From contig JAPOWH010000017.1 of the NCBI GenBank assembly GCA_026707735.1, forward strand, positions 62,001 to 126,000: 64,000 bases of DNA, given 5' to 3'. Position 1 is the stretch's first letter. Each line of letters begins with the position of its first letter. This DNA comes from Gammaproteobacteria bacterium. GTDB lineage: Bacteria > Pseudomonadota > Gammaproteobacteria > Pseudomonadales > Azotimanducaceae. Made by a program: the position numbers and the translations under genes. The notes below the pieces were generated by a model. That model was not told where the DNA came from and ran no database searches. It saw only the letters and a list, made by a program, of their open reading frames with translations. Of the stretch, positions 1 through 64,000 are shown piece after piece.

Positions 1-523
1 GAAGAGGGCGTCTTTCCCATGATCCCTCGAGTCCCAATTCGCCCCAGATCCGTATGTCGCGAGGATAGCCGCACCTTCGTGTCGAAGAGAAAATTGCATC
101 CACTTGGTCCACCGTCAATGACTGTATTGGATTGTCCTTATTGACGTAAACGGCTAGCGCGTCGATTGCAACACGTATCGGCAAGGGCTTGTATCCAAAA
201 CGGGCCTCGAATGCTTCAATTTCCTTGTCTTTCATGCGTCGACTCATAGGTCCAAAGTTGGCGACTCCCTCTGTCAAGGCAGTTGGCGCTGTTGCCGAGC
301 CCGCCGCTTGCACCTGTATGTTCACATTGGGATAGAAGTTCTCGAATGCCTCGGTCCATAGAGTCATTAAGTTTGCAAGCGTGTCTGACCCGACGCTAGA
401 GAGACTTCCGGATACGCCGCTAACTCGTTCGTAGTTGCTTAATTTTTGTTCATCTTCGCAATTCGCCGGCAAAGCCGCTAGCAAACTCATAGCAACAAAC
501 CCCATTGAAAGGAACCATTTCAC
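1..523 (-). CDS. pstS: PstS-type phosphate-binding protein (3' part outside window)
   Basis: Periplasmic phosphate-binding protein of the Pst ABC transporter, read on the minus strand and cut by the left edge, so only about 174 N-terminal residues are present. The start is GTG at 523-521, one base after the phoR stop, with GGGGGAG eight bases upstream. The N-terminus is a signal peptide ([19 protein letters not shown]). After it comes the ligand-binding start typical of PstS-like proteins, with GSDTLANLM and later [13 protein letters not shown] followed by GPMSRRM. The position directly behind phoB-phoR fits a phosphate-starvation operon, and the gene is presumably PhoB-activated (inference). 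Other PBP-like phosphate proteins (SphX or PstS-like type) cannot be told apart from this fragment. Confidence 0.88.
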
Positions 524-524
524 A

Positions 525-1817
525 CTAGCACTCCCCCGTATCTACACTGGGCAGGTCGAAGTGGAAGGTACTCCCCGCTCCAGGCTTGCTTTCGACTTGC
601 AGCGATGACTGATGCCGCCGCAACACATGCTTCACGATCGCTAGTCCCAACCCTGTTCCGCCTTTTGTGCGGGAGCTTGCCGGGTCCACTCGGTAGAACC
701 GTTCGGTAATTCGCGGGATGTGCTCGGCTGCAATTCCAACTCCTTCGTCACTAACCTCAAATCTTGCACCTTGGTTCACTCTACGCCAGTTGACGTGAAT
801 TGATCCACCGTCAGGGCTGTAGCGGATGGCATTGGTGAGCAGGTTCATGATCGCGCTATGCAGTTCATCGCCAACTGCCGTTACATGCAAGTCAGGTTCC
901 AAATGAAGAACCAACTCGTGATTTTCACCCTTCAAGGTTTCGGCCTCTTGGGCGATTCCAAGTATTAGGTTGGCACCATCAATGCGTGCCAGTGCTTCCA
1001 GCTCAGGCTCGGGCGACGACTCCAATCGAGTCAGCATTAGTAGATCGTCAACCAACGATTTCATTCGTTGGGCTGGCGAATTGAGTCGAACAATAATGTC
1101 TCGCAATGTCGCCTGATCGAGGTCACCCTCGTATATGGACTCAATGTAGCCAATTAGCACAGTCAAGGGAGAACGAAGTTCGTGGGAGACGTTCGCGATG
1201 AAGTCTTGGCGCATCGAGAGAAGCCGGTTCAGCTCGCTCACATCTCTTGCTATAAGAATGTTCTGATTTGGACTAACCCGAATTAGCCGTAACTCAAGCC
1301 GAACATGCTCTTCGGTCGGTGCAGGGATCTCAACAACGTTGACCTGATTGTCGTTCTCGTCAAGCAATTGTTGAATCTCAGGGTTACGTATCAGTGCGAA
1401 GATAGGACGTCCCACGTCGGTGTGGGTAAGGCCGAGCAACGGGCTGGCGGCATGATTCACGGCTTCAATGATCATTTGTTGGTTGAGAACAACCCAAGCA
1501 TCGGGGATCGAGTCAGAGGAGTTTCGGTACTTGCGTGCAAGATCCACTAACCTACGATTGCGAAATCGCGAGCGGGTCAGTTTGTCATGAATCTCCCGAG
1601 CCGGTTCGTACCACTTTCCCAGGGCTTCGCCCGGAGCACGTATTGGCTTTTCAGCCCATACTCGGAACCGTCTCGATTCGTGCAGACTCCAGAGATACGA
1701 CGTAAAGACGACGGAAATCGCTACGGTTGCCATCAATCCCCAGATTTGAAATAGCCCTCCAATAACAAGAAGGCAACCTACAACAACAGCAGTTGCAACT
1801 GGGGATATAAGGTTCAC
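525..1817 (-). CDS. phoR: Phosphate regulon sensor histidine kinase PhoR
   Basis: Inner-membrane sensor kinase of the phosphate two-component system; it phosphorylates PhoB when phosphate is scarce. The 430-residue protein starts at a GTG that overlaps the phoB stop (GTGA). Two hydrophobic segments lie in residues 1-45, followed by a PAS-like region around residues 105-155 (DAWVVLNQQ) and the dimerisation H-box [13 protein letters not shown] near residue 210. The ATP-binding part has an N-box ([10 protein letters not shown]), a G1 box (DEGVGI) and a G2 box (TGLGLAIV), so all catalytic motifs are intact. The length matches the usual 430-450 residues. Translational coupling with phoB and the pstS gene behind it make the assignment firm. 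Confidence 0.95.
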
Positions 1818-2512
1818 GTGTCCATACTTTCACTGTCAATTCGATAGCCAACACCTCGGATTGTCTTTATCAAGTTGTGTCGATTGAATGGCTTTAGTGC
1901 GTGGCGCAAGCGCAGCACGTGGACATCTACAGTTCGCTCGTCGACGTACACGCTTCTACCCCACACTTGATCCAGAAGCTGGCTTCGTTGAAAGGCGCGA
2001 TTGGGATAGCGCATCATGATTTCGAGCAGCCGATATTCCGTGGGCCTGAGATGCACCTTGTTGCCCTCAATTGAAACCGAGTGTGCAACGGTGTCCAAGT
2101 CAATGCCACCAATGTTCAGATTGCCGCTGCTGGGGTGGCCTGCTCGCCGTAGCAGTGCGCGTATTCGGGCAACTAGTTCACGCGGAGAAAACGGCTTCGT
2201 AATGTAGTCATCCACACCATGGCCAAAGCCCTTTAGTTTGTCGGTTTCCTCGCTCCGAGCCGTAAGGATGATTATTGGGAGATCTTGAGTCACGGAGTCT
2301 TCTCGAATCCGCTTGGACAACTCAATGCCGCTCATGCCGGGCAGCATCCAGTCAATCACTGCAAGAGAGGGCAACGGTCCCTCGAGAACTCGCATTGCTT
2401 CCTCGGCGTCAGCTACGGGATTCACACGGAATTGAGCACGGTGCAATGTGAACCTTAGCAGTTCTCGAATATCGGGTTCATCTTCTACGACAAGAATGGA
2501 ATAGGCAGCCAT
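1814..2512 (-). CDS. phoB: Phosphate regulon response regulator PhoB
   Basis: OmpR/PhoB-family DNA-binding response regulator of 232 residues that activates phosphate-scavenging genes. The receiver domain (about 1-120) has the acidic pair EDE near residue 10, the phospho-acceptor Asp in VIDWMLPGMSG and the conserved Lys in TKPFSPREL. The C-terminal winged helix (about 130-228) has RPTEYRLLEIM and the recognition-helix region DERTVDVHVLRLR. The start is the ATG at 2512, the first gene of a leftward phoB-phoR-pstS operon. The divergent intergenic region (2513-2577) is AT-rich; I looked for a Pho box there and did not find a convincing one. Confidence 0.95.
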   Translation of the reverse strand: MAAYSILVVEDEPDIRELLRFTLHRAQFRVNPVADAEEAMRVLEGPLPSLAVIDWMLPGMSGIELSKRIREDSVTQDLPIIILTARSEETDKLKGFGHGVDDYITKPFSPRELVARIRALLRRAGHPSSGNLNIGGIDLDTVAHSVSIEGNKVHLRPTEYRLLEIMMRYPNRAFQRSQLLDQVWGRSVYVDERTVDVHVLRLRHALKPFNRHNLIKTIRGVGYRIDSESMDT

Positions 2513-2577
2513 GACGCGGATGGTTTAGAGAGTTAGCACATTAATAACAAAAACTATTACCGTTTTGTTAAAGGAGG

Positions 2578-3330
2578 GTGCGATGCCTAAAACAATTGTG
2601 CAACATTGCTCTTCTACAATGCAATTCTGTCATTGTGAGCTGGGGAGCTATAGAGTTGGGAAGCAAGAGACAACTTCGAGCCATGGACGGGCATACCGTT
2701 AACGCCTACGAGGCCTTGCCGCAAGAAGAACCAAGAGGTTCCGTGGTGATCATTCAGGAAATATTTGGCGTCAACCAACACATTCGCGAAGTGGTAGACG
2801 GGTTTGCGAATGACGGCTACGCGACTCTGGCTCCACAAATTTTCGATCGGGTGCGTCGGGACGTCGAACTAGGATATGACTCCGACGATATGGCAGAAGG
2901 GCTGAAATTAGCCTTTACGCAGGTTGACCGCGACCTCGTTCTCGTAGACTTGCAGGCCGCCATCGAGGAAATTGGCAAACACGGCAATGTCGGGATTGTG
3001 GGCTACTGCTATGGAGGATTGCTGAGCTGGCTGTCGGCCTGCCATCTAAGGGGGTTGTCGGCAGCTGTGGTGTATTACGGCGGTGGCATTTCCAACGAGT
3101 TGAGTCAGCCGCCGAGTTGCCCCATGATGATGCACTTTGGCGAAAGGGACTCGATGATTCCAATGTCAGACGTCGACACCATCAAAGAACATGTTCCGGA
3201 TGCCGAAGTCTACACGTATCCAGCAGACCATGGTTTCAACTGCAATCATCGTGACTCGTACGATGCCGAGTCGGCATCGCTTGCCAAACAAAGAACACTT
3301 GCGTTCCTTGAGAACAACGTCGCCGCTTAG
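2578..3330 (+). CDS. Dienelactone hydrolase family protein
   Basis: Alpha/beta hydrolase of the dienelactone hydrolase family, cytoplasmic; the family opens dienelactones in aromatic catabolism but also includes general esterases. The catalytic triad is visible: the nucleophile Cys144 in GYCYGG, Asp191 in GERDSM and His218 in PADHGF (numbering from 2578). The family normally begins a few residues before DGHxxxAYEA, which is here at about residue 36. The first 30 residues are Cys-rich and atypical, so the real start is probably internal. Candidates are GTG 2635, TTG 2656 (GGGGAG eight bases upstream) or ATG 2683. The strongest ribosome-binding site, AAGGAGG at 2571-2577, serves an out-of-frame ATG at 2583. 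I give the outer open frame because the start is unresolved. Confidence 0.85.
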   Translation: MRCLKQLCNIALLQCNSVIVSWGAIELGSKRQLRAMDGHTVNAYEALPQEEPRGSVVIIQEIFGVNQHIREVVDGFANDGYATLAPQIFDRVRRDVELGYDSDDMAEGLKLAFTQVDRDLVLVDLQAAIEEIGKHGNVGIVGYCYGGLLSWLSACHLRGLSAAVVYYGGGISNELSQPPSCPMMMHFGERDSMIPMSDVDTIKEHVPDAEVYTYPADHGFNCNHRDSYDAESASLAKQRTLAFLENNVAA

Positions 3331-3637
3331 ACGAAGATATTTGTCTGAAACTGAGAGATTTTTTGATGCAAGTGTTGAATTGATTGTCGTATGTGTCAAA
3401 ATAGTAGTGTCAATTCGCATTGGCATTAGAAAACACTGGTTTCGATTTCCAATTCGGGATGAGATTTAATGCTTAAGCGAATTGACAAGAGAGAACAGCT
3501 AGACTACAAGAGGCTTGCGTTGCGTTAGCCGATGCGAGCTGCGATGGCAAGGAGGTCGCGGCGTCGTTTCCTAGTGAACGCAGCATTAAGTGGTCTATTG
3601 TTTTAGAGGGACATTAAGTGAGGGCGTAGGAGTCGAC
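3331..3637. other. Intergenic region before the Ton island
   Basis: About 300 bases without a recognisable gene. The end is the leader of the gene starting at 3638, with a good ribosome-binding site (TAGGAG) just before its ATG. Short open frames here have no family features. No clear terminator or RNA was seen. Confidence 0.5.
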
Positions 3638-4441
3638 ATGACCCAATACTCAAACCAATACTCGAGCCACAAACTTCCCCAGCTACTTGCCGTGCTATCG
3701 ATCATGGCGGGAGGGGTCGTCGCGGCACAAACACCGATCGAGGACCTTTTTATAGTTGCGCAAGCTCTCAACGAGGACGCTGCGGAGTCTCAAGCACAAC
3801 TTGACGAACTTGATGATGAGCGCGCCAAACTCTACGGCGACTACCAAATCAAGTTGAAAGAAATTGACGGACAGAAAGTCTACAACCGACAAGTCCAGCT
3901 AGTCGTCAATAGGCAGGAGGACAAGATTGCCAGGCTAAAGAAGTCAATCGAGGAAGTTACTAGTATCCAACGGAACATCACTCCGTTGATATGGAGGATG
4001 ATTGAGGCATTGGATCAATTTGTTACAAATGATCTCCCGTTCGCCGTGGAAGAAAGAATTGATCGGGTCGATAGGTTGCGCACGCTCATGGATAGTCCCG
4101 ACGTGGCGATCTCGGAGAAGTTCAGTCAAGTACTGCGCGCGTATCAGATTGAAAGCGAGTACGGCAGAACGATCCAAGCAACCGAGACCACGATCACACT
4201 CGATGGCCAGGAACGCAATGTTGACCTTCTGCGAATTGGACGAATCACGCTAGCCTATCAGACGGGCGACGGCAAGGAAACGGGTTGGTGGAATCCAAAT
4301 GCCGGAGCATGGGAGCCGTTGGGCGACACCTACACGATTCCAGTTCGAAACGGATTGAAAATGGCGCGTAAACAGAGGACACAGGGATTGATACGAGTAC
4401 CGATCCTGGTTCCAGAAGCCTCGACACAGCAGGGAGGCTAG
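3638..4441 (+). CDS. DUF3450 domain-containing periplasmic protein
   Basis: First gene of a Ton-type energy-transduction operon. I place the start at ATG 3638 (AGGAG five bases upstream) rather than at an upstream in-frame start at 3590. This gives a 267-residue protein with a signal peptide ending near VVAAQ. Residues of about 35-120 are charged and heptad-like (long coiled coil), and the rest is a mixed domain with conserved Trp/Gly features (GWWNPNAGAW). DUF3450 proteins are known to precede MotA/TolQ/ExbB genes in proteobacterial ton clusters. Their biochemical role is not established; a periplasmic partner of the ExbB-like motor is inferred from context. The downstream gene begins two bases after its stop. 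Confidence 0.85.
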   Translation: MTQYSNQYSSHKLPQLLAVLSIMAGGVVAAQTPIEDLFIVAQALNEDAAESQAQLDELDDERAKLYGDYQIKLKEIDGQKVYNRQVQLVVNRQEDKIARLKKSIEEVTSIQRNITPLIWRMIEALDQFVTNDLPFAVEERIDRVDRLRTLMDSPDVAISEKFSQVLRAYQIESEYGRTIQATETTITLDGQERNVDLLRIGRITLAYQTGDGKETGWWNPNAGAWEPLGDTYTIPVRNGLKMARKQRTQGLIRVPILVPEASTQQGG

Positions 4442-4443
4442 AC

Positions 4444-5970
4444 ATGCGAACGATGATTTTGAGATTGGGAACTCTTGCCACGTTGACGGCTTTGGTTGCG
4501 CATGTTGGATGGGCGCAGGAAGACACTCCAAAAGGCGAGCAAGTCAATCCTCTGACGGATGTCGGTCTGACTGTCGTAAAGGGCGATTCGCTTGGAGATC
4601 TGCTTGAACTCATGAGGCAAAAACGCCTCGTTGAGAACGAGGAGCACGAAGCACTCCTTCGAAACTTTGCTAATCAACGCGACAACCAACAGCGACTGCT
4701 CGACGATGCCGTAGCTGAACTAGCAGAGGAGACGCAGAGAGGCGTGCAGCTTGAGGCGCAGGAGTCAGCTAACGAGACTGAGATTGCCAACCAGCAAACG
4801 ATCTACGACGAACGTCTTGGTTCATTGCGCGAGTTGTTCGGTGTACTGCAACAAATTTCTGGAGATGCCCGCGGTGTATTCAATGGATCGATAGTCAGCG
4901 CAGAATTGCCCAATCGTGGAATTTTCCTAGGGGAATTGGCCGCCAAGATGGGCACTGCGGAAGAGCTAGCTACCGTAGACGAATTGGACCAGCTGCACTA
5001 CTTGCTGCTGCAACATCTCGTGGAAACGGGGAGAGTTTCTCGGTTCCCCGGGGTTATCGACATGATGGATGGCGAGAAGGCTCAATCCGACGTCGTGCGG
5101 GTAGGTGCATTCAACATTGTCTCCCGAGACGGCTATGTCAACTACAACCTAACGCTGCAGGCGATGAACGAGCTGCCAAGGCAACCATCACCAGAGTTTA
5201 CGAATACGGCTCGAAGCCTGTTTCGTGCCGATCCTGGCGATGTGGTCGGGTTTGCAATCGATCCTACTCGTGGACAGTTGCTGTCGTTGGAGACGCAGCG
5301 TGCAACCTTTGGAGAGATGGTGGGTTCTCCACTCGCGCCGTTTGAAGGTAGCGGGTGCTGGTTGCCGTTTTGCAACGGTCAGGGAGGTATGGTTGGCTCG
5401 GTGATTATCCTCGTAGGGATTGTCGGCGTGCTACTTGCCTTTGAACGCCTGATTATGCTGTTTCTCGTCAGCCAAAGAGTGGCTGCACAAAAGAAGAATC
5501 CAGGGGAGCCTCGAGAGGACAATCCTTTGGGCCGAGTGATAGGAATTTATCACGCGAACAGGGAAGTGGACAACGAAACCTTGCAATTGAAGATGGGAGA
5601 AGCGGTGTTGCATGAGACACCATCGCTAACGCGAAATATTGCAATTGTTCAAGTGATATCGGTTGTCGCACCATTGATGGGTCTGCTAGGTACCGTGATA
5701 GGTATGATTCAAACGTTCCAAGCAATTACATTGTTCGGAACGGGCGATCCCAAGATCATGGCGGCTGGCATTTCGACTGCGCTCATGACCACGGTGCTAG
5801 GTCTATGCGTAGCGATACCTACTGTATTGCTTCATGCTTTGGTATCGCAATACAGTCGTTCGGTGCTGCATGTCTTGGATGAGCAGTCAGAAGGAATCAT
5901 TGCGCAGCATGCTGAGGAATCTGGCGCGCCGATAGGCACGCGTCAAGAGGACGCGGCGAGCGGCGATTAG
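4444..5970 (+). CDS. MotA/TolQ/ExbB proton channel family protein with long periplasmic N-terminus
   Basis: Large ExbB/TolQ-type subunit of 508 residues, about twice the normal ExbB length. It has a signal peptide (cleavage near VGWAQ), a coiled-coil periplasmic region (about residues 50-120), a globular periplasmic part (about 130-300) and then the ExbB channel domain. The channel domain carries a transmembrane segment near 320-340 and two more in the IAIVQVISVVAPLMGLLGTV and STALMTTVLGLCVAIP regions, which hold the family's signature. Homologues in marine gammaproteobacterial ton clusters have this layout. It would form the proton channel with the second ExbB and ExbD; the extra domain probably binds periplasmic partners such as the DUF3450 protein (inference). 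Confidence 0.9.
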   Translation: MRTMILRLGTLATLTALVAHVGWAQEDTPKGEQVNPLTDVGLTVVKGDSLGDLLELMRQKRLVENEEHEALLRNFANQRDNQQRLLDDAVAELAEETQRGVQLEAQESANETEIANQQTIYDERLGSLRELFGVLQQISGDARGVFNGSIVSAELPNRGIFLGELAAKMGTAEELATVDELDQLHYLLLQHLVETGRVSRFPGVIDMMDGEKAQSDVVRVGAFNIVSRDGYVNYNLTLQAMNELPRQPSPEFTNTARSLFRADPGDVVGFAIDPTRGQLLSLETQRATFGEMVGSPLAPFEGSGCWLPFCNGQGGMVGSVIILVGIVGVLLAFERLIMLFLVSQRVAAQKKNPGEPREDNPLGRVIGIYHANREVDNETLQLKMGEAVLHETPSLTRNIAIVQVISVVAPLMGLLGTVIGMIQTFQAITLFGTGDPKIMAAGISTALMTTVLGLCVAIPTVLLHALVSQYSRSVLHVLDEQSEGIIAQHAEESGAPIGTRQEDAASGD

Positions 5971-5975
5971 CAGCA

Positions 5976-6488
5976 ATGGATATATTCTTAGAAATCAGCA
6001 GGTTTTTCGAGCAAGGCGGTGATGTACTGTATCTCATTGCCTTAACGACATTCCTGATGTGGACTTTGATTCTGGAGAGGTTCTGGTACTTCCTGCGCGA
6101 GCATCGGTCGGTTGTAAAGTCTGCCATGGATCGTTGGGAATCCAGGGAAGAGAGAAGATCTTGGTCTGCGCGGGCGATTCGACGAGGGCTTGTTTCCGAA
6201 GCTTCCGCGAAGATTACGGGAAGCATGCCGATTATCTTGACGTGCATTACGCTGTGTCCGTTACTAGGGTTGTTGGGGACTGTCACAGGGATGATCCAGG
6301 TCTTTGATGCCATGGCCACGCAGGGCGGGAACGCTAGATCGATGGCGGCAGGCGTTTCGGCGGCGACAATCCCAACCATGTCGGGCATGATTGCTTCGCT
6401 ATCAGGAATTATGGGATCGACGTTTATTCGACGGAGAGTCAATCAGGAAACGGAACTGCTTGATCGACATCTAACGATGGATCACTAA
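5976..6488 (+). CDS. exbB: ExbB-like MotA/TolQ proton channel protein
   Basis: Second, compact ExbB-type protein of 170 residues in the inner membrane. It has one N-terminal transmembrane helix (DVLYLIALTTFLMWTLIL) and the paired helices around CITLCPLLGLLGTVTGMIQV and ATIPTMSGMIASL that line the proton path. Length and topology fit a standard ExbB. The gene follows the large ExbB paralogue after five bases and precedes exbD after 12 bases, so the three are almost certainly co-transcribed. Having two non-identical ExbB proteins in one operon is known from TonB2-like systems of marine bacteria. Which one partners which TonB cannot be told here. Confidence 0.93.
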   Translation: MDIFLEISRFFEQGGDVLYLIALTTFLMWTLILERFWYFLREHRSVVKSAMDRWESREERRSWSARAIRRGLVSEASAKITGSMPIILTCITLCPLLGLLGTVTGMIQVFDAMATQGGNARSMAAGVSAATIPTMSGMIASLSGIMGSTFIRRRVNQETELLDRHLTMDH

Positions 6489-6500
6489 ACGGAGTCAAGT

Positions 6501-6905
6501 ATGGCGCTTGGAAAGCAATCTGCTCGAAACGAAGACGAGAGTGATATCAACCTGACTCCGATGCTTGACGTCGTATTCATAATGTTGATATTCTTCATCG
6601 TAACGGCGACATTCATCAAGCAGGCTGGCATTGAAGTAACCCGTCCAGACGCACGGACGGCATCGCCGAAGCCACTTGTTAGTGTGCTTGTCGCGATTGG
6701 GCCAACTGGCGACATATGGATAGACAAGAAGCAAGTGGATGCCAACCACGTGCGTGCGCACATCGAGCGATTGCACGCGGAGAATCCAAAGGGCGGCATT
6801 GTCATTCAGGTGGACCGACAAGCGAAGTTTGAACAGGTTCGAGCAGTGCTTGACGCTGCTCGCGGAGCAAAAGTGTTGGATGTTGCCATTGCAACGGAAG
6901 ATTGA
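6501..6905 (+). CDS. exbD: Biopolymer transport protein ExbD
   Basis: ExbD/TolR family protein of 134 residues, with a short cytoplasmic tail, one transmembrane helix (residues of about 22-42) and a periplasmic domain. The conserved Asp of the proton path is in INLTPMLDVVFIMLIFF. It couples proton flow to TonB in the ExbB-ExbD motor. It lies between exbB and tonB with 12-base gaps on both sides. A second ExbD (55348-55749) has almost the same membrane segment. Confidence 0.95.
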   Translation: MALGKQSARNEDESDINLTPMLDVVFIMLIFFIVTATFIKQAGIEVTRPDARTASPKPLVSVLVAIGPTGDIWIDKKQVDANHVRAHIERLHAENPKGGIVIQVDRQAKFEQVRAVLDAARGAKVLDVAIATED

Positions 6906-6917
6906 GAGGTACTAACT

Positions 6918-7535
6918 ATGCAAAAGTCCATAGAACGGTATGGGGTAGCAATCGTGGTTGGATCTGTAGTGACAGTCGGATTGCTCTACTTGATGCAAGC
7001 GGTCATCAGCAGTGACAAGAATCCCCTTAACGAAGCGCCAAGCATTCGCCCGGTGGAAATTGTCAATTTGCTTGAAGACGAGCCCCCACCAATTATCAAG
7101 CGAAATATCGAGCCACCTCCGCCACCGGACCAACCTCCACCGGAACTGCCAGACATGGATTTCGACAATTCTGACGACATAGGCTGGGGATGGGACGACA
7201 GCTTTGGCACTGTAGAAGTCAATCCTGATCTTAGCTTATCTGGCTACAGCCAGGATGGCGAGTATCTGCCCATTCGCCACGTTAGGCCGAACTATCCAAA
7301 TAGAGCTCTGCAGCGAGGCATTGAAGGCTATGTAATCCTGATTTTCACGGTTACAGAAACCGGCTCCATAGAGGACCCCAAAGTCCACCAAGCTGACCCC
7401 GCTGGAATCTTTGATCGGGCCGCGTTGCAAGCAGCGCAAAAGTTCAAGTACAGACCCCGCGTTGTCGACGGTGTGGCCATCAGGGTAGAAGGTGTGAAGT
7501 ACAAGTTCACATTTGAGCTCGAGGATGCCGAATAG
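6918..7535 (+). CDS. tonB: TonB energy transducer, ordinary single-domain form
   Basis: TonB family protein of 205 residues. It has an N-terminal signal anchor (VGSVVTVGLLYLMQAVI), a short proline-rich spacer (around residues 60-75, PPPPPDQPPPELP) and one C-terminal TonB domain (about residues 115-203). The domain shows YPNRALQRGIEGYVIL, GIFDRAALQAA and YRPRVVDG, hallmarks of the TonB_C fold. It passes ExbB/ExbD energy to outer-membrane receptors. The ATG at 6918 has GAGAGG nearby and follows exbD by 12 bases. It ends the DUF3450-exbB-exbB-exbD-tonB operon, with stem-loops downstream. Confidence 0.95.
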   Translation: MQKSIERYGVAIVVGSVVTVGLLYLMQAVISSDKNPLNEAPSIRPVEIVNLLEDEPPPIIKRNIEPPPPPDQPPPELPDMDFDNSDDIGWGWDDSFGTVEVNPDLSLSGYSQDGEYLPIRHVRPNYPNRALQRGIEGYVILIFTVTETGSIEDPKVHQADPAGIFDRAALQAAQKFKYRPRVVDGVAIRVEGVKYKFTFELEDAE

Positions 7536-7617
7536 CCGTTGAAGTAGCGCGCGGGTCTACTTTGTCTGCATTTGGAGACTCTCGAGTAAGGTCTGCGAAG
7601 TAAGGCGAACCCACTGC

Positions 7618-7644
7618 ACTCTTGCAACTGTTTGAGGCAAGAGT
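7618..7644 (+). terminator. Stem-loop downstream of tonB, weak terminator candidate
   Basis: Perfect 8-bp inverted repeat ACTCTTGC/GCAAGAGT with an 11-base loop, about 80 bases after the tonB stop. It is followed only by TTGAAT, so it is at best an attenuating hairpin. Confidence 0.35.
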
Positions 7645-7711
7645 TTGAATCGCGGTAGCGGTAGTGATTGTCTGCAGAGAACAGCAACTAGACGCTATTG
7701 CCGAGGTTGAC

Positions 7712-7751
7712 GAGCCAAGAGATTCTTAAGGGTCTCTTGGCTCTTTCCTTT
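7712..7751 (+). terminator. Rho-independent terminator of the exbB-exbD-tonB operon
   Basis: Perfect 11-bp stem GAGCCAAGAGA/TCTCTTGGCTC with a 10-base loop, followed by TTTCCTTT. This is a standard intrinsic terminator about 175 bases after the first tonB and separates it from the multi-domain TonB gene at 8165. Confidence 0.8.
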
Positions 7752-8164
7752 GCGGCTGCAGAAACACGCATTTCTCGCTCTGGACTTCGAGGAAGATCTC
7801 TCCTTTGTCGAATAAGGGTTGTTCGGGTTCATCTTGATAGAACCGTGACCTTCTAACGGTCTCACGTGCGTAGACAACGCGCGAGGTGCCGGCAGTACGG
7901 ACTTGTGCACCAATTGTCTTGTGCACTTCGCCACATGCCTTCGAGCTGACAAACAGACTAGAAGTTAACTCTAACCCGCGCCGGAATAGTCGCCGACTGC
8001 AGAGACATGTTTCAGTCCGTCCAAGCTATCCCAATTGGCACACTATTGAATTGTCAGTCGTGTGCGAAACGAGTGCAATTGTCTTCAGCAATTGTGCTAG
8101 CATTTTTGTTGGATCGAGAGAATTGCACGTCGTCCTGGCGACAAGCAATATAGAGGCATTCATA

Positions 8165-9709
8165 ATGCAAAAAACCATCGAGAAACCTGGAATTGTGATG
8201 GTTGTTGTTTCGAGTGGCATTTTGGTCGGACTGCTGTTCTTCCGGCAAGCCGCGGTTGAGGACCAAGTCCACTCTCTGAACGCTGGAGTTGGCGGGACTT
8301 CTGCACAGATAGTGGGCTTGCTTGACGAAAAAACGCCGACCACGGTTACCTCAAGAGTCCGTCCACTGTCGGCGCAAACGGAAATGCCAAGCGCGACACA
8401 GCGATTGGGGTCCGAGAGCACGAGCAGCGAAGCTCCAGAGAATGAGTTAGACAAGAAAGACGTTTCCGCCCATGACCAGAACCGCGTATACATTCTGCGG
8501 AATGTTCAACCAATTTATCCGACCCGAGCACTTGAACGCGGCATTGAGGGGTATGTGCTTCTGGAATTCACTGTGACCGAAGCGGGTATTGCGATCGATC
8601 GGACTGTTGTGGAGTCTGACCCGACAGGAATCTTCGATCGGGCAGCCCTTGTGGCTTTGTCCGAGTTCAAGTACCAGCCAAGGGTTGTTGACGGTGAACC
8701 CGTTCGAACGGAGGGAGTAAGACACAGGATTGACTTTGAGATTGAGGACGACTCGACAACGAGGACCGCGGCGGACCTTGGAGGCCAGAGCGTATACGTT
8801 CCAATGCGAAAAGTATCTGCAACTTACCCAGAAAGAGCGCTTCAACGTGGCATCGAAGGGTACGTTGTGCTGGAGTTTACGGTCAATGAAACTGGATCAG
8901 TGGTCGATCCAGTCGTGGTGGAATCTGAGCCAGCAGGAATCTTCGATCGGGCAGCCCTTGCGGCTCTGTCCGAGTTCAAGTACCAGCCAAGGGTTATTGA
9001 CGATGTGCCCGTTAGATTGGAGGGAGTACGACACAGGATTGACTTTGAGATTGAGGACGACTCGACAACGACGACGGACCTTGGAGGCCAGAGCGTATAC
9101 GTTCCAATGCGAAAAGTACCGGCAACTTACCCAGATAGAGCGCTTCAACGTGGCATCGAAGGGTACGTTGTGCTGGAGTTTACTGTCAATGAAACTGGAT
9201 CGGTGGTCGATTCAGTCGTGGTGGAATCTGAGCCAGCAGGAATATTTGATCGTTCTGCCATCCAAGCGGCGTCCAAGTTCAATTACAGACCTCGTGTGGA
9301 CGACGGCAAGTCCGTTCGAACGGAAGGAGTACGACACAGGTTCGAGTATAAGCTTGAGGGCGAGATACCTTGGAGTCGTGCTGTAGTGATTGGGGAACAC
9401 CCCGACGACACCGAAAGCTACGATGGCTACGGAGAATACTTACCCATCCACAAAGTTCGGCCGATCTACCCGGAGAGGGCATTGCAACGCGGCATTGAAG
9501 GGTACGTTGTGTTGGAGTTTATTGTCGACGAAGTCGGAGAGGTGATCGATCCTGTCGTGGTGGAATCCGAGCCGACAGGAATATTTGATCGTGCCGCTAT
9601 CCAAGCGTCGAGCAAATTCAAGTACCAGCCAAGGGTTGTTGACGGCGAGGTAGTTCGGGTCGAGGGAGTCAAGCTCAGAATCGAGTTTGATATTGAGCAT
9701 GCCGACTAG
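8165..9709 (+). CDS. Membrane-anchored protein with four tandem TonB C-terminal domains
   Basis: TonB-related protein of 514 residues from ATG 8165; the open frame starts earlier, but this Met matches the N-terminus of the neighbouring TonBs (MQKTIEK versus MQKSIER). One signal-anchor helix (about residues 10-27) is followed by a Ser/Glu-rich linker to about residue 105 without the usual proline-rich spacer. Four TonB_C domains then start near residues 108, 210, 311 and 424. Each has a Tyr-Pro-x-Arg-Ala-Leu motif, RGIEGYV, GIFDR and a YxPRV motif. Usual TonBs have one such domain. Domains 2 and 3 are almost identical even at DNA level, so the array grew by recent duplication. A function in contacting several receptors, or in spanning the periplasm with folded domains, is only inferred. 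Confidence 0.9.
   Translation: MQKTIEKPGIVMVVVSSGILVGLLFFRQAAVEDQVHSLNAGVGGTSAQIVGLLDEKTPTTVTSRVRPLSAQTEMPSATQRLGSESTSSEAPENELDKKDVSAHDQNRVYILRNVQPIYPTRALERGIEGYVLLEFTVTEAGIAIDRTVVESDPTGIFDRAALVALSEFKYQPRVVDGEPVRTEGVRHRIDFEIEDDSTTRTAADLGGQSVYVPMRKVSATYPERALQRGIEGYVVLEFTVNETGSVVDPVVVESEPAGIFDRAALAALSEFKYQPRVIDDVPVRLEGVRHRIDFEIEDDSTTTTDLGGQSVYVPMRKVPATYPDRALQRGIEGYVVLEFTVNETGSVVDSVVVESEPAGIFDRSAIQAASKFNYRPRVDDGKSVRTEGVRHRFEYKLEGEIPWSRAVVIGEHPDDTESYDGYGEYLPIHKVRPIYPERALQRGIEGYVVLEFIVDEVGEVIDPVVVESEPTGIFDRAAIQASSKFKYQPRVVDGEVVRVEGVKLRIEFDIEHAD
8774..9379 (+). repeat. Two tandem near-identical 303-nt units inside the multi-TonB gene
   Basis: The stretch beginning GACCTTGGAGGCCAGAGCG at 8774 recurs at 9077, exactly 303 bases (101 codons) later. 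Similarity extends over most of each unit and fades toward the end of the second. The period keeps the reading frame, and each unit encodes one TonB_C domain plus linker. This accounts for a long overlapping open frame in another phase (8730-9386), which is an artefact of the repeat. Confidence 0.85.
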
Positions 9710-10354
9710 AAATTGCTGTGGTTGTAACACCAATGGCTCCGCACCTTAATTGCTTAACAGAGTAGCGAATGGATTGCGTTTGTTAGCACCTAGAAAGAAG
9801 CCCTTCCCACAAGGTTTAGTCAATACTGCCTAGTTGCCTACGCTTTCGCGCAATGCGTTCATTGACGCAAGCACACGTGGCTTGCCTAGTAGGGTGGTTC
9901 AAATTTGAAACACGCGATCATCCCTCTGTTCAAGCCTACCGGCAAGTAATTGCTAACTCAATGACGAAGCAATTTTCGAACAATTGGGGCTGCAATCAGT
10001 AGGTCCTCTTATCTATCCCTATTCGGTCGCGTGTGGTGTAGTTTCGTCTGCAACCGAGTCAACGTGGGAATCTTCCTAAGCCGTTGTCGAATAGACCGTG
10101 GTTCCTACGCGACAGCAGGGCTCCCAAAGATTGAATGTTGATTACGTCTGGAGGGAAGAACTTCGTAGTCAAATGTTGAGGAAAACGAACCAGCCAACCA
10201 AATGTAACGATGGCTTGACTCTATATTCCAAATGTTGTTATTCTGATGAAAATGGTTGCATCCACAGACTCGTGTACCGTAAAGGTATCAGTCGACAACA
10301 AGTGGTGCGTTCACTAGATGTCGTCTAGTGGGTTTGAGGTTGCGCTAACACGAT

Positions 10355-10375
10355 TGCATTGGATCGTCCAATGCA
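10355..10375. promoter_or_regulatory. Inverted repeat in the third tonB leader
   Basis: Perfect 9-bp inverted repeat TGCATTGGA-TCG-TCCAATGCA, 24 bases before the ATG at 10400. It could be an operator or an RNA hairpin. It does not match the Fur consensus closely. Confidence 0.45.
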
Positions 10376-10384
10376 TCAACAAGC

Positions 10385-10398
10385 GTGGAGGTGTCCAC
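10385..10398 (+). promoter_or_regulatory. Ribosome-binding site enclosed in a small hairpin
   Basis: GTGGA-GGTG-TCCAC forms a 5-bp stem with a 4-base loop directly before ATG 10400, and the Shine-Dalgarno GGAGGTG sits in its left arm and loop. This arrangement could limit translation initiation; the control is inferred. Confidence 0.45.
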
Positions 10399-10399
10399 A

Positions 10400-11020
10400 A
10401 TGCACAAGGCGATTGAAAGATACGGAGTTGGGATCGTAGTTGGATCAGCTGCAACAATAGGATTGCTATATCTGATGCAGGCTGTGATCAGCGACGACAA
10501 CACCACTCTAAGCGAAGCTCCGAGCGTTCGAATTTTCGAAATTGTTCCAGTTATTGAGGCAGTAGAACCGAAAAAGAAGGAGGTTATTGTGAAGCCTCCC
10601 CCGCCCCCGGATGAACTACCACTCGATCCACCAACGATAGAACCAACTAGCGACGGTGATGAGTGGGGGCCAGTCATTAAATATGTACCCGAGGAACCGG
10701 ATACTGGAATTGGTGGAACTCGATATTTCCAGGATGGAGACTATCTGCCGATTAGAAAGGCACACCCAAAATATCCGCCTCGAGCTTTACAGAGAGGAAT
10801 AGAGGGCTATGTAATTCTTGTCTTTACCGTTACGGAAAAGGGAAACGTGGTTGATCCGGTAGTGGAAAAGGCCGAACCTCCTGGTATTTTTGACCGTGCT
10901 GCCATTCAGGCTGCCCTGCAGTTCAAATACCGCCCGCGGGTTGTTGATGGAGTAGCCATCAGGATTGAGGGAGTCAAGCACAAGATTACTTTCGAGTTGG
11001 AAGACGAACAAAACCGATAA
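10400..11020 (+). CDS. tonB: TonB energy transducer, second single-domain form
   Basis: TonB protein of 206 residues from ATG 10400 (GGAGGT seven bases upstream). It has a signal anchor (VGSAATIGLLYLMQAVI) almost the same as in the TonB at 6918, a short Pro-rich spacer (around residues 60-80) and one TonB_C domain (about 115-203) with YPPRALQRGIEGYVIL and GIFDRAAIQAAL. It is a close paralogue of the TonB at 6918, and both flank the four-domain protein, which points to local duplication. Separate leaders suggest separate regulation. The three may serve different receptor sets (inference). Confidence 0.94.
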   Translation: MHKAIERYGVGIVVGSAATIGLLYLMQAVISDDNTTLSEAPSVRIFEIVPVIEAVEPKKKEVIVKPPPPPDELPLDPPTIEPTSDGDEWGPVIKYVPEEPDTGIGGTRYFQDGDYLPIRKAHPKYPPRALQRGIEGYVILVFTVTEKGNVVDPVVEKAEPPGIFDRAAIQAALQFKYRPRVVDGVAIRIEGVKHKITFELEDEQNR

Positions 11021-11040
11021 TGACCGTTAAAGGTCAAAAG

Positions 11041-11084
11041 CGCGGAGTGCACCAATTCTCCTAGAGGCTTAGGCGCTCTCCGCG
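11041..11084 (+). terminator. Stem-loop after the third tonB
   Basis: Inverted repeat CGCGGAG/CTCCGCG closing a 30-base loop with a smaller nested repeat, 20 bases after the tonB stop. There is no T-run, so it is a weak terminator candidate. Confidence 0.35.
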
Positions 11085-11425
11085 TCGTCGTCCAATGCTA
11101 CACGATTCATTTTTGAAGGATCCTATTCGCGGCACCCCAAACCAAGCAGGATTGTGCAATTTGCGCATACGCTAAAGGTTCGGCTTTGCAGGACGGGGTG
11201 AGAGGCTTCAATGAATTCTGCTAGTAGAGACTTGATTCCATTGACGTCGTCGGCACACTTCCAATCAAAAGTCTGCAAGCTGTTAGGCCTTATGCACTAG
11301 CACGATGTCCGCTATGACAATAGAGACCAAAAGCGCATTGCGTTTGCACAAAAAATGGGACTAAAATAGGTAGATGTAAAGATGCGATCGGAGCATTTTC
11401 GCTGGTTGCTTTCGCTGATGGAAGA
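11085..11425. other. Intergenic region before the TPR genes
   Basis: About 340 bases in which I see no gene. It ends in the leader of the TPR gene, where GGAAG at 11420-11424 is placed eight bases before ATG 11433. Confidence 0.4.
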
Positions 11426-12190
11426 TTGAACGATGGTTTCTTACCGCACTTTCAGCAAGTCTACATCCTCATCCAAGCAGGATGCCTCGACACAAGCGGC
11501 GAATGCTCATCAAGTTTATTTCATCAAGTCGCGAATCGTGGATTTGCCCTCTTTTTGTTCGCAATGTTGATCCAAACCGGCGTCGATTGCCTATTGACTG
11601 GGAGCAATAGCGCTAATGCTCATCTGCAGTTTCTGACGGCACAAGACACAGTTGTCGAATTCGTACGAGAAGAGAGAGTCGTTCCTGCCGTTACCCAAGA
11701 TTGGATGGACGAAATGTCCAGGTTCACCAGAATCATGGAACCGGAAGTAGACGAAGGAGAAGAGAACAACGCACGCGTGGCGGACGATGCCCGCGATTTC
11801 TCGAAGGCTCAGGAAATTCTCGACGATTTGTTGTCTGCGAACTGGCTTAACGACAATGAACGAGCACAGGTCCACCAAAGCTATGCGTGGCTTGCACAAG
11901 ATCAGGAGCAACCAAGGTTGGCCATCAAACACCTTACAGAGGCACTTGAGTATCGCGAGAGCATGAACTTCCGCATGGAGGAGAGGCTGCTCTACGGTCT
12001 GTCTCGATTACACTTTTCGGTGGAGGACTATGGAAACGCATTGAAATATGCGCAGCAGTCTATGGATCGAGCACAGACTGTAAATGACATTTATTATCCG
12101 TACATGGCCCGAATCTATCTAAACTTGGGAGAATTGGAGAACGCAAAGGAGTGGATAGAAAAGGCAATTGACAAGAAGAATGAGGATTGA
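11426..12190 (+). CDS. TPR-repeat protein, shortened paralogue with probable 5' frameshift
   Basis: Shorter copy (254 codons in the open frame) of the TPR protein that follows. Residues 90-254 align with residues 95-260 of that paralogue (NDNERAQVHQSYAW, EQPRLAI, AIDKKN) and then stop where the paralogue continues. The open frame begins at a TTG, but the well-placed start is ATG 11433 in another phase. That phase encodes an N-terminus (MVSYRTFSKSTSSSK) like the paralogue's Ser/Thr-rich start. The two phases meet at a direct repeat CATCAAGT (11508-11515 and 11522-11529). Removing the 14 bases between repeat starts would join ATG 11433 to the TPR frame. Whether the gene is functional, broken or switchable is open. 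It sits in the Ton island, where TPR genes are common. Confidence 0.7.
   Translation: MNDGFLPHFQQVYILIQAGCLDTSGECSSSLFHQVANRGFALFLFAMLIQTGVDCLLTGSNSANAHLQFLTAQDTVVEFVREERVVPAVTQDWMDEMSRFTRIMEPEVDEGEENNARVADDARDFSKAQEILDDLLSANWLNDNERAQVHQSYAWLAQDQEQPRLAIKHLTEALEYRESMNFRMEERLLYGLSRLHFSVEDYGNALKYAQQSMDRAQTVNDIYYPYMARIYLNLGELENAKEWIEKAIDKKNED
11508..11529 (+). repeat. 14-nt-spaced direct repeat at the frameshift site
   Basis: CATCAAGT occurs at 11508 and 11522. The 14-base period is not a multiple of three and lies exactly where the reading frame of the TPR gene changes. Confidence 0.75.
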
Positions 12191-12193
12191 ACG

Positions 12194-13741
12194 ATGAATC
12201 AAGACATCAGCAACACAACAACCCGGTCCTCGTCTAAGCACCGGACCTCGGCCCTCGGTTTTAAGTCCTCCTCTGTACGATTTGATCGTGCAGTTACACG
12301 CGGACTCGGTCTATTGGTGTGTGGGCTTTTTCTGCAGACTGCCACCGACTGTCTGTTCAGTGAGAGTGTCGGCTCCTACGCAGGGTCGTCGCTTTTCCTC
12401 TCTGCCCAAAACCCACCTATCGTCATCAAGAAACCTGAAGATCCACGACCCAAGAGAAATGTACCGCCAGTAACTCAACGATGGGTTGAGGAGATGTACA
12501 AGTTCACAAAGATCATGGACCCGGAAGTAGAGGAAGGAGAGGAGCCGGACCCGGAGGCAGAAGATACTAGAGATTTGGCGAAAGCTCAGGAGTTACTCGA
12601 CAGGCTACTGTCGCGTCGCTGGCTCAATGACAACGAACGCGCGCAAGTGCACCAGAGCTATGCATGGTTTGCTCAAGACACAGAGCAACCGAGGCTTGCC
12701 ATAGAGCATTTGACAAAGTTTTTGGATTATCGCGAGAGTGTTCGTTACGCTTTGGAGGAAAGGGCGCTCGACGGCCTCTCCAAACTTAACTATTCGATTG
12801 AGGAATTCCCGGAAGCATTGAAGTACGCGCTGCAATTCATGGATCTTGCGCTCACCGTAAACGCAAATCAATGTTCGTACGTTGCGCAAATATATCTTCA
12901 ATTGGAAGATTTTGAAAACGTCAAGAAATGGATACGGACGGCTATTGACAAGAAAAACGAGCTGATGCGGCCCGTTCCTGAGGGTTGGTGGCAGCTACTC
13001 TTGTATTCGTTGACTACACTAGAACACTGGGACGAAGCATTGGAAACCCTAAAAGTTCTAGTCGTCGAGTTTCCCAAACGCGAGTATTGGTTTGGATTGG
13101 CACAAGCGTACATGGAATTGGGAGAAGACCAGAACTCCACGTACACTTTGGAGGCCGCTCATACTGCTGGAATGTTCAGTAAGGAAAGTGATTTCCTCAA
13201 TCTTGCCAATAGGGTAGTTCTTCAAGACGCCCCGAGAAGAGCAGTTTGGATTCTTAGGGACGGGTTTGAAAAGGAATATGTCGAACCGTCGTCAAAAACA
13301 CTGAAACGGTATGCGCAATACATGTGGATTGCTCGCGACTACGAAGGAGCAATTGAAGCCTATCTTGGAGCTCTGGAATTTGAGCCCGATGGAAAGATTT
13401 GGCATCGAATTGCCCAGCTGTATAGCCAAACGAACGACTATCGAAAGTGCGCCGAAGCATGCGGAATGGCTTTAGACTCCGGTGACCTCGACAATCCCTA
13501 TAACGTCATGTATCAAAAAGGCTTGTGCCAGTTTTATGAAAGCGACTTCGAGGGTGCCAAAGAGACATTTGACGAGTTGAAAGGCGAGATCCGAACTATC
13601 GACGAAGAAGAATCTCTACTCAGAAACGTTGTCTTGTACCTTGACGCGATAGACACCGAGTTCAGAAGAATAGAGCATGAGCAAGAGGTATCTGATCTAG
13701 AGCGCGCGTACAGAGAAGAGAAGGCAAAGGCACAATCGTAG
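12194..13741 (+). CDS. Tetratricopeptide-repeat protein of the Ton island
   Basis: Full-length TPR protein of 515 residues, starting at ATG 12194 just after the stop of its shorter paralogue. A hydrophobic stretch near residues 34-52 (GLGLLVCGLFLQTATDCLF) may be a signal peptide or anchor after a basic Ser/Thr-rich tail. Residues 85-115 are acidic, and from about 120 onwards there are helical TPR-like repeats (for example YAWFAQDTEQPRLAIEHL, and others near 290, 390 and 430). Such TPR proteins are regularly the last gene of exbB-exbD-tonB clusters in marine gammaproteobacteria; a scaffold role in the periplasm is inferred. No catalytic motif is seen. Confidence 0.85.
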   Translation: MNQDISNTTTRSSSKHRTSALGFKSSSVRFDRAVTRGLGLLVCGLFLQTATDCLFSESVGSYAGSSLFLSAQNPPIVIKKPEDPRPKRNVPPVTQRWVEEMYKFTKIMDPEVEEGEEPDPEAEDTRDLAKAQELLDRLLSRRWLNDNERAQVHQSYAWFAQDTEQPRLAIEHLTKFLDYRESVRYALEERALDGLSKLNYSIEEFPEALKYALQFMDLALTVNANQCSYVAQIYLQLEDFENVKKWIRTAIDKKNELMRPVPEGWWQLLLYSLTTLEHWDEALETLKVLVVEFPKREYWFGLAQAYMELGEDQNSTYTLEAAHTAGMFSKESDFLNLANRVVLQDAPRRAVWILRDGFEKEYVEPSSKTLKRYAQYMWIARDYEGAIEAYLGALEFEPDGKIWHRIAQLYSQTNDYRKCAEACGMALDSGDLDNPYNVMYQKGLCQFYESDFEGAKETFDELKGEIRTIDEEESLLRNVVLYLDAIDTEFRRIEHEQEVSDLERAYREEKAKAQS

Positions 13742-13812
13742 CCTACATGGTCAACGATTTCAGGTTCATCGTTGGTTGGTGCGATTGAATTCGAGCATTT
13801 GAAACAGCTTGA

Positions 13813-14442
13813 ATGTTCACTGGGCTAGTCGCTAACGCCTGCTCCGTAGTTTCAGTCGACGATTCGGAATCTGTTCGTCGACTAAACATCGCACTCGGCG
13901 AACTCTCAGCGGGTTTAGAAACCGGCGCCTCTGTAGCTATCAATGGAGTTTGTCTCACCGTTGCGATGATTGACGACGGTCTAGCGTCCTTTGATGTCGT
14001 TCCCGCAACAGTTTCGGTGACAAACTTGGATTCCCTGCATTCGGGGAGTCTGGTCAACGTAGAACGCTCTCTCCGAATTGGCGACGAGATCGGTGGACAC
14101 CTTGTTTCAGGCCATGTTTGCACAACGGCTAGCGTCGTAGACATAGAACTTGGCGATAACCGGGGCATCGAGTTTGAAGTGCCCATAGAGTGGAGCCGCT
14201 ACATGATTGCCAAGGGTTTCATAGCATTGAACGGCGTAAGTCTCACCTTGGACTGGTTCGACACCGCTAGCCGCCGAGGCCGTGTGAATCTGATACCGGA
14301 AACACTGCAGAGAACAACGCTAGGCGGACTCGAGGTTGGCGATCATTTGAATGTAGAGATTGATGCTCAAACACTAGCTACGGTAAACACCGTGGAACGC
14401 TACCTGGATGCGCGCTCGGGAGTTGCTCAATCAGAGAGCTGA
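13813..14442 (+). CDS. ribE: Riboflavin synthase alpha subunit
   Basis: Cytoplasmic enzyme converting two 6,7-dimethyl-8-ribityllumazine molecules into riboflavin and the pyrimidinedione precursor. The 209-residue protein has two lumazine-binding barrel halves (about 1-95 and 97-190). It begins with the diagnostic MFTGLV and carries INGVCLTV, GGHLVSGHV and the repeat ALNGVSLTL. The length is normal. The start is ATG 13813, 70 bases after the TPR gene. No FMN riboswitch fits in the short space before it, and no other rib gene is adjacent. Confidence 0.95.
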   Translation: MFTGLVANACSVVSVDDSESVRRLNIALGELSAGLETGASVAINGVCLTVAMIDDGLASFDVVPATVSVTNLDSLHSGSLVNVERSLRIGDEIGGHLVSGHVCTTASVVDIELGDNRGIEFEVPIEWSRYMIAKGFIALNGVSLTLDWFDTASRRGRVNLIPETLQRTTLGGLEVGDHLNVEIDAQTLATVNTVERYLDARSGVAQSES

Positions 14443-14458
14443 GGAGAGGCCCACATTC

Positions 14459-14476
14459 AGCCAGCAATTGTTGGCT
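14459..14476. promoter_or_regulatory. Near-perfect 18-bp palindrome after ribE
   Basis: AGCCAGCAATTGTTGGCT is palindromic apart from one G/T position. It lies 16 bases after the ribE stop. There is no T-run, so a protein-binding site is as likely as a weak terminator. Confidence 0.35.
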
Positions 14477-14690
14477 GGGCATTAAGTCGTTTGCCTCACA
14501 CGGAGATTTGGATGGGGTCCTGCATTCCACAGACTGGTGTTAGATTGGGCTTTCCATTCCAAGTTGTCAATCTGCCCCTATAAATAGCGCCTGAGTGTAC
14601 TCTATATAGCAAGAGAAAAGTCGCGTAAATTCCACTTACGAGTTGTGGTTTGGGCTCATCTCCTCACCCTGCGCTCCAATCTAAACATTG

Positions 14691-15512
14691 ATGGCAAACC
14701 GATCAAGTTTCTATTCGTCGCTCGAGTCGGCATGGGATGAATCTGGTTCTTGTCTTTGCGTGGGCGTTGATCCAACGCCTGACATGAATCCAGATGTACT
14801 TAGCGCCAATAAACGGGGACTCTACGAATTCGGGAAGCGAGTGGTCGATGCTGTGAGCGATTTCGTGTGTTCGGTCAAATTCAACCACGCACACTTCGCA
14901 GCCGCGGCACAGGAAAACCAACTTTGTCGTCTAATTCAATATATCCATGAACACTATCCATCGATTCCGGTGATTTTGGATGCGAAACGAGGTGACATCG
15001 GTGCAACAGCGCAGCAATATGCGCGAGAAGCCTTCGAACGATATGAAGCCGATGCAGTGACTGTCAATCCGTTTTTGGGTTGGGAGACTGTTCAGCCGTT
15101 TCTTGAATATAAAGATCGCGGTGTGATTGTCCTTTGCAAGACGAGCAATCCCGATGCTGCTTGGTTGCAGGACTTTCCGGAAGATGACCCGGTTTACCTT
15201 CGAGTCGCCAAGAAAGTCCAGGCAACCGCAAATCCAAATCTAATGCTCGTTGTAGGAGCCACTCATCCAGACTCTTTGCGTAGAGTCCGAAATCATGCTC
15301 CCGAAGCTACTTTCTTGGTTCCAGGCATTGGAGCTCAAGGCGGGGTAGCAGAAGATGTTCTTCAATACGGACGACGAACGGATGGATTGGGACTTGTGGT
15401 GAACTGCTCACGTGGCGTGATTCGACAAGATCCAAGTTCCTCGGACTATTTTGGTATGGTTCGAGAGTCCGCCAAGGCTTACAACCGCATGCTGGCCCAT
15501 GAATCCCAATAG
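14691..15512 (+). CDS. pyrF: Orotidine 5'-phosphate decarboxylase, type 2
   Basis: Last step of UMP synthesis: decarboxylation of OMP. The 273-residue length and the motif [15 protein letters not shown] identify the type-2 PyrF subfamily; the Asp and Lys of the motif are catalytic. Other landmarks are CVGVDPTPD at the N-terminus, VNPFLGWE and PGIGAQGG near the C-terminus (phosphate binding). The ATG at 14691 is preferred over the overlapping TTG 14688. It stands alone between ribE and gcdH. Confidence 0.93.
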
Positions 15513-15580
15513 TTCTATTTTCACCGAGACTAACTTCATACAACCTTCACTACCACTCGACCTCTAAGGAATTTGAGACG

Positions 15581-16756
15581 ATGCCGACCTACCCGTTCTC
15601 TTGGGATGATCCTTTCTTGCTCAACGAACAGCTCACAGAAGAAGAGCTGCTGATTCAGTCTTCCGCGCGGGATTTTGCACAAGAAAAGCTGATGCCTCGA
15701 GTTCTTGAAGCCAATCGAGAGGAGCGATTTCACCGTGAAATCATGAATGAAATGGGAAGTGTTGGCTTGTTGGGTTCAACATTGCCGGAGGAATTTGGCT
15801 GCAGCGGAGTCAGTTACGTCGGCTACGGGCTCATGGCACGGGAGGTGGAACGGGTTGACTCAGGCTACCGATCAGCCATGAGCGTGCAGTCGTCGCTTGT
15901 TATGTACCCGATATTCGCCTACGGTTCAGAAGAGCACCGCAGCAGCTATTTGTCGCGCTTGGCGTCGGGAGAGATGGTTGGATGCTTTGGATTGACCGAA
16001 CCCGACCACGGCTCCGACCCCGGCAGCATGACAACCCGAGCCGAGGAAACAGCAGATGGCTACCTTCTCAATGGAACTAAAACTTGGATAACAAATTCGC
16101 CCATTGCCGATCTCGCACTGATATGGGCAAAACTTGATGGGGTGATCAGGGGATTTGTCGTCGAACGCGGCACGCCTGGATTTTCCACTCCAACAATCAA
16201 GGGCAAAATGAGTCTACGAGCTTCGGCAACTGGCCAAATTGTCCTGGAAGATGTGCACGTCCCCAAATCCAATATGCTGCCAAAGGCACGCGGTTTGGGT
16301 GGTCCATTTGGTTGTCTAAACCTAGCCCGCTATGGCATAGCTTGGGGGACCATGGGCGCGGCAGAATACTGTTGGCATGCTGCGAGGCAATACACGATGG
16401 ACCGCGTGCAATTTGGCAGACCACTTGCAGCCAATCAATTGATTCAGAAGAAGCTCGTGGACATGCAAACAGAAATTGCTTTGGGGCTTCAAGGGTGTCT
16501 ACGGATGGGCAGATTGATGGACGAAGATCGCCTTGCAGTAGAGAACATCTCCCTCATGAAACGCAACAACTGCGGCAAAGCGCTGGAAATAGCTCGCATC
16601 GCACGAGACATGCACGGTGCGAACGGGATTGCCGACGAATATCACGTCATCCGACATGTCATGAATCTTGAAACGGTAAACACCTACGAAGGCACGCATG
16701 ATGTTCATGCACTCATACTTGGTCGAGCACAAACGGGGATCGCCGCCTTTTCTTAG
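15581..16756 (+). CDS. gcdH: Glutaryl-CoA dehydrogenase
   Basis: FAD-dependent acyl-CoA dehydrogenase of 391 residues; it oxidises and decarboxylates glutaryl-CoA to crotonyl-CoA in lysine, tryptophan and aromatic degradation. The N-terminal [17 protein letters not shown], the FAD-region motif [16 protein letters not shown] and the catalytic Glu in [17 protein letters not shown] are characteristic of GcdH, as is the Arg-bearing [12 protein letters not shown] segment that recognises the substrate carboxylate. The length is normal and the start ATG 15581 has AAGGAA upstream. A general acyl-CoA dehydrogenase is the main alternative but fits less well. Confidence 0.92.
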
Positions 16757-16784
16757 AGAGCGGAAGTCGTGAAACTGTCTCAAT

Positions 16785-18644
16785 GTGCAATCTACGTCGG
16801 TGATTAGTAGGGTGCCCGCCGTCAACTCCAAGAAAGATCGCTTCGACGCATTGCTCAATTCGTTGCCTGAGCGTAGTGGCGTATACCGAATGATTGACCG
16901 AAAAGGCGATGTCTTGTACGTAGGCAAATCGAGAAATCTCAAGGCTCGAGTGTCCAGCTACTTTCGTCCCGCAGGTCTTGCGACAAAGACTATGCGTCTG
17001 GTGTCGCGGACTCAGGATATTCAAGTAACGGTAACGAGCAGCGAGACGGAAGCTCTGTTGCTTGAGCAATCATTCATAAAGAACTTTAAGCCCCCGTTCA
17101 ACGTTCTGTTGCGAGATGACAAGAGCTATCCCTACATTCGCTTCACCGACCACCAATTCCCAAGGATTGAGCTTCACCGCGGAAGCACGCGGGGCGGCGG
17201 AATGTACTTTGGCCCATTCCCAAGCGCATCGGCTGTGCGCAAGAGCATTTCAATTCTTCAGCGTCTGTTTCGCTTGCGACCCTGTAAGGACACTTACTTC
17301 AAGAATCGCTCGCGCCCATGTCTTCAACATCAGATCAAACGGTGCAGCGCACCGTGCGTTGCATTGATTGACGAGGAGTCCTATCGAGACGACATCAGGT
17401 TGGCCGAGATGTTTCTCAATGGCAAGAGCAAGACGATTCTCGCAGAACTGAAGACAAACATGGATAGAGCCTCAGAGAATTTGCAGTTCGAAGAAGCGGC
17501 ACATCTACGAGATCAAATACATACTCTAAGGCAAGTGCAAGAGGATCAATATGTCCACACAGCGTCTGGGAATGTGGATGCGTTTGGGATAGCGTCGAAC
17601 GAGAATACTGTCTGTGTGCAAGGAATGTTCATACGTGATGGTCGCTTGCTAGGCGATCGGACGTGGTTTCATACGAATGAGTTAGGTTTCGAGGAATCGC
17701 AAGTGTTGTCAGAGTTTCTTGGACAGTACTACTTTGGCGATATGATGCGAGACCTTCCTAGAGCAGTCGTTACATTGATAGAGATTGAGCATCGCGAGGC
17801 TATTGCAGGTGCATTGAGCGACCAAGCGGGTCACATTGTTGAAGTCACTGCTCACGTGCGGTCATCTCGAGCTCGGTGGCAATCGATGGTTCAAGAAAAC
17901 GCAGAGCTTTCTCTTGCCGCATACTTAAGGCAGCAAGACAATAGCCTTGAGAGAATGATCGATTTGCAGCGTTCGCTGGATCTTGATGAAATGCCTGAGC
18001 GACTGGAGTGTTTCGATATCAGCCACGTAAGCGGAGAGGCGACCATGGCGTCGTGCGTGGTCTTCGACGTGAATGGGCCTCTCAAGTCCGACTACAGAAG
18101 ATACAGAATACAGGGCGTCGAATTGGGTGACGACTACGCCGCATTGGGCCAAGCCATAGAAAGGCGGTACAAGAGAATTCAAAGTGGCGAAGGCAAATTG
18201 CCAGATTTGCTCGTCGTTGACGGTGGACGGGGACAAGTCAACAAGGTGAGAGAGACGCTTTCCGATCTCTTGGTGGATGACTTGCGCATTCTTGGCATTT
18301 CCAAAGGTCCCGGGCGAAAGCCCGATCTAGATACCGTTTGCGACGCAGATCTTGGCAAATTGAAAATTGAACCTACGCGTTCGGCTATGCATCTCTTGCA
18401 ACATATGCGCGACGAAGCACACAGATTCGCGGTTCAAGGTCACCGCGCGAGGCGTCAGAAAGCTCGTCGCAAATCGGACCTGGACGACATCGCTGGCATA
18501 GGACCAAAGCGAAAACGACAACTGCTAACCCATTTCGGCTCTGTCACTGCGATTAAAGCGGCCAGCATCGAAGAGATGTCAAAAGTACCGGGAGTCAGCA
18601 AGAGACTGGCCAGCGAGATATATGGTGCGATGCATGCGAGCTAA
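16785..18644 (+). CDS. uvrC: Excinuclease ABC subunit C
   Basis: Nucleotide-excision-repair nuclease that makes both incisions around UvrB-marked lesions. The 619-residue protein has a GIY-YIG domain (about 30-110; SGVYRMIDRKGDVLYVGKS), a Cys-containing stretch (RPCLQHQIKRCSAPC), a UVR motif near residues 225-260, the RNase H-like nuclease with FDISHVSGE and LVVDGGRGQVN, and two C-terminal helix-hairpin-helix motifs (DIAGIGPKRKRQLL). The start is GTG 16785; GTG 16800 is an in-frame alternative. The uvrC end overlaps pgsA by 23 bases, the usual gammaproteobacterial order. Confidence 0.96.
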   Translation: MQSTSVISRVPAVNSKKDRFDALLNSLPERSGVYRMIDRKGDVLYVGKSRNLKARVSSYFRPAGLATKTMRLVSRTQDIQVTVTSSETEALLLEQSFIKNFKPPFNVLLRDDKSYPYIRFTDHQFPRIELHRGSTRGGGMYFGPFPSASAVRKSISILQRLFRLRPCKDTYFKNRSRPCLQHQIKRCSAPCVALIDEESYRDDIRLAEMFLNGKSKTILAELKTNMDRASENLQFEEAAHLRDQIHTLRQVQEDQYVHTASGNVDAFGIASNENTVCVQGMFIRDGRLLGDRTWFHTNELGFEESQVLSEFLGQYYFGDMMRDLPRAVVTLIEIEHREAIAGALSDQAGHIVEVTAHVRSSRARWQSMVQENAELSLAAYLRQQDNSLERMIDLQRSLDLDEMPERLECFDISHVSGEATMASCVVFDVNGPLKSDYRRYRIQGVELGDDYAALGQAIERRYKRIQSGEGKLPDLLVVDGGRGQVNKVRETLSDLLVDDLRILGISKGPGRKPDLDTVCDADLGKLKIEPTRSAMHLLQHMRDEAHRFAVQGHRARRQKARRKSDLDDIAGIGPKRKRQLLTHFGSVTAIKAASIEEMSKVPGVSKRLASEIYGAMHAS

Positions 18645-19215
18645 GCCGTTTTTGTCGTTCATCCCCAATTCCCTGTCGATACTGCGTATTGCGTTCATAC
18701 CGCTCTTCGTTCTGTTCTATATAACGTCGGGGACGCTGCATTGGGTGGCGGCATTGCTATTCGCCCTTGCCTGCTTAACGGATTGGCTTGACGGACTTGT
18801 TGCGAGAAAGTTCGGAGTAGCATCGAAATTTGGAGCATTCATCGATCCAGTCGCAGACAAGCTGGTAGTTGTGTCCGCGCTTGTGGTTCTAATCGGCAGT
18901 TATGGCAGTTTGTGGCTCACACTGCCCGGAATTGTCATTGTGGGGCGCGAATTGCTGATCGCGTCGCTAAGAGAATGGATGGCGGAAGTTCAGGCACGAT
19001 CCCAAATTTCGGTAAACATGATCGCGAAGGTCAAAACAGCCATTCAAATGGTGGCAATCGTCATTCTGCTCGCCAATCCACCACACTTCAACAAGCCGTG
19101 GACCTTCATAGGATTGGCACTTATCTATTTGGCAACGGCCTTCACGTTGTGGTCTATGGTCATTCATCTTCGTGCGGCCTGGGATAAGCTGCGAGAGGGC
19201 TTTCTCAGCAAATAG
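18622..19215 (+). CDS. pgsA: CDP-diacylglycerol-glycerol-3-phosphate 3-phosphatidyltransferase
   Basis: Inner-membrane enzyme that makes phosphatidylglycerol phosphate from CDP-diacylglycerol and glycerol 3-phosphate. It has 197 residues with about five or six membrane helices. The CDP-alcohol phosphotransferase motif is complete in the segment DWLDGLVARKFG followed by GAFIDPVADK. The open frame begins at ATG 18622 inside uvrC; ATG 18634 is also possible. In E. coli pgsA is followed by tRNAs Gly, Cys and Leu; here only tRNA-Cys follows. Confidence 0.95.
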   Translation: MVRCMRAKPFLSFIPNSLSILRIAFIPLFVLFYITSGTLHWVAALLFALACLTDWLDGLVARKFGVASKFGAFIDPVADKLVVVSALVVLIGSYGSLWLTLPGIVIVGRELLIASLREWMAEVQARSQISVNMIAKVKTAIQMVAIVILLANPPHFNKPWTFIGLALIYLATAFTLWSMVIHLRAAWDKLREGFLSK

Positions 19216-19393
19216 CTTTAGGCGCGAAAGTGCCGATTGGCCGAAATTGTCTCGAAACTAGCCATTGGAAAGTAGCAGTTGCTGATCAATACGCGCATTT
19301 GCTAGATTTGCTTGAGCGGGGATATTTGGCACGAAGCTTCTGTCCAAAGTTGCCATGTAAAATTGGATTTCTTCGCACGAGCACGCGATTTCA

Positions 19394-19467
19394 GGCTGGG
19401 TGGCAGAGTGGCCATGCAGCGGACTGCAACTCCGTCCACGCCGGTTCGATTCCGACCCCAGCCTCCA
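19394..19467 (+). tRNA. tRNA-Cys (GCA)
   Basis: Complete cloverleaf with acceptor GGCTGGG/CCCAGCC, anticodon stem GCGGA/TCCGT around loop CTGCAAC (anticodon GCA), a T-loop TTCGATT and encoded CCA. It follows pgsA as cysT does in enterobacteria. Confidence 0.97.
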
Positions 19468-19493
19468 ACTCAAAGTGGACTTAGTCTCCTAAA

Positions 19494-20441
19494 TCACTTG
19501 AAGAGAGTCGATACGCTTTCACCAGAGTGAATCGCCCGTATCGCGTCAGCGAACAGTCTTGCTACAGAGACGACTTGCAGCTTTTCACTGGCGTTTGCTG
19601 ATTGAATCGGGATAGTGTCTGTGACAATTAGTCGTTCAATCGGCGATTCGGTAATTCGTTCGTGAGCGCGTCCCGATAGAACAGGGTGCACTGCGGCAGC
19701 TTCGACCCGATTAATTCCGTGATCCTGCAGAAATCGTGCGGCTTCCAGCATAGTGCCACCACTTGCAATTTCGTCGTCGATCAGCAGGGCATTGCGTCCT
19801 TCAACATCTCCTATTAGGCCAACTGCGACTGGAGCCTCTGCATCATCTACCCGACGTTTATCCACTATGGCAATGGGCAACCCTAGTCGATACGCGTAGT
19901 CTCCCAAGTCCTTTGCTTCGCTAACGTCGCTGGCGACGAGCACTGAGTTGGACAAGCTCGTCGTGTCGCGAAGATAGTCGCAAACTATTGGAGTGGCATT
20001 CAATTGATCAACAGGAATTCGGAAAAATCCTCCAACTTGCGGCGAATGCAGATTCATCGTGAGGACTCGGCTCGCGCCTGCTGTTTCGAGGAGATCGGCA
20101 ACTAGACGAGCAGTTATCGAGATTCGAGGTCGGTCCTTCTTGTCCGATCGTGCATAGGGAAAATAGGGAAGGACTGCAGTGATTCTCTTGGCAGAGGCAT
20201 GCTTCAGAGCGTCGATGATGATAAGTAGCTCTACAATGAAATCCGACAGTGGCGGGCAAGAAGTCTGCACGACGAACACATCGGATTCACGGACATTTTC
20301 CTTGCACTGAAACATAATGTTTTCGTTGCCAAACCTGATGATTTCAGTTTCGGTAAGGGGAACCCCCAAGTGTTTTCCAATTTCCTGAGTAAACTCTCGA
20401 TGCGAAGTTCCTGCGATAAGCTTGATTTCATTGGCTGCCAT
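19494..20441 (-). CDS. prs: Ribose-phosphate pyrophosphokinase
   Basis: Makes PRPP from ribose 5-phosphate and ATP for purine, pyrimidine, NAD and histidine synthesis; cytoplasmic hexamer. The 315-residue protein matches the class I length. Visible motifs are the ATP flexible-loop segment RSDKKDRPRIS, the divalent-metal region MNLHSPQVGGFF, and the PRPP-binding loop ALLIDDEIASGGTM. Start ATG 20441 lies only 12 bases from the divergent start of the zinc-finger gene, so promoters overlap or the neighbour starts further in. Confidence 0.96.
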   Translation of the reverse strand: MAANEIKLIAGTSHREFTQEIGKHLGVPLTETEIIRFGNENIMFQCKENVRESDVFVVQTSCPPLSDFIVELLIIIDALKHASAKRITAVLPYFPYARSDKKDRPRISITARLVADLLETAGASRVLTMNLHSPQVGGFFRIPVDQLNATPIVCDYLRDTTSLSNSVLVASDVSEAKDLGDYAYRLGLPIAIVDKRRVDDAEAPVAVGLIGDVEGRNALLIDDEIASGGTMLEAARFLQDHGINRVEAAAVHPVLSGRAHERITESPIERLIVTDTIPIQSANASEKLQVVSVARLFADAIRAIHSGESVSTLFK

Positions 20442-20453
20442 TAGAGTTACTCG

Positions 20454-20819
20454 ATGCTAGAAAGCAGTAGGCGACCCCGAACAAATGGCGTGTGCATTGG
20501 CGAGGTGTCGGTTGAGGGCGTTGAAGTCGATCCGCAGACACGGTGCAAGCACTACCACGGGGCTAGCGACATCATTGCGATTTTGTTCAAGTGTTGCGAT
20601 CGATGGTTTTCCTGCTATTTCTGCCATCAAGAACTAACAAATCACACAGTTGAGGTGTGGCAGGCGTCTGAGTTCGAATCGAGTGCCATTATATGTGGCG
20701 CGTGCAGCTCTCAATTGAGCATTGCAGAGTACCTTGCGTGTTCCGATACCTGTCCAAATTGTGGAGCTGCGTTCAATCCCGGATGCCGGAATCACAGACA
20801 CTTGTACTTTGCCACTTGA
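20454..20819 (+). CDS. CHY-type zinc-finger protein
   Basis: Small Cys/His-rich protein of 121 residues. From residue 30 it shows the CHY pattern CKHYHG, then FKCCDRWFSCYFCHQE, ICGACSSQLS, CPNCGAAFNPGC and HRHLYF, which are the metal ligands of this zinc-finger family. The start ATG 20454 is very close to the divergent prs; GTG 20490 is a plausible alternative because the first 30 residues are not conserved-looking. Bacterial CHY proteins are poorly characterised. The stop is immediately followed by the hydantoinase start at 20821, so the genes are probably co-translated. Confidence 0.87.
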   Translation: MLESSRRPRTNGVCIGEVSVEGVEVDPQTRCKHYHGASDIIAILFKCCDRWFSCYFCHQELTNHTVEVWQASEFESSAIICGACSSQLSIAEYLACSDTCPNCGAAFNPGCRNHRHLYFAT

Positions 20820-20820
20820 T

Positions 20821-22881
20821 ATGAAAAACGGTCTTGCAATCGACATTGGCGGCACATTCACGGACGTCGTCCTGCAATGGTCCAATCGTATCCATGCAGT
20901 CAAGGTCTTGACTTCGCAAGACGATCCTAGTGTCGCAGTTCTTCAGGGAATATCCCGGGTTCTTGACGAGAGCGAAGCATTGCCGGAAGACATAGGCATC
21001 GTTCTTCATGGCACGACGCTCGCTACGAATGCACTCATAGAGCGAAGGGGCGCGAAGACTGCGCTGCTAACAACATCAGGGCACCGGGATATCCTGGAGA
21101 TGGCGCTGGAAAACCGCTTTGAGCAATACGACATCAATATTGAACGCCCCGTGTCCCTCGTACCGCGCGAGCTGCGATTGCCGATCACCGAAAGAATGAA
21201 CTCCCACGGTTCACCATTGATTCCGCTAGACATGGAATCTGTTGATGCCGCTATCGACGACATAGCCGAACGGAATATCGAGAGCGTTGCCGTTGGTCTG
21301 CTTCATTCCTATGTCAACAACTCCCACGAAAAGGCGATACAAACGCGGGTACACGAGCGGCTAGGGGATATACCAGTGAGCCTCTCCAGCGATGTGTGCC
21401 CAGAGATTCGCGAGTACGAGAGGCTATCGACAACGTGTGCAAACGCCTATGTGTTGCCTTTGATGTCCACCTACCTAGCACGATTGTCACAAAGGCTTGA
21501 AGAGCGTGAATTTCGTTGCCCGTATCTGATGATGACTTCGGGCGGAGGATTGACCACGTTCGAAACCGCTCGCCGCTACCCCATTCGACTTGTCGAGTCT
21601 GGTCCCGCAGGCGGGGCTATATTGGCGGAACAGTTAGCACGGGAGTTAGACGCAAACCGAGTTCTGTCGTTCGATATGGGCGGCACAACCGCAAAGATTT
21701 GCCTTGTCGACGACGGGCAAACGCTGCTTTCTCGATCCTTTGAAGTGGATCGCGTGTATCGATTCAAGAAGGGGAGCGGATTGCCGGTTCGCATTCCTGT
21801 CATTGAGATGGTGGAGATTGGAGCAGGAGGAGGCTCCATCGCTCGAGTCGACAAATTGGGAAGGATTCAGATCGGACCGGAGAGTGCGGGATCGCAACCC
21901 GGACCAGCCTGTTACGGATTGGGAGGTCTGGAACCAACCGTTACGGACGCAGATTGTTTTCTGGGTCGCTTGGATGCCGAACGATTTGCCGGCGGAAACC
22001 TCTCTCTGCAAGTGAATGCCGCCGAGTCAGCGATTCGATCTCAAATATCGGGACCACTGAGGCTGGACACTAATGAGTCTGCTCTAGGCATGGCGGAGAT
22101 AGTCGACGAGAATATGGCGGCGGCAGCTCGAAGTCACGCTGCTGAGTGGGGAAAGTCACTTGAAGGACGAATGATGGTTGCTTTTGGTGGCGCTGCGCCT
22201 CTTCATGCTGCACGACTCATGGAAAAGCTTGACCTTGCATGTGTTTTGATTCCAGAGCACGCAGGAGTAGGCTCTGCAATTGGTTTTCTAGGTGCTCCCA
22301 TATCCTATGAAGTGGTTCGAAGCCGCCATATGTCTTTAGCTGTATACGACCAACAGCTTGTGGATGAAGTCATATCGGCTATGCGCGAGGAGGCTAGTGG
22401 CGTTGTATCGGGTGCCACGCATCAGCACGATTTCACTGAACGTGGCTCGGCTTTCATGCGCTACGTGGGTCAGGGCCATGAAGTTTCCGTGACGTTCGAT
22501 CCGTCATCTGTAGATGAGCAAGAACTGCTGGATTCATTTGAGAAAACCTATACCTCTCTGTACGGTCGCACAATTCCCAATGCTGAAATTGAAGTGATTA
22601 GCTGGACTCTCAATGTCTCCACAAATAGGGACGACGAGATTGTCTCGTCTTTCGACTCGAAAGTTAGCAATGGAGGGGAAATTCGACAGCAAGAATTGTT
22701 GGATTCGACCGGGGTTAGCCTGGTGCCTCTTCAGAACCGCGACGATCTTTCAGTTGGCGAGGTCTTTGCTGGGCCTAGGTTAGTTACGGAAAGGCACACT
22801 ACAACAGTTGTACCGGGGGGATTTCAGATTCGTCGCCTCGATTCCGGCCATTTGCTAATGGAGAGACACACCAATGCCTAG
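20821..22881 (+). CDS. hyuA: Hydantoinase/5-oxoprolinase subunit A (HyuA family)
   Basis: ATP-dependent ring-opening amidohydrolase subunit of 686 residues; the family acts on N-methylhydantoin, 5-oxoproline and similar rings (and includes acetone carboxylase-like members). The actin-like nucleotide-binding motifs are present: AIDIGGTFTDVV at the N-terminus and SFDMGGTTAKICL mid-protein. GHGTTL-type (LHGTTLATNALIERRG) and GGAAPLHA are also typical. The start ATG 20821 follows the zinc-finger stop by one base and is preferred over the longer open frame. Its end overlaps hyuB by eight bases. The precise substrate cannot be read from sequence. Confidence 0.92.
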   Translation: MKNGLAIDIGGTFTDVVLQWSNRIHAVKVLTSQDDPSVAVLQGISRVLDESEALPEDIGIVLHGTTLATNALIERRGAKTALLTTSGHRDILEMALENRFEQYDINIERPVSLVPRELRLPITERMNSHGSPLIPLDMESVDAAIDDIAERNIESVAVGLLHSYVNNSHEKAIQTRVHERLGDIPVSLSSDVCPEIREYERLSTTCANAYVLPLMSTYLARLSQRLEEREFRCPYLMMTSGGGLTTFETARRYPIRLVESGPAGGAILAEQLARELDANRVLSFDMGGTTAKICLVDDGQTLLSRSFEVDRVYRFKKGSGLPVRIPVIEMVEIGAGGGSIARVDKLGRIQIGPESAGSQPGPACYGLGGLEPTVTDADCFLGRLDAERFAGGNLSLQVNAAESAIRSQISGPLRLDTNESALGMAEIVDENMAAAARSHAAEWGKSLEGRMMVAFGGAAPLHAARLMEKLDLACVLIPEHAGVGSAIGFLGAPISYEVVRSRHMSLAVYDQQLVDEVISAMREEASGVVSGATHQHDFTERGSAFMRYVGQGHEVSVTFDPSSVDEQELLDSFEKTYTSLYGRTIPNAEIEVISWTLNVSTNRDDEIVSSFDSKVSNGGEIRQQELLDSTGVSLVPLQNRDDLSVGEVFAGPRLVTERHTTTVVPGGFQIRRLDSGHLLMERHTNA

Positions 22882-24544
22882 ATTTGGCGCGATTCAGCGG
22901 CAGTTGGTATGGGATCGGTTGCTAGCCATAGTAGAAGATCAGGCACAGACCCTCATGCGTACGGCGTTCTCGCCTGTCGTGAGAGAAGCGGGCGACTTGT
23001 CCGCCGGTGTCTTCAACACTCGCGGGCAAATGCTTGCGCAGGCCATCACGGGCACTCCTGGTCACGTAAACGCTATGGCCAAATCCGTTGGCAACTTTCT
23101 CAAGGAATACCCAATCGAAAGTATGCGACCGGGCGATGTTCTGCTAACCAACGACCCGTGGTTGGCTACGGGACACTTGAATGACTTCACGGTGGTGACA
23201 CCCACCTTCGTCGAGGATCGCGTCGTAGCGCTTTTCGCCTCGACAAGTCACATTGCGGATGTAGGAGGACGAGGATTTGGCCCGGACGCAACAGAGGTAT
23301 TCGAAGAAGGATTGTGGGTGCCTATCACTCGGCTATTTGAGCGTGGGAAGCTCAATGAAACGCTTATGCGATTGATACATTCCAATGTTCGGGACCCAGT
23401 GGTCGCGGAAGGTGATCTTTACTCTCTGACCGCATGCAATGATGCTGGGTCGCAAAAGCTTCTGGCAACCATGAAAGAGTTCCAACTGACTGATTTCGAT
23501 GCCATTGGCGACGAAATACTCTCCGCGTCGCGAAAAGCGATGGAAGACGAGATTTCGGCGTTGCCAAACGGCACCTATCGCTATTCGATGAATGTTGATG
23601 GGTACGACGACCCTGTGCATGTTGAATGTTCCGTGTCGATTAAGGAATCAAGTATCGACATTGACTTTGAGGGCACCTCGTCGATTTCCCGATATGGAAT
23701 CAATGTTCCGCTTCCCTACGCCGAAGCCTATGCATCCTTTGGAGCACGATGCCTAATCGGCAACGATGTACCGAACAACGCTGGATCGCTCTCAACCATC
23801 AATGTAACCGCGCCAAGCGGATCCATACTGAATGCAGAGCCACCGAGCCCCGTCTCGGCCAGACATGCGTTGGGCCAAATGCTGCCCGACGTTGTGATTG
23901 GGTGCTTGAGTGAAATCATGCCTGATCGCGTCCCATGCGAAGGGTCATCATGCATTTGGAATCCCGTTCTTATGAGCGATTCAGGTGCCAGTCCGAATTT
24001 CAATGCTCCGAACTTCGTAATAAACCCCATATTCAATGGCGGAACTGGAGCTCGTCCATCTCGGGACGGTCTTTCCACGACGGCCTTTCCTTCGGGGGTG
24101 CGAACGACCTCGACGGAAGTAAACGAAATTACGTCGCCGTTGGTATTCCTTAGGCGCGAATTCCGCGAGGACTCAGGAGGAGCGGGTGAATTCCGAGGAG
24201 GGTTGGGTCAAGTTCTTGAGATCCGTCATGCCAATGGGGCGCCCTTTGTTGTCTCGAAGATGTTTGATCGCGTTAGGCATCCGGCTCGTGGTCGAGATGG
24301 AGGTTCGGACGGTGCTACAGGCCGTGTTTACGTAAAAGATGGCCAGGAACTTGCTGCTAAGGGAAAGGAGATTGTTCCCGCAGGCGCGACGTTAGTGATG
24401 GAAACGCCCGGAGGAGGAGGTCGTGGCTCGCCTAAGGAGCGTGGTCGCGAATTGGTGCAAAAGGACTTGGAAACGGGAATGATTAGCGTGGACGCAGCTC
24501 GAGCTACATACGGTTTCCCGTCCACAGAGAACAATCCCGCCTAA
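22874..24544 (+). CDS. hyuB: Hydantoinase/5-oxoprolinase subunit B (HyuB family)
   Basis: Partner subunit of 556 residues. It has the family signatures LMRTAFSPVVREAGDLSAG near the N-terminus, NDPWLATGHLNDFTVVTP, ASTSHIADVGG and the Gly-rich end ETPGGGGRGSPKERG. The length is normal for stand-alone HyuB. The eight-base overlap with hyuA indicates translational coupling and a heteromeric enzyme. No hydantoin transporter or carbamoylase is adjacent. Confidence 0.92.
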   Translation: MPRFGAIQRQLVWDRLLAIVEDQAQTLMRTAFSPVVREAGDLSAGVFNTRGQMLAQAITGTPGHVNAMAKSVGNFLKEYPIESMRPGDVLLTNDPWLATGHLNDFTVVTPTFVEDRVVALFASTSHIADVGGRGFGPDATEVFEEGLWVPITRLFERGKLNETLMRLIHSNVRDPVVAEGDLYSLTACNDAGSQKLLATMKEFQLTDFDAIGDEILSASRKAMEDEISALPNGTYRYSMNVDGYDDPVHVECSVSIKESSIDIDFEGTSSISRYGINVPLPYAEAYASFGARCLIGNDVPNNAGSLSTINVTAPSGSILNAEPPSPVSARHALGQMLPDVVIGCLSEIMPDRVPCEGSSCIWNPVLMSDSGASPNFNAPNFVINPIFNGGTGARPSRDGLSTTAFPSGVRTTSTEVNEITSPLVFLRREFREDSGGAGEFRGGLGQVLEIRHANGAPFVVSKMFDRVRHPARGRDGGSDGATGRVYVKDGQELAAKGKEIVPAGATLVMETPGGGGRGSPKERGRELVQKDLETGMISVDAARATYGFPSTENNPA

Positions 24545-24776
24545 GCAGAAGTGGTAAGGTTTGCGAGATGTCCCCACCACGTATCCCAGTGTGTGGCGCA
24601 TATTCGCCTTCATCCTTTTGCATACTTTCATGTGGAGTGCGATACGCAGATTCTGCTCCGCATGTTTACGCGGCTCGTTGATTAAACGTGCTTGCGTGCA
24701 ACATGAGTCGAAATTCTGCCGTCGAGTACTCCAGGTGTTGCCCTATCCCGAAAGAGACAAGAGAGCAGTCAGTCTC

Positions 24777-25778
24777 CTAGAACGATGCGGTTTCAGCGTC
24801 TGTCTTTGGGAAATGCTTGGTCAGAAAATCTTCGATCTCGTCGAGTCGCTGCTCAAGTTCCTTCCCTGCGAAGTGAGCACCGCTTCCCTCCCTTGCGATC
24901 GCCGAAGCTTCTACCTCGTCAATTTTCGGGAAGAACTCCACGAATTGTGGTCCGCCCACTGAGATCCACAACCCCGCTCTATTTGCTTCATTGTGTGGAT
25001 GCGCATACATCAAATATCGGGTACGATTTGCCGGCGGTGCGATTCGTATCGAAGCGCGTTGTGGCTGAACGGCCAAGCCGGCTTCTTTAGCTATCCTGAC
25101 AAAGCGGTCAAAAGAATCAATTACGCCAGCATCAATTGCCAGTGCCCGGATCGCTTCTACGGTATATTTGATTTTTGGACGGGGCGGCTCGGTCGATTCT
25201 TCGATCACCTCGCGTACCAGTAGCTTGGGGCCAGCGTCTGGCTTGAACACTTCGAAGCTGACAATACTCATGGGTATCTGGAAGCGCTCCAGAAACTCGT
25301 TCATCCGTGCAAGACCTGGATGGATGCCGACCCCGACCAGCATCAAAGCAATTTCGCGTTTCTCGCCTTCGTCGTCAATTAGTGTCTCAATTCGTTGTGA
25401 AATTACTTGAGGTTCGCCAAAGGAAGAAAGATTGGGCGTAAGCTTCTCGCGTAGCTCCTGTGGATCGAGACGGGCAAGCGAGGCGGCGTAGTACAGTGCT
25501 TGGTGCAGGGCGCCAGACTCGAGCACTCCGGGCTTGACTTCAATCACGATCCAACGATCTTGCGAATCAATCGCAAGCAGATCAAGTCGCCCATCGTCGA
25601 TGGTTACTTGTTGCCCGACGAGAGTTAATCCATCGCCAATCAGAGAAACATCGTCGACGATCCAGTTTTCGAGATATTTCTCCAGTTCAATGCTAGAGCG
25701 ACCTGCTTTTTTTGGAATTGAAGGTTTGGCGTCGTCATCCGGTCGTGCTTCGATGCTCCACACTGCCAATCTTGACAT
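24777..25778 (-). CDS. DUF91/NucS-like PD-(D/E)XK nuclease family protein
   Basis: Predicted nuclease of 333 residues. The N-terminal half contains the nuclease core: Asp66 in GRLDLLAID, Glu80-x-Lys82 in WIVIEVK, and a downstream Gln93/Tyr pair (HQALYYAA), the pattern seen in the NucS/DUF91 endonuclease fold. The C-terminal half (about 190-333) is a separate mixed domain with no recognised motif. It lies 11 bases after a small gene on the same strand and close to tRNA genes, so the pair looks like an accessory cassette. Function could be DNA repair, restriction or defence; only the nuclease core is supported by sequence. Confidence 0.75.
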   Translation of the reverse strand: MSRLAVWSIEARPDDDAKPSIPKKAGRSSIELEKYLENWIVDDVSLIGDGLTLVGQQVTIDDGRLDLLAIDSQDRWIVIEVKPGVLESGALHQALYYAASLARLDPQELREKLTPNLSSFGEPQVISQRIETLIDDEGEKREIALMLVGVGIHPGLARMNEFLERFQIPMSIVSFEVFKPDAGPKLLVREVIEESTEPPRPKIKYTVEAIRALAIDAGVIDSFDRFVRIAKEAGLAVQPQRASIRIAPPANRTRYLMYAHPHNEANRAGLWISVGGPQFVEFFPKIDEVEASAIAREGSGAHFAGKELEQRLDEIEDFLTKHFPKTDAETASF

Positions 25779-25789
25779 GATTTACTCCG

Positions 25790-26194
25790 TTACCTGTTAA
25801 GGTCGGCTTTACCGGAATCGTTAATTCCAGCGGGTTTATCGGGATAGTCCTCGGCTCGACCTGTGTCGCCGGGTTGTATGACGAAATCGCGCCGATCACG
25901 GTATAGCGGTGCACGGTTCAGCACGTATTCTTGACCGTCGTCGAGTTGGACAGCATCCCAGTGGGTCATTAGCCAATACTTGTAGCCTCCGAGAAACAGA
26001 TAAGTGTTGCGCATTGCGAAAAACGCACACTCTACACCTTCGCCGGCACGGAGACGAGCGCATACAAGCTCGAAGAGTTCGCGCTGATCGTCTTTGCCGC
26101 TCAATATGTACTCGTGGGGCCAAGTATTGCGGAAGGTGACAGCCTCTCGCCAAGGCGCTTGGCTGATCAGATCATTGATTTTGAGATTTTCCAA
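25790..26194 (-). CDS. Conserved hypothetical protein, partner of the DUF91-like nuclease
   Basis: Small protein of 134 residues, start ATG 26194. It has conserved-looking aromatic and charged motifs (LISQAPWREAVTFR, TWPHEYIL, GGYKYW, APLYRDRRDFVIQPGDTG) but no catalytic motif I can name, no signal peptide and no membrane segment. It is 11 bases upstream of the nuclease gene and surely co-transcribed. I recall similar small proteins annotated only as hypothetical. Function unknown. Confidence 0.7.
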   Translation of the reverse strand: MENLKINDLISQAPWREAVTFRNTWPHEYILSGKDDQRELFELVCARLRAGEGVECAFFAMRNTYLFLGGYKYWLMTHWDAVQLDDGQEYVLNRAPLYRDRRDFVIQPGDTGRAEDYPDKPAGINDSGKADLNR

Positions 26195-26362
26195 AGCGTT
26201 CTACTCTGTTCAATTGGGGGTTAGGTGTTAAACCGCGAAATCCAAACCGAAGTTTAGCCTAGGACTATGGGAAAGATAGTGGCAAGTGCCGAGAATAGAG
26301 TCCTTCAGTTGGTAGTTCTACTGTGAAGCTCAGCTATTGGCAGTTGGAGTGACTTGGTGGAT

Positions 26363-26690
26363 TGGTGCCCGAGGCCGGAGTCGAACCGGCACGGAGTATT
26401 CTCCAAGGGATTTTCTTACCACTACGACTTTCGGCGCCGCTGCTACTACAACGTTCGTGGTCTGGACTTTCTCTTCACCTTGATTGGCTCTCAGTCGCGA
26501 GATTTTTCAAGGGGGAGCCGTAAAGTCTCTACACTTTCGACCTCGACTTCGAGATCGCTTAGCTCGGGATTGCCACACCTGCACGAAACGAGGTTTCCCC
26601 GAATTTGACTCCATTCACGGTGGACGTCGCCGTCCACGTGCTCAATTTGACGCTCAAGTCCCTTGCGTCTACCAATTTCGCCACTCGGGC
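26363..26690 (-). tRNA. tRNA-Leu (UAA) interrupted by a group I intron
   Basis: Split tRNA gene on the minus strand. The 5' exon (26690-26656, 35 nt) ends in GGGACTT and the 3' exon (26414-26363, 52 nt with CCA) starts AAAATCCC. Joined, they give an 87-nt tRNA: acceptor GCCCGAG/CTCGGGC, D-arm with AATTGGTAGAC, anticodon stem AAGGGA/TCCCTT around CTTAAAA (anticodon UAA), a long class II variable arm, T-loop TTCGACT and discriminator A. The intron lies after the first anticodon base, the same site as in cyanobacterial and plastid tRNA-Leu(UAA). It is divergent from the second tRNA-Leu. Confidence 0.95.
26415..26655 (-). ncRNA. Group I self-splicing intron in tRNA-Leu(UAA)
   Basis: 241-nt intron without an open reading frame. 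The catalytic core elements are readable in order on the minus strand: P (AAATTGAGC, about 26648-26640), the segment TTCGGGGAAACCTCG, Q (AATCCCGAGC, about 26571-26562), R (GTGTAGAGACTTTACGGC, about 26534-26517) and S (AAGAGAAAGTCCA, about 26475-26463). R and S can pair as P7 (GACTTT/AAAGTC), and CCTTGA/TCAAGG gives P8. The 5' exon ends in T and the intron ends in G, as required. Motif wording resembles the IC3-type introns of cyanobacterial trnL. I did not resolve P1. Confidence 0.93.
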
Positions 26691-26824
26691 AACAGTTTCA
26701 AACGATTTTACTTGCCATATAGACTTGAAGTACGCAGGGATGTTCAATCGCATCGAATGTCTCTGTCAGCTTGCAAACAGCTCGGAACGAGTTGGCCAGC
26801 GTACGCTCTAAAATTAGCTGCGTT

Positions 26825-26909
26825 GCTCAGGTGTTGGAACTGGCAGACAAGCAGGATTTAGGTTCCTGTGCCTTCGGGCGTGAGGGTTCGACTCCCTCCC
26901 TGGGCACCA
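26825..26909 (+). tRNA. tRNA-Leu (UAG)
   Basis: Class II tRNA with acceptor GCTCAGG/CCTGGGC (two G-T wobbles), D-arm GGAACTGGCAGAC, anticodon loop TTTAGGT (UAG) between GGA and TCC, variable-arm hairpin TGCCTTCGGGCG, T-loop TTCGACT and encoded CCA. It has no intron. It is divergent from the intron-bearing tRNA-Leu(UAA) 134 bases away. Confidence 0.95.
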
Positions 26910-26992
26910 CATCGCGCTTACGCGGTTGTTCACATCGAGAAGTTGTGGACCAACGGAGCAAGAGCTGGAACATCTAGTGGATACTGGTAGCG

Positions 26993-27685
26993 GTGCAAAC
27001 CAAGTGTCTTGACGGCATAGCGCCTCTTCAGATTGGCGACGAGGTGTTGCCACATACATGCCTTGTGCTATCTCGAGTTGGCGACCATGTCGATCAGCTA
27101 CTAAACCCCGAAAACCAAGCCATTCAGAACTCCATAGCGAGTCGAAAGCGGGAATTCTCATCCGGTCGCCGTGCCGCGCACACTGCTCTCAGACAAATTG
27201 GTATTGAGGGCGTACCTATCGACCGAACTGGAAGGATGCCAAATTGGCCGAGCGGTATTGTGGGAAGTATCTCTCACTCTAACGCACTTGCAGTGGCAAC
27301 TATTGGGCCCGACGACGAATACGTAGGTATAGGAATCGACGTAATTCCAGTACTAGCCGTTTCGGAAAGTGTGGGAGGGCGTGTGCTGTTGGATGCGGAA
27401 CGCCAATGGCTTTCTCAGATGGATTCCGGAACTTGGCGAACCGCACTTTACAGCGCAAAGGAGTCCATCTACAAAGCTGTCAATCCCATCGTAGGTGAAT
27501 TTCTTGCATTCGATGACGTCGAATTGCGGGTTTCGCTTGAGTCCCTAGAGTTTTCCGCCAACACTACACGAGCTCGCGAATCTAGCAATACCGTTAAGCG
27601 CGGGAAAGGCTACTTTCACCGAATTGAAGGTCATTGGCTGACGATTTTCGCTGTGAGCCGCACGGAAGATTCGAAAGAGTCGTGA
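26993..27685 (+). CDS. 4'-phosphopantetheinyl transferase (Sfp/EntD type)
   Basis: Transfers the phosphopantetheine arm from CoA to carrier-protein serines. The 230-residue protein has the Mg-binding motif GIGIDVI near residue 120 and the second motif YSAKESIYKA near residue 160, with the EntD-like N-terminal RRAAHTALRQIG and SISHSN. The start is GTG 26993. No carrier protein or non-ribosomal synthetase gene lies nearby, so it may serve genes elsewhere (fatty-acid/PUFA, siderophore or polyketide synthesis). Confidence 0.88.
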   Translation: MQTKCLDGIAPLQIGDEVLPHTCLVLSRVGDHVDQLLNPENQAIQNSIASRKREFSSGRRAAHTALRQIGIEGVPIDRTGRMPNWPSGIVGSISHSNALAVATIGPDDEYVGIGIDVIPVLAVSESVGGRVLLDAERQWLSQMDSGTWRTALYSAKESIYKAVNPIVGEFLAFDDVELRVSLESLEFSANTTRARESSNTVKRGKGYFHRIEGHWLTIFAVSRTEDSKES

Positions 27686-27922
27686 CCCGTGCAATCGGCT
27701 CAATACACGCCAACAACCTAGTCTCCCTGCACGTTGATCGAATCGCATACGTATAAAGCTGGGGCTATCATGTTTTGCAAGTGTTCACCATTCGTTCTAC
27801 CCCGGCGAGATGATCGCTGAGGCATCACAACTCACTCCTGCGTGAGCAGTTGACCCTGTTTTAAAAAGACTTCTGCAGCGGCTGCACGTGAAACCGCAAC
27901 CACTCAATATCGAGCAAACGCT

Positions 27923-30055
27923 ATGAAACAAACCAAAAGGCAATTTCATCTAGCTTTAGGCTTAACAGGACACAAGAGTCAGACATTGATCTTGGCTCCC
28001 GCATTGTTTGCGTTGTACGTAGGGAGCAATGTACACGCTTCAGAGGACTATCTCATCGTCGATGGCGCGACATCTACCACCACCTCATTGCATCAACAAC
28101 TACCCGACGTACTCTTTCAACCTGATCAGGCTTCAGCGTACAAGTTAGAACTACCCGATTTAGCACCATCCGAAGAATTGAAAATGCGACCGGAGCGACG
28201 TAGCGGTCCTCAAAAGATTGGAGCACATCGAGAAATCCCGCTGAATGCACAGGGTGACCTCATCGAAGAAATGCGCTGGACTTCGTTTGAGTCAGGTGTT
28301 GTTGCCTACGCGACAATTCGGTCGCCTGGGGCGAAATCAATCAGGGTGGAAATGGAACTGAACCTTCCGCCTAATGCAATGATCCTGTTCTTCGAGATTG
28401 ACGAAGACGGAGACCGCACCGGATTTGACGCCATCAAATCCAAGAGAACGGAAATTTCAGAGAAGTATTTTTGGTCGCCGCCAGCAAGAGGGGAAGTGAT
28501 TGGAATCGAAGTCCGATTGGACTCGAGGAAAGATGTCCGGAGTTCAAAAATTTCACTGTTGCGTCTGGCCCATCGCACCAGAGCAGCTGTTGAAGGAGAC
28601 ATCCCAGCTTATGAATTGGAGTGCACAAATCACACGGACTCTCAATGTGCTGTCGATGATGGAGATCTGGACGAGAGTTCAGCAAAGTCTACTGTCAAGT
28701 TGGAATTTGAAGACGGAGAGTACACGTATGTTTGCTCGGGAATGCTGATGAACGTTGAAGATGGCGAAGGAATATTCAAACCTTACATTCTGACTGCCGC
28801 CCATTGCATAGCTGATGATGCCGCGGCGAGTTCCGTTGTTGTGCACTGGTTTTACCGCAAGGGGTTGTGCGGTGGCAATTCCACGGACGTGGACTACACA
28901 GTAACGTACGGTGGCGCAGACCTCCTTCAGACAAGATCTCGCGAAGACATGACGTTGTTGGAGCTCAATCGCAGCGCACCAGACGGTGCTCGGTATGCGG
29001 GGTGGTGGACCTCAAATGTTTCCTACGGAGTACATGTGCACGGAGCTCACCATCCTGGAGGTGAGCACAAAAAGTACTTTCAGGGGTCGTCATTGGGTAG
29101 CGACACGATTGAAGTTTGCGACTCTGAAGATGAAACCGATTGCTTCACACTAACCGATGGCATTGCCGTACGGTTCGCCGCAGGTGCCCCTGAAGGAGGG
29201 AGCAGTGGAGCTGGAATGTGGCAGGTTCATCCCGAAGACGGAGAAGCCCGTCTGGTAGGAATTCTTTCAGCGTCGGACCAGGAGTGCAACAGACCCTACG
29301 TATGGTTTGGAAGACTGCAGAACTTCTACCCATTCATCGAAGAGTGGTTTGATCCGGAGATTGATGACACGCAAGACGATCACGGCAACACAACCGCGAC
29401 AGCAACTCTCGTGACCATTGGAAGTGTGATCGAGGGGGAGATCGACGACAGCGATGACATCGACATGTTTGAGATTAGCATCTCCCAATCCGGGGAGCTG
29501 AAGGTGCACACTCAAGGTTCGCTTGACACCGTGGGTTGGATACTCGGGGAAGATGGCAATGAAATTGCCACAGACGACGACAGTGGCATTGGGCTCAACT
29601 TCTCGATGTCGGTCGAGGTCGATGCGGGAACCTACTTTGTAAAGATTGAAAGCTATGGCAGCAACACTGGCGAGTATGAACTGCACACCGAATTCGTTGC
29701 TGGCGACGATCATGGAAACGACGCAGCCACTGCTACAACGATATCTTGCTCCGCCAATTCGTGGAATTTAGATACGCCAGGAGTCATAGATGTTGAAAGT
29801 GACGTTGATGTGTTTGAGCTGGAATTGCTGCGTTCTTCCGTGGTAACGATGTATACCGAGGGAGAGACCGACACGATTGGCGAGTTGAAGAATGATCAAG
29901 ACTCCTCCCTAGAACGCAACGACGACCGTTCTGAAACTGACGCAAACTTCCGAATTACACGTGAGCTCTCTAAAGGCACCTATTACCTATACATTGAAGG
30001 ACGTGCAACAGACCCTTCCAAGTATCGGCTAAATGTCGAGGTAGCGGTTGACTAG
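27923..30055 (+). CDS. Secreted trypsin-like serine protease with two C-terminal PPC domains
   Basis: Extracellular or periplasmic protease of 710 residues. A signal peptide lies in residues 1-39 (cleavage near NVHA). A pro-region follows to about residue 245. The chymotrypsin-fold catalytic triad is His294 (TAAHC), Asp342 (EDMTLLEL) and Ser428 (GGSSGAG). Two bacterial pre-peptidase C-terminal domains follow (about 490-590 and 595-708), each starting DDHGN and containing DVDVFEL-like or DIDMFEI strands; these usually aid secretion and are often cleaved off. Start ATG 27923. The stop codon shares the tetranucleotide CTAG with that of the convergent receptor gene. Confidence 0.92.
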   Translation: MKQTKRQFHLALGLTGHKSQTLILAPALFALYVGSNVHASEDYLIVDGATSTTTSLHQQLPDVLFQPDQASAYKLELPDLAPSEELKMRPERRSGPQKIGAHREIPLNAQGDLIEEMRWTSFESGVVAYATIRSPGAKSIRVEMELNLPPNAMILFFEIDEDGDRTGFDAIKSKRTEISEKYFWSPPARGEVIGIEVRLDSRKDVRSSKISLLRLAHRTRAAVEGDIPAYELECTNHTDSQCAVDDGDLDESSAKSTVKLEFEDGEYTYVCSGMLMNVEDGEGIFKPYILTAAHCIADDAAASSVVVHWFYRKGLCGGNSTDVDYTVTYGGADLLQTRSREDMTLLELNRSAPDGARYAGWWTSNVSYGVHVHGAHHPGGEHKKYFQGSSLGSDTIEVCDSEDETDCFTLTDGIAVRFAAGAPEGGSSGAGMWQVHPEDGEARLVGILSASDQECNRPYVWFGRLQNFYPFIEEWFDPEIDDTQDDHGNTTATATLVTIGSVIEGEIDDSDDIDMFEISISQSGELKVHTQGSLDTVGWILGEDGNEIATDDDSGIGLNFSMSVEVDAGTYFVKIESYGSNTGEYELHTEFVAGDDHGNDAATATTISCSANSWNLDTPGVIDVESDVDVFELELLRSSVVTMYTEGETDTIGELKNDQDSSLERNDDRSETDANFRITRELSKGTYYLYIEGRATDPSKYRLNVEVAVD

Positions 30056-33000
30056 CCGCAATTGCTGGCTTGGTTCGATCGAGAGGTCTTTAGACTAAGG
30101 TAGTAGATGCGACCTCGAGGGTCGTGCAGATAGTAGTCATATGCACCATCCACAATCACAAGCGGTGGCTCACGATTAAGCAAGTTCTTTGCACCTAGAG
30201 AAATCTGCAGCGGCATGTCGAAACGGAACCACTCCGTAGTGCACCATCGAAATTGCGCGTCTACCGTGGTCATCGCTTTGATGTTTGGTGCATACCCCAA
30301 GTAAGCGCCAAGAAACGCAGTCTGGGTAGCTTCGTCTTTATAGCTTCCGATCGAATTGACGCTAATCCTTCCTCCGGCGTTTGCACGCGACCAGTCCAAA
30401 GCCGCTTGAAGGCGAAGTTTCGGCATAGGCCGCGCGATGGCATTCGACGCGTTTCGCTTGCCAATGCCATTGATGACCATTCCGGACTGGAGAGTCAGCT
30501 TATACTCAAGAAACCGGGTTACTGAGGAAGAGAGAGTGAAGTCGCCAACATCCGCAACGCTGAACGAATGGGTAGCGGATGCGTCAAGCCCACTTGTGAC
30601 AAGCCTGTTCGCATTCAAATAACTTGGTTCGGTTCGCACCAAGTAGCCATCTGCTCTTCGGATTACTTTGTTTGGCAATCCCTCTCCGATGCTAAAGACC
30701 GACTCGACTCCATCACCGTCGTGGTCCCAGACACCGCAAAGAGGTCCAGTCGCTGCATCGCCGTTGACGCCATCAGGACAGCGCAGCGCGTTATCGCGAT
30801 CGATGAGTGCTTGATGGCCTTCTCGAATTACCAGTTCGTTGTAGTCGTAGTGATACCAGTCCACAGTTGCTTCGAATCCGTCTATGGCATGAGGATTCCA
30901 CGTCAATCCGACACTTAGCGTCCGTGCCGTCTCGGGAGTTATGTCGGGGTTGCCTCGTGCCTGAGAAGCCCTGTAAGCAAGCGATGCGGCGTTGGAAAAC
31001 GGATCGCTAGAGTTCTGAAATAGAGTTCGACTGCCTCCTGTCTGCAACAGCGATCCGATCTTGAAGGAAGTTCCCGCGCTTAGCCGTAGTGAGACTTCTT
31101 CAGTGAGGGAAACCAGCAGCGAGAGCTTGGGATCCAACGAAACTGCATCAGGGTCTCGAATTTGCTCTCTGCGGAGTGCTGCGTACAGGTTGGTTCGTCG
31201 AGACAGTGGGACGTGTAGTTCCGTGAAAAGAGACCAACTCTGGGTGTCATTTGTCCAATCGGTATCCCCACTAAGGAAAGCGAACCCAAACACGTTGGAA
31301 ATATCGTCGTAGTCAGTCTCGGCAGAAGTTCGACGAAATTGCGATCCAATCGCCAGACCAACTGGCAATCCTCTCAAAGTAGCGACGTCCGCATAGGCGA
31401 GAAAATCCAATACGAAATGGCTCAATTTGCGATCGGACCGATAGATTCCATGCATCCACTGGAGCAATTCAGGCGGATTCTGATAGAGACGGGCTGCATC
31501 CGAAACCGTCAACTGAGGATCCGGCGCCCAGGAACTTCCGGATGGACTCCACTTCTCTCCGGTTGAAGGATCGAAGACACTCGTCTGGAAACTGTTGTAG
31601 TAGAAGCAATTGCCGGTGCCCAGATTTCCTGAACCCGGCGAGCCTGTCGCGGAATTGCAATCTGGGCCGCCAAAGCCTTCAAATGCCAAGTTCACTCGAT
31701 CCGTAATCGAATCAGTGGGAAGGTGCGTTGTGATCTTTCTTGATGCCGACGCAATGCTTATGTCAATTTCCCAAGACCGCTCAAGCCACGTCCAATTCGA
31801 TTTGAGCCCTGCAAGAACATCGAAGCCGCTTCGCAAGTACTTGTCCCGCGTATTCAATGGCCGACTTTCAAATGTCGACGCAGAGGTACCACCTATGACC
31901 CGCTGAAGCGCTTGGTAGGGCACAGGTTCAAACCCTCGCCGTGCAGCATCGAGTTGCAGTCCCAGATTGTGAGAGGGAACAACTACATATCTAACGTCAG
32001 GGTAGTAGGAGTTTCCACCTTGTGAAGAAGAACTGAAGAGCGCCATCGAGGCATAGAGTGTCGTTCCACCATCCAGTGTGTGCTCAACTGTAGAACTCAA
32101 TTGGTATTGAGACTCCCCTCGAACCATGGAAAAGAAGGTGGAGTAGTCGTATACGCAGATGTGGGCGAAATTTGGATGCAATCCAAGCGTTCCCATCCCT
32201 GCATCTCGTTCAGCCACCTTGTCACATTCGGGGTCCGGCAGACTGCCTTGAAATTGAGCTACATCCGGTCCGCCATTGGGCCACCAGTAGTTCGCGTCTA
32301 CCGCCTGCGGTCCCGCCTCGCCCACCAAAGGCACGTATCTCCCAGGTTGACCGAAACTTGAAAGTCCAGAAAGCCCGAAGCGATCGAAGCGATCTGTGTA
32401 GGTAAGTTCGCGGCGATTCAGCAAACTTGCTGCTAGCGTGAATTGTGTATTTGCGTTGCCCCTGCCGTAGAGCACGTCAACGGTGGTGTCCATTTGCTCG
32501 CCGGACTCGTGATCCTGGGAAACATAAAGTCGCGTCTCAAATCCACGAAAGTCGGAGCGAGTAATCACATTGACCACTCCGGCGACAGCATCCGATCCAT
32601 AGATTGCGGAATTGCCGTCCTTCAAAAGATCAATGCGTTCGATGGCGATATTGGGAACTAGCGTTTGAACGTCCACATACGATCCTCCATTCTGATTGAA
32701 CTGCGAGGGGATCACGCGCTTGCCATTAAGAAGCACGAGCGTTGCGCCGTTGCCTAGGTTTCTTACGTTGATGCTGGCGTGGCCATATGATCCATTATCG
32801 CCAACCCAGTTGCTAGAGGAAAGCCCCAGCGAGCTCATGTTTGAGCTTAAGTCGCGAAGAATGTCTTTGAAGTCCGCGGGCGCGATGCCCTGCAGCTCAT
32901 CGGACGTGAGCGTAGTCAGTGGGACCGCTGCTGGATGAATTCCTGTTGGGATGAGGGTGCCAGTCACCACGATTTCTTCAATATCTGAGTCCGCGACGCC

Positions 33001-33114
33001 GCGGGACTGTTCGTTTTCTGCCGCTTCCTCCGGGAGCGTAATAGAAGGGCTCGCGCAGATTGGGCCCGCACAGATAAGCAAAAGGCAGAATCGGAAATGT
33101 AGTATGGGTTTCAT
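30052..33114 (-). CDS. TonB-dependent outer-membrane receptor
   Basis: Large receptor of 1020 residues. The signal peptide ends near PICAS; the TonB box region is IEEIVVTGT (about residues 46-54). The plug domain (about 60-190) contains DILRDLSSN, VRNLGNGATLVLLNGKRV and GSDAVAGVVNVIT. The rest is a 22-strand barrel ending in the usual aromatic-rich region (RGRIYYLSLKTSR). Its Ser/Asn-rich plug resembles the OAR-like receptors of marine gammaproteobacteria and Caulobacterales, used for sugars, peptides or iron complexes; the substrate is unknown. It would be energised by the Ton island at 3638-13741. The neighbouring protease might feed it peptides (inference). Confidence 0.94.
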   Translation of the reverse strand: MKPILHFRFCLLLICAGPICASPSITLPEEAAENEQSRGVADSDIEEIVVTGTLIPTGIHPAAVPLTTLTSDELQGIAPADFKDILRDLSSNMSSLGLSSSNWVGDNGSYGHASINVRNLGNGATLVLLNGKRVIPSQFNQNGGSYVDVQTLVPNIAIERIDLLKDGNSAIYGSDAVAGVVNVITRSDFRGFETRLYVSQDHESGEQMDTTVDVLYGRGNANTQFTLAASLLNRRELTYTDRFDRFGLSGLSSFGQPGRYVPLVGEAGPQAVDANYWWPNGGPDVAQFQGSLPDPECDKVAERDAGMGTLGLHPNFAHICVYDYSTFFSMVRGESQYQLSSTVEHTLDGGTTLYASMALFSSSSQGGNSYYPDVRYVVVPSHNLGLQLDAARRGFEPVPYQALQRVIGGTSASTFESRPLNTRDKYLRSGFDVLAGLKSNWTWLERSWEIDISIASASRKITTHLPTDSITDRVNLAFEGFGGPDCNSATGSPGSGNLGTGNCFYYNSFQTSVFDPSTGEKWSPSGSSWAPDPQLTVSDAARLYQNPPELLQWMHGIYRSDRKLSHFVLDFLAYADVATLRGLPVGLAIGSQFRRTSAETDYDDISNVFGFAFLSGDTDWTNDTQSWSLFTELHVPLSRRTNLYAALRREQIRDPDAVSLDPKLSLLVSLTEEVSLRLSAGTSFKIGSLLQTGGSRTLFQNSSDPFSNAASLAYRASQARGNPDITPETARTLSVGLTWNPHAIDGFEATVDWYHYDYNELVIREGHQALIDRDNALRCPDGVNGDAATGPLCGVWDHDGDGVESVFSIGEGLPNKVIRRADGYLVRTEPSYLNANRLVTSGLDASATHSFSVADVGDFTLSSSVTRFLEYKLTLQSGMVINGIGKRNASNAIARPMPKLRLQAALDWSRANAGGRISVNSIGSYKDEATQTAFLGAYLGYAPNIKAMTTVDAQFRWCTTEWFRFDMPLQISLGAKNLLNREPPLVIVDGAYDYYLHDPRGRIYYLSLKTSRSNQASNCG

Positions 33115-33183
33115 GCGGAACTCAATCTCTCAATGGAGTTGGATCCGGTTAGTAAATGGCCGCTGGTTCGGACACGAACGAAA

Positions 33184-34245
33184 CTAACGGTTCGGACCAC
33201 GTTGCATGGGAATTGGTTGCCATCGCTCCAGCGACGTTTTCGGCAAGACCGTGGGGTTGACGCAACTCATGGGCCATTTCCCTCTTAAGACAAGAGACAC
33301 TTCGCGGCCAACGCGCCGGCGAGCGGTGGGACGCATCCGTGTCGTGGCTGACGCCACATGCGGTGTCACAATTACGTTTGTCATGCTGAGCAAGGGATTT
33401 TGGGGGTTGGGAGGTTCGGTCTCCAGAACATCCAATCCCGCGGACTGAACCTTTCCGTTGTTCAGTGCATCAATAAGGGCAGATTCCTTGATTATTGGTC
33501 CGCGTGCGGTGTTAACAATTACGACACCTTCCTTCATGCGGTCAAACGCATCTGCATTGAGCATGTGCTCAGTCTCCTCATTGTGAGGCGAGTGAACGCT
33601 GATATAGTCAGAACGTTCCAGAAGTTCTCCCCAGGCAACTGGTTCGACATCGAACTCGCCCATGGTGAGTTCGCTGACATAGGGATCGTAGGCAATGACG
33701 TTCAGGCCGAAAGCCTTGGCGCGCGTGGCTGTGCAACGAGCAACGTTGCCGAACGAGACCAGACCGAGCGTCCTACCCATCAGTCTGGGCACACGGTTGA
33801 GAATGGGACGACCTCGGTACCACTCTTGAGTCGAGGCGAGAATGTCCATTTCCTTGGTCTTTCGAACTGCATTGAGCAGCAGCATCATTGCGTGATCGGC
33901 TACTTCCTCAATGAACACGTCGGGAGTATTGGTGACAACGATTCCCGCCTTAGTTGCAGCTTCCACATCCACCATATCGACTCCAACGCTGCCCAGTCCG
34001 ATGACTACGCACTTGTCAAGACGTCCGATAATGTCCTCGTTGATGTGGATACCCCACGAAGTAATCACTGCGTCGGCTTCCCTGGCACCCTCGGCAAAAG
34101 CTTCCGGCGAGGGGCTTGCGACCTCAACAATGTCTGCTACAGGTCCGAGAGCCTCCAGTTCCAGTGAATATTTCTTCTCAAGATCGACTACCTCGGCTAT
34201 TCGAGGCAATTGCATCGCAACGATTTTCTTAGTCATTTGATCCAT
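33184..34245 (-). CDS. D-2-hydroxyacid dehydrogenase (C-terminal-binding-protein/PGDH-like)
   Basis: NAD-dependent 2-hydroxyacid dehydrogenase family protein of 353 residues. The substrate-binding half is at 1-100 and 300-330; the Rossmann domain has GRTLGLVSFGNVAR. Catalytic residues are Arg in NTARGPII, Glu in LETEPP and His in TPHVAS. C-terminal-binding-protein-like dehydrogenases are the closest general group. ATG 34245 lies within the end of the upstream acyl-CoA ligase gene (17-base overlap); ATG 34236 is the alternative. Substrate not determined. Co-transcribed with the ligase. Confidence 0.88.
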   Translation of the reverse strand: MDQMTKKIVAMQLPRIAEVVDLEKKYSLELEALGPVADIVEVASPSPEAFAEGAREADAVITSWGIHINEDIIGRLDKCVVIGLGSVGVDMVDVEAATKAGIVVTNTPDVFIEEVADHAMMLLLNAVRKTKEMDILASTQEWYRGRPILNRVPRLMGRTLGLVSFGNVARCTATRAKAFGLNVIAYDPYVSELTMGEFDVEPVAWGELLERSDYISVHSPHNEETEHMLNADAFDRMKEGVVIVNTARGPIIKESALIDALNNGKVQSAGLDVLETEPPNPQNPLLSMTNVIVTPHVASATTRMRPTARRRVGREVSLVLRGKWPMSCVNPTVLPKTSLERWQPIPMQRGPNR

Positions 34246-36010
34246 CGGCCTGCTGTTTCAATGTTCTAAGCACTTCCTCTCGAATCTGCCTCTTGTAGAT
34301 TTTCTCCGAGGCCGTCCGTGGAAGCCGCTTCGTTCCTATCCAAATGCGCTCGGGAACCTGAAACCTAGCGAGATGCTCATGTGCGAACTCTTGCAGTTCT
34401 GATTCGCTAAGCTTGGAGTCGGAGTTGGTGCAAACCATGGCGCCAACCGTCTCGCCGAGCCGTTCGTCAGGAATGCCAAAGACCGAGCATTCTAGAACAT
34501 CAGGATGCTCGTAGAGCACCGCTTCAACTTCCTGGCAGCCAATGTTTTCGCCGCCTCGAATGACAATGTCCTTCTTTCGGTCGGTAATGTATACATAACC
34601 GTCCTCATCAAGGTGACCAATGTCGCCAGTGAGCACCCAGCCGTCGCTCAATGTTTCAGCTGTAGCTTCGGATTGGTTCCAGTACTCCTGAAAATTCATA
34701 ATCCCCCAGATGCACAACTCGCCTGTCTCCCCCGGTCCGAGATCCTCGCCGTTGTCGCCGATTGCCTTGACTCTCACTATGGGTGGGATGGCACGACCGC
34801 AGCTACGAGGCCTTTCTCTGAAGGGTTCTCCCCCAATGCTGGTTGCCAAACCTTGAGTCTCGGTCATGCCCCAACCGGTTCCTTGTCCCCCTTTTGCGAG
34901 CTTTCTGTCAATCTGCCTAGCCTGTTCCGGAGCCATTGGCGCACCGCCGCCTCCGGCACTTTGCAGACTGGTGAGATCGTACTTCTTCAGATTTGGAGAT
35001 TGGGCAAGCTCCCATGCCATGGTTGGAACGCCGTTGAAGGAAGTGATTTGCTCCTCTTGGATAATCCGCAGTGCTTCTTCGACATCCCATTTGTACATGC
35101 CCACTAGTTTTCGACCGCTTCGAAACGACGTTAGCATTTGGACCGTCAGCCCAGTTACGTGAAAAAGCGGCACGCTGAGAATGCTTGAAGGGATTGGAGG
35201 ATTGGGCTGTGGGGGTTCGGTGGTGCGTTGCGAATTCTCGTTAGCTGCCAATTGCAGCTCTTCAGCGTGTTCCGCTAGCTCTCGTAGACGACGGAGTTGC
35301 ATGGCCCTCCAACCAATTGCCCCACCTGCTTCCCAACCGAGTAGCGCGTTTGTAATCGCAAGATGCGTTGACAAGACTCCTTTTGGATGGGCTGTGGAGC
35401 CCGACGTGTAGAGCAGTGTTGCCGATTGGTCGGGAGCAACATCTACTTCAGGCATAGACGTTGACGCTCCTTGAACCCAACTCTCCCAAGTCGTGGATCG
35501 CGGTTGTAGACTTGTACGCACGGTGATTACATACAGCCCCAATGCGTCGATATGGTCGCGGATTTGGTCGTAGCGCTGCTGGTCGACGATCAGTGTCTTT
35601 AGTCCACTGTCTCTGATGCCGTAGACCATCTCTTCGTCGGACCACCACGCGTTCATAGCCACAGCCACACAGCCGATGGATGTAATGCCCATGAATGCCC
35701 AAATCCATTCGGGATAGTTGCGGAACGATATTCCTATTCGGTCACCTGGAACACATCCCTGTTCTCGGAGCCTATTGGCAACTTGAGCCGCAAGATTCCA
35801 AGCGGATTCGTAGGTGTAGCGTTCCTTTTCATACACGTAGAACTCACGATCTCCGTGATTGAGCGCGGAACGATAGAGTTCGCAAAGATTTCTTGGAGCG
35901 TTCACAAACCCCAGGTATTCGACATTGCCAACCCAGACAGTTTCAGTCTCGTAGGGTTGTCCCTTTGCGGTTATTTCACGTATTGCCGTCTGGTAGTCGT
36001 TGGACTGCAT
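34229..36010 (-). CDS. AMP-dependent acyl-CoA synthetase (long-chain-ligase-like)
   Basis: Adenylate-forming ligase of 593 residues that activates a carboxylic acid with ATP and CoA. Motif A3 is LLYTSGSTAHPKGV near residue 195, A5 is WGMTETQGLA, A7 is LTGDIGHLDEDGYVYITDRKKD and the A10 Lys lies in ASEKIYKRQIR. An insertion of about 45 residues rich in Glu/Pro (around 230-275) is unusual. The gene leads a two-gene leftward operon with the hydroxyacid dehydrogenase and is divergent from the aldolase at 36177. The acid activated is unknown. Confidence 0.9.
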   Translation of the reverse strand: MQSNDYQTAIREITAKGQPYETETVWVGNVEYLGFVNAPRNLCELYRSALNHGDREFYVYEKERYTYESAWNLAAQVANRLREQGCVPGDRIGISFRNYPEWIWAFMGITSIGCVAVAMNAWWSDEEMVYGIRDSGLKTLIVDQQRYDQIRDHIDALGLYVITVRTSLQPRSTTWESWVQGASTSMPEVDVAPDQSATLLYTSGSTAHPKGVLSTHLAITNALLGWEAGGAIGWRAMQLRRLRELAEHAEELQLAANENSQRTTEPPQPNPPIPSSILSVPLFHVTGLTVQMLTSFRSGRKLVGMYKWDVEEALRIIQEEQITSFNGVPTMAWELAQSPNLKKYDLTSLQSAGGGGAPMAPEQARQIDRKLAKGGQGTGWGMTETQGLATSIGGEPFRERPRSCGRAIPPIVRVKAIGDNGEDLGPGETGELCIWGIMNFQEYWNQSEATAETLSDGWVLTGDIGHLDEDGYVYITDRKKDIVIRGGENIGCQEVEAVLYEHPDVLECSVFGIPDERLGETVGAMVCTNSDSKLSESELQEFAHEHLARFQVPERIWIGTKRLPRTASEKIYKRQIREEVLRTLKQQADGSND

Positions 36011-36176
36011 GAATTCCCTCGCTTGGGCATTTTACAAATCGGCTACACCCCTACAGCATTCCTCTATGGTGTTGAGTCGAATTGTTAGTCCAATTGTCTT
36101 GGCGGATTTCTGTTCAATTTGCCTTGCTAAAATCCGCGGAATCGAAAGCATCTCGCATGGATGAGGTTAGCTGGCA

Positions 36177-36944
36177 ATGAGAGAGAACGTCGCATTAACC
36201 AAATGGCGCAATGGAGAAAAGACTGTTGGAGGCTGGCTGAGCATTGGCAATGCCTATAGCGCAGAATTGATGTCCAGCTTGGGATTCGACTACCTATGCG
36301 TGGATCTTCAACATGGCATGCTAAGTTTCGACGACCTCAAATACATGCTGCCGGCGATTTCGAACTACCCCACTGTGCCGTTGGTTCGAGTGTCTTGGAA
36401 CGACCCTCCAGAAATAATGAAAGCGCTTGATGCAGGCGCGTTAGGAGTAATCGTACCCATGGTGAACAATCGGGAAGAAGCAGCAATTGCGGTTTCAGCC
36501 TGCCGTTATCCACCCGACGGCTCTCGATCATTCGGTCCGATTCGCGCATCCATGTATGGTGGACGAGGCTATTCACGAGAAGCCAATGACCAAATCGCGT
36601 GCATTGCTATGGTCGAAACCGCGGAGGGTCTTCGAAACCTAGATGAAATCGCGTCGACTCCTGGACTGGATGCCATTTACATCGGGCCGAGCGATCTCGG
36701 CTATGCACTAGGTCTAGGACCTATGGCCATGAACGAAGAGTTGCATAAGACTACGGTCGAGAAAATTCTGGAAGCCTGCCGCCAACACGGTACTGCAGTC
36801 GGAATACACACCGGCAGCCTGAGCCAAACGCAGTTTCATCTTGCACAAGGGTTCAATTTCGTAACGCTGGGCACCGACAGCGCATTCATGGCACGTACTG
36901 CAGGTTTGGAACTTGCTGCTGCCAAGGACTCCGCTAACGGCTAG
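36177..36944 (+). CDS. HpcH/HpaI aldolase family protein
   Basis: Class II (metal-dependent) aldolase of 255 residues, as in 4-hydroxy-2-oxoheptane-1,7-dioate aldolase and 2-keto-3-deoxy-sugar-acid aldolases; cleavage gives pyruvate and an aldehyde. Family landmarks are DYLCVDLQHG near residue 40, VRVSWNDP, ALDAGALGVIVPMV, MVETAEGLRNLDEI and IYIGPSDLGYALG; the Glu and Asp in the last two bind the metal. Start ATG 36177. The divergent ligase and dehydrogenase could belong to the same pathway (inference). Confidence 0.9.
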   Translation: MRENVALTKWRNGEKTVGGWLSIGNAYSAELMSSLGFDYLCVDLQHGMLSFDDLKYMLPAISNYPTVPLVRVSWNDPPEIMKALDAGALGVIVPMVNNREEAAIAVSACRYPPDGSRSFGPIRASMYGGRGYSREANDQIACIAMVETAEGLRNLDEIASTPGLDAIYIGPSDLGYALGLGPMAMNEELHKTTVEKILEACRQHGTAVGIHTGSLSQTQFHLAQGFNFVTLGTDSAFMARTAGLELAAAKDSANG

Positions 36945-37066
36945 AGAGTTCCTTGTCCTCGCACCCTCGATCTCTGCGAGCATTGAACGGCGATATTCGC
37001 CGACAAGAGCTACTGAAATTGAGACAGTTCGGAGTCTTTCTTGGATGAGGCGTCCCGCGCTAATGT

Positions 37067-38377
37067 TTAGTCATTTTCGTGTAAGTCGTAGACTCCGAGT
37101 TCCAAGGTTAATCGCTCAATCTGGTCTAGTACCCTAAGCCTGTTGGTTTCACTCCCATGAATAGTTAGATTCAGGCTTCTTATTGCATCTGCACAACTGC
37201 TGGATTCTTCCGAACTCAGATCGATAGACTCGGAGTATCTACTAATTCTAGAATCTGAACACATGCGTTTGACTAATCCCTTAAGGTCAACATCCCAACC
37301 AAGTTCCTCCATTGCTAATACTAATTCGATGCTGGATCGTAACCGAACCGTACGAGATTCAAACGAACTCACAGATCGATACCTATCCAATATCCACGAG
37401 TGATTCTCGGCATAGTAGTCGTGTATAGTGTCATTGCCATCGTAGTCAAAATTCATTAGGTAACTAAGCATAAATCCGTCGCTAACTGGCCATCCGCCTC
37501 CAAGCACAACGGCGATTCTCGCCAATGCAGCTCTAATGCCATAGCGGATCAAGTCGCTTTGGCGAACTGAGGATTTTGTGAGATTTTTGTATGCAGTGCT
37601 ACCTGGCAACATTTCAAATTCAGACAAGTCGAATTGGGAACATCTCAAATTGAGCCAGCGAGCTTCAAGAATGTCAGTATGAATTGACTCTTCCAATAAT
37701 TCGAACTCCACTGGATTAACATATTGAAAGTCTTCGATAAATTCCAGTTCGAACCGAAATCGCGACTTTCCTTCGTAGTCTTGAGAAGGCGTAGACCATA
37801 CAGACTCGACGTCGCGAATGTTAGGGGAACTACAGGTCTTAAGAAATGCTAAATAGTCTTCAATCGCGTCTACATGACAAACTTCATTGAGATCCGGACG
37901 AACGATTTCATGATCCGCGTAACATTCTTCACGCTCAAGTGCGTCAAAAACCAAATCTCTTGATCGGATTGGATCTGTAAAAATACGATCGTAAGTGAGA
38001 GGACTGGGTTGAATAATGAATGTAAAAAAATGATTTGCCGAATAAATTTTCTGTAGAAAGAATTCGTCCATTACCGTGATACATTCGTTTGAAAGCTTGC
38101 CACTCACATCGGGACACGCTTGCATAATATCAATGGCTGTCAAGTCACTCTTTGCAGGAAATAACTCTACGTCGCGACTGTTTTCACCGAGTATGGAAGC
38201 GTTTCCTTCTGATTCTTCAATTTTTGCATCCAATGGACTTTTGGATTGACGTTCGTTTATAGAGTCATTGTTGTTCAAATGTAATAGAAACGCAATACCG
38301 ATAGCGCAACAGATGAATATGGTTAATCCCACTATGATGTATATTGTGGTCTTAGTATTGGTTTTTCGTCTTCTCAT
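37067..38377 (-). CDS. Hypothetical membrane-anchored protein, AT-rich
   Basis: Protein of 436 residues that I do not recognise. It has a basic start (MRRRKTNTKT), one membrane helix at about residues 11-33 (IYIIVGLTIFICCAIGIAFL), and a long extracytoplasmic part rich in Cys, Asp/Glu and Ser without repeats or known catalytic motifs. A central Gly-Gly-Gly motif (VVLGGGWPVSDGF) lies near residue 295. The DNA is clearly more AT-rich and uses different codons than its neighbours, suggesting recent acquisition. No mobile-element genes or repeats flank it. Confidence 0.75.
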   Translation of the reverse strand: MRRRKTNTKTTIYIIVGLTIFICCAIGIAFLLHLNNNDSINERQSKSPLDAKIEESEGNASILGENSRDVELFPAKSDLTAIDIMQACPDVSGKLSNECITVMDEFFLQKIYSANHFFTFIIQPSPLTYDRIFTDPIRSRDLVFDALEREECYADHEIVRPDLNEVCHVDAIEDYLAFLKTCSSPNIRDVESVWSTPSQDYEGKSRFRFELEFIEDFQYVNPVEFELLEESIHTDILEARWLNLRCSQFDLSEFEMLPGSTAYKNLTKSSVRQSDLIRYGIRAALARIAVVLGGGWPVSDGFMLSYLMNFDYDGNDTIHDYYAENHSWILDRYRSVSSFESRTVRLRSSIELVLAMEELGWDVDLKGLVKRMCSDSRISRYSESIDLSSEESSSCADAIRSLNLTIHGSETNRLRVLDQIERLTLELGVYDLHEND

Positions 38378-38851
38378 TCAATAAGACAGGGTCAATAGGT
38401 GCAATTTTGTCCATTCAAGATTCATAAATAGATTGATCGAGCTTAAAGTAGGCGCTAATCGTCAAGAGACTGTGGAAAACTGCTTTATTTGTGTCTAGTA
38501 TAACGGTTCTCTGCTGGAATGCGTCACGCAGGCAAACCACAAGAGCTCCTGTGTGTTGCGTTTACAGCGGTTAGCTGAAGCTTCTGGGTATGGAGTTCTG
38601 CGCATGAATGAATCTCGTTTCACGATGTTGTACGCCATGCTGTTGGTTGGAAGTGTGAATCGTCGTGCAGCGAACAACGCAGACTGTCACTAGAGTGTGG
38701 AACAAGCAATTCGGCAGCAGCAATGGCTTCATATATGGCTAACTAACGAGATTGGCGATGCGACAATGACTCTGCCGGCGATTCAATTGCTGCGACAGGT
38801 CAAGTCTGATAGCATTTAGCGTGTCTCGACACTACACGGATGTAACGAGAA
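38378..38851. other. Intergenic region before pyruvate kinase
   Basis: About 470 bases, AT-rich at the left like the neighbouring orphan gene. Only short open frames without family features occur. I see no RNA gene or clear terminator. Confidence 0.5.
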
Positions 38852-40285
38852 ATGCGTCGACGTACTAAGATCATTTGTACTGTTGGCCCGTCGTCGAATA
38901 ATTGGGAAACAATGCGGACCATGCACGAAGCGGGCATGGACGTCGTACGCATAAACATGTCCCACTCGACTCACGATGAAGCTGCAAGGACCGTGGAATG
39001 GGTCCATGCGCTAAACCGCAAGCGGCACGATGAGATTCCCATTCTCGTTGATACCAGTGGGCCTGAAATACGCACAGGTGAACGTGTCGAACCGCTAAAT
39101 CTCGTCCCTGGAACCAAAGTCATCCTTAGTGGCAATCCACGAAGCGACGAAACCTCTGAATTGGCTCACATAAACATCGGTTATGCCGACTTTGGCAAGT
39201 CCGTTCGAGTCGGCGACACGATTCGTTTGGACAATGGACTCATCAATCTAGACGTTCTTGAGCGAACTGGCTCTGGGTTGGTTTGCAGGGTGGCGGATGG
39301 CGGCGAGCTGGGCAGCAAGCGACACGTCAATTTGCCTGGAGTTCATGTTGACCTGCCGTCTATTTCATCAAAGGACCGCGACGATATCGCATTCGCAAAG
39401 GAGCACGATGTAAGTTTCATCGCGCAGTCGTTTGTCCGAAGCGCGGACGACGTGCTTGCTATGCGGGAAGTACTGGGCAATTCTCACCAATGGGTCAAAG
39501 TCATTGCCAAGATTGAAAATTACGAAGGCGTGGACCAGGCAGAATCTATAGCAAAAGCCGCCTTCGGAGTGATGGTTGCTCGAGGAGACTTGGGGATCGA
39601 GACGGACATCGCCAAGCTGCCCAGCCTTCAGCGCAGGCTTGTTGACACAACGTTGAGGCTAGGACGAAGGTGCATTTTGGCGACTCACCTTTTGGAGTCC
39701 ATGGTGGAAAACCCCATTCCAACTCGAGCTGAAGCAATTGATGTCGCAAATGCAGTATATGAAGGGGTGGATGCCGTTTTGCTCTCTTCCGAGACCAGCA
39801 TTGGAAAGCGTCCAACACTCGCAGTGGAGCAGTTGCGCAAAATAATAGAAGAGAGCGAGCGCTATCCGGGGTTGGATTTTTCGCAGGCGTTGGTTACCGA
39901 CGACATCAAGCAGAATCTTGCGAAGTCCGCGTCCGAGCTGGCAGAGCACAGTGGTGCGGCCGGCATTGTTGTCATAACGCGTAGCGGTCTCATGGCAGAC
40001 TTGGTGACAAATTGTGCACCGAGCAATGTTCCGATATTCGCCTTTAGCAATCTCAACCACACGCTGCGGAGGCTAATGCTGAACCGCGGCGTCTATCCCT
40101 ATCGAACTTCGTTCAACAAAAATTCGGAAATGACCATCCAGTCTGCGTTTGAAGTCCTCCGCAAACGGGAAAACTTGCCTCCCGACGCAGTTCTAGTTGT
40201 CGTGAGCGACGTGCTGAGCAAGGGGGCAGTCGACTCAATTCAGATAAGGCATGCCGACCCTGCCTACGGGGCGACCATGCTGTAG
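38852..40285 (+). CDS. pyk: Pyruvate kinase
   Basis: Glycolytic enzyme making pyruvate and ATP from phosphoenolpyruvate and ADP. The 477-residue protein has the N-terminal IICTVGPSSNNWETM, substrate motif RINMSHST, the signature IAKIENYEGVDQAE containing the catalytic Lys, and the metal site in MVARGDLGIE. The C-terminal domain (about 350-475) is normal. Start ATG 38852. Its end overlaps the convergent transporter gene by 22 bases. Confidence 0.95.
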   Translation: MRRRTKIICTVGPSSNNWETMRTMHEAGMDVVRINMSHSTHDEAARTVEWVHALNRKRHDEIPILVDTSGPEIRTGERVEPLNLVPGTKVILSGNPRSDETSELAHINIGYADFGKSVRVGDTIRLDNGLINLDVLERTGSGLVCRVADGGELGSKRHVNLPGVHVDLPSISSKDRDDIAFAKEHDVSFIAQSFVRSADDVLAMREVLGNSHQWVKVIAKIENYEGVDQAESIAKAAFGVMVARGDLGIETDIAKLPSLQRRLVDTTLRLGRRCILATHLLESMVENPIPTRAEAIDVANAVYEGVDAVLLSSETSIGKRPTLAVEQLRKIIEESERYPGLDFSQALVTDDIKQNLAKSASELAEHSGAAGIVVITRSGLMADLVTNCAPSNVPIFAFSNLNHTLRRLMLNRGVYPYRTSFNKNSEMTIQSAFEVLRKRENLPPDAVLVVVSDVLSKGAVDSIQIRHADPAYGATML

Positions 40286-41085
40286 AACATATGGATCGAA
40301 ACTAGGCACATCATGCCGCCGAAAACTTTCTTCAAGCGATCCGCTGGAATTCTTTGTGCGAAATGAACGCCTAAAGGTGCGCAGATTGTGTTGGCAATGG
40401 CGATCGGAATGAGCGCGGGAAGGTAAATGTATCCAAGGGTATGCGGATGGTTGATATCGCTGCCATTTATGAAGTAGCCGGTAGCGCCAGCGAGGGCGAC
40501 TCCTAGTCCGCAGGTGCTGGCAACGGCTGCTGCACGAACAATTGGCGTGTTGAAATAGAGTAGCGACGGGACGACGACATTTCCACCTCCAATGCCTACC
40601 AGTCCACTTACCAAGCCACCTGCTGAAGCTACTACAGCAGTGGATCCAGCTCGCGGCGAATTGTGTTTGGATGTGGGCAGCTTGTTGAGAAGCAAGACTG
40701 TCGCGACAAAGAGCAGAAAGCTGCCAATAATTGCTTTCAGCATTTGCACAGGTAGGAACTTTGCGATATAGCTAGACGCAAATGCACCGACCATCAGCAT
40801 GGGCAGCCAAATTCTTACCATCGTCCAGTCGATGTTCTTTCGTTGGAACTGCGCGACTGCCGAGGAGCCCGTTGTGAATATGATGGAAGCCATGGAGGTG
40901 CCCGTTGCGAAGAGAACCATGGCGTTTGTGGACAAGGTGGGACTCGAAAATGTATTTGTGGTTTCAAAAATGAAAATCAGAGCCGGAACAACTACGACTC
41001 CCCCTCCCACTCCCAGTAGGCCACCAAGAAAACCCGCGGAAGCTCCGATCAGCAGGTAAGCAAATACCAGGAAAAAGTTGTCCAA
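40264..41085 (-). CDS. TauE/SafE family sulfite or small-anion exporter
   Basis: Inner-membrane protein of 273 residues with eight predicted helices in two related halves. The duplicated Gly-rich motif is seen as GFLGGLLGVGGGVVVVPAL near the N-terminus and GLVSGLVGIGGGNVVVPSL near residue 155, which defines the TauE/SafE (DUF81) family. Substrates reported for the family include sulfite, sulfoacetate and taurine-derived anions. No sulfur gene is nearby, so the substrate is unknown. The gene is convergent with pyk. Confidence 0.9.
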   Translation of the reverse strand: MDNFFLVFAYLLIGASAGFLGGLLGVGGGVVVVPALIFIFETTNTFSSPTLSTNAMVLFATGTSMASIIFTTGSSAVAQFQRKNIDWTMVRIWLPMLMVGAFASSYIAKFLPVQMLKAIIGSFLLFVATVLLLNKLPTSKHNSPRAGSTAVVASAGGLVSGLVGIGGGNVVVPSLLYFNTPIVRAAAVASTCGLGVALAGATGYFINGSDINHPHTLGYIYLPALIPIAIANTICAPLGVHFAQRIPADRLKKVFGGMMCLVSIHMFYSMVAP

Positions 41086-41169
41086 GAGATTGCAGAGAGA
41101 AATGCGAGAAGTGAGAGTTTACTTGCAGTGCTAGTTCGACCCGGACATTTGCAGCCATTGCATGTAGCG

Positions 41170-42012
41170 ATGAAACGGCTGTATTGTTTTCTGCTACTTG
41201 CGTGTCTCTGTTTCGCCCAAGTTCAATTGAACGCACGTACTGTCACTCGTGAAGTCGAAGATGACCAAGGAAATATCTACATAGGCGAATTGCGAGACAA
41301 TGTGAAACATGGTTCGGGACGCATGGAATGGGTGGATGGCAGGATCTACGAAGGAGACTTCAAGGACGGATTGATTCACGGCGACGGCACAATGTCGTAT
41401 CCGGGCGGCGAGACCTACACTGGTACCTTTGATCGGGAAGTTAGACACGGCTATGGCGAACTCATTCGCTCAAATGGGGACGTCTACATAGGGTCTTTCG
41501 TCAGGGGCCAGCTGACTGGAGAAGGATCCTACGAACACCACGAATCGGGTGACCGCTACGAGGGATTCTTTCGCAATGGCAAACGCCATGGACTTGGAGT
41601 TCTTGTGCAAGCCAGCGGCGAACGCTATGAGGGAGGATTCCTGGACGACGAGAAAAATGGCTATGGAATACTTCGGACTTCTGACGGTGCAGCGTTCCGA
41701 GGATTCTTTAGGGAGAACTTGCAGCATGGAGACGGTGTGCTGGCTACTCAAGGAAACGGACTGTGGTTCCAGACATGGGATGAGGGAAAACTCGTCGCCG
41801 AACGGCTGATAGAAGTCGTCGAGAACTGCCAATTGGAAGTCAACGGCAAGTCTTGGATGTTTGATGGTGAGCAGTGTATCGATGGGCTTGCGCATGGTCA
41901 GGGAAGTGCCGTAAGTTTGGATGGAGAAGCCTATATACCGAATGGAAAATTCGTACTCGGTCAATTAACCGTGGGTGCGGTTGTCCCTTTGGACTATTCG
42001 CTGAGTGATTGA
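41170..42012 (+). CDS. Exported MORN-repeat protein
   Basis: 280-residue protein from ATG 41170 with a signal peptide (MKRLYCFLLLACLCFAQVQL). It then has seven or eight MORN repeats between residues 35 and 265, each like Y-x-G-x-F-x-x-G-x-x-H-G-x-G (for example RIYEGDFKDGLIHGDG, RYEGFFRNGKRHGLG). MORN repeats form extended beta-sheet platforms for lipid or protein binding. The stop is directly followed by the ATG of a Ser/Thr kinase, so the two are translationally coupled. Its role is unknown; a periplasmic ligand or partner of the kinase is inferred from the pairing. Confidence 0.87.
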   Translation: MKRLYCFLLLACLCFAQVQLNARTVTREVEDDQGNIYIGELRDNVKHGSGRMEWVDGRIYEGDFKDGLIHGDGTMSYPGGETYTGTFDREVRHGYGELIRSNGDVYIGSFVRGQLTGEGSYEHHESGDRYEGFFRNGKRHGLGVLVQASGERYEGGFLDDEKNGYGILRTSDGAAFRGFFRENLQHGDGVLATQGNGLWFQTWDEGKLVAERLIEVVENCQLEVNGKSWMFDGEQCIDGLAHGQGSAVSLDGEAYIPNGKFVLGQLTVGAVVPLDYSLSD

Positions 42013-44313
42013 ATGAACATTCACGGCTACGAGGTACTCGAACTCCTATCTGAACGAGGAGCGACAAAGGTATTTCGCGCCAAAAACCTCCATACCCACA
42101 CTCAAGTTGCATTGAAGGTGGCGGACGTCATCGACGCGGACACTCGAACACGAGCAGAAAACCTGCGTCAATGCGCTGACGCATTGCGAAGCAAGCCGCA
42201 CCCCAATATCTGCACCGTGTTGGATGTGGGAAGTGGGAATGGCTATGTATATGTAGCCTACGAATGGCTGGAACCGCTCAACTTGCTCGACGGCCTTGTA
42301 GATGGACTGAGACTCTCTCAGATCAGACACATCTTCATCGGTCTTGCGCAAGCCATCAAACATTTGGAGAGCCTAAGCCTCGTCCATGGCGACATAAAGC
42401 CAAGCAATATTCTGCTCCGCGGCAAACAAGAACCCGTCCTGATCGACGTCTGTGGTGGACACTTTGGCGATGGGAATTTGAGCATTTCTACATTGACGCC
42501 AGGGTATTGCAGCCCCGAGGCAGAGCGCCGCAATCCTGTTGATGCCCGTACGGACGTCTATTCATTGGGTGTCGTGTTCTATCGGACTCTCGTGGGTGAT
42601 GTTCCTTGGAAGGATGGAGCGGGAGTTGGGAGGACGGCAACTGAAGAAGATATCGTTCCCCACATCGCGGAAGAGTACGAGTCATTTCAGTCCGTATTGG
42701 AGGCAACGCTGGCGTATGATCGCGAGCAGCGCCAACTCGACCTAGAGGCCCTGCGAGCAGCATTCGACGACACTGGTCACGCGGCGCATCCTCCCTCGTT
42801 AGTCGTTCGTACCGACCTCGTCAGCTCGCATGAAATAGCGACCGTTTCGCACGGCACCGATCGTATGCGGGCAGCACGGACGGATCTGTCGTTGAGTGGA
42901 AGGCAACGATTTCTCTATAGCGCTGCTGCGCTTCTACTCCCTGTGATTGTAGTTTTCGGAGGCTGGTTCGCGTATGTGGAACGCAATCTCGTACAGGAGT
43001 TCTTTTCTGGTTTGGGCATCGTGGAGCATCCTGAATTCGAACAACGGTGGCGTACGGCGCAAGCACTAAGGTCCGACGCTAATCAGACTCTGAGCGCCAT
43101 TACCGCGGCATACAGCCGAGTGTTGGAAGTTGCACCGGATCATCAAGGAGCAAACCAAGCGATAGACGACGTGCGTAGAGAGTGGAAGACTCAAATCGAA
43201 GATTACATCTCAAGTAACTCGATTCCATTGGCGCAAAGTCGGCTCGACGAATTGGTGCGTGTGTATCCTGCGGACGAAGCCATCGATGGCTATGTGCGAA
43301 GTTTGAACAGAATGCGACGAGCAGACAGACTGCTGCATGACACGCGTTCACTGCAGGAACAGAGCACTCTAGATGACCGCAGCGCGTTGACGGCGACAAT
43401 CCAAGCATATAAGGAAATAGTTCGGCAGTTTCCTGGGTTTCCGCAGAGCGAGGAGGCTTTGAGTCGACTAAACAGCATGGCAAAAAGGTTGGCTGACTTG
43501 TCGAAAAGTGCCGTTGAACAGCAGGATTTTGCAAGAGCCGAGGAACTTATGAACTTCGCCCTAGATGCTGGTGAGGCTTCTGCTGACGTTCTTAGTGCCC
43601 AGGAAGAACTCATGGAAGCCCTGTCGCTCCAGGAGGAAATCGAAGACAACTTGCAGAGTGCAGTTCAGCGCCGAACTGAGCAGAAGTTGCTTTTGCCACC
43701 TGAAGACAATGCCTACTCGTTTTTTCGAAAGGTCTTGTCGCTGGACCCCGACAATCAGCTAGCTCAGGACGGATTGGACGAAGTCGAAGCCCAGATCAAT
43801 TTAAAGGTTATCGACTTGCTCTTCGAACGGAATTTTGATCAAGTTGATGAACTCGTCAACGCTGCCCGATCTCAAGAAGTTGCCCCAGATCTGATAGATG
43901 AAATGGAAGCACTTCGCGAAGCAGAACTCATGCACATCGCCCTAGCCGAGGAACTCTTCGACGAAGCTGTCAATCTGTTTGGCTTGGGTTACATCACTAA
44001 GCCGGCGGAAGCCAATGCCCTGCAAAAGCTACGATTGGCGCGGCAGCAAGATCCTCAAAACTTGGATGTCAAGAGTCTAATTGGACGGTGTGCCGAAAGA
44101 CTAGCCAAGGTGGCGCAGGATGCATACGAAGCCGGCGTAGTGGATGTTGCGCTGGAGTACTTGGACGCTGCCTTGAGCACGGGAAGCACTCAACCGGAGT
44201 GGGAGGACTGGAGGGCTACCTGGGCTCTAGAAGAAAGTCAAGTGAGAGATGACAGCGCAGCAATTCGAGCCGAACGCGGCACTGATCCTGTGGAGCACTT
44301 GGTCGGAGAGTGA
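42013..44313 (+). CDS. Divergent transmembrane Ser/Thr protein kinase with helical-repeat C-terminus
   Basis: 766-residue protein with an N-terminal Hanks-type kinase domain (about 1-255), a single membrane helix near 299-321 and a long periplasmic part with TPR-like helices to the end. The catalytic Lys35 (ALKVAD), His125-Gly-Asp127 with Lys and Asn (HGDIKPSN) and the APE-region GYCSPEAE are visible. The metal motif is Asp145-Val-Cys (LIDVCGG) instead of DFG, and the glycine loop is degenerate (LLSERGATKVF). Activity is possible but the domain is atypical. It starts right after the MORN gene. No phosphatase gene is adjacent. Confidence 0.85.
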   Translation: MNIHGYEVLELLSERGATKVFRAKNLHTHTQVALKVADVIDADTRTRAENLRQCADALRSKPHPNICTVLDVGSGNGYVYVAYEWLEPLNLLDGLVDGLRLSQIRHIFIGLAQAIKHLESLSLVHGDIKPSNILLRGKQEPVLIDVCGGHFGDGNLSISTLTPGYCSPEAERRNPVDARTDVYSLGVVFYRTLVGDVPWKDGAGVGRTATEEDIVPHIAEEYESFQSVLEATLAYDREQRQLDLEALRAAFDDTGHAAHPPSLVVRTDLVSSHEIATVSHGTDRMRAARTDLSLSGRQRFLYSAAALLLPVIVVFGGWFAYVERNLVQEFFSGLGIVEHPEFEQRWRTAQALRSDANQTLSAITAAYSRVLEVAPDHQGANQAIDDVRREWKTQIEDYISSNSIPLAQSRLDELVRVYPADEAIDGYVRSLNRMRRADRLLHDTRSLQEQSTLDDRSALTATIQAYKEIVRQFPGFPQSEEALSRLNSMAKRLADLSKSAVEQQDFARAEELMNFALDAGEASADVLSAQEELMEALSLQEEIEDNLQSAVQRRTEQKLLLPPEDNAYSFFRKVLSLDPDNQLAQDGLDEVEAQINLKVIDLLFERNFDQVDELVNAARSQEVAPDLIDEMEALREAELMHIALAEELFDEAVNLFGLGYITKPAEANALQKLRLARQQDPQNLDVKSLIGRCAERLAKVAQDAYEAGVVDVALEYLDAALSTGSTQPEWEDWRATWALEESQVRDDSAAIRAERGTDPVEHLVGE

Positions 44314-44372
44314 GAGTGTTGCTGCGTCACCCCGGTTATTGAATCCTTTGTTGAACGGCTACGTACTGCCAA

Positions 44373-45281
44373 ATGAGTGTAGATATTCCATTTGTTAGAG
44401 ACCTTACGTTTGACTACGGCAAGGCTTCACACGTTAGTCCAGGAATTCGTAGAGTCATCGCGCGAAACCCCAGCCCGTTCACGTTCTACGGAACTGGTAC
44501 GTACATCGTAGGACACGAAAACGTGGCGGTTATTGACCCTGGGCCACTCGACCGCGAACACGTAAAAGCGCTGCTTAGAGTTACACAGGGCGAGACAATC
44601 ACCCACATCTTTGTGACCCACACTCATATGGACCACTCTCCTGCTTGCAGACTACTTAGAGAACAGTGCGATGCGCCGACCTATGGCTTCGGACCCCACG
44701 GATCTGGGCATGAGGATGACGGAGTGGTAGTGGAAGAGGGTGGCGACATGGAGTTCGTTCCCGATCATTTTGTTGTTGACACCGACGTCATCGAAGGCGA
44801 TGGCTGGGCGATTCGCTGCCTATACACGCCCGGACATACTTCAAACCACATCTGCTACGCGTACCTTCAAGAAAACGCGTTGTTTTCGGGAGACCACGTA
44901 ATGGGTTGGTCGACAAGCGTGGTTTCTCCGCCTGATGGCGACATGGAGCAATACATGGCAAGCTTGCGGAGACTACAGATAGAACCCTTTGAAACCTATT
45001 GGCCCACTCATGGACCTCCAATCCTTGATCCGCTTCCTCATGTAGAAGCTTTCATTGCTCATCGAATGGAACGGGAAGAGCAAATACACGATCTGCTGAA
45101 AAGCGGAGTACATACGATTGGAAAGATGGTGCCTTCCATGTATGCCGATGTAGACAAGAGACTTCATCCTGCGGCTGCGCGAAGCGTGTTTGCAGCCTTA
45201 AGCTATATGGTTAAACGCGGTGCGGTCGCGGTCGATGGTCCACTCCAAGAGGATTCCGTGTTTCACGTGGCCGAGGGCTAA
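44373..45281 (+). CDS. Metallo-beta-lactamase-fold hydrolase (LACTB2/glyoxalase II-like)
   Basis: Cytoplasmic MBL-fold protein of 302 residues. The metal-binding motif HTHMDHSPA is near residue 90, further ligands are in TPGHTSNHICY and FSGDHVMGW, and a winged-helix-like tail (about 235-295) follows, as in LACTB2-type nucleases and hydrolases. The substrate is not clear; thioesters or RNA are possible. ATG 44373 lies 60 bases after the kinase gene; the stop overlaps the convergent histidine-kinase stop by four bases (CTAA). Confidence 0.88.
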   Translation: MSVDIPFVRDLTFDYGKASHVSPGIRRVIARNPSPFTFYGTGTYIVGHENVAVIDPGPLDREHVKALLRVTQGETITHIFVTHTHMDHSPACRLLREQCDAPTYGFGPHGSGHEDDGVVVEEGGDMEFVPDHFVVDTDVIEGDGWAIRCLYTPGHTSNHICYAYLQENALFSGDHVMGWSTSVVSPPDGDMEQYMASLRRLQIEPFETYWPTHGPPILDPLPHVEAFIAHRMEREEQIHDLLKSGVHTIGKMVPSMYADVDKRLHPAAARSVFAALSYMVKRGAVAVDGPLQEDSVFHVAEG

Positions 45282-47422
45282 GCTGTCTGGCGAGTGTCTG
45301 ACTGTGGCGATTCGGAGTCAGCAACGAGCGGGAGTTCCACGGCGATGGCGACTCCGGAGCCATCAACCAGATTGATCGCTCGCACGCTTCCACCATGAAA
45401 CTCGGCAATTACGCGAACTACATACAGTCCTAGACCAAAGTGCAGCTTGCTCTGCTGCGCTCGATGGCTCACAAGCGAGTTGAACACGCTGCCCCAGTTT
45501 CCTCTGAAAGCAGGTCCTCGATTGGCAACAATGATGCGAAGATGTCTTCTTCCACGCTCAAGCTGAACCTTGATCGGGCTGTCGGGTCTGTGGAAGTCAA
45601 GGGCGTTGTCTACGATCTTGTCGAGCATTTGCTCTATGTAGAAGTCGGAGACCCTGGCGAATGCCTTGCCTGGAGCACTGCGAAAAACAAACTGTACGTC
45701 CTTATGTGTCGACTGGAGATTGGCCACATATCCCTGAACGAGCTCGTGAAGATCAACGACATTCAATTCTTCGTTCGTTAGCGAATCTTCCAAGCTGGCC
45801 GCGTCGGAGAGGTTTTGAACAATGCTTCCGATACGCATAACACCACGACGAGCGCTCTGCAAGTAGCGCTCTTGCTCGTCGGGGTCAGTAGTATTCCGAA
45901 GGTTCTCCAGCGAAGTGCTTACCGTGTTCAGTGGATTGTTGATCTCATGCCTTAGCGTTCTCGGCATACGCTGAAGAAACTGCTGATGTTGGTTTAGCCG
46001 TTCCAGCATTCCGCCAATGGATCGCGCCAGGTCGCCAATTTCATCACCAGCGTTGATTTCGGCACTGATAGAACTGGAAGTTAGGCGGCCGTGTTCGTCG
46101 ATGGCTCGAGATGCGGCGCGGCGCAACTTCCGAATTCGGTATGCGAGACGAATTGAGTAGCCCAGTGCTACAACAATGACCACTACGAAGGCAAGAAGCG
46201 TAATTAGCAGTATTTGCCCAAAGGCGGTTTGCTGAAATGCAAGTATGTCCTCGATGTCCTGCTCCACAACAACGGCGCCAAGGATTTCACCTTGAACCAC
46301 GACGGGGTGTGCTGCAAGAATTGAAGGCGCGCCGGACATAGAAATTCGCCGAACGGCGTGCGGTTCGCCTGCTAGCGCAGATTCAATGGCTTCCTGCTCA
46401 AGTTGCTCTGACTCGCCGATCGTTGGTTCATTGAATTGCTCCCCAAGGAACACTCTGTGAAGCAGCGGCCTAAGCGCGTGAAAGACTCTATTCCGATCTC
46501 GTCTTTGTACTTGCGATTGAGTGGAATCTACGCTGCCATCTTCAATTTCCCCGCGAGTGCGGCGCTGGTTGTCCACAACGAGTATTCGCGTATCGACATA
46601 GCCAAGGCTCTGAATCACATCCATAGTTCGCGCGGACCGGAAGACGACCAAGTAAAAGCTATCCGTTTCCGAATCAGGTTGAGCTTCCACGACCTGTTGG
46701 ACCGCTCGGCTTTCCCTGTCGTCGACGTCAACAAACGCAATCGAAAAGTCTCGATTCATGCCCATTAGCGACAACGGAAATTCAAACTCGACTACTATTC
46801 CTTCGTCTGTTTCCTTGAGGAATCCGCCGACTTCGCCCAGAGGACTACCAAACTGGCTGGCGTCGTCGTCCAAGCGAAACGATGTTGCTTCGCCTGGACT
46901 TGAGAACGTCAATGCGACCTGTTCTGCGTCGCCGTTGGTATTTTTGTACGAGATCCGCACATGGTCGGCGGTGTTGATGTCTATGTTTCCTGGATCTCTG
47001 TAGACGTGCTCTAAGTCGCTGATTTGGAGAAAGCCGTAGAGAGTGTTGACCATTTCTCCAAGTGCAAGTTGGAAGGATCCATCCCCCGTTCCAAAATTGT
47101 GCGAAATCCTATCTAGATTCTGGCCCCAATCCACGGATTCACCATCTACGTTGATTACTCCGTCTAGAGGTTGCGCAAAGAGGTGTTCGTAGTCCTCGAT
47201 TTGGACAGGTAGATCGTTGAACAAGTCACGATTGCTGAGTTGGATTGCAACTGTGCTGGCAATCTGGCGCTGAGTGTTTTCTTGTCCCTGTACAAGCAGT
47301 CGTTCCATCTCCACGAGCTGCACATATCCCAACCAAGGCACCACAAGCAGGACCACTGCGAACAGCAGTAACAGCTTGACCTGCAGCTTGGGACCGCGCA
47401 GCTTGGTGAAGAACTTCTTCAC
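45278..47422 (-). CDS. pdsS: PdsS-like histidine kinase of the proteobacterial dedicated sortase system type
   Basis: Sensor kinase of 714 residues from a GTG start. Two membrane segments (about 14-34 and 390-415) enclose a large periplasmic domain. A HAMP-like linker follows, then the H-box LRHEINNPLNTVS (about 490) and the ATPase domain with N-box KIVDNALDF and a Gly motif FGLGLYVVRV. The usual G1 motif DxGxG is replaced by ANRGP, as is often seen in this group. Length and N-terminal wording (PWLGYVQLVEME) fit the kinases paired with marine sortase systems (TIGR03785). No sortase or LPXTG target gene is in the window, so the name rests on similarity recalled from memory. Confidence 0.72.
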   Translation of the reverse strand: MKKFFTKLRGPKLQVKLLLLFAVVLLVVPWLGYVQLVEMERLLVQGQENTQRQIASTVAIQLSNRDLFNDLPVQIEDYEHLFAQPLDGVINVDGESVDWGQNLDRISHNFGTGDGSFQLALGEMVNTLYGFLQISDLEHVYRDPGNIDINTADHVRISYKNTNGDAEQVALTFSSPGEATSFRLDDDASQFGSPLGEVGGFLKETDEGIVVEFEFPLSLMGMNRDFSIAFVDVDDRESRAVQQVVEAQPDSETDSFYLVVFRSARTMDVIQSLGYVDTRILVVDNQRRTRGEIEDGSVDSTQSQVQRRDRNRVFHALRPLLHRVFLGEQFNEPTIGESEQLEQEAIESALAGEPHAVRRISMSGAPSILAAHPVVVQGEILGAVVVEQDIEDILAFQQTAFGQILLITLLAFVVVIVVALGYSIRLAYRIRKLRRAASRAIDEHGRLTSSSISAEINAGDEIGDLARSIGGMLERLNQHQQFLQRMPRTLRHEINNPLNTVSTSLENLRNTTDPDEQERYLQSARRGVMRIGSIVQNLSDAASLEDSLTNEELNVVDLHELVQGYVANLQSTHKDVQFVFRSAPGKAFARVSDFYIEQMLDKIVDNALDFHRPDSPIKVQLERGRRHLRIIVANRGPAFRGNWGSVFNSLVSHRAQQSKLHFGLGLYVVRVIAEFHGGSVRAINLVDGSGVAIAVELPLVADSESPQSDTRQTA

Positions 47423-47428
47423 TGCGTC

Positions 47429-48127
47429 TTATGCATTCCACCGATAGCCGAATCCATACTCGCTCTTGATTGCGGAAAAGCTTGTATCCACGCTCTCGAA
47501 CTTTTTGCGAATGTTTCGTATGTGCGTGTTTATGGTGTTGTTGGTTACGAAGTTTTGGCTTGTCGTCTCCATTAGCGATTCGTAGCTGACGGCGTAGCCA
47601 GGTTGCCGTACAAGCTTGGCTAGCATTTTGAATTCGGTTCCTGATAGGTCGATACGCTTGCCCTGCCACGAAACTAGCAACGCGTCTTGATCCAATCTAA
47701 GTTCGCCAACGTCCATAGTTCGGGTACGAGCACCCTCGTCGGTACTTGACCTCACTTGTTCGATTCGAAGCAGCGAGGCTATGCGCTCTGTTAGGTAGTC
47801 GAGCGATATTGGTTTGGGCAAGTAGTCCCAAGCACCGAGTCTCAATCCAGAAATTTTGTCGATTTCGTCGATTCGTTCTGTGAGAAAAATAACTGGTAAG
47901 TCGGGCGATCGTGCGAGCAGGTCTCGGCACAGCTCGAAACCAGCATCCATTTCCTCGCCCAAAATTATGTCGAGCACAGCCAAATCTGGTAGGGACCTGC
48001 CGAATCCCGCCAAGGCTGATTGGCGGTCAGCAAACGCTACGACCTCGTAGCCGCGCTTGCGGATGGCGTCCTTGTAGTTTGCTCTTTGATCCGGATCGTC
48101 TTCAACAACGGCAATTCGTTTAGGCAT
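47429..48127 (-). CDS. pdsR: PdsR-like OmpR-family response regulator
   Basis: Response regulator of 232 residues, upstream of and co-transcribed with the kinase (six-base gap). The receiver domain has VEDDPDQR, the phospho-acceptor in VLDIILGEEMDAGFELC and Lys in LPKPISL. The winged-helix domain (about 130-230) has DLSGTEFKMLAKL and NTINTHIRNIRKKFE. The long insertion after the phospho-site (GEEMDAGFELCRDL) is typical of the regulator of the dedicated sortase system (TIGR03787). The ribosome-binding site GGAGGG lies six bases before ATG 48127. Targets unknown. Confidence 0.78.
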   Translation of the reverse strand: MPKRIAVVEDDPDQRANYKDAIRKRGYEVVAFADRQSALAGFGRSLPDLAVLDIILGEEMDAGFELCRDLLARSPDLPVIFLTERIDEIDKISGLRLGAWDYLPKPISLDYLTERIASLLRIEQVRSSTDEGARTRTMDVGELRLDQDALLVSWQGKRIDLSGTEFKMLAKLVRQPGYAVSYESLMETTSQNFVTNNTINTHIRNIRKKFESVDTSFSAIKSEYGFGYRWNA

Positions 48128-48749
48128 TGTGATTCCCTCCGTGGAGTCCGTAAGAATAATCTAGGTGTCGTGAATTGAAGTGCAAGAATCTGCTGGATGC
48201 GATTGCTGACGTGCCATTGACAAGCAATTGCTCATACTTCTCTAGCCACGCGCCGATTTTCCCTAGGTAAATTCGAGACAACCAGCTAGTTGCACAAAGT
48301 TTGCCAATCTGAACAGCTGTTCGTATGTTTTTGCCAAACATTCCATTTTCTTCCATTTTTTTCGCATTAAGTCTCGCGTAGCCATATGTAAAAAAGACAA
48401 TATGAAGTGCTTCATCCCTTTTGATGAGAGAATTCTCGATGGAATGGGGGATCAGACCGCTCCATCGACACTCGTGCCCTACGAGTATGACTATTGCTGT
48501 TGGCGTGTGTTCCGTGAAGAGAGCGGCACCGAGAACCAAGTGCAAGCCCCCGGTCGCGACGTTCTTCAAACGGATTGGACCAATCATGGCTCCGAAACTT
48601 GATTGGAGGGTCGGGCTCCTTCACGGCTAGTCAAATGCTAACCATTGGCTAGCTAATGGTTAGTTAACATCGCATCGCAAGTCGTTCATTTCAATTGGCG
48701 TGCCTGGATTGTGGCGACACGGGTGAGACCGTGCTGAGTTTGGAGATTT
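48128..48749. other. Region between pdsR and the NadR-like gene, no confident gene
   Basis: About 620 bases. A 155-codon frame on the minus strand (48587-48120) overlaps the pdsR start by eight bases but has no family features, no convincing ribosome-binding site and an atypical composition, so I do not call it a gene. An inverted repeat at 48638-48663 precedes the gene on the plus strand. Confidence 0.45.
48638..48663. promoter_or_regulatory. Inverted repeat upstream of the NadR-like kinase
   Basis: Perfect 9-bp arms CTAACCATT/AATGGTTAG separated by the 8-bp palindrome-like spacer GGCTAGCT, about 86 bases before the gene at 48750. It has the look of a dimeric-repressor operator; the binding protein is unknown. 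Confidence 0.45.
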
Positions 48750-49250
48750 TTGATTTTGAAAATCATTTCCATTGTTGGTCCCGAATCGACTGGAAAGACG
48801 ACACTCGCGCGAGATATGGCTCGTTGCCTAGGAGGAGTATGGTTACCTGAATATGCTCGCGAATTCTTGGAAACGCCGGACTACGATGCTCACGACTTGA
48901 AGGCGATAACAATGGAGCAGTGGGAGAGAGAACGATCCGTACTGTTGGCTTGTCCGCGCGTCACTATTTTCGACACTGATCTTGTAGTCATAAAGATTTG
49001 GTGGAACGAGAGATTTGGCTGTGTTCCAGAATTTGTCGATGAACGCTTAGCCAACCAACGGAATCGTCAATATCTCCTAACAGCTCCTGATCTTGAATGG
49101 GAATACGACCCACTGCGAGAGTCTCGAGACGACCGGGACCGGCTGTTGGAGGTGTACAAGGAGACATTGAGAAGTTTGGGTTTCGAATTCACTGTGATTA
49201 GCGGACAGGGATCATCGCGACTTTCAAAAGCCATTGCAGCGGTTCGATAA
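48750..49250 (+). CDS. NadR-type ribosylnicotinamide kinase-like ATPase
   Basis: P-loop kinase of 166 residues, equivalent to the C-terminal kinase domain of NadR, which phosphorylates nicotinamide riboside. Walker A is GPESTGKTTLA; PEYAREFL and the DTDLVVIKIWW segment (NadR-like) follow, then LTAPDLEWEYDPLRE (lid region). The N-terminal regulator and adenylyltransferase domains of full NadR are absent. The start is TTG 48750 or 48756. No PnuC transporter is adjacent. Confidence 0.85.
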   Translation: MILKIISIVGPESTGKTTLARDMARCLGGVWLPEYAREFLETPDYDAHDLKAITMEQWERERSVLLACPRVTIFDTDLVVIKIWWNERFGCVPEFVDERLANQRNRQYLLTAPDLEWEYDPLRESRDDRDRLLEVYKETLRSLGFEFTVISGQGSSRLSKAIAAVR

Positions 49251-49263
49251 CGCTCCAATGACC

Positions 49264-50067
49264 CTATAGCGTCCTAAGGCGATGGAATTCAGCCCGGGCC
49301 ATGCGAGCTTGCGCCCGGATTTCAGGTCGATCATTTCCAATTGCGGATTGAGCAAGAGCCCACGAGTGTTCCCTCGCTTGAAACACGAGACGGGTCAGCA
49401 GCAGGAACTCCGCGTCGTAGTCCTCGCCACAGTACTCTCTAGCACAAAGCTCGGTCTCAGAATCGGAGTAGTTGAGTCCATGGCAAAGGTTTACAAGGTC
49501 AAAGAGGGGATCGTTGTCTCCCGCGAATTCCCAATCAAGGGTCACGCAGGTGGAACGATCGGCTCTTACCACGTTGTAGGGATTAAGGTCGTTGTGACAT
49601 CCACATGGATGGCGTGGCCTCCAGGACGCGGTGAGCAAGAATTGCGAGAGTTCGTTTTGTACGTCGGAGACCGAAAAATGACCAAGCGAAACAGCAACGG
49701 GATCGTGTGTTCTTATTCCTTGGGGAATATTTCGGTGCAAATGTTGGAGGTAGCTGACGCTCTCATCAATTTCGAATGGTTTGGTTGCCAGCAGTGGACC
49801 CTCAACGAATTCTGTAATCATATTGCCCGTCGACTCGTCATAGTTGATAAGCCGAGGGGCTGTGGGTAGCTCCAAGTACGCTTGTTCGGCATCGACAGAA
49901 TCAGGAAGGAAACGACAAATTCTCAAAATGTATGCGTAAGCGCCCACTCGAATTCGATAGTTGTCATTGCTATAGCCTCCCGGTAGGTAGTCTATTTCTG
50001 TAACCCTGGCGTGAGCAGGTAGCAAGTCAGCCACTACACCCAGAATCTCATCCAAATCATGTTTCAT
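49264..50067 (-). CDS. Choline-kinase/aminoglycoside-phosphotransferase family protein
   Basis: 267-residue small-molecule kinase. Brenner's motif GCHNDLNPYNVV (catalytic Asp) and the metal-binding LDWEFAGDNDPLFDLVNL are intact, and PGGYSNDNYRI is the nucleotide loop. The size and LDWEF wording favour choline, ethanolamine or thiamine kinase over antibiotic resistance. Start ATG 50067, five bases from the divergent CoxE-like gene, so the two share a very short promoter region or one starts further in. Confidence 0.87.
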   Translation of the reverse strand: MKHDLDEILGVVADLLPAHARVTEIDYLPGGYSNDNYRIRVGAYAYILRICRFLPDSVDAEQAYLELPTAPRLINYDESTGNMITEFVEGPLLATKPFEIDESVSYLQHLHRNIPQGIRTHDPVAVSLGHFSVSDVQNELSQFLLTASWRPRHPCGCHNDLNPYNVVRADRSTCVTLDWEFAGDNDPLFDLVNLCHGLNYSDSETELCAREYCGEDYDAEFLLLTRLVFQAREHSWALAQSAIGNDRPEIRAQARMARAEFHRLRTL

Positions 50068-50072
50068 TAGGT

Positions 50073-51488
50073 ATGGCGGTACATTCAGCAGGTACAGACG
50101 TCGGAGAAACGTTAGGAAATTCTACGCCGTCGCTTGGTGAGGATGGAATGGCCCGTAGTGTCGCACTCTTCGTGCGTGCACTACGAAACGCTGGCTTAGC
50201 GGTATCTCCTGCAGAGACCCTGGATGCGATTGCAATCTTGTCCCATATAGGAATGAGCGACCCTAACAAGTTCAGGGATGCGTTAGCTCTGTCATTGGCA
50301 AAGACATGCCAGGAAAAAGAATCTTTCTACGCAACGTTTGAACGATTCTTCGGTTCATTTGCCTTCCGCCAAGCGCCTAAGCGAACTCTAGTCTCAAGAA
50401 GTGACGCAGCTGAACTCATTGGATCAATGCGTTCGGGCGTGTCAGCGCAGTTGCTCAACGAGCTAATCGATCCCGTACTTTCGGGCAAACGCGATTTGTT
50501 ATCACTAAAGGTACAACGAGCCGCCAACGAAAATAGAGTCCACCAAATCGCCTCGCTACGGGAAAAGCGCGAATACATTGAGCGACTCTCGGATTACTTG
50601 GGATTGAACGAACTCACCAACTTCATTCGTGGTGGTACAGCCAGGTCAGAAGTGCGCCATTTGCACACATACTTGCGAGATGAACTCGCAGAATACATGG
50701 ACGTTCAATACAAAAACCACGTGGACGCGACAGGAAAGAAAGTCATACTCGATGCGGCTTTGAAAAGCCAGCTGAGACACATTCCGTTCGAATACCACGA
50801 GGCCATCCGAAACGTCATTCGGAAGCTTGCGGACCGCCTAGTTCGAAGCCACAGAAAGAAACAATCCAACGCGGCACGAGGGCAGCTGGATATAAAGCGC
50901 ACACTTAGACGCAATCTAGCTTACGAAGGTAGCCTTTTTGACTTGAAATGGCGCAAAAGCAAGAGAAAAGTAGCCACAGTTTTCGTCCTTTGCGATGTGA
51001 GCGGCTCGGTGTCCCAGATTGCTCGATTTCTGCTCCTCTTCCTGTATGAACTCGTTGACGTTTTGCCACGTATAAGGGCATTTGCCTTTTCCAGCGATAT
51101 TGGCGAGGTAACTCAGGTGTTCAGCAAGCAACCCTCGGAGATGGCAATTGAAGAGACGCTGTTTCAGTGGGGTAAGGGGAACACAGACTACGGTAGAGTG
51201 TTGAGGGGATTTCGACGCATGTGCAGCAACGAACTTGGTCCGAGATCCACGTTGATTGTGTTCGGCGATGCTCGCAGCAATTTCTACGATCCTGGACTGT
51301 CCACATTCCGGGAGTTGGCCAACAGGGTCAAGCAAGTCTATTGGCTGAATCCGGAAGAGCGACAGCAATGGAGCGACGGAGACTCTGAAATGGGCAAATT
51401 TGCCCCATATTGCACTCGCGTTGATTTGTGCCGGAAGCTCTCAGACATCGAACGTTTTGCCGACCGGTTGCTGACAAACTCTAGATGA
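50073..51488 (+). CDS. VWA-domain CoxE-like protein
   Basis: 471-residue cytoplasmic protein of the CoxE family. The N-terminal half is helical with MARSVALFVRALRNAGLAVSPAET; the C-terminal VWA domain (about 300-440) has the metal-ion site VLCDVSGSVS. CoxE proteins normally pair with a MoxR-type AAA ATPase (CoxD) in maturation of metalloenzymes such as CO dehydrogenase. Here no MoxR ATPase is next to it. Start ATG 50073. Confidence 0.85.
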   Translation: MAVHSAGTDVGETLGNSTPSLGEDGMARSVALFVRALRNAGLAVSPAETLDAIAILSHIGMSDPNKFRDALALSLAKTCQEKESFYATFERFFGSFAFRQAPKRTLVSRSDAAELIGSMRSGVSAQLLNELIDPVLSGKRDLLSLKVQRAANENRVHQIASLREKREYIERLSDYLGLNELTNFIRGGTARSEVRHLHTYLRDELAEYMDVQYKNHVDATGKKVILDAALKSQLRHIPFEYHEAIRNVIRKLADRLVRSHRKKQSNAARGQLDIKRTLRRNLAYEGSLFDLKWRKSKRKVATVFVLCDVSGSVSQIARFLLLFLYELVDVLPRIRAFAFSSDIGEVTQVFSKQPSEMAIEETLFQWGKGNTDYGRVLRGFRRMCSNELGPRSTLIVFGDARSNFYDPGLSTFRELANRVKQVYWLNPEERQQWSDGDSEMGKFAPYCTRVDLCRKLSDIERFADRLLTNSR

Positions 51489-51554
51489 GACGTTGCAAGT
51501 ACGACTCAGCAATTCCCGGTCTAGGCTCGACTAGCCAGAGAGTTCAGTGAGCAA

Positions 51555-52313
51555 TCAGTTGATGCCGACAACAAAGCTCAGAGTTGGCCCGATTTCTTTG
51601 TGAATTGCCAAAGTAGCTATCGAATCGAGAGGAGTCGGTTCTCGATTGACTATTACCAATGGAATGTCTAGCTGAACTGCTAGTTCGGGAAATCCCGCGG
51701 CGGGATACACGACAAGCGATGATCCCACTACGACAAATAGATCACATTCGATGGTAGCCGCTTGTGCACGATTCATCGCATCTGGTGGCATCGATTGCCC
51801 AAACGAGATGGTCGCGGTCTTGATGATTCCTCCGCACTTTCGGCAGGGCTCGATAAGTTCCAGCTTCTTGAATTGGGAATGTAGTTCGGCTAACTCATAA
51901 CGTGTTTCGCAACTCAAGCATTTGGCATAGCCAGCATTACCGTGCAGTTCTATGACCTGTTCGTCGGGGATTCCCGACTTTTGGTGGAGGTTGTCGACGT
52001 TTTGAGTGATTACCGTGGAAGCCTTGCCGTGGCGAATTAATTGGCTGATGGCCTGATGTCCTAGATTTGGCTTTGCTGCAAGCATGCCGTCGTTTCCTTT
52101 GAACTTCCGTCGCCACGATTCCGTACGGACTTTCTCCGATGCAACGAAATCCTGAAACTCGATGGGCTTGATCTTCGTCCAGATACCGGTTCCTGGACTG
52201 CGAAAGTCTGGAATGCCCGACTCAGTGGAGATTCCGGCCCCCGTAAAGAAAACGATGCGACTAGATTGGTCGATGAGTTCGATGAATCGATCTATTGCGT
52301 CGTCGTATTCCAT
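51555..52313 (-). CDS. Sir2-family NAD-dependent protein deacylase
   Basis: Sirtuin of 252 residues. NAD-binding motifs are TGAGISTESGIPDFRSP and TQNVDNLHQ; the catalytic His is in ELHGN; the zinc ligands are two Cys pairs (CLSC and CRKC); VVVGSSLVVYPAA is the second Rossmann motif. No class-III Tyr/Arg pair is obvious, so general deacetylation is more likely than desuccinylation. The gene is followed on the same strand upstream by the CPT-like kinase. Confidence 0.92.
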   Translation of the reverse strand: MEYDDAIDRFIELIDQSSRIVFFTGAGISTESGIPDFRSPGTGIWTKIKPIEFQDFVASEKVRTESWRRKFKGNDGMLAAKPNLGHQAISQLIRHGKASTVITQNVDNLHQKSGIPDEQVIELHGNAGYAKCLSCETRYELAELHSQFKKLELIEPCRKCGGIIKTATISFGQSMPPDAMNRAQAATIECDLFVVVGSSLVVYPAAGFPELAVQLDIPLVIVNREPTPLDSIATLAIHKEIGPTLSFVVGIN

Positions 52314-52359
52314 GCCTTCTGTAATTTCTCAATACGGTGCGAACATGCGCAGTCGTGGA

Positions 52360-52986
52360 TCAACGATTACTTGTAGCTATGAAATCGATGGCACGCAGCA
52401 GCTTCGGTTGATTGAGGACCTTCAAAACTCTCTCGGCGAGCTCGTGAGGCGTCGCTTTACTTGTATCAACCTCTATGTCGTACCTCATCCCAGAGTGTAC
52501 TTGCTGCAATGTTGTTCTTGCAGTACCTGGAAAGCGTCCCTCTCGCTGTCCTTCCCGACGTTCCATTTCCTCAAGGTTGCAATGAACTCCCACAAAGATT
52601 GTTCGAAAACCTTTCAGAACATCCACATACCCGTCGCGATGATTTGGATGAATCAGCAGGTCGTCAACAACGACATTCAAGCCTTCATGCGCCAAACTTG
52701 ACACGGCACGCCGCATACCGCGTAGCATGGCGAGACCGTACTTGCCAAATCGAATGCCGGTAGCTCTTGTTCCATTAAGTTGTGTTGGAACGATATTCAA
52801 GCCTAGCGAACCGGGAGTTCCTTCGGGCGAATTCATTCCACGATACCGATCTGGGAGACTGTCGCGGAATTGATCAAGTGACACGATTAAGCAAGGCTCG
52901 GACGAGCAATTTTGAATTGCTTTGGCCAATGTGGTCTTGCCGGCGCATGACGCGCCATTGATAACGATTACAAATGCAGGCTTCAC
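52360..52986 (-). CDS. Chloramphenicol-phosphotransferase-like kinase
   Basis: 208-residue P-loop kinase of the CPT family. Walker A is NGASCAGKTTLA; SLDQFRDSLP and VVVDDLLIHP carry the catalytic and metal Asp residues of the family. True resistance activity is not implied; most family members act on unknown small molecules. The start is a GTG immediately before the stop of the PfkB gene, indicating an operon PfkB-CPT-(Sir2). Confidence 0.85.
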   Translation of the reverse strand: MKPAFVIVINGASCAGKTTLAKAIQNCSSEPCLIVSLDQFRDSLPDRYRGMNSPEGTPGSLGLNIVPTQLNGTRATGIRFGKYGLAMLRGMRRAVSSLAHEGLNVVVDDLLIHPNHRDGYVDVLKGFRTIFVGVHCNLEEMERREGQREGRFPGTARTTLQQVHSGMRYDIEVDTSKATPHELAERVLKVLNQPKLLRAIDFIATSNR

Positions 52987-53943
52987 TTAGGTCGTTCCCT
53001 TGGGCTGCCATGAAGGGAAGTAACCCCACTCCTGCCTAAATACATCTTCGAATGATGCCAGACTGTGCGACTGCGAACCCGGGCAGGCCATGTTCATTGC
53101 GGCAACCACAGCGCCACTACGAACTGCGTCCTGCCAAGGTGCCTTGCTTAACCAGGCGTGCGCGAAACCGGCTCGGAACGCATCGCCGCAACCCGTGGGG
53201 TCGGTTTTGGCAACGGCGGAGGCTGCCGGTTCGAATCCAGATTCATCACCTACTCTCCAAGCAATCCCTTTTGCCCCATTGGTAACGATGAGTCCCTCGA
53301 GATTTGAATCAATATTGGGTACTGCCGATCGAATCCGCTCGATCTCATAGGAGTTGCCTATCAAGAATCGAGAATGTTGAACGAGTTCCTTACATTCCTC
53401 GTCGGTAAAGTCAGAAACTTGCTGGCCAGGGTCACAAAGAAAAGGAATGTGCATTCTTCGAAGTAGGTCAGCAGCGCCGATCATGTTAAAAGGTACGTCC
53501 GGCGCGAGCAACGCCAATTCAATCTCGTCGCGAATTTCGCACACGAATTTCTCGAACCTATCGCAATAATCATCGGTTGTCGCGGGTCCAGAGTAAAAGG
53601 CCGTGAATTGATTGCCATCGCGATCGGTGAAAATGAAAGCATGCGATGAGTGTTGCCAATTTTCTAACTCTACGATGCCTCTGCTATCAATTCCCGCTGC
53701 GCGAATGTGATGTGCGTATGCACCATCAAGGGGCATCCCACTCATTACAAATGGAATCGCATGGTGGCCGAGTTGGCTCAAACTGTAGGCGATGTTCATC
53801 GCACATCCACCAAACTGACGCTCCAATCCCTCAACTCGCGTAGAAACGTTGATTCCAACGTGTTCCGGCAGTCGCGAGAACGAACCCGGATATTGCGCGA
53901 TGTAATCGATTGCTAGAGTTCCTGCTATGAGTACGTTGGCGAT
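52987..53943 (-). CDS. PfkB-family sugar/nucleoside kinase with non-standard start
   Basis: Ribokinase-fold kinase resembling bacterial adenosine kinases. The conserved frame includes LIAGTLAIDYIAQYPGSFS at the N-terminus, EGLERQFGGCAMNIAYSL, and the catalytic motif DPTGCGDAFRAGFA near the C-terminus (Asp is the base). The first ordinary start, TTG 53826, would cut off the N-terminal strand that binds the sugar. Upstream the frame runs to a stop at 53956-53958 with no ATG, GTG or TTG. AGGAG (about 53957-53953) is nine bases before ATC 53943, which I use as a putative start. The transporter at 53998 is divergent, a pairing that suggests nucleoside salvage. Confidence 0.8.
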   Translation of the reverse strand: MANVLIAGTLAIDYIAQYPGSFSRLPEHVGINVSTRVEGLERQFGGCAMNIAYSLSQLGHHAIPFVMSGMPLDGAYAHHIRAAGIDSRGIVELENWQHSSHAFIFTDRDGNQFTAFYSGPATTDDYCDRFEKFVCEIRDEIELALLAPDVPFNMIGAADLLRRMHIPFLCDPGQQVSDFTDEECKELVQHSRFLIGNSYEIERIRSAVPNIDSNLEGLIVTNGAKGIAWRVGDESGFEPAASAVAKTDPTGCGDAFRAGFAHAWLSKAPWQDAVRSGAVVAAMNMACPGSQSHSLASFEDVFRQEWGYFPSWQPKGTT

Positions 53944-53997
53944 TCGTCGTAGCTCCTATAGGTACACTCACTACTTTAATTGACTTGGGCAAGATCG

Positions 53998-55257
53998 ATG
54001 TACGGTGCAATTGGAATTCTCGTCGTACTCCTCGTGGCTTGGCTTGTGAGCGAGAAGAAAAGAGAGGTGCGCTATATCCCAATATTGATCACGCTTGGTG
54101 TGCAGCTTGCTCTCGCTGCCATCTTGTTGCGAGTTCCGATTGTGAGTGAGGCACTCGCATCGCTGAACGCTGTTGTTGGAGCGATTACGCATTCAACGCG
54201 CGAGGGAACCTCTTTCGTCTTCGACTACATCGGTGGCGGCGCGCTGCCCTTTGAACTTACAACAGAGGACCCTCCCTTCATTTTTGCATTTCAATTGCTA
54301 CCGCAAGTGCTTGTGTTCGCCGTTTTGGTGGCTTTGCTGTGGTACTGGCGCGTACTCCCCATGGTCATCAAGGGATTCGCGTGGCTTCTGCAGCGTTCAT
54401 TGAAGATTGGGGGAGCGGTAGGTTGCGCCGCTGCTGCGAGCATCTTCGTAGGAATGGTTGAGTCTCCAATGGTAATTAGGGCACATCTGAGGAGCATCAC
54501 TCGGTCTGAATTCTTCGTGGTCATCACTTGCGGAATGTCAACCGTAGCCGGGTCAATCATGGTGCTCTACGTAACGATCATCGGTGGAGTGGTTCAAGAC
54601 GCACTCGGCCACATAGTCACGGCGTCGCTATTGAATGTGCTTGGAGGAATATTGGTGGCGCGAATCATGATTCCCGACGACACAGTTACCGATTCCGGCG
54701 ACGTGGAAGATGCCTTCGGCTATCAAAGCGCATTCGACGCCATTACTCGCGGCACGTTTGACGGAGGGCGCATTGTCGTCAACATCGTCGCGATGCTCAT
54801 CGTCCTAATAAGTCTTGTCGCATTGATCAACTACATGATTGGCATCGTTCCGGCTGGAGATGCGCCACTTTCGCTAGAACGAATGGCTGGATGGTTCTTT
54901 CAACCTCTTGCTTGGTGCATGGGTGTGCCTTGGCCCGATGCTGCTTCAGCTGGCAAGCTGATGGGCATCAAGTTGATCATCAACGAGTTGGCTGCGTACC
55001 AGCAGTTGGGGCAATTGGGGTTAGACATGCAGGCGCGGTCAAATCTGATTCTCACTTACTCGCTTTGCGGCTTTACCAATCTTGGTAGCGTGGGGATACT
55101 GATTGGAGGCGTAAACGCGCTAGTTCCCGAACGAAGAGACGATCTTCTCGCATTGGCGCCAAGAACGCTGCTGTCCGGAACTCTGGTTGCGTTCCTAACA
55201 GGTTCGATTGTTGGGTTGGTGTCGGTGGGGCTCGACCTACAACCAGTAGCGACCTAA
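53998..55257 (+). CDS. Concentrative nucleoside transporter (NupC/CNT family)
   Basis: Inner-membrane ion-coupled nucleoside uptake protein of 419 residues with many helices. Diagnostic motifs are LMGIKLIINELAAYQQL and YSLCGFTNLGSVGILIGG, plus SIFVGMVESPMVIRA and ITCGMSTVAGSIMVLYV. ATG 53998 is preferred over the in-frame TTG 53980. It is divergent from the PfkB kinase and only about 55 bases from it, so control may be shared. Na+ or H+ coupling cannot be distinguished here. Confidence 0.92.
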   Translation: MYGAIGILVVLLVAWLVSEKKREVRYIPILITLGVQLALAAILLRVPIVSEALASLNAVVGAITHSTREGTSFVFDYIGGGALPFELTTEDPPFIFAFQLLPQVLVFAVLVALLWYWRVLPMVIKGFAWLLQRSLKIGGAVGCAAAASIFVGMVESPMVIRAHLRSITRSEFFVVITCGMSTVAGSIMVLYVTIIGGVVQDALGHIVTASLLNVLGGILVARIMIPDDTVTDSGDVEDAFGYQSAFDAITRGTFDGGRIVVNIVAMLIVLISLVALINYMIGIVPAGDAPLSLERMAGWFFQPLAWCMGVPWPDAASAGKLMGIKLIINELAAYQQLGQLGLDMQARSNLILTYSLCGFTNLGSVGILIGGVNALVPERRDDLLALAPRTLLSGTLVAFLTGSIVGLVSVGLDLQPVAT

Positions 55258-55347
55258 CTAATGTCCTTTATGGGGATAGCCTGTAGAAATTAGAACTGAA
55301 GAAACTAACGACTACTTTGGTTTGTTACGACTTCCACTAGCTGGTTG

Positions 55348-55749
55348 CTATTGACTGGCAAGCTGCACCTTTTGCACCCCCGCCAGCTTCGCAGCATCCC
55401 ACACTGCAACGAATATCTCAGAGGTTGAATCTGGGTGTGGGTTGATAATTACCGGAGCTTCTGGGTCCTCTGCGTGCATTCGTTCGATGTTGGCTCGAAT
55501 GGAGTCCTTGTCGACGTTGCGGTTGCCAATGATTATCCGGTCTCGACTGGTGATCTTTACAACGATTGATTGCTTGTCGGGGTTTGTGGTCTTTGGAGGC
55601 TGATCGTCTTCTGGTTGATTGAGATCGAGTCCAATCTCTTTGACGAAAGTGGCGGTCACGATGAAGAAAATCAACATGATGAACACAACGTCAAGCATTG
55701 GCGTTAGATTGATTTTTTCTTCGGTATGTGCGTGTCTGCTTCGACGCAT
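55348..55749 (-). CDS. exbD: Orphan ExbD/TolR family protein
   Basis: ExbD protein of 133 residues from ATG 55749. One membrane helix has the same INLTPMLDVVFIMLIFFIVTAT-type stretch (conserved Asp) as the ExbD at 6501-6905; the periplasmic domain is more divergent. Downstream and upstream there is no ExbB or TonB, unlike the operon at 4444-7535. It may replace ExbD in that motor or work with an ExbB elsewhere (inference). In-frame GTG and TTG starts lie just upstream. Confidence 0.9.
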   Translation of the reverse strand: MRRSRHAHTEEKINLTPMLDVVFIMLIFFIVTATFVKEIGLDLNQPEDDQPPKTTNPDKQSIVVKITSRDRIIIGNRNVDKDSIRANIERMHAEDPEAPVIINPHPDSTSEIFVAVWDAAKLAGVQKVQLASQ

Positions 55750-56218
55750 TCTCACGATCAGATCCAACTTTGACTCAAGGCAAAGGCGCTTATAGTGTAA
55801 TCGAAAGTGCTACAGAATCGTAGAGGAAACCATTCCTCTCTTCACTGGTTTTCAGCACAAGACGAATACCGCCATCAACTCGTCAAACCTCACCGAAAGA
55901 GAACTTCTAGGCTTAAGTTTTTTTGGGTCGAACTGATTGAGCACAGTCGGCTTTAGCGACAGCTTGCGTTTAGGACCACCCACGCAATCCATTGTTCGAT
56001 GGCCGATAAATTCGAGTCTTCTTCCGATCTGCTCGACTCAATGAACAACTGCGGTGCACAACAACACAAAAGTTATTCACATTTTGGAACTGCGAATATC
56101 CAGCACTAACATGTCGTCTAGTTAGGAACTAAAGTAAGAATCATGAATAAGTAATTGAATTTACTAAATTATTTCAATACACACTTGTAGCATAGCATTT
56201 GAACACACTTCAATGGCG
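55750..56218. other. AT-rich intergenic region upstream of the orphan exbD
   Basis: About 470 bases without a gene. The right part (about 56100-56218) is AT-rich. It contains one DnaA-box-like 9-mer, TTATTCACA at 56073-56081, and a perfect TTATCCACA at 56244-56252 lies just inside hemF. Confidence 0.4.
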
Positions 56219-57151
56219 CTATTCACATTCAGAATCCACCGAGTTATCCACAATGCTCAACCAGTCGATTCCTGGTCGGAGGTACTGTGCCAGCTTAGCT
56301 GATGGGGAACCCGGCTGTGGCACGAATTGGTAAACCCATTTGGCTCGTGGGGGGAGGGATGCCAGCACAGACTCGACTCTTCTGCCACTTTGAAGTCCGT
56401 ATTTGGTGCCGCGATCAATGGCGAGATTGAACTCTGCATAGCGTCCCCTTCGGATTAGCATCCAGTCCTCTTCCTCCTCTGTCCACTCGAGATCTCGACG
56501 GCGTTTTGCGATGGTCTCGTAGGCCAGCAAAAAGTGGTGGCCTACTTGGCGGACAAACTTGAAACTATCGTAAAAATTGTCGCCCACATAGTCATCAAAG
56601 AATAGACCTCCGATCCCGCGTGTCTCGTTTCTATGTGGCAGGTAGAAGTATTCGTCGCACTGTTTCTTGAGTTGCCTGTAATGTGTATCCGAAAGACACG
56701 CTCGTCGTGCATTTTCGTGCCACGTTCGAATGTCCTCGTCATAGGGCAAGTGGGGAGTGAGGTCGAATCCGCCACCGAAGTACCAAACCTCTGGTTGTGC
56801 ATCTACAAGGAACATGCGCAAATTCATATGCGTTGTTGGTAGATGGGGATTCCAGGGATGAACTATGACCGAGAGGGCCGTCGCACGAAAGGCTCGTCCG
56901 GCTAGTTCGGGGTTCCTTTCGGTCGCCGCCGCCGGCAGGGCAGTTCCCACACTGTAGGTGAAATGTACGGCCGCCTTTTCGAACAACGAGCCGCCTCCAA
57001 GCACACGAGGGCGCGAGTACCCCTTGTTGGGCATGTCTAGTCGTTCGTTTGAGAACTTTCCGCCGCCATCCAAGGACTCCAGCTTCTCTACAAGTCGCGA
57101 CTGAAACTCTTGAAAGAAGTCGCGAACTGCTTCGATATTGGCATCTGTCAT
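56219..57151 (-). CDS. hemF: Oxygen-dependent coproporphyrinogen-III oxidase
   Basis: Cytoplasmic haem-synthesis enzyme that uses O2 to turn coproporphyrinogen III into protoporphyrinogen IX. The 310-residue protein carries the HemF signatures VHPWNPHLPTTHMNLRMF, YFGGGFDLTPHLPY, YFYLPHRNETRGIGG and RRGRYAEFNLAIDRGTKYGL. The length is normal. The ATG overlaps the CoA-transferase stop (ATGA), so translation is coupled. It indicates an aerobic life style. Confidence 0.95.
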   Translation of the reverse strand: MTDANIEAVRDFFQEFQSRLVEKLESLDGGGKFSNERLDMPNKGYSRPRVLGGGSLFEKAAVHFTYSVGTALPAAATERNPELAGRAFRATALSVIVHPWNPHLPTTHMNLRMFLVDAQPEVWYFGGGFDLTPHLPYDEDIRTWHENARRACLSDTHYRQLKKQCDEYFYLPHRNETRGIGGLFFDDYVGDNFYDSFKFVRQVGHHFLLAYETIAKRRRDLEWTEEEEDWMLIRRGRYAEFNLAIDRGTKYGLQSGRRVESVLASLPPRAKWVYQFVPQPGSPSAKLAQYLRPGIDWLSIVDNSVDSECE

Positions 57152-58329
57152 ACGACGCGTAGGGACTTCAGGTCGTCTACTTGCTCTGGCGTGTAACCAA
57201 GAGATTTCAGGATTCGCTCAGTGTGCTCGCCCAAGGTTGGAGCGCGACTGCGAATGTGGTTTTGGATTGAGGAGAACTCAATGGGCATTCGAGGCACCGG
57301 CACGGGATCTTCTACATCGGGATAGGCTAGGTCATTGCAGAATTTCATGGCTCTCACCTGCTCGTTTTGTAGCGCTTGATCGGGAGTAAGCACTTCACCA
57401 CAGGGTATTCTGGATGCTTCAAGTTCGGCTATCGCTTCGCTGGTCGTACGTTCCCGAGTCCACTCATCCATGCGCTTGCTGATGAGTTCTGCGTTGTCGC
57501 CGCGCAATTGGTCGCTTGAGAAACTGGGATCACTCAGCCACACTTCCTCACCCATGAGTTTGGCCCATCGTTTGTATAGCGGATTACCGACACATTGCAC
57601 CAAAACCCAACCGTCCTTGGTTTTGTACACATCAGCGGGAGCTGCCGTTTGTCCGCGGTTGCCTGTGGCGATTCGATTGATCTGCAAAGCTGATTGTTCG
57701 ATCAGAGTTCCGCCAATAACAGTTAGTGCCGAAGCCAATAAGCATCCTTGCACATGTTGTCCCTCCCCAGTCTGTGTCCTATGTAAAACTGCGGCTAGGG
57801 TTCCAAGTGCGTTCAAGCTCGCAGTAGTGAAATCTACGTATGGAACATAGTTCTTCATCGGCTCGTCAGCGTACCCGGTCAGATGCATATTTCCGGACAT
57901 TGCCTGCGCCACTCCATCGAATCCAACGCGTTTGGAATATGGACCCTTCGAGCCAAATGCCGTTGTAGTAGTGAGAATGATGTCGTTCTTGATCATCTTC
58001 AAGGACTCGTAGTCCAGTCCCATGGACTTCAAGGTGTCTGGCGGCAGATTTGCCACTACAACGTCTGCAGTCTTGACTAGGCGCTTGAGTATTTCCTGCC
58101 CTTGAGGCTTTCTAGGATTTAGGGTGAACCCCAGCTTGTTTCTGTTGAGTTGAAGAAAACCCGATCCCGTGCCAGCATCGCAAATGGGAGCTGTAAACCG
58201 ATCTTCGCTCCCGTCCACCTTTTCGATGCGAATGACTTCGGCACCTAAATCTCCGAGCAAAGCAGCGCAGTATGGTCCCGCAATGTAGCGACCAAAATCC
58301 AAGACCCGGTATCCACTCAAGATTGACAT
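57148..58329 (-). CDS. CaiB/BaiF family (class III) CoA-transferase
   Basis: 393-residue CoA-transferase that exchanges CoA between organic acids through an aspartyl-CoA intermediate. Family signs are YRVLDFGRYIAGPYCAALLGDLGAEVIRIE at the N-terminus (quoted in part), VVVANLPPDTLKSMGLDYESL and VDFTTASLNALG, where the catalytic Asp lies (YVDF). Start ATG 58329. It precedes hemF in an operon and is divergent from an acyl-CoA dehydrogenase, so it may belong to the same catabolic route; substrates are unknown. Confidence 0.9.
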   Translation of the reverse strand: MSILSGYRVLDFGRYIAGPYCAALLGDLGAEVIRIEKVDGSEDRFTAPICDAGTGSGFLQLNRNKLGFTLNPRKPQGQEILKRLVKTADVVVANLPPDTLKSMGLDYESLKMIKNDIILTTTTAFGSKGPYSKRVGFDGVAQAMSGNMHLTGYADEPMKNYVPYVDFTTASLNALGTLAAVLHRTQTGEGQHVQGCLLASALTVIGGTLIEQSALQINRIATGNRGQTAAPADVYKTKDGWVLVQCVGNPLYKRWAKLMGEEVWLSDPSFSSDQLRGDNAELISKRMDEWTRERTTSEAIAELEASRIPCGEVLTPDQALQNEQVRAMKFCNDLAYPDVEDPVPVPRMPIEFSSIQNHIRSRAPTLGEHTERILKSLGYTPEQVDDLKSLRVV

Positions 58330-58459
58330 GCGCTAGGGGTTCCTTAACAGTATTGAAGAGAGAGTTGTGCGTGCTGACGACCATTGTGGTTCGAGCCAAT
58401 GGTACTTGTCTACTCGCGTCCGCTTCCGGCTACGACGCTTCGAGTACCATTTAGAGCCT

Positions 58460-60073
58460 ATGGAATCTCTCCAGCAAAATCTTGATGAAGGTTGGAGAAT
58501 TCTAAGAGCTGGAACAGAGCTTCTTCGGTCCCGACAGCTTACCCCAGATGAAGTCCAGCTGGAACTGTATTCATTAGCCTTCGGTTATTCCTATTTCAAG
58601 GCCTGCGAAGCGCTGATTGACTACAGGCTCGCCAGTTTCGAGCAGACGGATTCAAATACCTTTGAGCTGGTCGACTTCATGGTTCGGTGGTTCTTGGCAC
58701 ATGCTCTCGATGACACTTGCCACCAGCTGTCTACCCTTCTTCCGGACTCGACGCCAACTTTGTCCGAGGGGGTTCAAAAATTCGTTCGCGAGTCGTTAGC
58801 TCCAAGCTCGCAAGCGAGAATGGGGCAGAGGTTGTTCACTCTCGACAAGCAGCCCGTGCCTGATCTATTGGGCCACGAAATGCAAGTCTTGCGCGAATCC
58901 ATTAGGCGAGTGACCGACGCCCACATTGCCCCGCAAGCACAACGGATACATCGGGAAAACCTGACAGTTTCCGATGATCTTGTGAAATTGATTGGAGAAA
59001 TGGGTTGTTTCGGGCTGTCGGTTCCCACCAAGTTTGGAGGAGCCAAAGAAAACGAAGATGAAGGCACACTTGGCATGGTCGTGATGACTGAGGAGCTCTC
59101 GCGGGGGTCTCTAGGTGCAGCAGGAAGTCTAATAACTCGTCCCGAAATCTTGGTACGCGCTCTACTTGAGGGCGGCACGGAAGAGCAAAGGCGTCGCTGG
59201 CTCCCAGGGGTCGCTGTTGGAAATCCGCTCTGCGCTATTTCGGTGACGGAACCCGGAACGGGTTCAGATGTGGCATCCGTAGCGTTGAAAGCAACTCGCC
59301 ATGGCACTGGTTGGCGATTGAACGGAAGCAAGACGTGGTGCACCTTGGCAGGCAAAGCCGGTTTGTTGCTTGTTCTCGCGCGAACAGATGCGAATGCATC
59401 GCCGCCGCATAGAGGATTGTCCTTGTTTGTAGTAGAAAAGCCCTCTACTGATGGCCACTCATTTGAAGTCTCGTCGTCCGGTGGCGGAACGTTGACTGGA
59501 AGATCGATAGGAACAATAGGCTATAGGGGAATGCACTCGTTCGAGATGTTCTACGACGATTTCTTCGTACCTCATTCAGCATTGGTAGGGGAGGATCAAG
59601 GATTGAACAGGGGCTTCTATTACACGATGCAGGGATTTTCGGCAGGAAGGCTTCAAACTGCTGCTCGCGCGACCGGCCTGATGCAGGCTGCATATGAAGA
59701 AACGTTGGCGCATTGCAACAATCGCATTGTGTTTGGCAAGCCCTTGGCTCAATTCCCGATATCACTCTCGAAACTTGGCCGCATGGCAACGTACATTGCT
59801 GCTACTCGACAGCTGTCCTATATCGTTGCACGACATGTAGAAACAGAGGAAGGTCAAGTCGAGGCAAGTCTAGTCAAATTGATGGCGTGTCGCTTCGCGG
59901 AGTGGGTAACACGCGAAGCAGTCCAACTGCACGGGGGCATGGGCTATGCAGAAGAGTCGCCTGTTAGTCGCCTCTATGTGGATGCTCGGGTCCTGTCAAT
60001 TTTTGAGGGAGCCGAAGAAACGCTTGCTGTTAGGGTGATTGGGAAGTCGCTGCTTGATGGAATTCTCAGTTGA
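58460..60073 (+). CDS. Acyl-CoA dehydrogenase with N-terminal helical extension
   Basis: 537-residue flavoprotein from ATG 58460 (preferred over 58367). Residues 1-145 are a helical extension not found in ordinary acyl-CoA dehydrogenases; residues 150-537 are the standard fold. Motifs include ISVTEPGTGSDVASVALKAT (FAD/substrate region), QLHGGMGYAEESPVSRLYVD and the probable catalytic Glu in LSIFEGAEETLAVRV. Divergent from the CoA-transferase and followed by an enolase-superfamily gene after 60 bases. The acyl substrate is unknown. Confidence 0.88.
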   Translation: MESLQQNLDEGWRILRAGTELLRSRQLTPDEVQLELYSLAFGYSYFKACEALIDYRLASFEQTDSNTFELVDFMVRWFLAHALDDTCHQLSTLLPDSTPTLSEGVQKFVRESLAPSSQARMGQRLFTLDKQPVPDLLGHEMQVLRESIRRVTDAHIAPQAQRIHRENLTVSDDLVKLIGEMGCFGLSVPTKFGGAKENEDEGTLGMVVMTEELSRGSLGAAGSLITRPEILVRALLEGGTEEQRRRWLPGVAVGNPLCAISVTEPGTGSDVASVALKATRHGTGWRLNGSKTWCTLAGKAGLLLVLARTDANASPPHRGLSLFVVEKPSTDGHSFEVSSSGGGTLTGRSIGTIGYRGMHSFEMFYDDFFVPHSALVGEDQGLNRGFYYTMQGFSAGRLQTAARATGLMQAAYEETLAHCNNRIVFGKPLAQFPISLSKLGRMATYIAATRQLSYIVARHVETEEGQVEASLVKLMACRFAEWVTREAVQLHGGMGYAEESPVSRLYVDARVLSIFEGAEETLAVRVIGKSLLDGILS

Positions 60074-60134
60074 ACTCCAGCGGCGTAGATTGCCGGTGCC
60101 CATCGTTACACGAGACTAGGAGAGAGAAACATAC

Positions 60135-61247
60135 ATGAAGATTGACGACGTTAGGGTGACTCTGTGGAAGTGGGGTGACATTCCGCCTACGCGTTACACA
60201 AAGACAGTTTCCAGTTCTCAATCGCGTTCAACAACGATGGGCTTGGTAACGATTGCTTCGGACGACGGGTTGATTGGTCACTCGTTTCTCGGATCCGCAC
60301 TTGGGTCTGGAGAGCGCGACGCACAAGTACTTGTCAACGCCCTAAAGCCCATGCTAATGGGACAAGATCCGCTGGCACGCGAACGTTTGTGGCAGTCCAT
60401 GATGCGTCGTACCCGTGGCACGCTTGTCAGACCAATCGGCGCGGTCGATGTAGCATTGTGGGATCTTGCGGGAAAAGCTGCAGGAGTGCCGATTCACCGT
60501 TTGATCGGTTCATTCAGAAACGAAGTGCCAGCGTATGCGAGTTCCTCGGTCCTAGATAGTCCCGAAGAGTATGCAGACGAAGCTGTACGGCTAAAGGAGA
60601 GCGGATGGACGGCGTACAAGATTCATCCCCCTGGCATTCCTGAGCAAGACGCAAAAATCTGCCGTGCCGTAAGGCAAGCTGTGGGCGATGAGTATCGAGT
60701 CATGCTCGATTCCACATGGTCCTACGACTATCCGCAAGCTTTAAGAGTAGGAAAGGAAGTAGAAGAACTGGGGTTCTATTGGTACGAAGATCCTTTGGTT
60801 GAAGACGATATTTACAACTATGTAAAGCTGAAGTCGCAGCTACGCATCCCCATACTTGCGACTGAGTTTCCAGCTGCTGGTCCTACGTCGTACGCCCCGT
60901 GGGTCACATCACAAGCGACCGACTACTTGCGTGGGGATGTTGCCCTGAAGGGAGGATTAACCTCCTGTCTGAAGACTGCACACCTTGCGGAAGCCTTCCA
61001 TATGAATTACGAAGTGCACCATGGCGGAAATTCATTGAACAATGTCGCCAATCTGCACTTGATCATGGCCATTCCAAATTGCGAGTATTTTGAGGTGCTC
61101 CTGCCTGCTGCAGCACAAAAGCACGGTCTTGTGCACGACATCGACGTTGACGAAAATGGATTTGTCCATGCATTGGATGAGCCGGGTCTGGGAGCGACCA
61201 TCGACTTTGACCTCATTCAATCCAGCAAGATTGCTGAATTGAAGTAG
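60135..61247 (+). CDS. Mandelate-racemase/enolase-superfamily protein
   Basis: 370-residue enzyme of the enolase superfamily. The barrel carries Lys-x-His (AYKIHPPG), metal ligands Asp in [10 protein letters not shown], Glu in WYEDPLVE and Glu in LATEFPAAG, and the His base of EVHHGGNS. Family members abstract a proton alpha to a carboxylate in acid-sugar dehydration or racemisation. Start ATG 60135 with AGGAGAGAG upstream. Linked to the acyl-CoA dehydrogenase; the substrate cannot be inferred safely. Confidence 0.88.
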
Positions 61248-61250
61248 AAA

Positions 61251-61325
61251 TGGAGCGGGAAACGGGATTTGAACCCGCGACCCCAACCTTGGCAAGGTTG
61301 TGCTCTACCACTGAGCTATTCCCGC
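61251..61325 (-). tRNA. tRNA-Gly (GCC)
   Basis: Minus-strand cloverleaf with acceptor GCGGGAA/TTCCCGC, D-arm TAGCTCAGTGGTAGAGCA, anticodon loop TTGCCAA between AACC and GGTT (GCC), T-loop TTCAAAT and encoded CCA. No intron. Confidence 0.97.
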
Positions 61326-61923
61326 TTGGCCACTATTATGCCGGAAACCAGAGAATCGCGGAATGTAGCAAATCGCAAGGGACTGGTGTTAGCTACTAGA
61401 CTGCCCTATGGCACCCAATTCACGTTTGCAAATGCGTTGTCTCAATCCGACGGTAACAAGCAATTGTGTAGTTCCCTAGAAGAGTATGGAGGTGAGTACG
61501 GAGCACTCCCCCTCGCTCTTAGCATATTGAGTCAATAGGACCTTCGCATTTCGTAGAATATAGGCATATACGTATGGTGGCTACGTGGGCGTCTCCGACT
61601 GTATTGAGTAAGTCCCGCGCAGAAATGAGACCGAATTCTGCGCCAAAAACTCGCTTGGTTGGTTGCCTAACTGCGAAGTTCGCCATTTAACAAAGAGGTA
61701 TAGCGACGGCGAACAGGTATTTCTTCGTAAATACAGTGTACGTCGATTTTTTTGATGTACGTCTAGCACCGCGAGCGGGACTGTCGTACCACGAACAGTT
61801 CTGCTCTTGTCTGCTAGTCTTTGCTAACTGGTGAGGACGGTAAGACTCGGACAATCCGGCGAGTCACGACAACGGGCTCTCACCACTATAGAGGGCTTCA
61901 TTGGAGTTAATCGAAAAATACTG
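61326..61923. other. Intergenic region before the ABC transporter genes
   Basis: About 600 bases. A 66-codon frame from ATG 61338 to 61538 has no family features and I do not call it. No RNA gene or clear terminator was seen. The right end is an in-frame upstream extension of the ABC ATPase open frame (61831-61923). Confidence 0.4.
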
Positions 61924-62667
61924 ATGGCTGAACAAGAAAACTCAAATGTAATTTCAGTTAGAGATCTCTGTAGGACCTTTCAGGTGGGCGACGTTCAGGT
62001 TCATGCCTTGGACCACATTGACCTTGATATCAAAAAGGGCGACTTTGTTGCTGTCATGGGTCCCTCCGGAAGCGGAAAATCAACGCTGATGAACATACTT
62101 GGGTGCTTGGATACGCCGACATCGGGAACATACCAGCTATTGAACCAGCAAGTGTCGGATATGGAAGACGGAATGCTCTCTAGTATCCGTAACAGATATA
62201 TAGGGTTTGTGTTTCAGAGCTTTCACCTCTTGCCTCGACTCTCTGCCTTGGACAATGTTCTGCTTCCGCTACGATACCGCAAGGACGAAGGGACAAACGG
62301 TGACGCGAGCCCGGAGTACGTTAGAGAGATTATGGAGCGTTTGGGCATAGCCGACAGAATGACGCACCATCCGAACCAACTGTCTGGTGGACAACGCCAG
62401 CGTGTAGCAATTGCGCGAGCCTTGGTAACCCGGCCTTCCTTGCTCTTGGCAGACGAGCCTACAGGTAATTTGGATTCCAAGACTTCAGAAGGGATTATGT
62501 CGCTATTCGACGACTTGAATGCCAACGATCAGACCATATTGATTGTGACGCACGAGGACGAAGTAGCGCGGCATGCAAAGCGAGTCGTTAGCATGCGCGA
62601 TGGCAAGATTGAGCAACAAGTGGAACAGGGAAAAAATTTTGGATTTGGTTTCGAAAGAAGAGTATGA
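61924..62667 (+). CDS. MacB-type ABC transporter ATP-binding protein
   Basis: 247-residue ATPase from ATG 61924; upstream in-frame codons lack similarity. Walker A is GPSGSGKST, the Q-loop VFQSFHLL, the signature [15 protein letters not shown], Walker [14 protein letters not shown] and the H-loop VTHE. The wording ([19 protein letters not shown]) is that of the MacB/LolD/SalX branch. It is followed by two adaptor-like proteins, and a permease probably lies beyond the window. Confidence 0.93.
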
Positions 62668-62674
62668 TTTTGGT

Positions 62675-63712
62675 ATGAAAAGTTGCATATGGCCTGCTGC
62701 ACTGTTGGTTCTTGTGACATCGCCGCTGATGGCGCAGAGCGAAGATGCGGCAACGGGTGAAGCAGCCGCGACGATTGCAGTCAGCGAATCGATTGAAGCT
62801 GGTGTAGCCAGATCGAAAACGTTGCTTACCGGGGAGATTGAGGACGCGGCTGCGCAGCAGATTCTCATGCCTCGGTTTGTAATTTCGAATGCCAACACTC
62901 GAACCGTCGAGTGGTTGGCTCCAGAGGGAAGTGCGGTTGATGTGGGAGATTTGGTCGTTCGACTGGACCCGAGTGATCTCATAGCTCAAAAAGAGTCGTT
63001 GGAAATTCAGCTGGAGGACACTCTTGCCAATGCGGAGGCTCAAACCGCACAGCAGGACCTAGGGATTTTTGATGCCGAAACTGCGCTGATTCGAGCGGAA
63101 TCCACACTAGAGCTCGCAAAGCTAGATGCGTCTACGCCAAAGGGAACAATTCCTGATTTGACCTACGAGCGCAATCAGCTTTCATTGGCAAACGCTACAA
63201 ACGCTCTAAAACGAGCAATTAGAGCGTACGAAGATGCGAAGCTGGCAAAAGAACAGGCCATACCACTTCGCGAGCGAACAGTCGATAGAGCACAGAAGGA
63301 CATGGATGACGTCGATGAAGCCGTTGGACAGACGGAGATACATGCGACTCAACCAGGATTTGTCATATATGGCACCAACAGTTGGACTGACGAGAAGGTG
63401 TACCCCGGTGCAGCAGTCATGAGCAGCATGGAAATTGCTAAGGTGGCAAGTCAAGATTCTCTGCAATTTCGTTTTTGGGCGCATGAAGCCGATGTGCGAA
63501 CAATAAGAGTCGGTTCGAAAGTGGCTGTCACTCCAGATGCTTTACCTGAATTCTCGGTAATCGCTGAAATCACTTGGATTTCAAGCCAAGCAAATACGCG
63601 CGACTGGAGTGACGGTGGATATTTCCAAGTAATTGCAATACCTACAAAAGACGAGCGCATTCCCGCCGAATTCTTGCCTGGAATGGCAGTAGTGGGAGAG
63701 GTGGTCAATTGA
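62675..63712 (+). CDS. Periplasmic adaptor (HlyD/membrane-fusion-like) protein
   Basis: 345-residue protein from ATG 62675, seven bases after the ATPase. A signal peptide (cleavage near SPLMAQ) is followed by a barrel/lipoyl-like part (WLAPEGSAVDVGDLVVRLDPSD), a long alpha-helical hairpin (about 110-220, rich in Ala/Glu/Lys) and the returning lipoyl half (IHATQPGFVIYG). This is the layout of RND/ABC efflux adaptors, with a signal peptide instead of a signal anchor. Confidence 0.87.
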   Translation: MKSCIWPAALLVLVTSPLMAQSEDAATGEAAATIAVSESIEAGVARSKTLLTGEIEDAAAQQILMPRFVISNANTRTVEWLAPEGSAVDVGDLVVRLDPSDLIAQKESLEIQLEDTLANAEAQTAQQDLGIFDAETALIRAESTLELAKLDASTPKGTIPDLTYERNQLSLANATNALKRAIRAYEDAKLAKEQAIPLRERTVDRAQKDMDDVDEAVGQTEIHATQPGFVIYGTNSWTDEKVYPGAAVMSSMEIAKVASQDSLQFRFWAHEADVRTIRVGSKVAVTPDALPEFSVIAEITWISSQANTRDWSDGGYFQVIAIPTKDERIPAEFLPGMAVVGEVVN

Positions 63713-63741
63713 AAATTAGCAAAAGCAAGCGAGAAAACCAA

Positions 63742-64000
63742 ATGAAAGAGACCCAAGAAAACAATCATTTGCGAATTCCAACCTCCTTTCTCTTGATAGG
63801 AGTTTGCGTGTCCCTCACGAGTCCGGTAATTGCAGCAAAGTGGTTCGAAGTAGAACAGGAAGACCGTGTGGTGACAGTTGGAGCCACAGGGACTGTCGAG
63901 TCGGCGAATGAACTAAGCGTCGGCGTACCAGCAACTGACAGTTGGAGATTGCGGCTTGGTGAGTTAGTCGAGGAAGGAACGCGAGTCAGAAAGGGAACAA
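63742..64000 (+). CDS. Second adaptor-like protein, truncated by window edge
   Basis: Only the first 86 residues are present. A basic tail and signal-like helix (TSFLLIGVCVSLTSPVIAA) precede a biotinyl-lipoyl-type start (VVTVGATGTVESANELSVGV, then GELVEEGTRVRKG). That pattern is a membrane-fusion protein N-terminus. ATG 63742 is the likely start; a TTG at 63709 overlapping the previous stop is in frame. Confidence 0.75.
   Translation, partial: MKETQENNHLRIPTSFLLIGVCVSLTSPVIAAKWFEVEQEDRVVTVGATGTVESANELSVGVPATDSWRLRLGELVEEGTRVRKGT

Follow-up and report, generated by a model that had tools for sequence, protein, structure and literature searches.

The window, by which we mean the whole 64,000-nt stretch of DNA that was analysed, contains a tRNA-Leu(UAA) gene on the minus strand, from 26690 to 26363, that is interrupted by a 241-nt insert (Table 1). 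The insert lies after the first anticodon base, between U34 and A35. A sequence-only reading had proposed a gene split in this way in a gammaproteobacterium, with T as the last base of the 5' exon and G as that of the intron; its coordinates proved right, both terminal bases can be read directly in the window, and the gammaproteobacterial host is supported. It had also called for tRNA-scanning of the spliced exons, and ARAGORN identifies the joined 87-nt product as tRNA-Leu(taa) with a complete cloverleaf. On the raw window, ARAGORN called only tRNA-Cys, tRNA-Leu(UAG), and tRNA-Gly, and no tRNA at 26363-26690. As run here, it misses the window's tRNA-Leu(UAA), leaving a probably ribozyme-dependent tRNA invisible to a standard tRNA finder. 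PMC8450103 reports fMet and Ile2 tRNAs that carry group I introns and remarks that tRNAscan-SE is not designed to detect such introns. The divergent tRNA-Leu(UAG) gene that adjoins the split gene has the same arrangement in 9 of the 17 other members of the genus within stretches of ~1 kb; because these stretches are so short, the neighbour is undecided in the remaining members.

Table 1 Features of the interrupted tRNA-Leu(UAA) gene and its surroundings (window coordinates; pairing and covariation values refer to the alignment of 35 introns)
Feature	Coordinates	Strand	Remarks
5' exon, tRNA-Leu(UAA)	26656..26690	-	35 nt; ends ...GGGACTT (U33, U34)
Group I intron	26415..26655	-	241 nt; starts with G 26655 and ends with omega G 26415
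3' exon, tRNA-Leu(UAA)	26363..26414	-	52 nt including encoded CCA; AAAATCCC...CCA
tRNA-Leu(UAG)	26825..26909	+	Divergent neighbour
Internal guide TTGAG	26641..26645	-	GAG 26643-26641 pairs with 5' exon CTT 26658-26656 (P1, U.G at splice site); pairing assigned by hand
P10	26645-26644 with 26414-26413	-	Guide TT with first AA of 3' exon; pairing assigned by hand
P2 hairpin	26616..26640	-	7/9 pairs changed on both sides
P3	26612-26607 with 26519-26514 (region 26514..26612)	-	100% paired; 3/6 pairs changed on both sides
P4	26602-26597 with 26569-26564	-	100% paired, nearly invariant
P6a hairpin	26538..26557	-	8 pairs; 8/8 changed on both sides
P7	26527-26522 with 26470-26465 (region 26465..26527)	-	Guanosine-binding helix, pseudoknotted with P3
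P8	26512-26507 with 26483-26478	-	Between P7 strands; 67.6% paired; 4/6 pairs changed on both sides
P9	26461-26457 with 26422-26418 (region 26418..26461)	-	95.4% of cells paired
P9a	26453-26449 with 26442-26438	-	85.1% of cells paired
P9b with GAAA loop	within 26418..26461	-	98.9% of cells paired; one C.U mismatch in window

Within a 461-base stretch, the insert matches the Rfam group I model RF00028 at 40.9 bits (E 3.9e-9, model positions 1-253), and the whole-genome search recovers it with E 6.7e-9. In this covariance-model check, which the sequence-only reading had proposed, the match is significant, but its score is below the curated gathering score of 50, a stricter bar, and a default scan of the whole window at the gathering threshold therefore lists no match. 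The minimum free energy is only mildly unusual (z -2.05), with 6 of 100 shuffles folding equally well. The decisive evidence for a group I fold is covariation. We aligned the window intron with those of the 17 other members of the genus and with another 17 gammaproteobacterial introns of less than 300 nt that were picked by hand (n = 35), and wrote a P1-P10 structure based partly on the RF00028 alignment and partly on inspection by eye. Across its 68 pairs, 88.3% of 2342 cells are paired, versus 76.7% in shuffled alignments (0/500), and pairing falls to 32-46% when the structure is slid by shifting the 3' partners. Changes on both sides of a pair occur in 317 cells versus 112 when shuffled, such double changes are seen in 34 pairs, and no shuffle among the 500 reached any of the five covariation measures. 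Two biases bear on these values: the window itself supplied the structure, and the search patterns preset the 5' exon end as well as, in most rows from outside the genus, the sequence of the P4 5' strand. The covarying helices (P2, P6a, P9a, and P9b) are unaffected by this fixing of letters. Chance resemblance to a group I intron is thus rejected, since the covariation lies beyond all 500 shuffles, and the proposed identity as a group I intron stands on this and the RF00028 match.

The alignment displays the conserved P3-P9 core with its P7-P3 pseudoknot, in which P3, P4, P6, and five pairs of P7 are formed in 35 of 35 introns and P3 encloses P4, P5, P6, and P6a. The P7 pairing GACUUU/AAAGUC that had been read from the window is present there and its first five pairs are invariant throughout, but the sixth, U-A, occurs in just two of the 35. 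P5 is 64% paired, with one position unpaired in every intron. P1 and P10 are 100% paired, and the guide takes the form TTG[AG]G near the intron start in 132 of the 134 trnL introns that we extracted. The U.G pair at the 5' splice site is found in 35/35, with the exon T preset by the search patterns, and the intron-final G was an extraction requirement, so that its presence in 134/134 is no independent count.

The host appears to have no alternative to this gene. The 5' exon is found at 100% identity at a single place in its own genome (26656..26690), and a search of the draft for a second tRNA-Leu(UAA) found none, with both exons at 100% only at this locus and a next-best match, at 74%, to Leu(CAA). 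A tRNA search of the genome gave 39 matches, two of them below the cut-off; the other leucine tRNAs found were UAG, GAG, CAA, and CAG. In 18 long predicted ORFs of the window, UUA accounts for 31 of 10,104 codons. Under ordinary wobble rules only tRNA-Leu(UAA) reads UUA, and splicing is therefore probably essential to the host, although an intronless copy may lie in a gap, as the draft is 95.8% complete. It would seem, then, that a whole genus relies on a ribozyme for one of its essential tRNAs. If the intron were degenerate and its tRNA gene dead, the RF00028 score below gathering and the single P9b mismatch might be expected. However, the exons are intact, including the CCA end, and give a cloverleaf; the helices are maintained by covariation among relatives; and no other gene was found for this tRNA. 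Such decay is scarcely credible, and we reject it.

As had been claimed, no homing endonuclease is found in the window intron, the longest open frame of which has 63 codons; mobile, homing introns of this group are marked by an encoded endonuclease, which the window intron lacks. Compared in all six reading frames with the HNH proteins of relatives (described below), the stretch gave nothing better than E 0.10, with no HNH remnant seen, and a search of the intron's own genome, run without a positive control, found no HNH gene. A TTG-started frame of 125 aa on the plus strand (26484-26861), antisense to the intron, extends from it into the neighbouring tRNA gene; no Pfam family matches it, and with the six-frame result in view it was set aside as a chance frame.

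All 18 genomes of the genus that were examined carry the trnL(UAA) intron, at lengths of 212-250 nt. A strict intronless pattern was matched by none of the 18 and by 35 of 97 relatives, those matching neither pattern being counted as undecided; RF00028 matches were obtained in 36 of the 97, the window's genome included. The intron pattern is present in at least 8 of 390 genomes of the order and at least 10 of 398 of a Pseudomonadota sample, the window's genome counted in both, and these are lower bounds because the pattern misses a known case (G007). Scanning of named genomes with a 5'-exon-plus-intron pattern yielded at least 118 stretches, and a script placed the 3' exon in 99. Among these 99 matches listed, the titles name 43 alphaproteobacteria, 38 gammaproteobacteria (four of the window's genus), 4 Proteobacteria, 9 Bacteroidota, 2 Acidobacteria, and UASB270, with 2 unlabelled. 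The pattern required TCGGGGAAACC and is biased towards introns of the gamma and alpha types, so that nothing follows from the lack of cyanobacterial titles among the matches listed. Several of the 134 extracted introns are the same record from two collections. Dropped from the analysis were 22 trnL candidate places (21 loci) at which the script could not place the 3' exon, five intron cores without cutting motifs (two Leu, three Ile), and seven loci whose group I matches were of other kinds and could not be read as tRNA-Ile. The trnL(UAA) site is thus occupied in many alpha- and gammaproteobacteria and in some Bacteroidota and Acidobacteria. The view that such introns are exceptional in proteobacteria is not supported, and the window's intron is a further example of a widespread, already published kind, of which gammaproteobacterial cases (Thiomargarita and BOGUAY) are in print.

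Other group I introns occur in these genomes. The window's genome has a second one, in tRNA-Ile(CAU) (L001, G000:C12:52840-53110; 67.8 bits), and an intron in this gene is present in 17 of 18 genus members. In three genus members, group I introns of ~650 nt (L056, L057, and L058, in G017, G010, and G001) lie in what by eye is 23S rRNA-like sequence and carry an ORF that, also by eye, is LAGLIDADG-like; on these grounds they were rejected as HNH-bearing trnL introns. At L030 in G073 (1468-1821), a group I intron seems by eye to split tRNA-Leu(CAA) at another position of the anticodon loop (about 32/33).

Phylogenetic trees were built with FastTree from 148 distinct intron cores, and again from 149 with a provisional Anabaena intron sequence, using 189-201 columns and local SH-like supports. 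In the 149-core tree the window intron lies in a 54-tip clade (support 0.914) that comprises all 18 genus members, 35 of the 37 other gammaproteobacterial tips, and one intron titled only Proteobacteria (L183). Introns of Gamma- and Alphaproteobacteria form largely separate clades in both trees. The two outlying gammaproteobacterial introns (L051 and L170) sit among alphaproteobacterial tips, and two Acidobacteria fall among Sphingomonadales tips in the 148-core tree, with weak support; these placements suggest transfers between lineages. The genus introns are not monophyletic in the 148-core tree (weak supports), and more than one gain is therefore possible. Within the genus, the median pairwise identity is 0.93 for exons and 0.62 for introns.

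The sequence-only reading had considered that the intron might have come by horizontal transfer from a cyanobacterium. The window intron occupies what we take to be the exact site of cyanobacterial and plastid trnL introns. Its core identity to the Anabaena intron, a single provisional sequence, is 0.55, above the median of 0.47 (range 0.40-0.53) to 27 tRNA-Ile introns from the same family of bacteria. In the 149-core tree, this Anabaena sequence falls basal to the trnL tips and separate from the tRNA-Ile introns. The host gene is also shared with the cyanobacterial and plastid introns described in PMC4033280. However, identity to other gammaproteobacterial trnL introns is far higher (median 0.75 in the genus, 0.71 in other Gammaproteobacteria); the values are 0.65 for phages and 0.64 for both Alphaproteobacteria and Bacteroidota. 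In addition, 10 of 18 genus genomes, the window's included, share the tRNA-Leu(UAG) neighbour, and the placement within the gammaproteobacterial clade and the presence in every genus genome speak against such a transfer. A recent cyanobacterial origin is very improbable on this evidence, and we reject it. Viral contigs searched with a pattern for cyanobacterial trnL introns gave no match. The sole match of a second core pattern was a cyanobacterial-type group I core on an IMG/VR contig (L238, 3916-4208), which adjoins long protein frames and has no tRNA exon that could be seen by eye.

Among the 134 trnL introns, 17 exceed 600 nt, or 14 after removal of doubly fetched records, and 12 of these 14 contain an open HNH ORF of ~154 aa in the P6a loop, antisense to the intron. 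All 12 are gammaproteobacterial introns of 684-739 nt (L112, L117-L119, L128, L131, L139, L142, L151, L167, L207, and L221), the copy at L117/L173 being from Porticoccaceae, and the ORFs of L128 and L167 are without ATG at the usual start. Two further introns are decayed versions of the HNH-bearing form: L225 has a broken antisense HNH ORF, and L183 (475 nt) keeps a shortened HNH frame. The long intron of UASB270 (L223) has its ORF in sense orientation. Pfam HNH_3 matches 13 of 14 aligned proteins (the 12, L223, and one from phage L248) and Pfam HNH matches seven; a comparison with solved structures by sequence gave no match. In the titles and abstract openings listed by our searches of open-licence literature, we found no report of an HNH gene in trnL(UAA) introns.

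Alleles with and without the intron occur within genera. In g61, the intronless locus L250 and the HNH-bearing L254 have exons 100% identical (46- and 56-nt matches) and one flank 72% identical over 1.09 kb, and a second HNH-bearing genome (L258) has a flank at 71% over 1.01 kb with exons at 100% and 87%. Plus and minus alleles at matching loci are also present in g45, which has the HNH ORF (one flank 74% over 1.9 kb), and in g7, which has none (one flank 72% over 1.7 kb); the comparison in g38, another genus with HNH, yields only short matches. Together with the HNH ORFs, these alleles fit a homing cycle.

Relatives of the HNH proteins were found by tblastn in 235 phage records, 55 of them with at least 80% coverage. 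The best phage match is LR756511.1 (L248), a 595-kb uncultured phage whose own trnL(UAA) contains the HNH ORF in sense (~1325-2120 of the locus), 51% identical to a gammaproteobacterial antisense protein. Its intron has a group I-like core by eye and is not listed by RF00028 at the gathering threshold. The trnL(UAA)-type intron pattern is present in nine IMG/VR contigs (L103-L111), with the 3' exon placed in seven. One of these, L110, has three group I matches in a single tRNA cluster. A trnL(UAA)-type group I intron was also seen by eye in the Lak-C1 phage (L249). PHROGs matched 6 of 10 proteins tried from five of these phage contigs. The window's tRNA query matches 1,260 plasmid records, many from Escherichia, Klebsiella, and Salmonella, and two plasmids were read. 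The conjugative plasmid pCTX-M3 of Citrobacter freundii (L259) has, by eye, a tRNA-Leu(UAA)-like gene at 314-612; the group I intron in it is small (36.8 bits, E 3.1e-7), and an AAA ATPase gene lies nearby. Conjugative plasmid CP094621.1 of the alphaproteobacterium Bradyrhizobium (L260) has a trnL(UAA) gene at 327-617, again by eye, with a group I intron of 45 bits (E 1.1e-9).

The proteobacterial trnL introns could also be explained without mobility, by vertical inheritance from ancient times and massive loss, and the largely separate gamma and alpha clades are in keeping with this. We regard this as unlikely. The distribution is sporadic, even allowing for a pattern that undercounts in the Pseudomonadota sample, L051, L170, and (with weak support) the two Acidobacteria are placed across lineage boundaries, copies lie on phage contigs and plasmids, and HNH ORFs and plus/minus alleles occur within genera.

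We favour, with a probability of about 0.9, a predicted functional group I intron in the sole tRNA-Leu(UAA) gene found, belonging to a gammaproteobacterial lineage that has a long HNH form and probably homes, with the endonuclease-free form fixed in the window's genus. The pre-tRNA would be transcribed whole, intron included, and the guide UUGAG would pair with the 5' exon end CUU to form P1, which has a U.G pair at the splice site. P7 would bind the guanosine that attacks after U34, and the freed 5' exon, aligned with the 3' exon by P10, would then attack after the last intron base, G, joining the exons into a tRNA that reads UUA. Elsewhere in the lineage, the long form with its antisense HNH ORF in P6a probably spreads by homing into intronless alleles, while in the window's genus the endonuclease-free form would be largely inherited with its locus. 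Judging from these relatives, the window's lineage may have lost its HNH ORF. Its intron is best read as a fixed, endonuclease-free stage of this trnL(UAA) intron family, some relatives of which, in other bacteria and in phages, keep a DNA-cutting gene that could spread introns.

The window intron alone is ordinary for its kind, and the interest lies in the mobile family around it. A broader proposition, for which we consider the case evenly balanced, is that bacterial tRNA-Leu(UAA) introns are not mainly a cyanobacterial heirloom and instead form a single mobile family that moves between phyla. Copies armed with HNH (antisense in Gammaproteobacteria; sense in the huge phage and UASB270) would home into intronless trnL(UAA) genes, phages and conjugative plasmids would ferry the gene together with its intron between lineages, and the window's genus would be among the lineages in which an endonuclease-free copy has become fixed. 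The relatives recast the textbook vertical inheritance of cyanobacterial and plastid trnL introns as a testable question of mobility, which now has a candidate endonuclease, natural plus/minus alleles at matching loci, and carriers among phages and plasmids.

Cyanobacterial and plastid tRNA-Leu(UAA) introns are small, are inserted after U34, and belong to subgroup IC3, and their guide wording is presumably the same as in the window. They have the same host gene as the window intron, whose P4 and P9 wording differ from those of the provisional Anabaena sequence and which, unlike them, lies in a gammaproteobacterial clade whose long members bear HNH ORFs. The introns of tRNA-Ile(CAU), which are of the Azoarcus type, and of tRNA-Arg(CCU) are likewise inserted in the anticodon loop, but at a different site; those of tRNA-Ile, the only ones of the two that were placed in the tree, are separate from the trnL tips. 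Bacterial tRNA introns are described in PMC4033280 from cyanobacteria and few alpha- and beta-proteobacteria, with group I introns in tRNA-Leu(UAA) given for cyanobacteria and plastids, and group I introns in archaea are the subject of PMC6125680. Published counterparts in the same gene and class of bacteria are the putative tRNA-Leu-TAA introns of Candidatus Thiomargarita nelsonii and BOGUAY (MacGregor 2013a, as cited in PMC4853749). PMC4853749 describes the BOGUAY gene as interrupted by a putative group I intron, with a similar gene in Thiomargarita Bud S10, and its account of these tRNA introns leaves their secondary structure and type undetermined. For phages, the introns known by 2014 were all in protein genes according to PMC3984707, and tRNA introns have since been described in Lak phages (PMC6784885). 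The window copy, with its plain 8-bp P6a hairpin and no HNH ORF, differs from the HNH-bearing introns of Gammaproteobacteria and of phage LR756511.1, which hold the ORF in the P6a loop and share with the window intron the same site and the same core.
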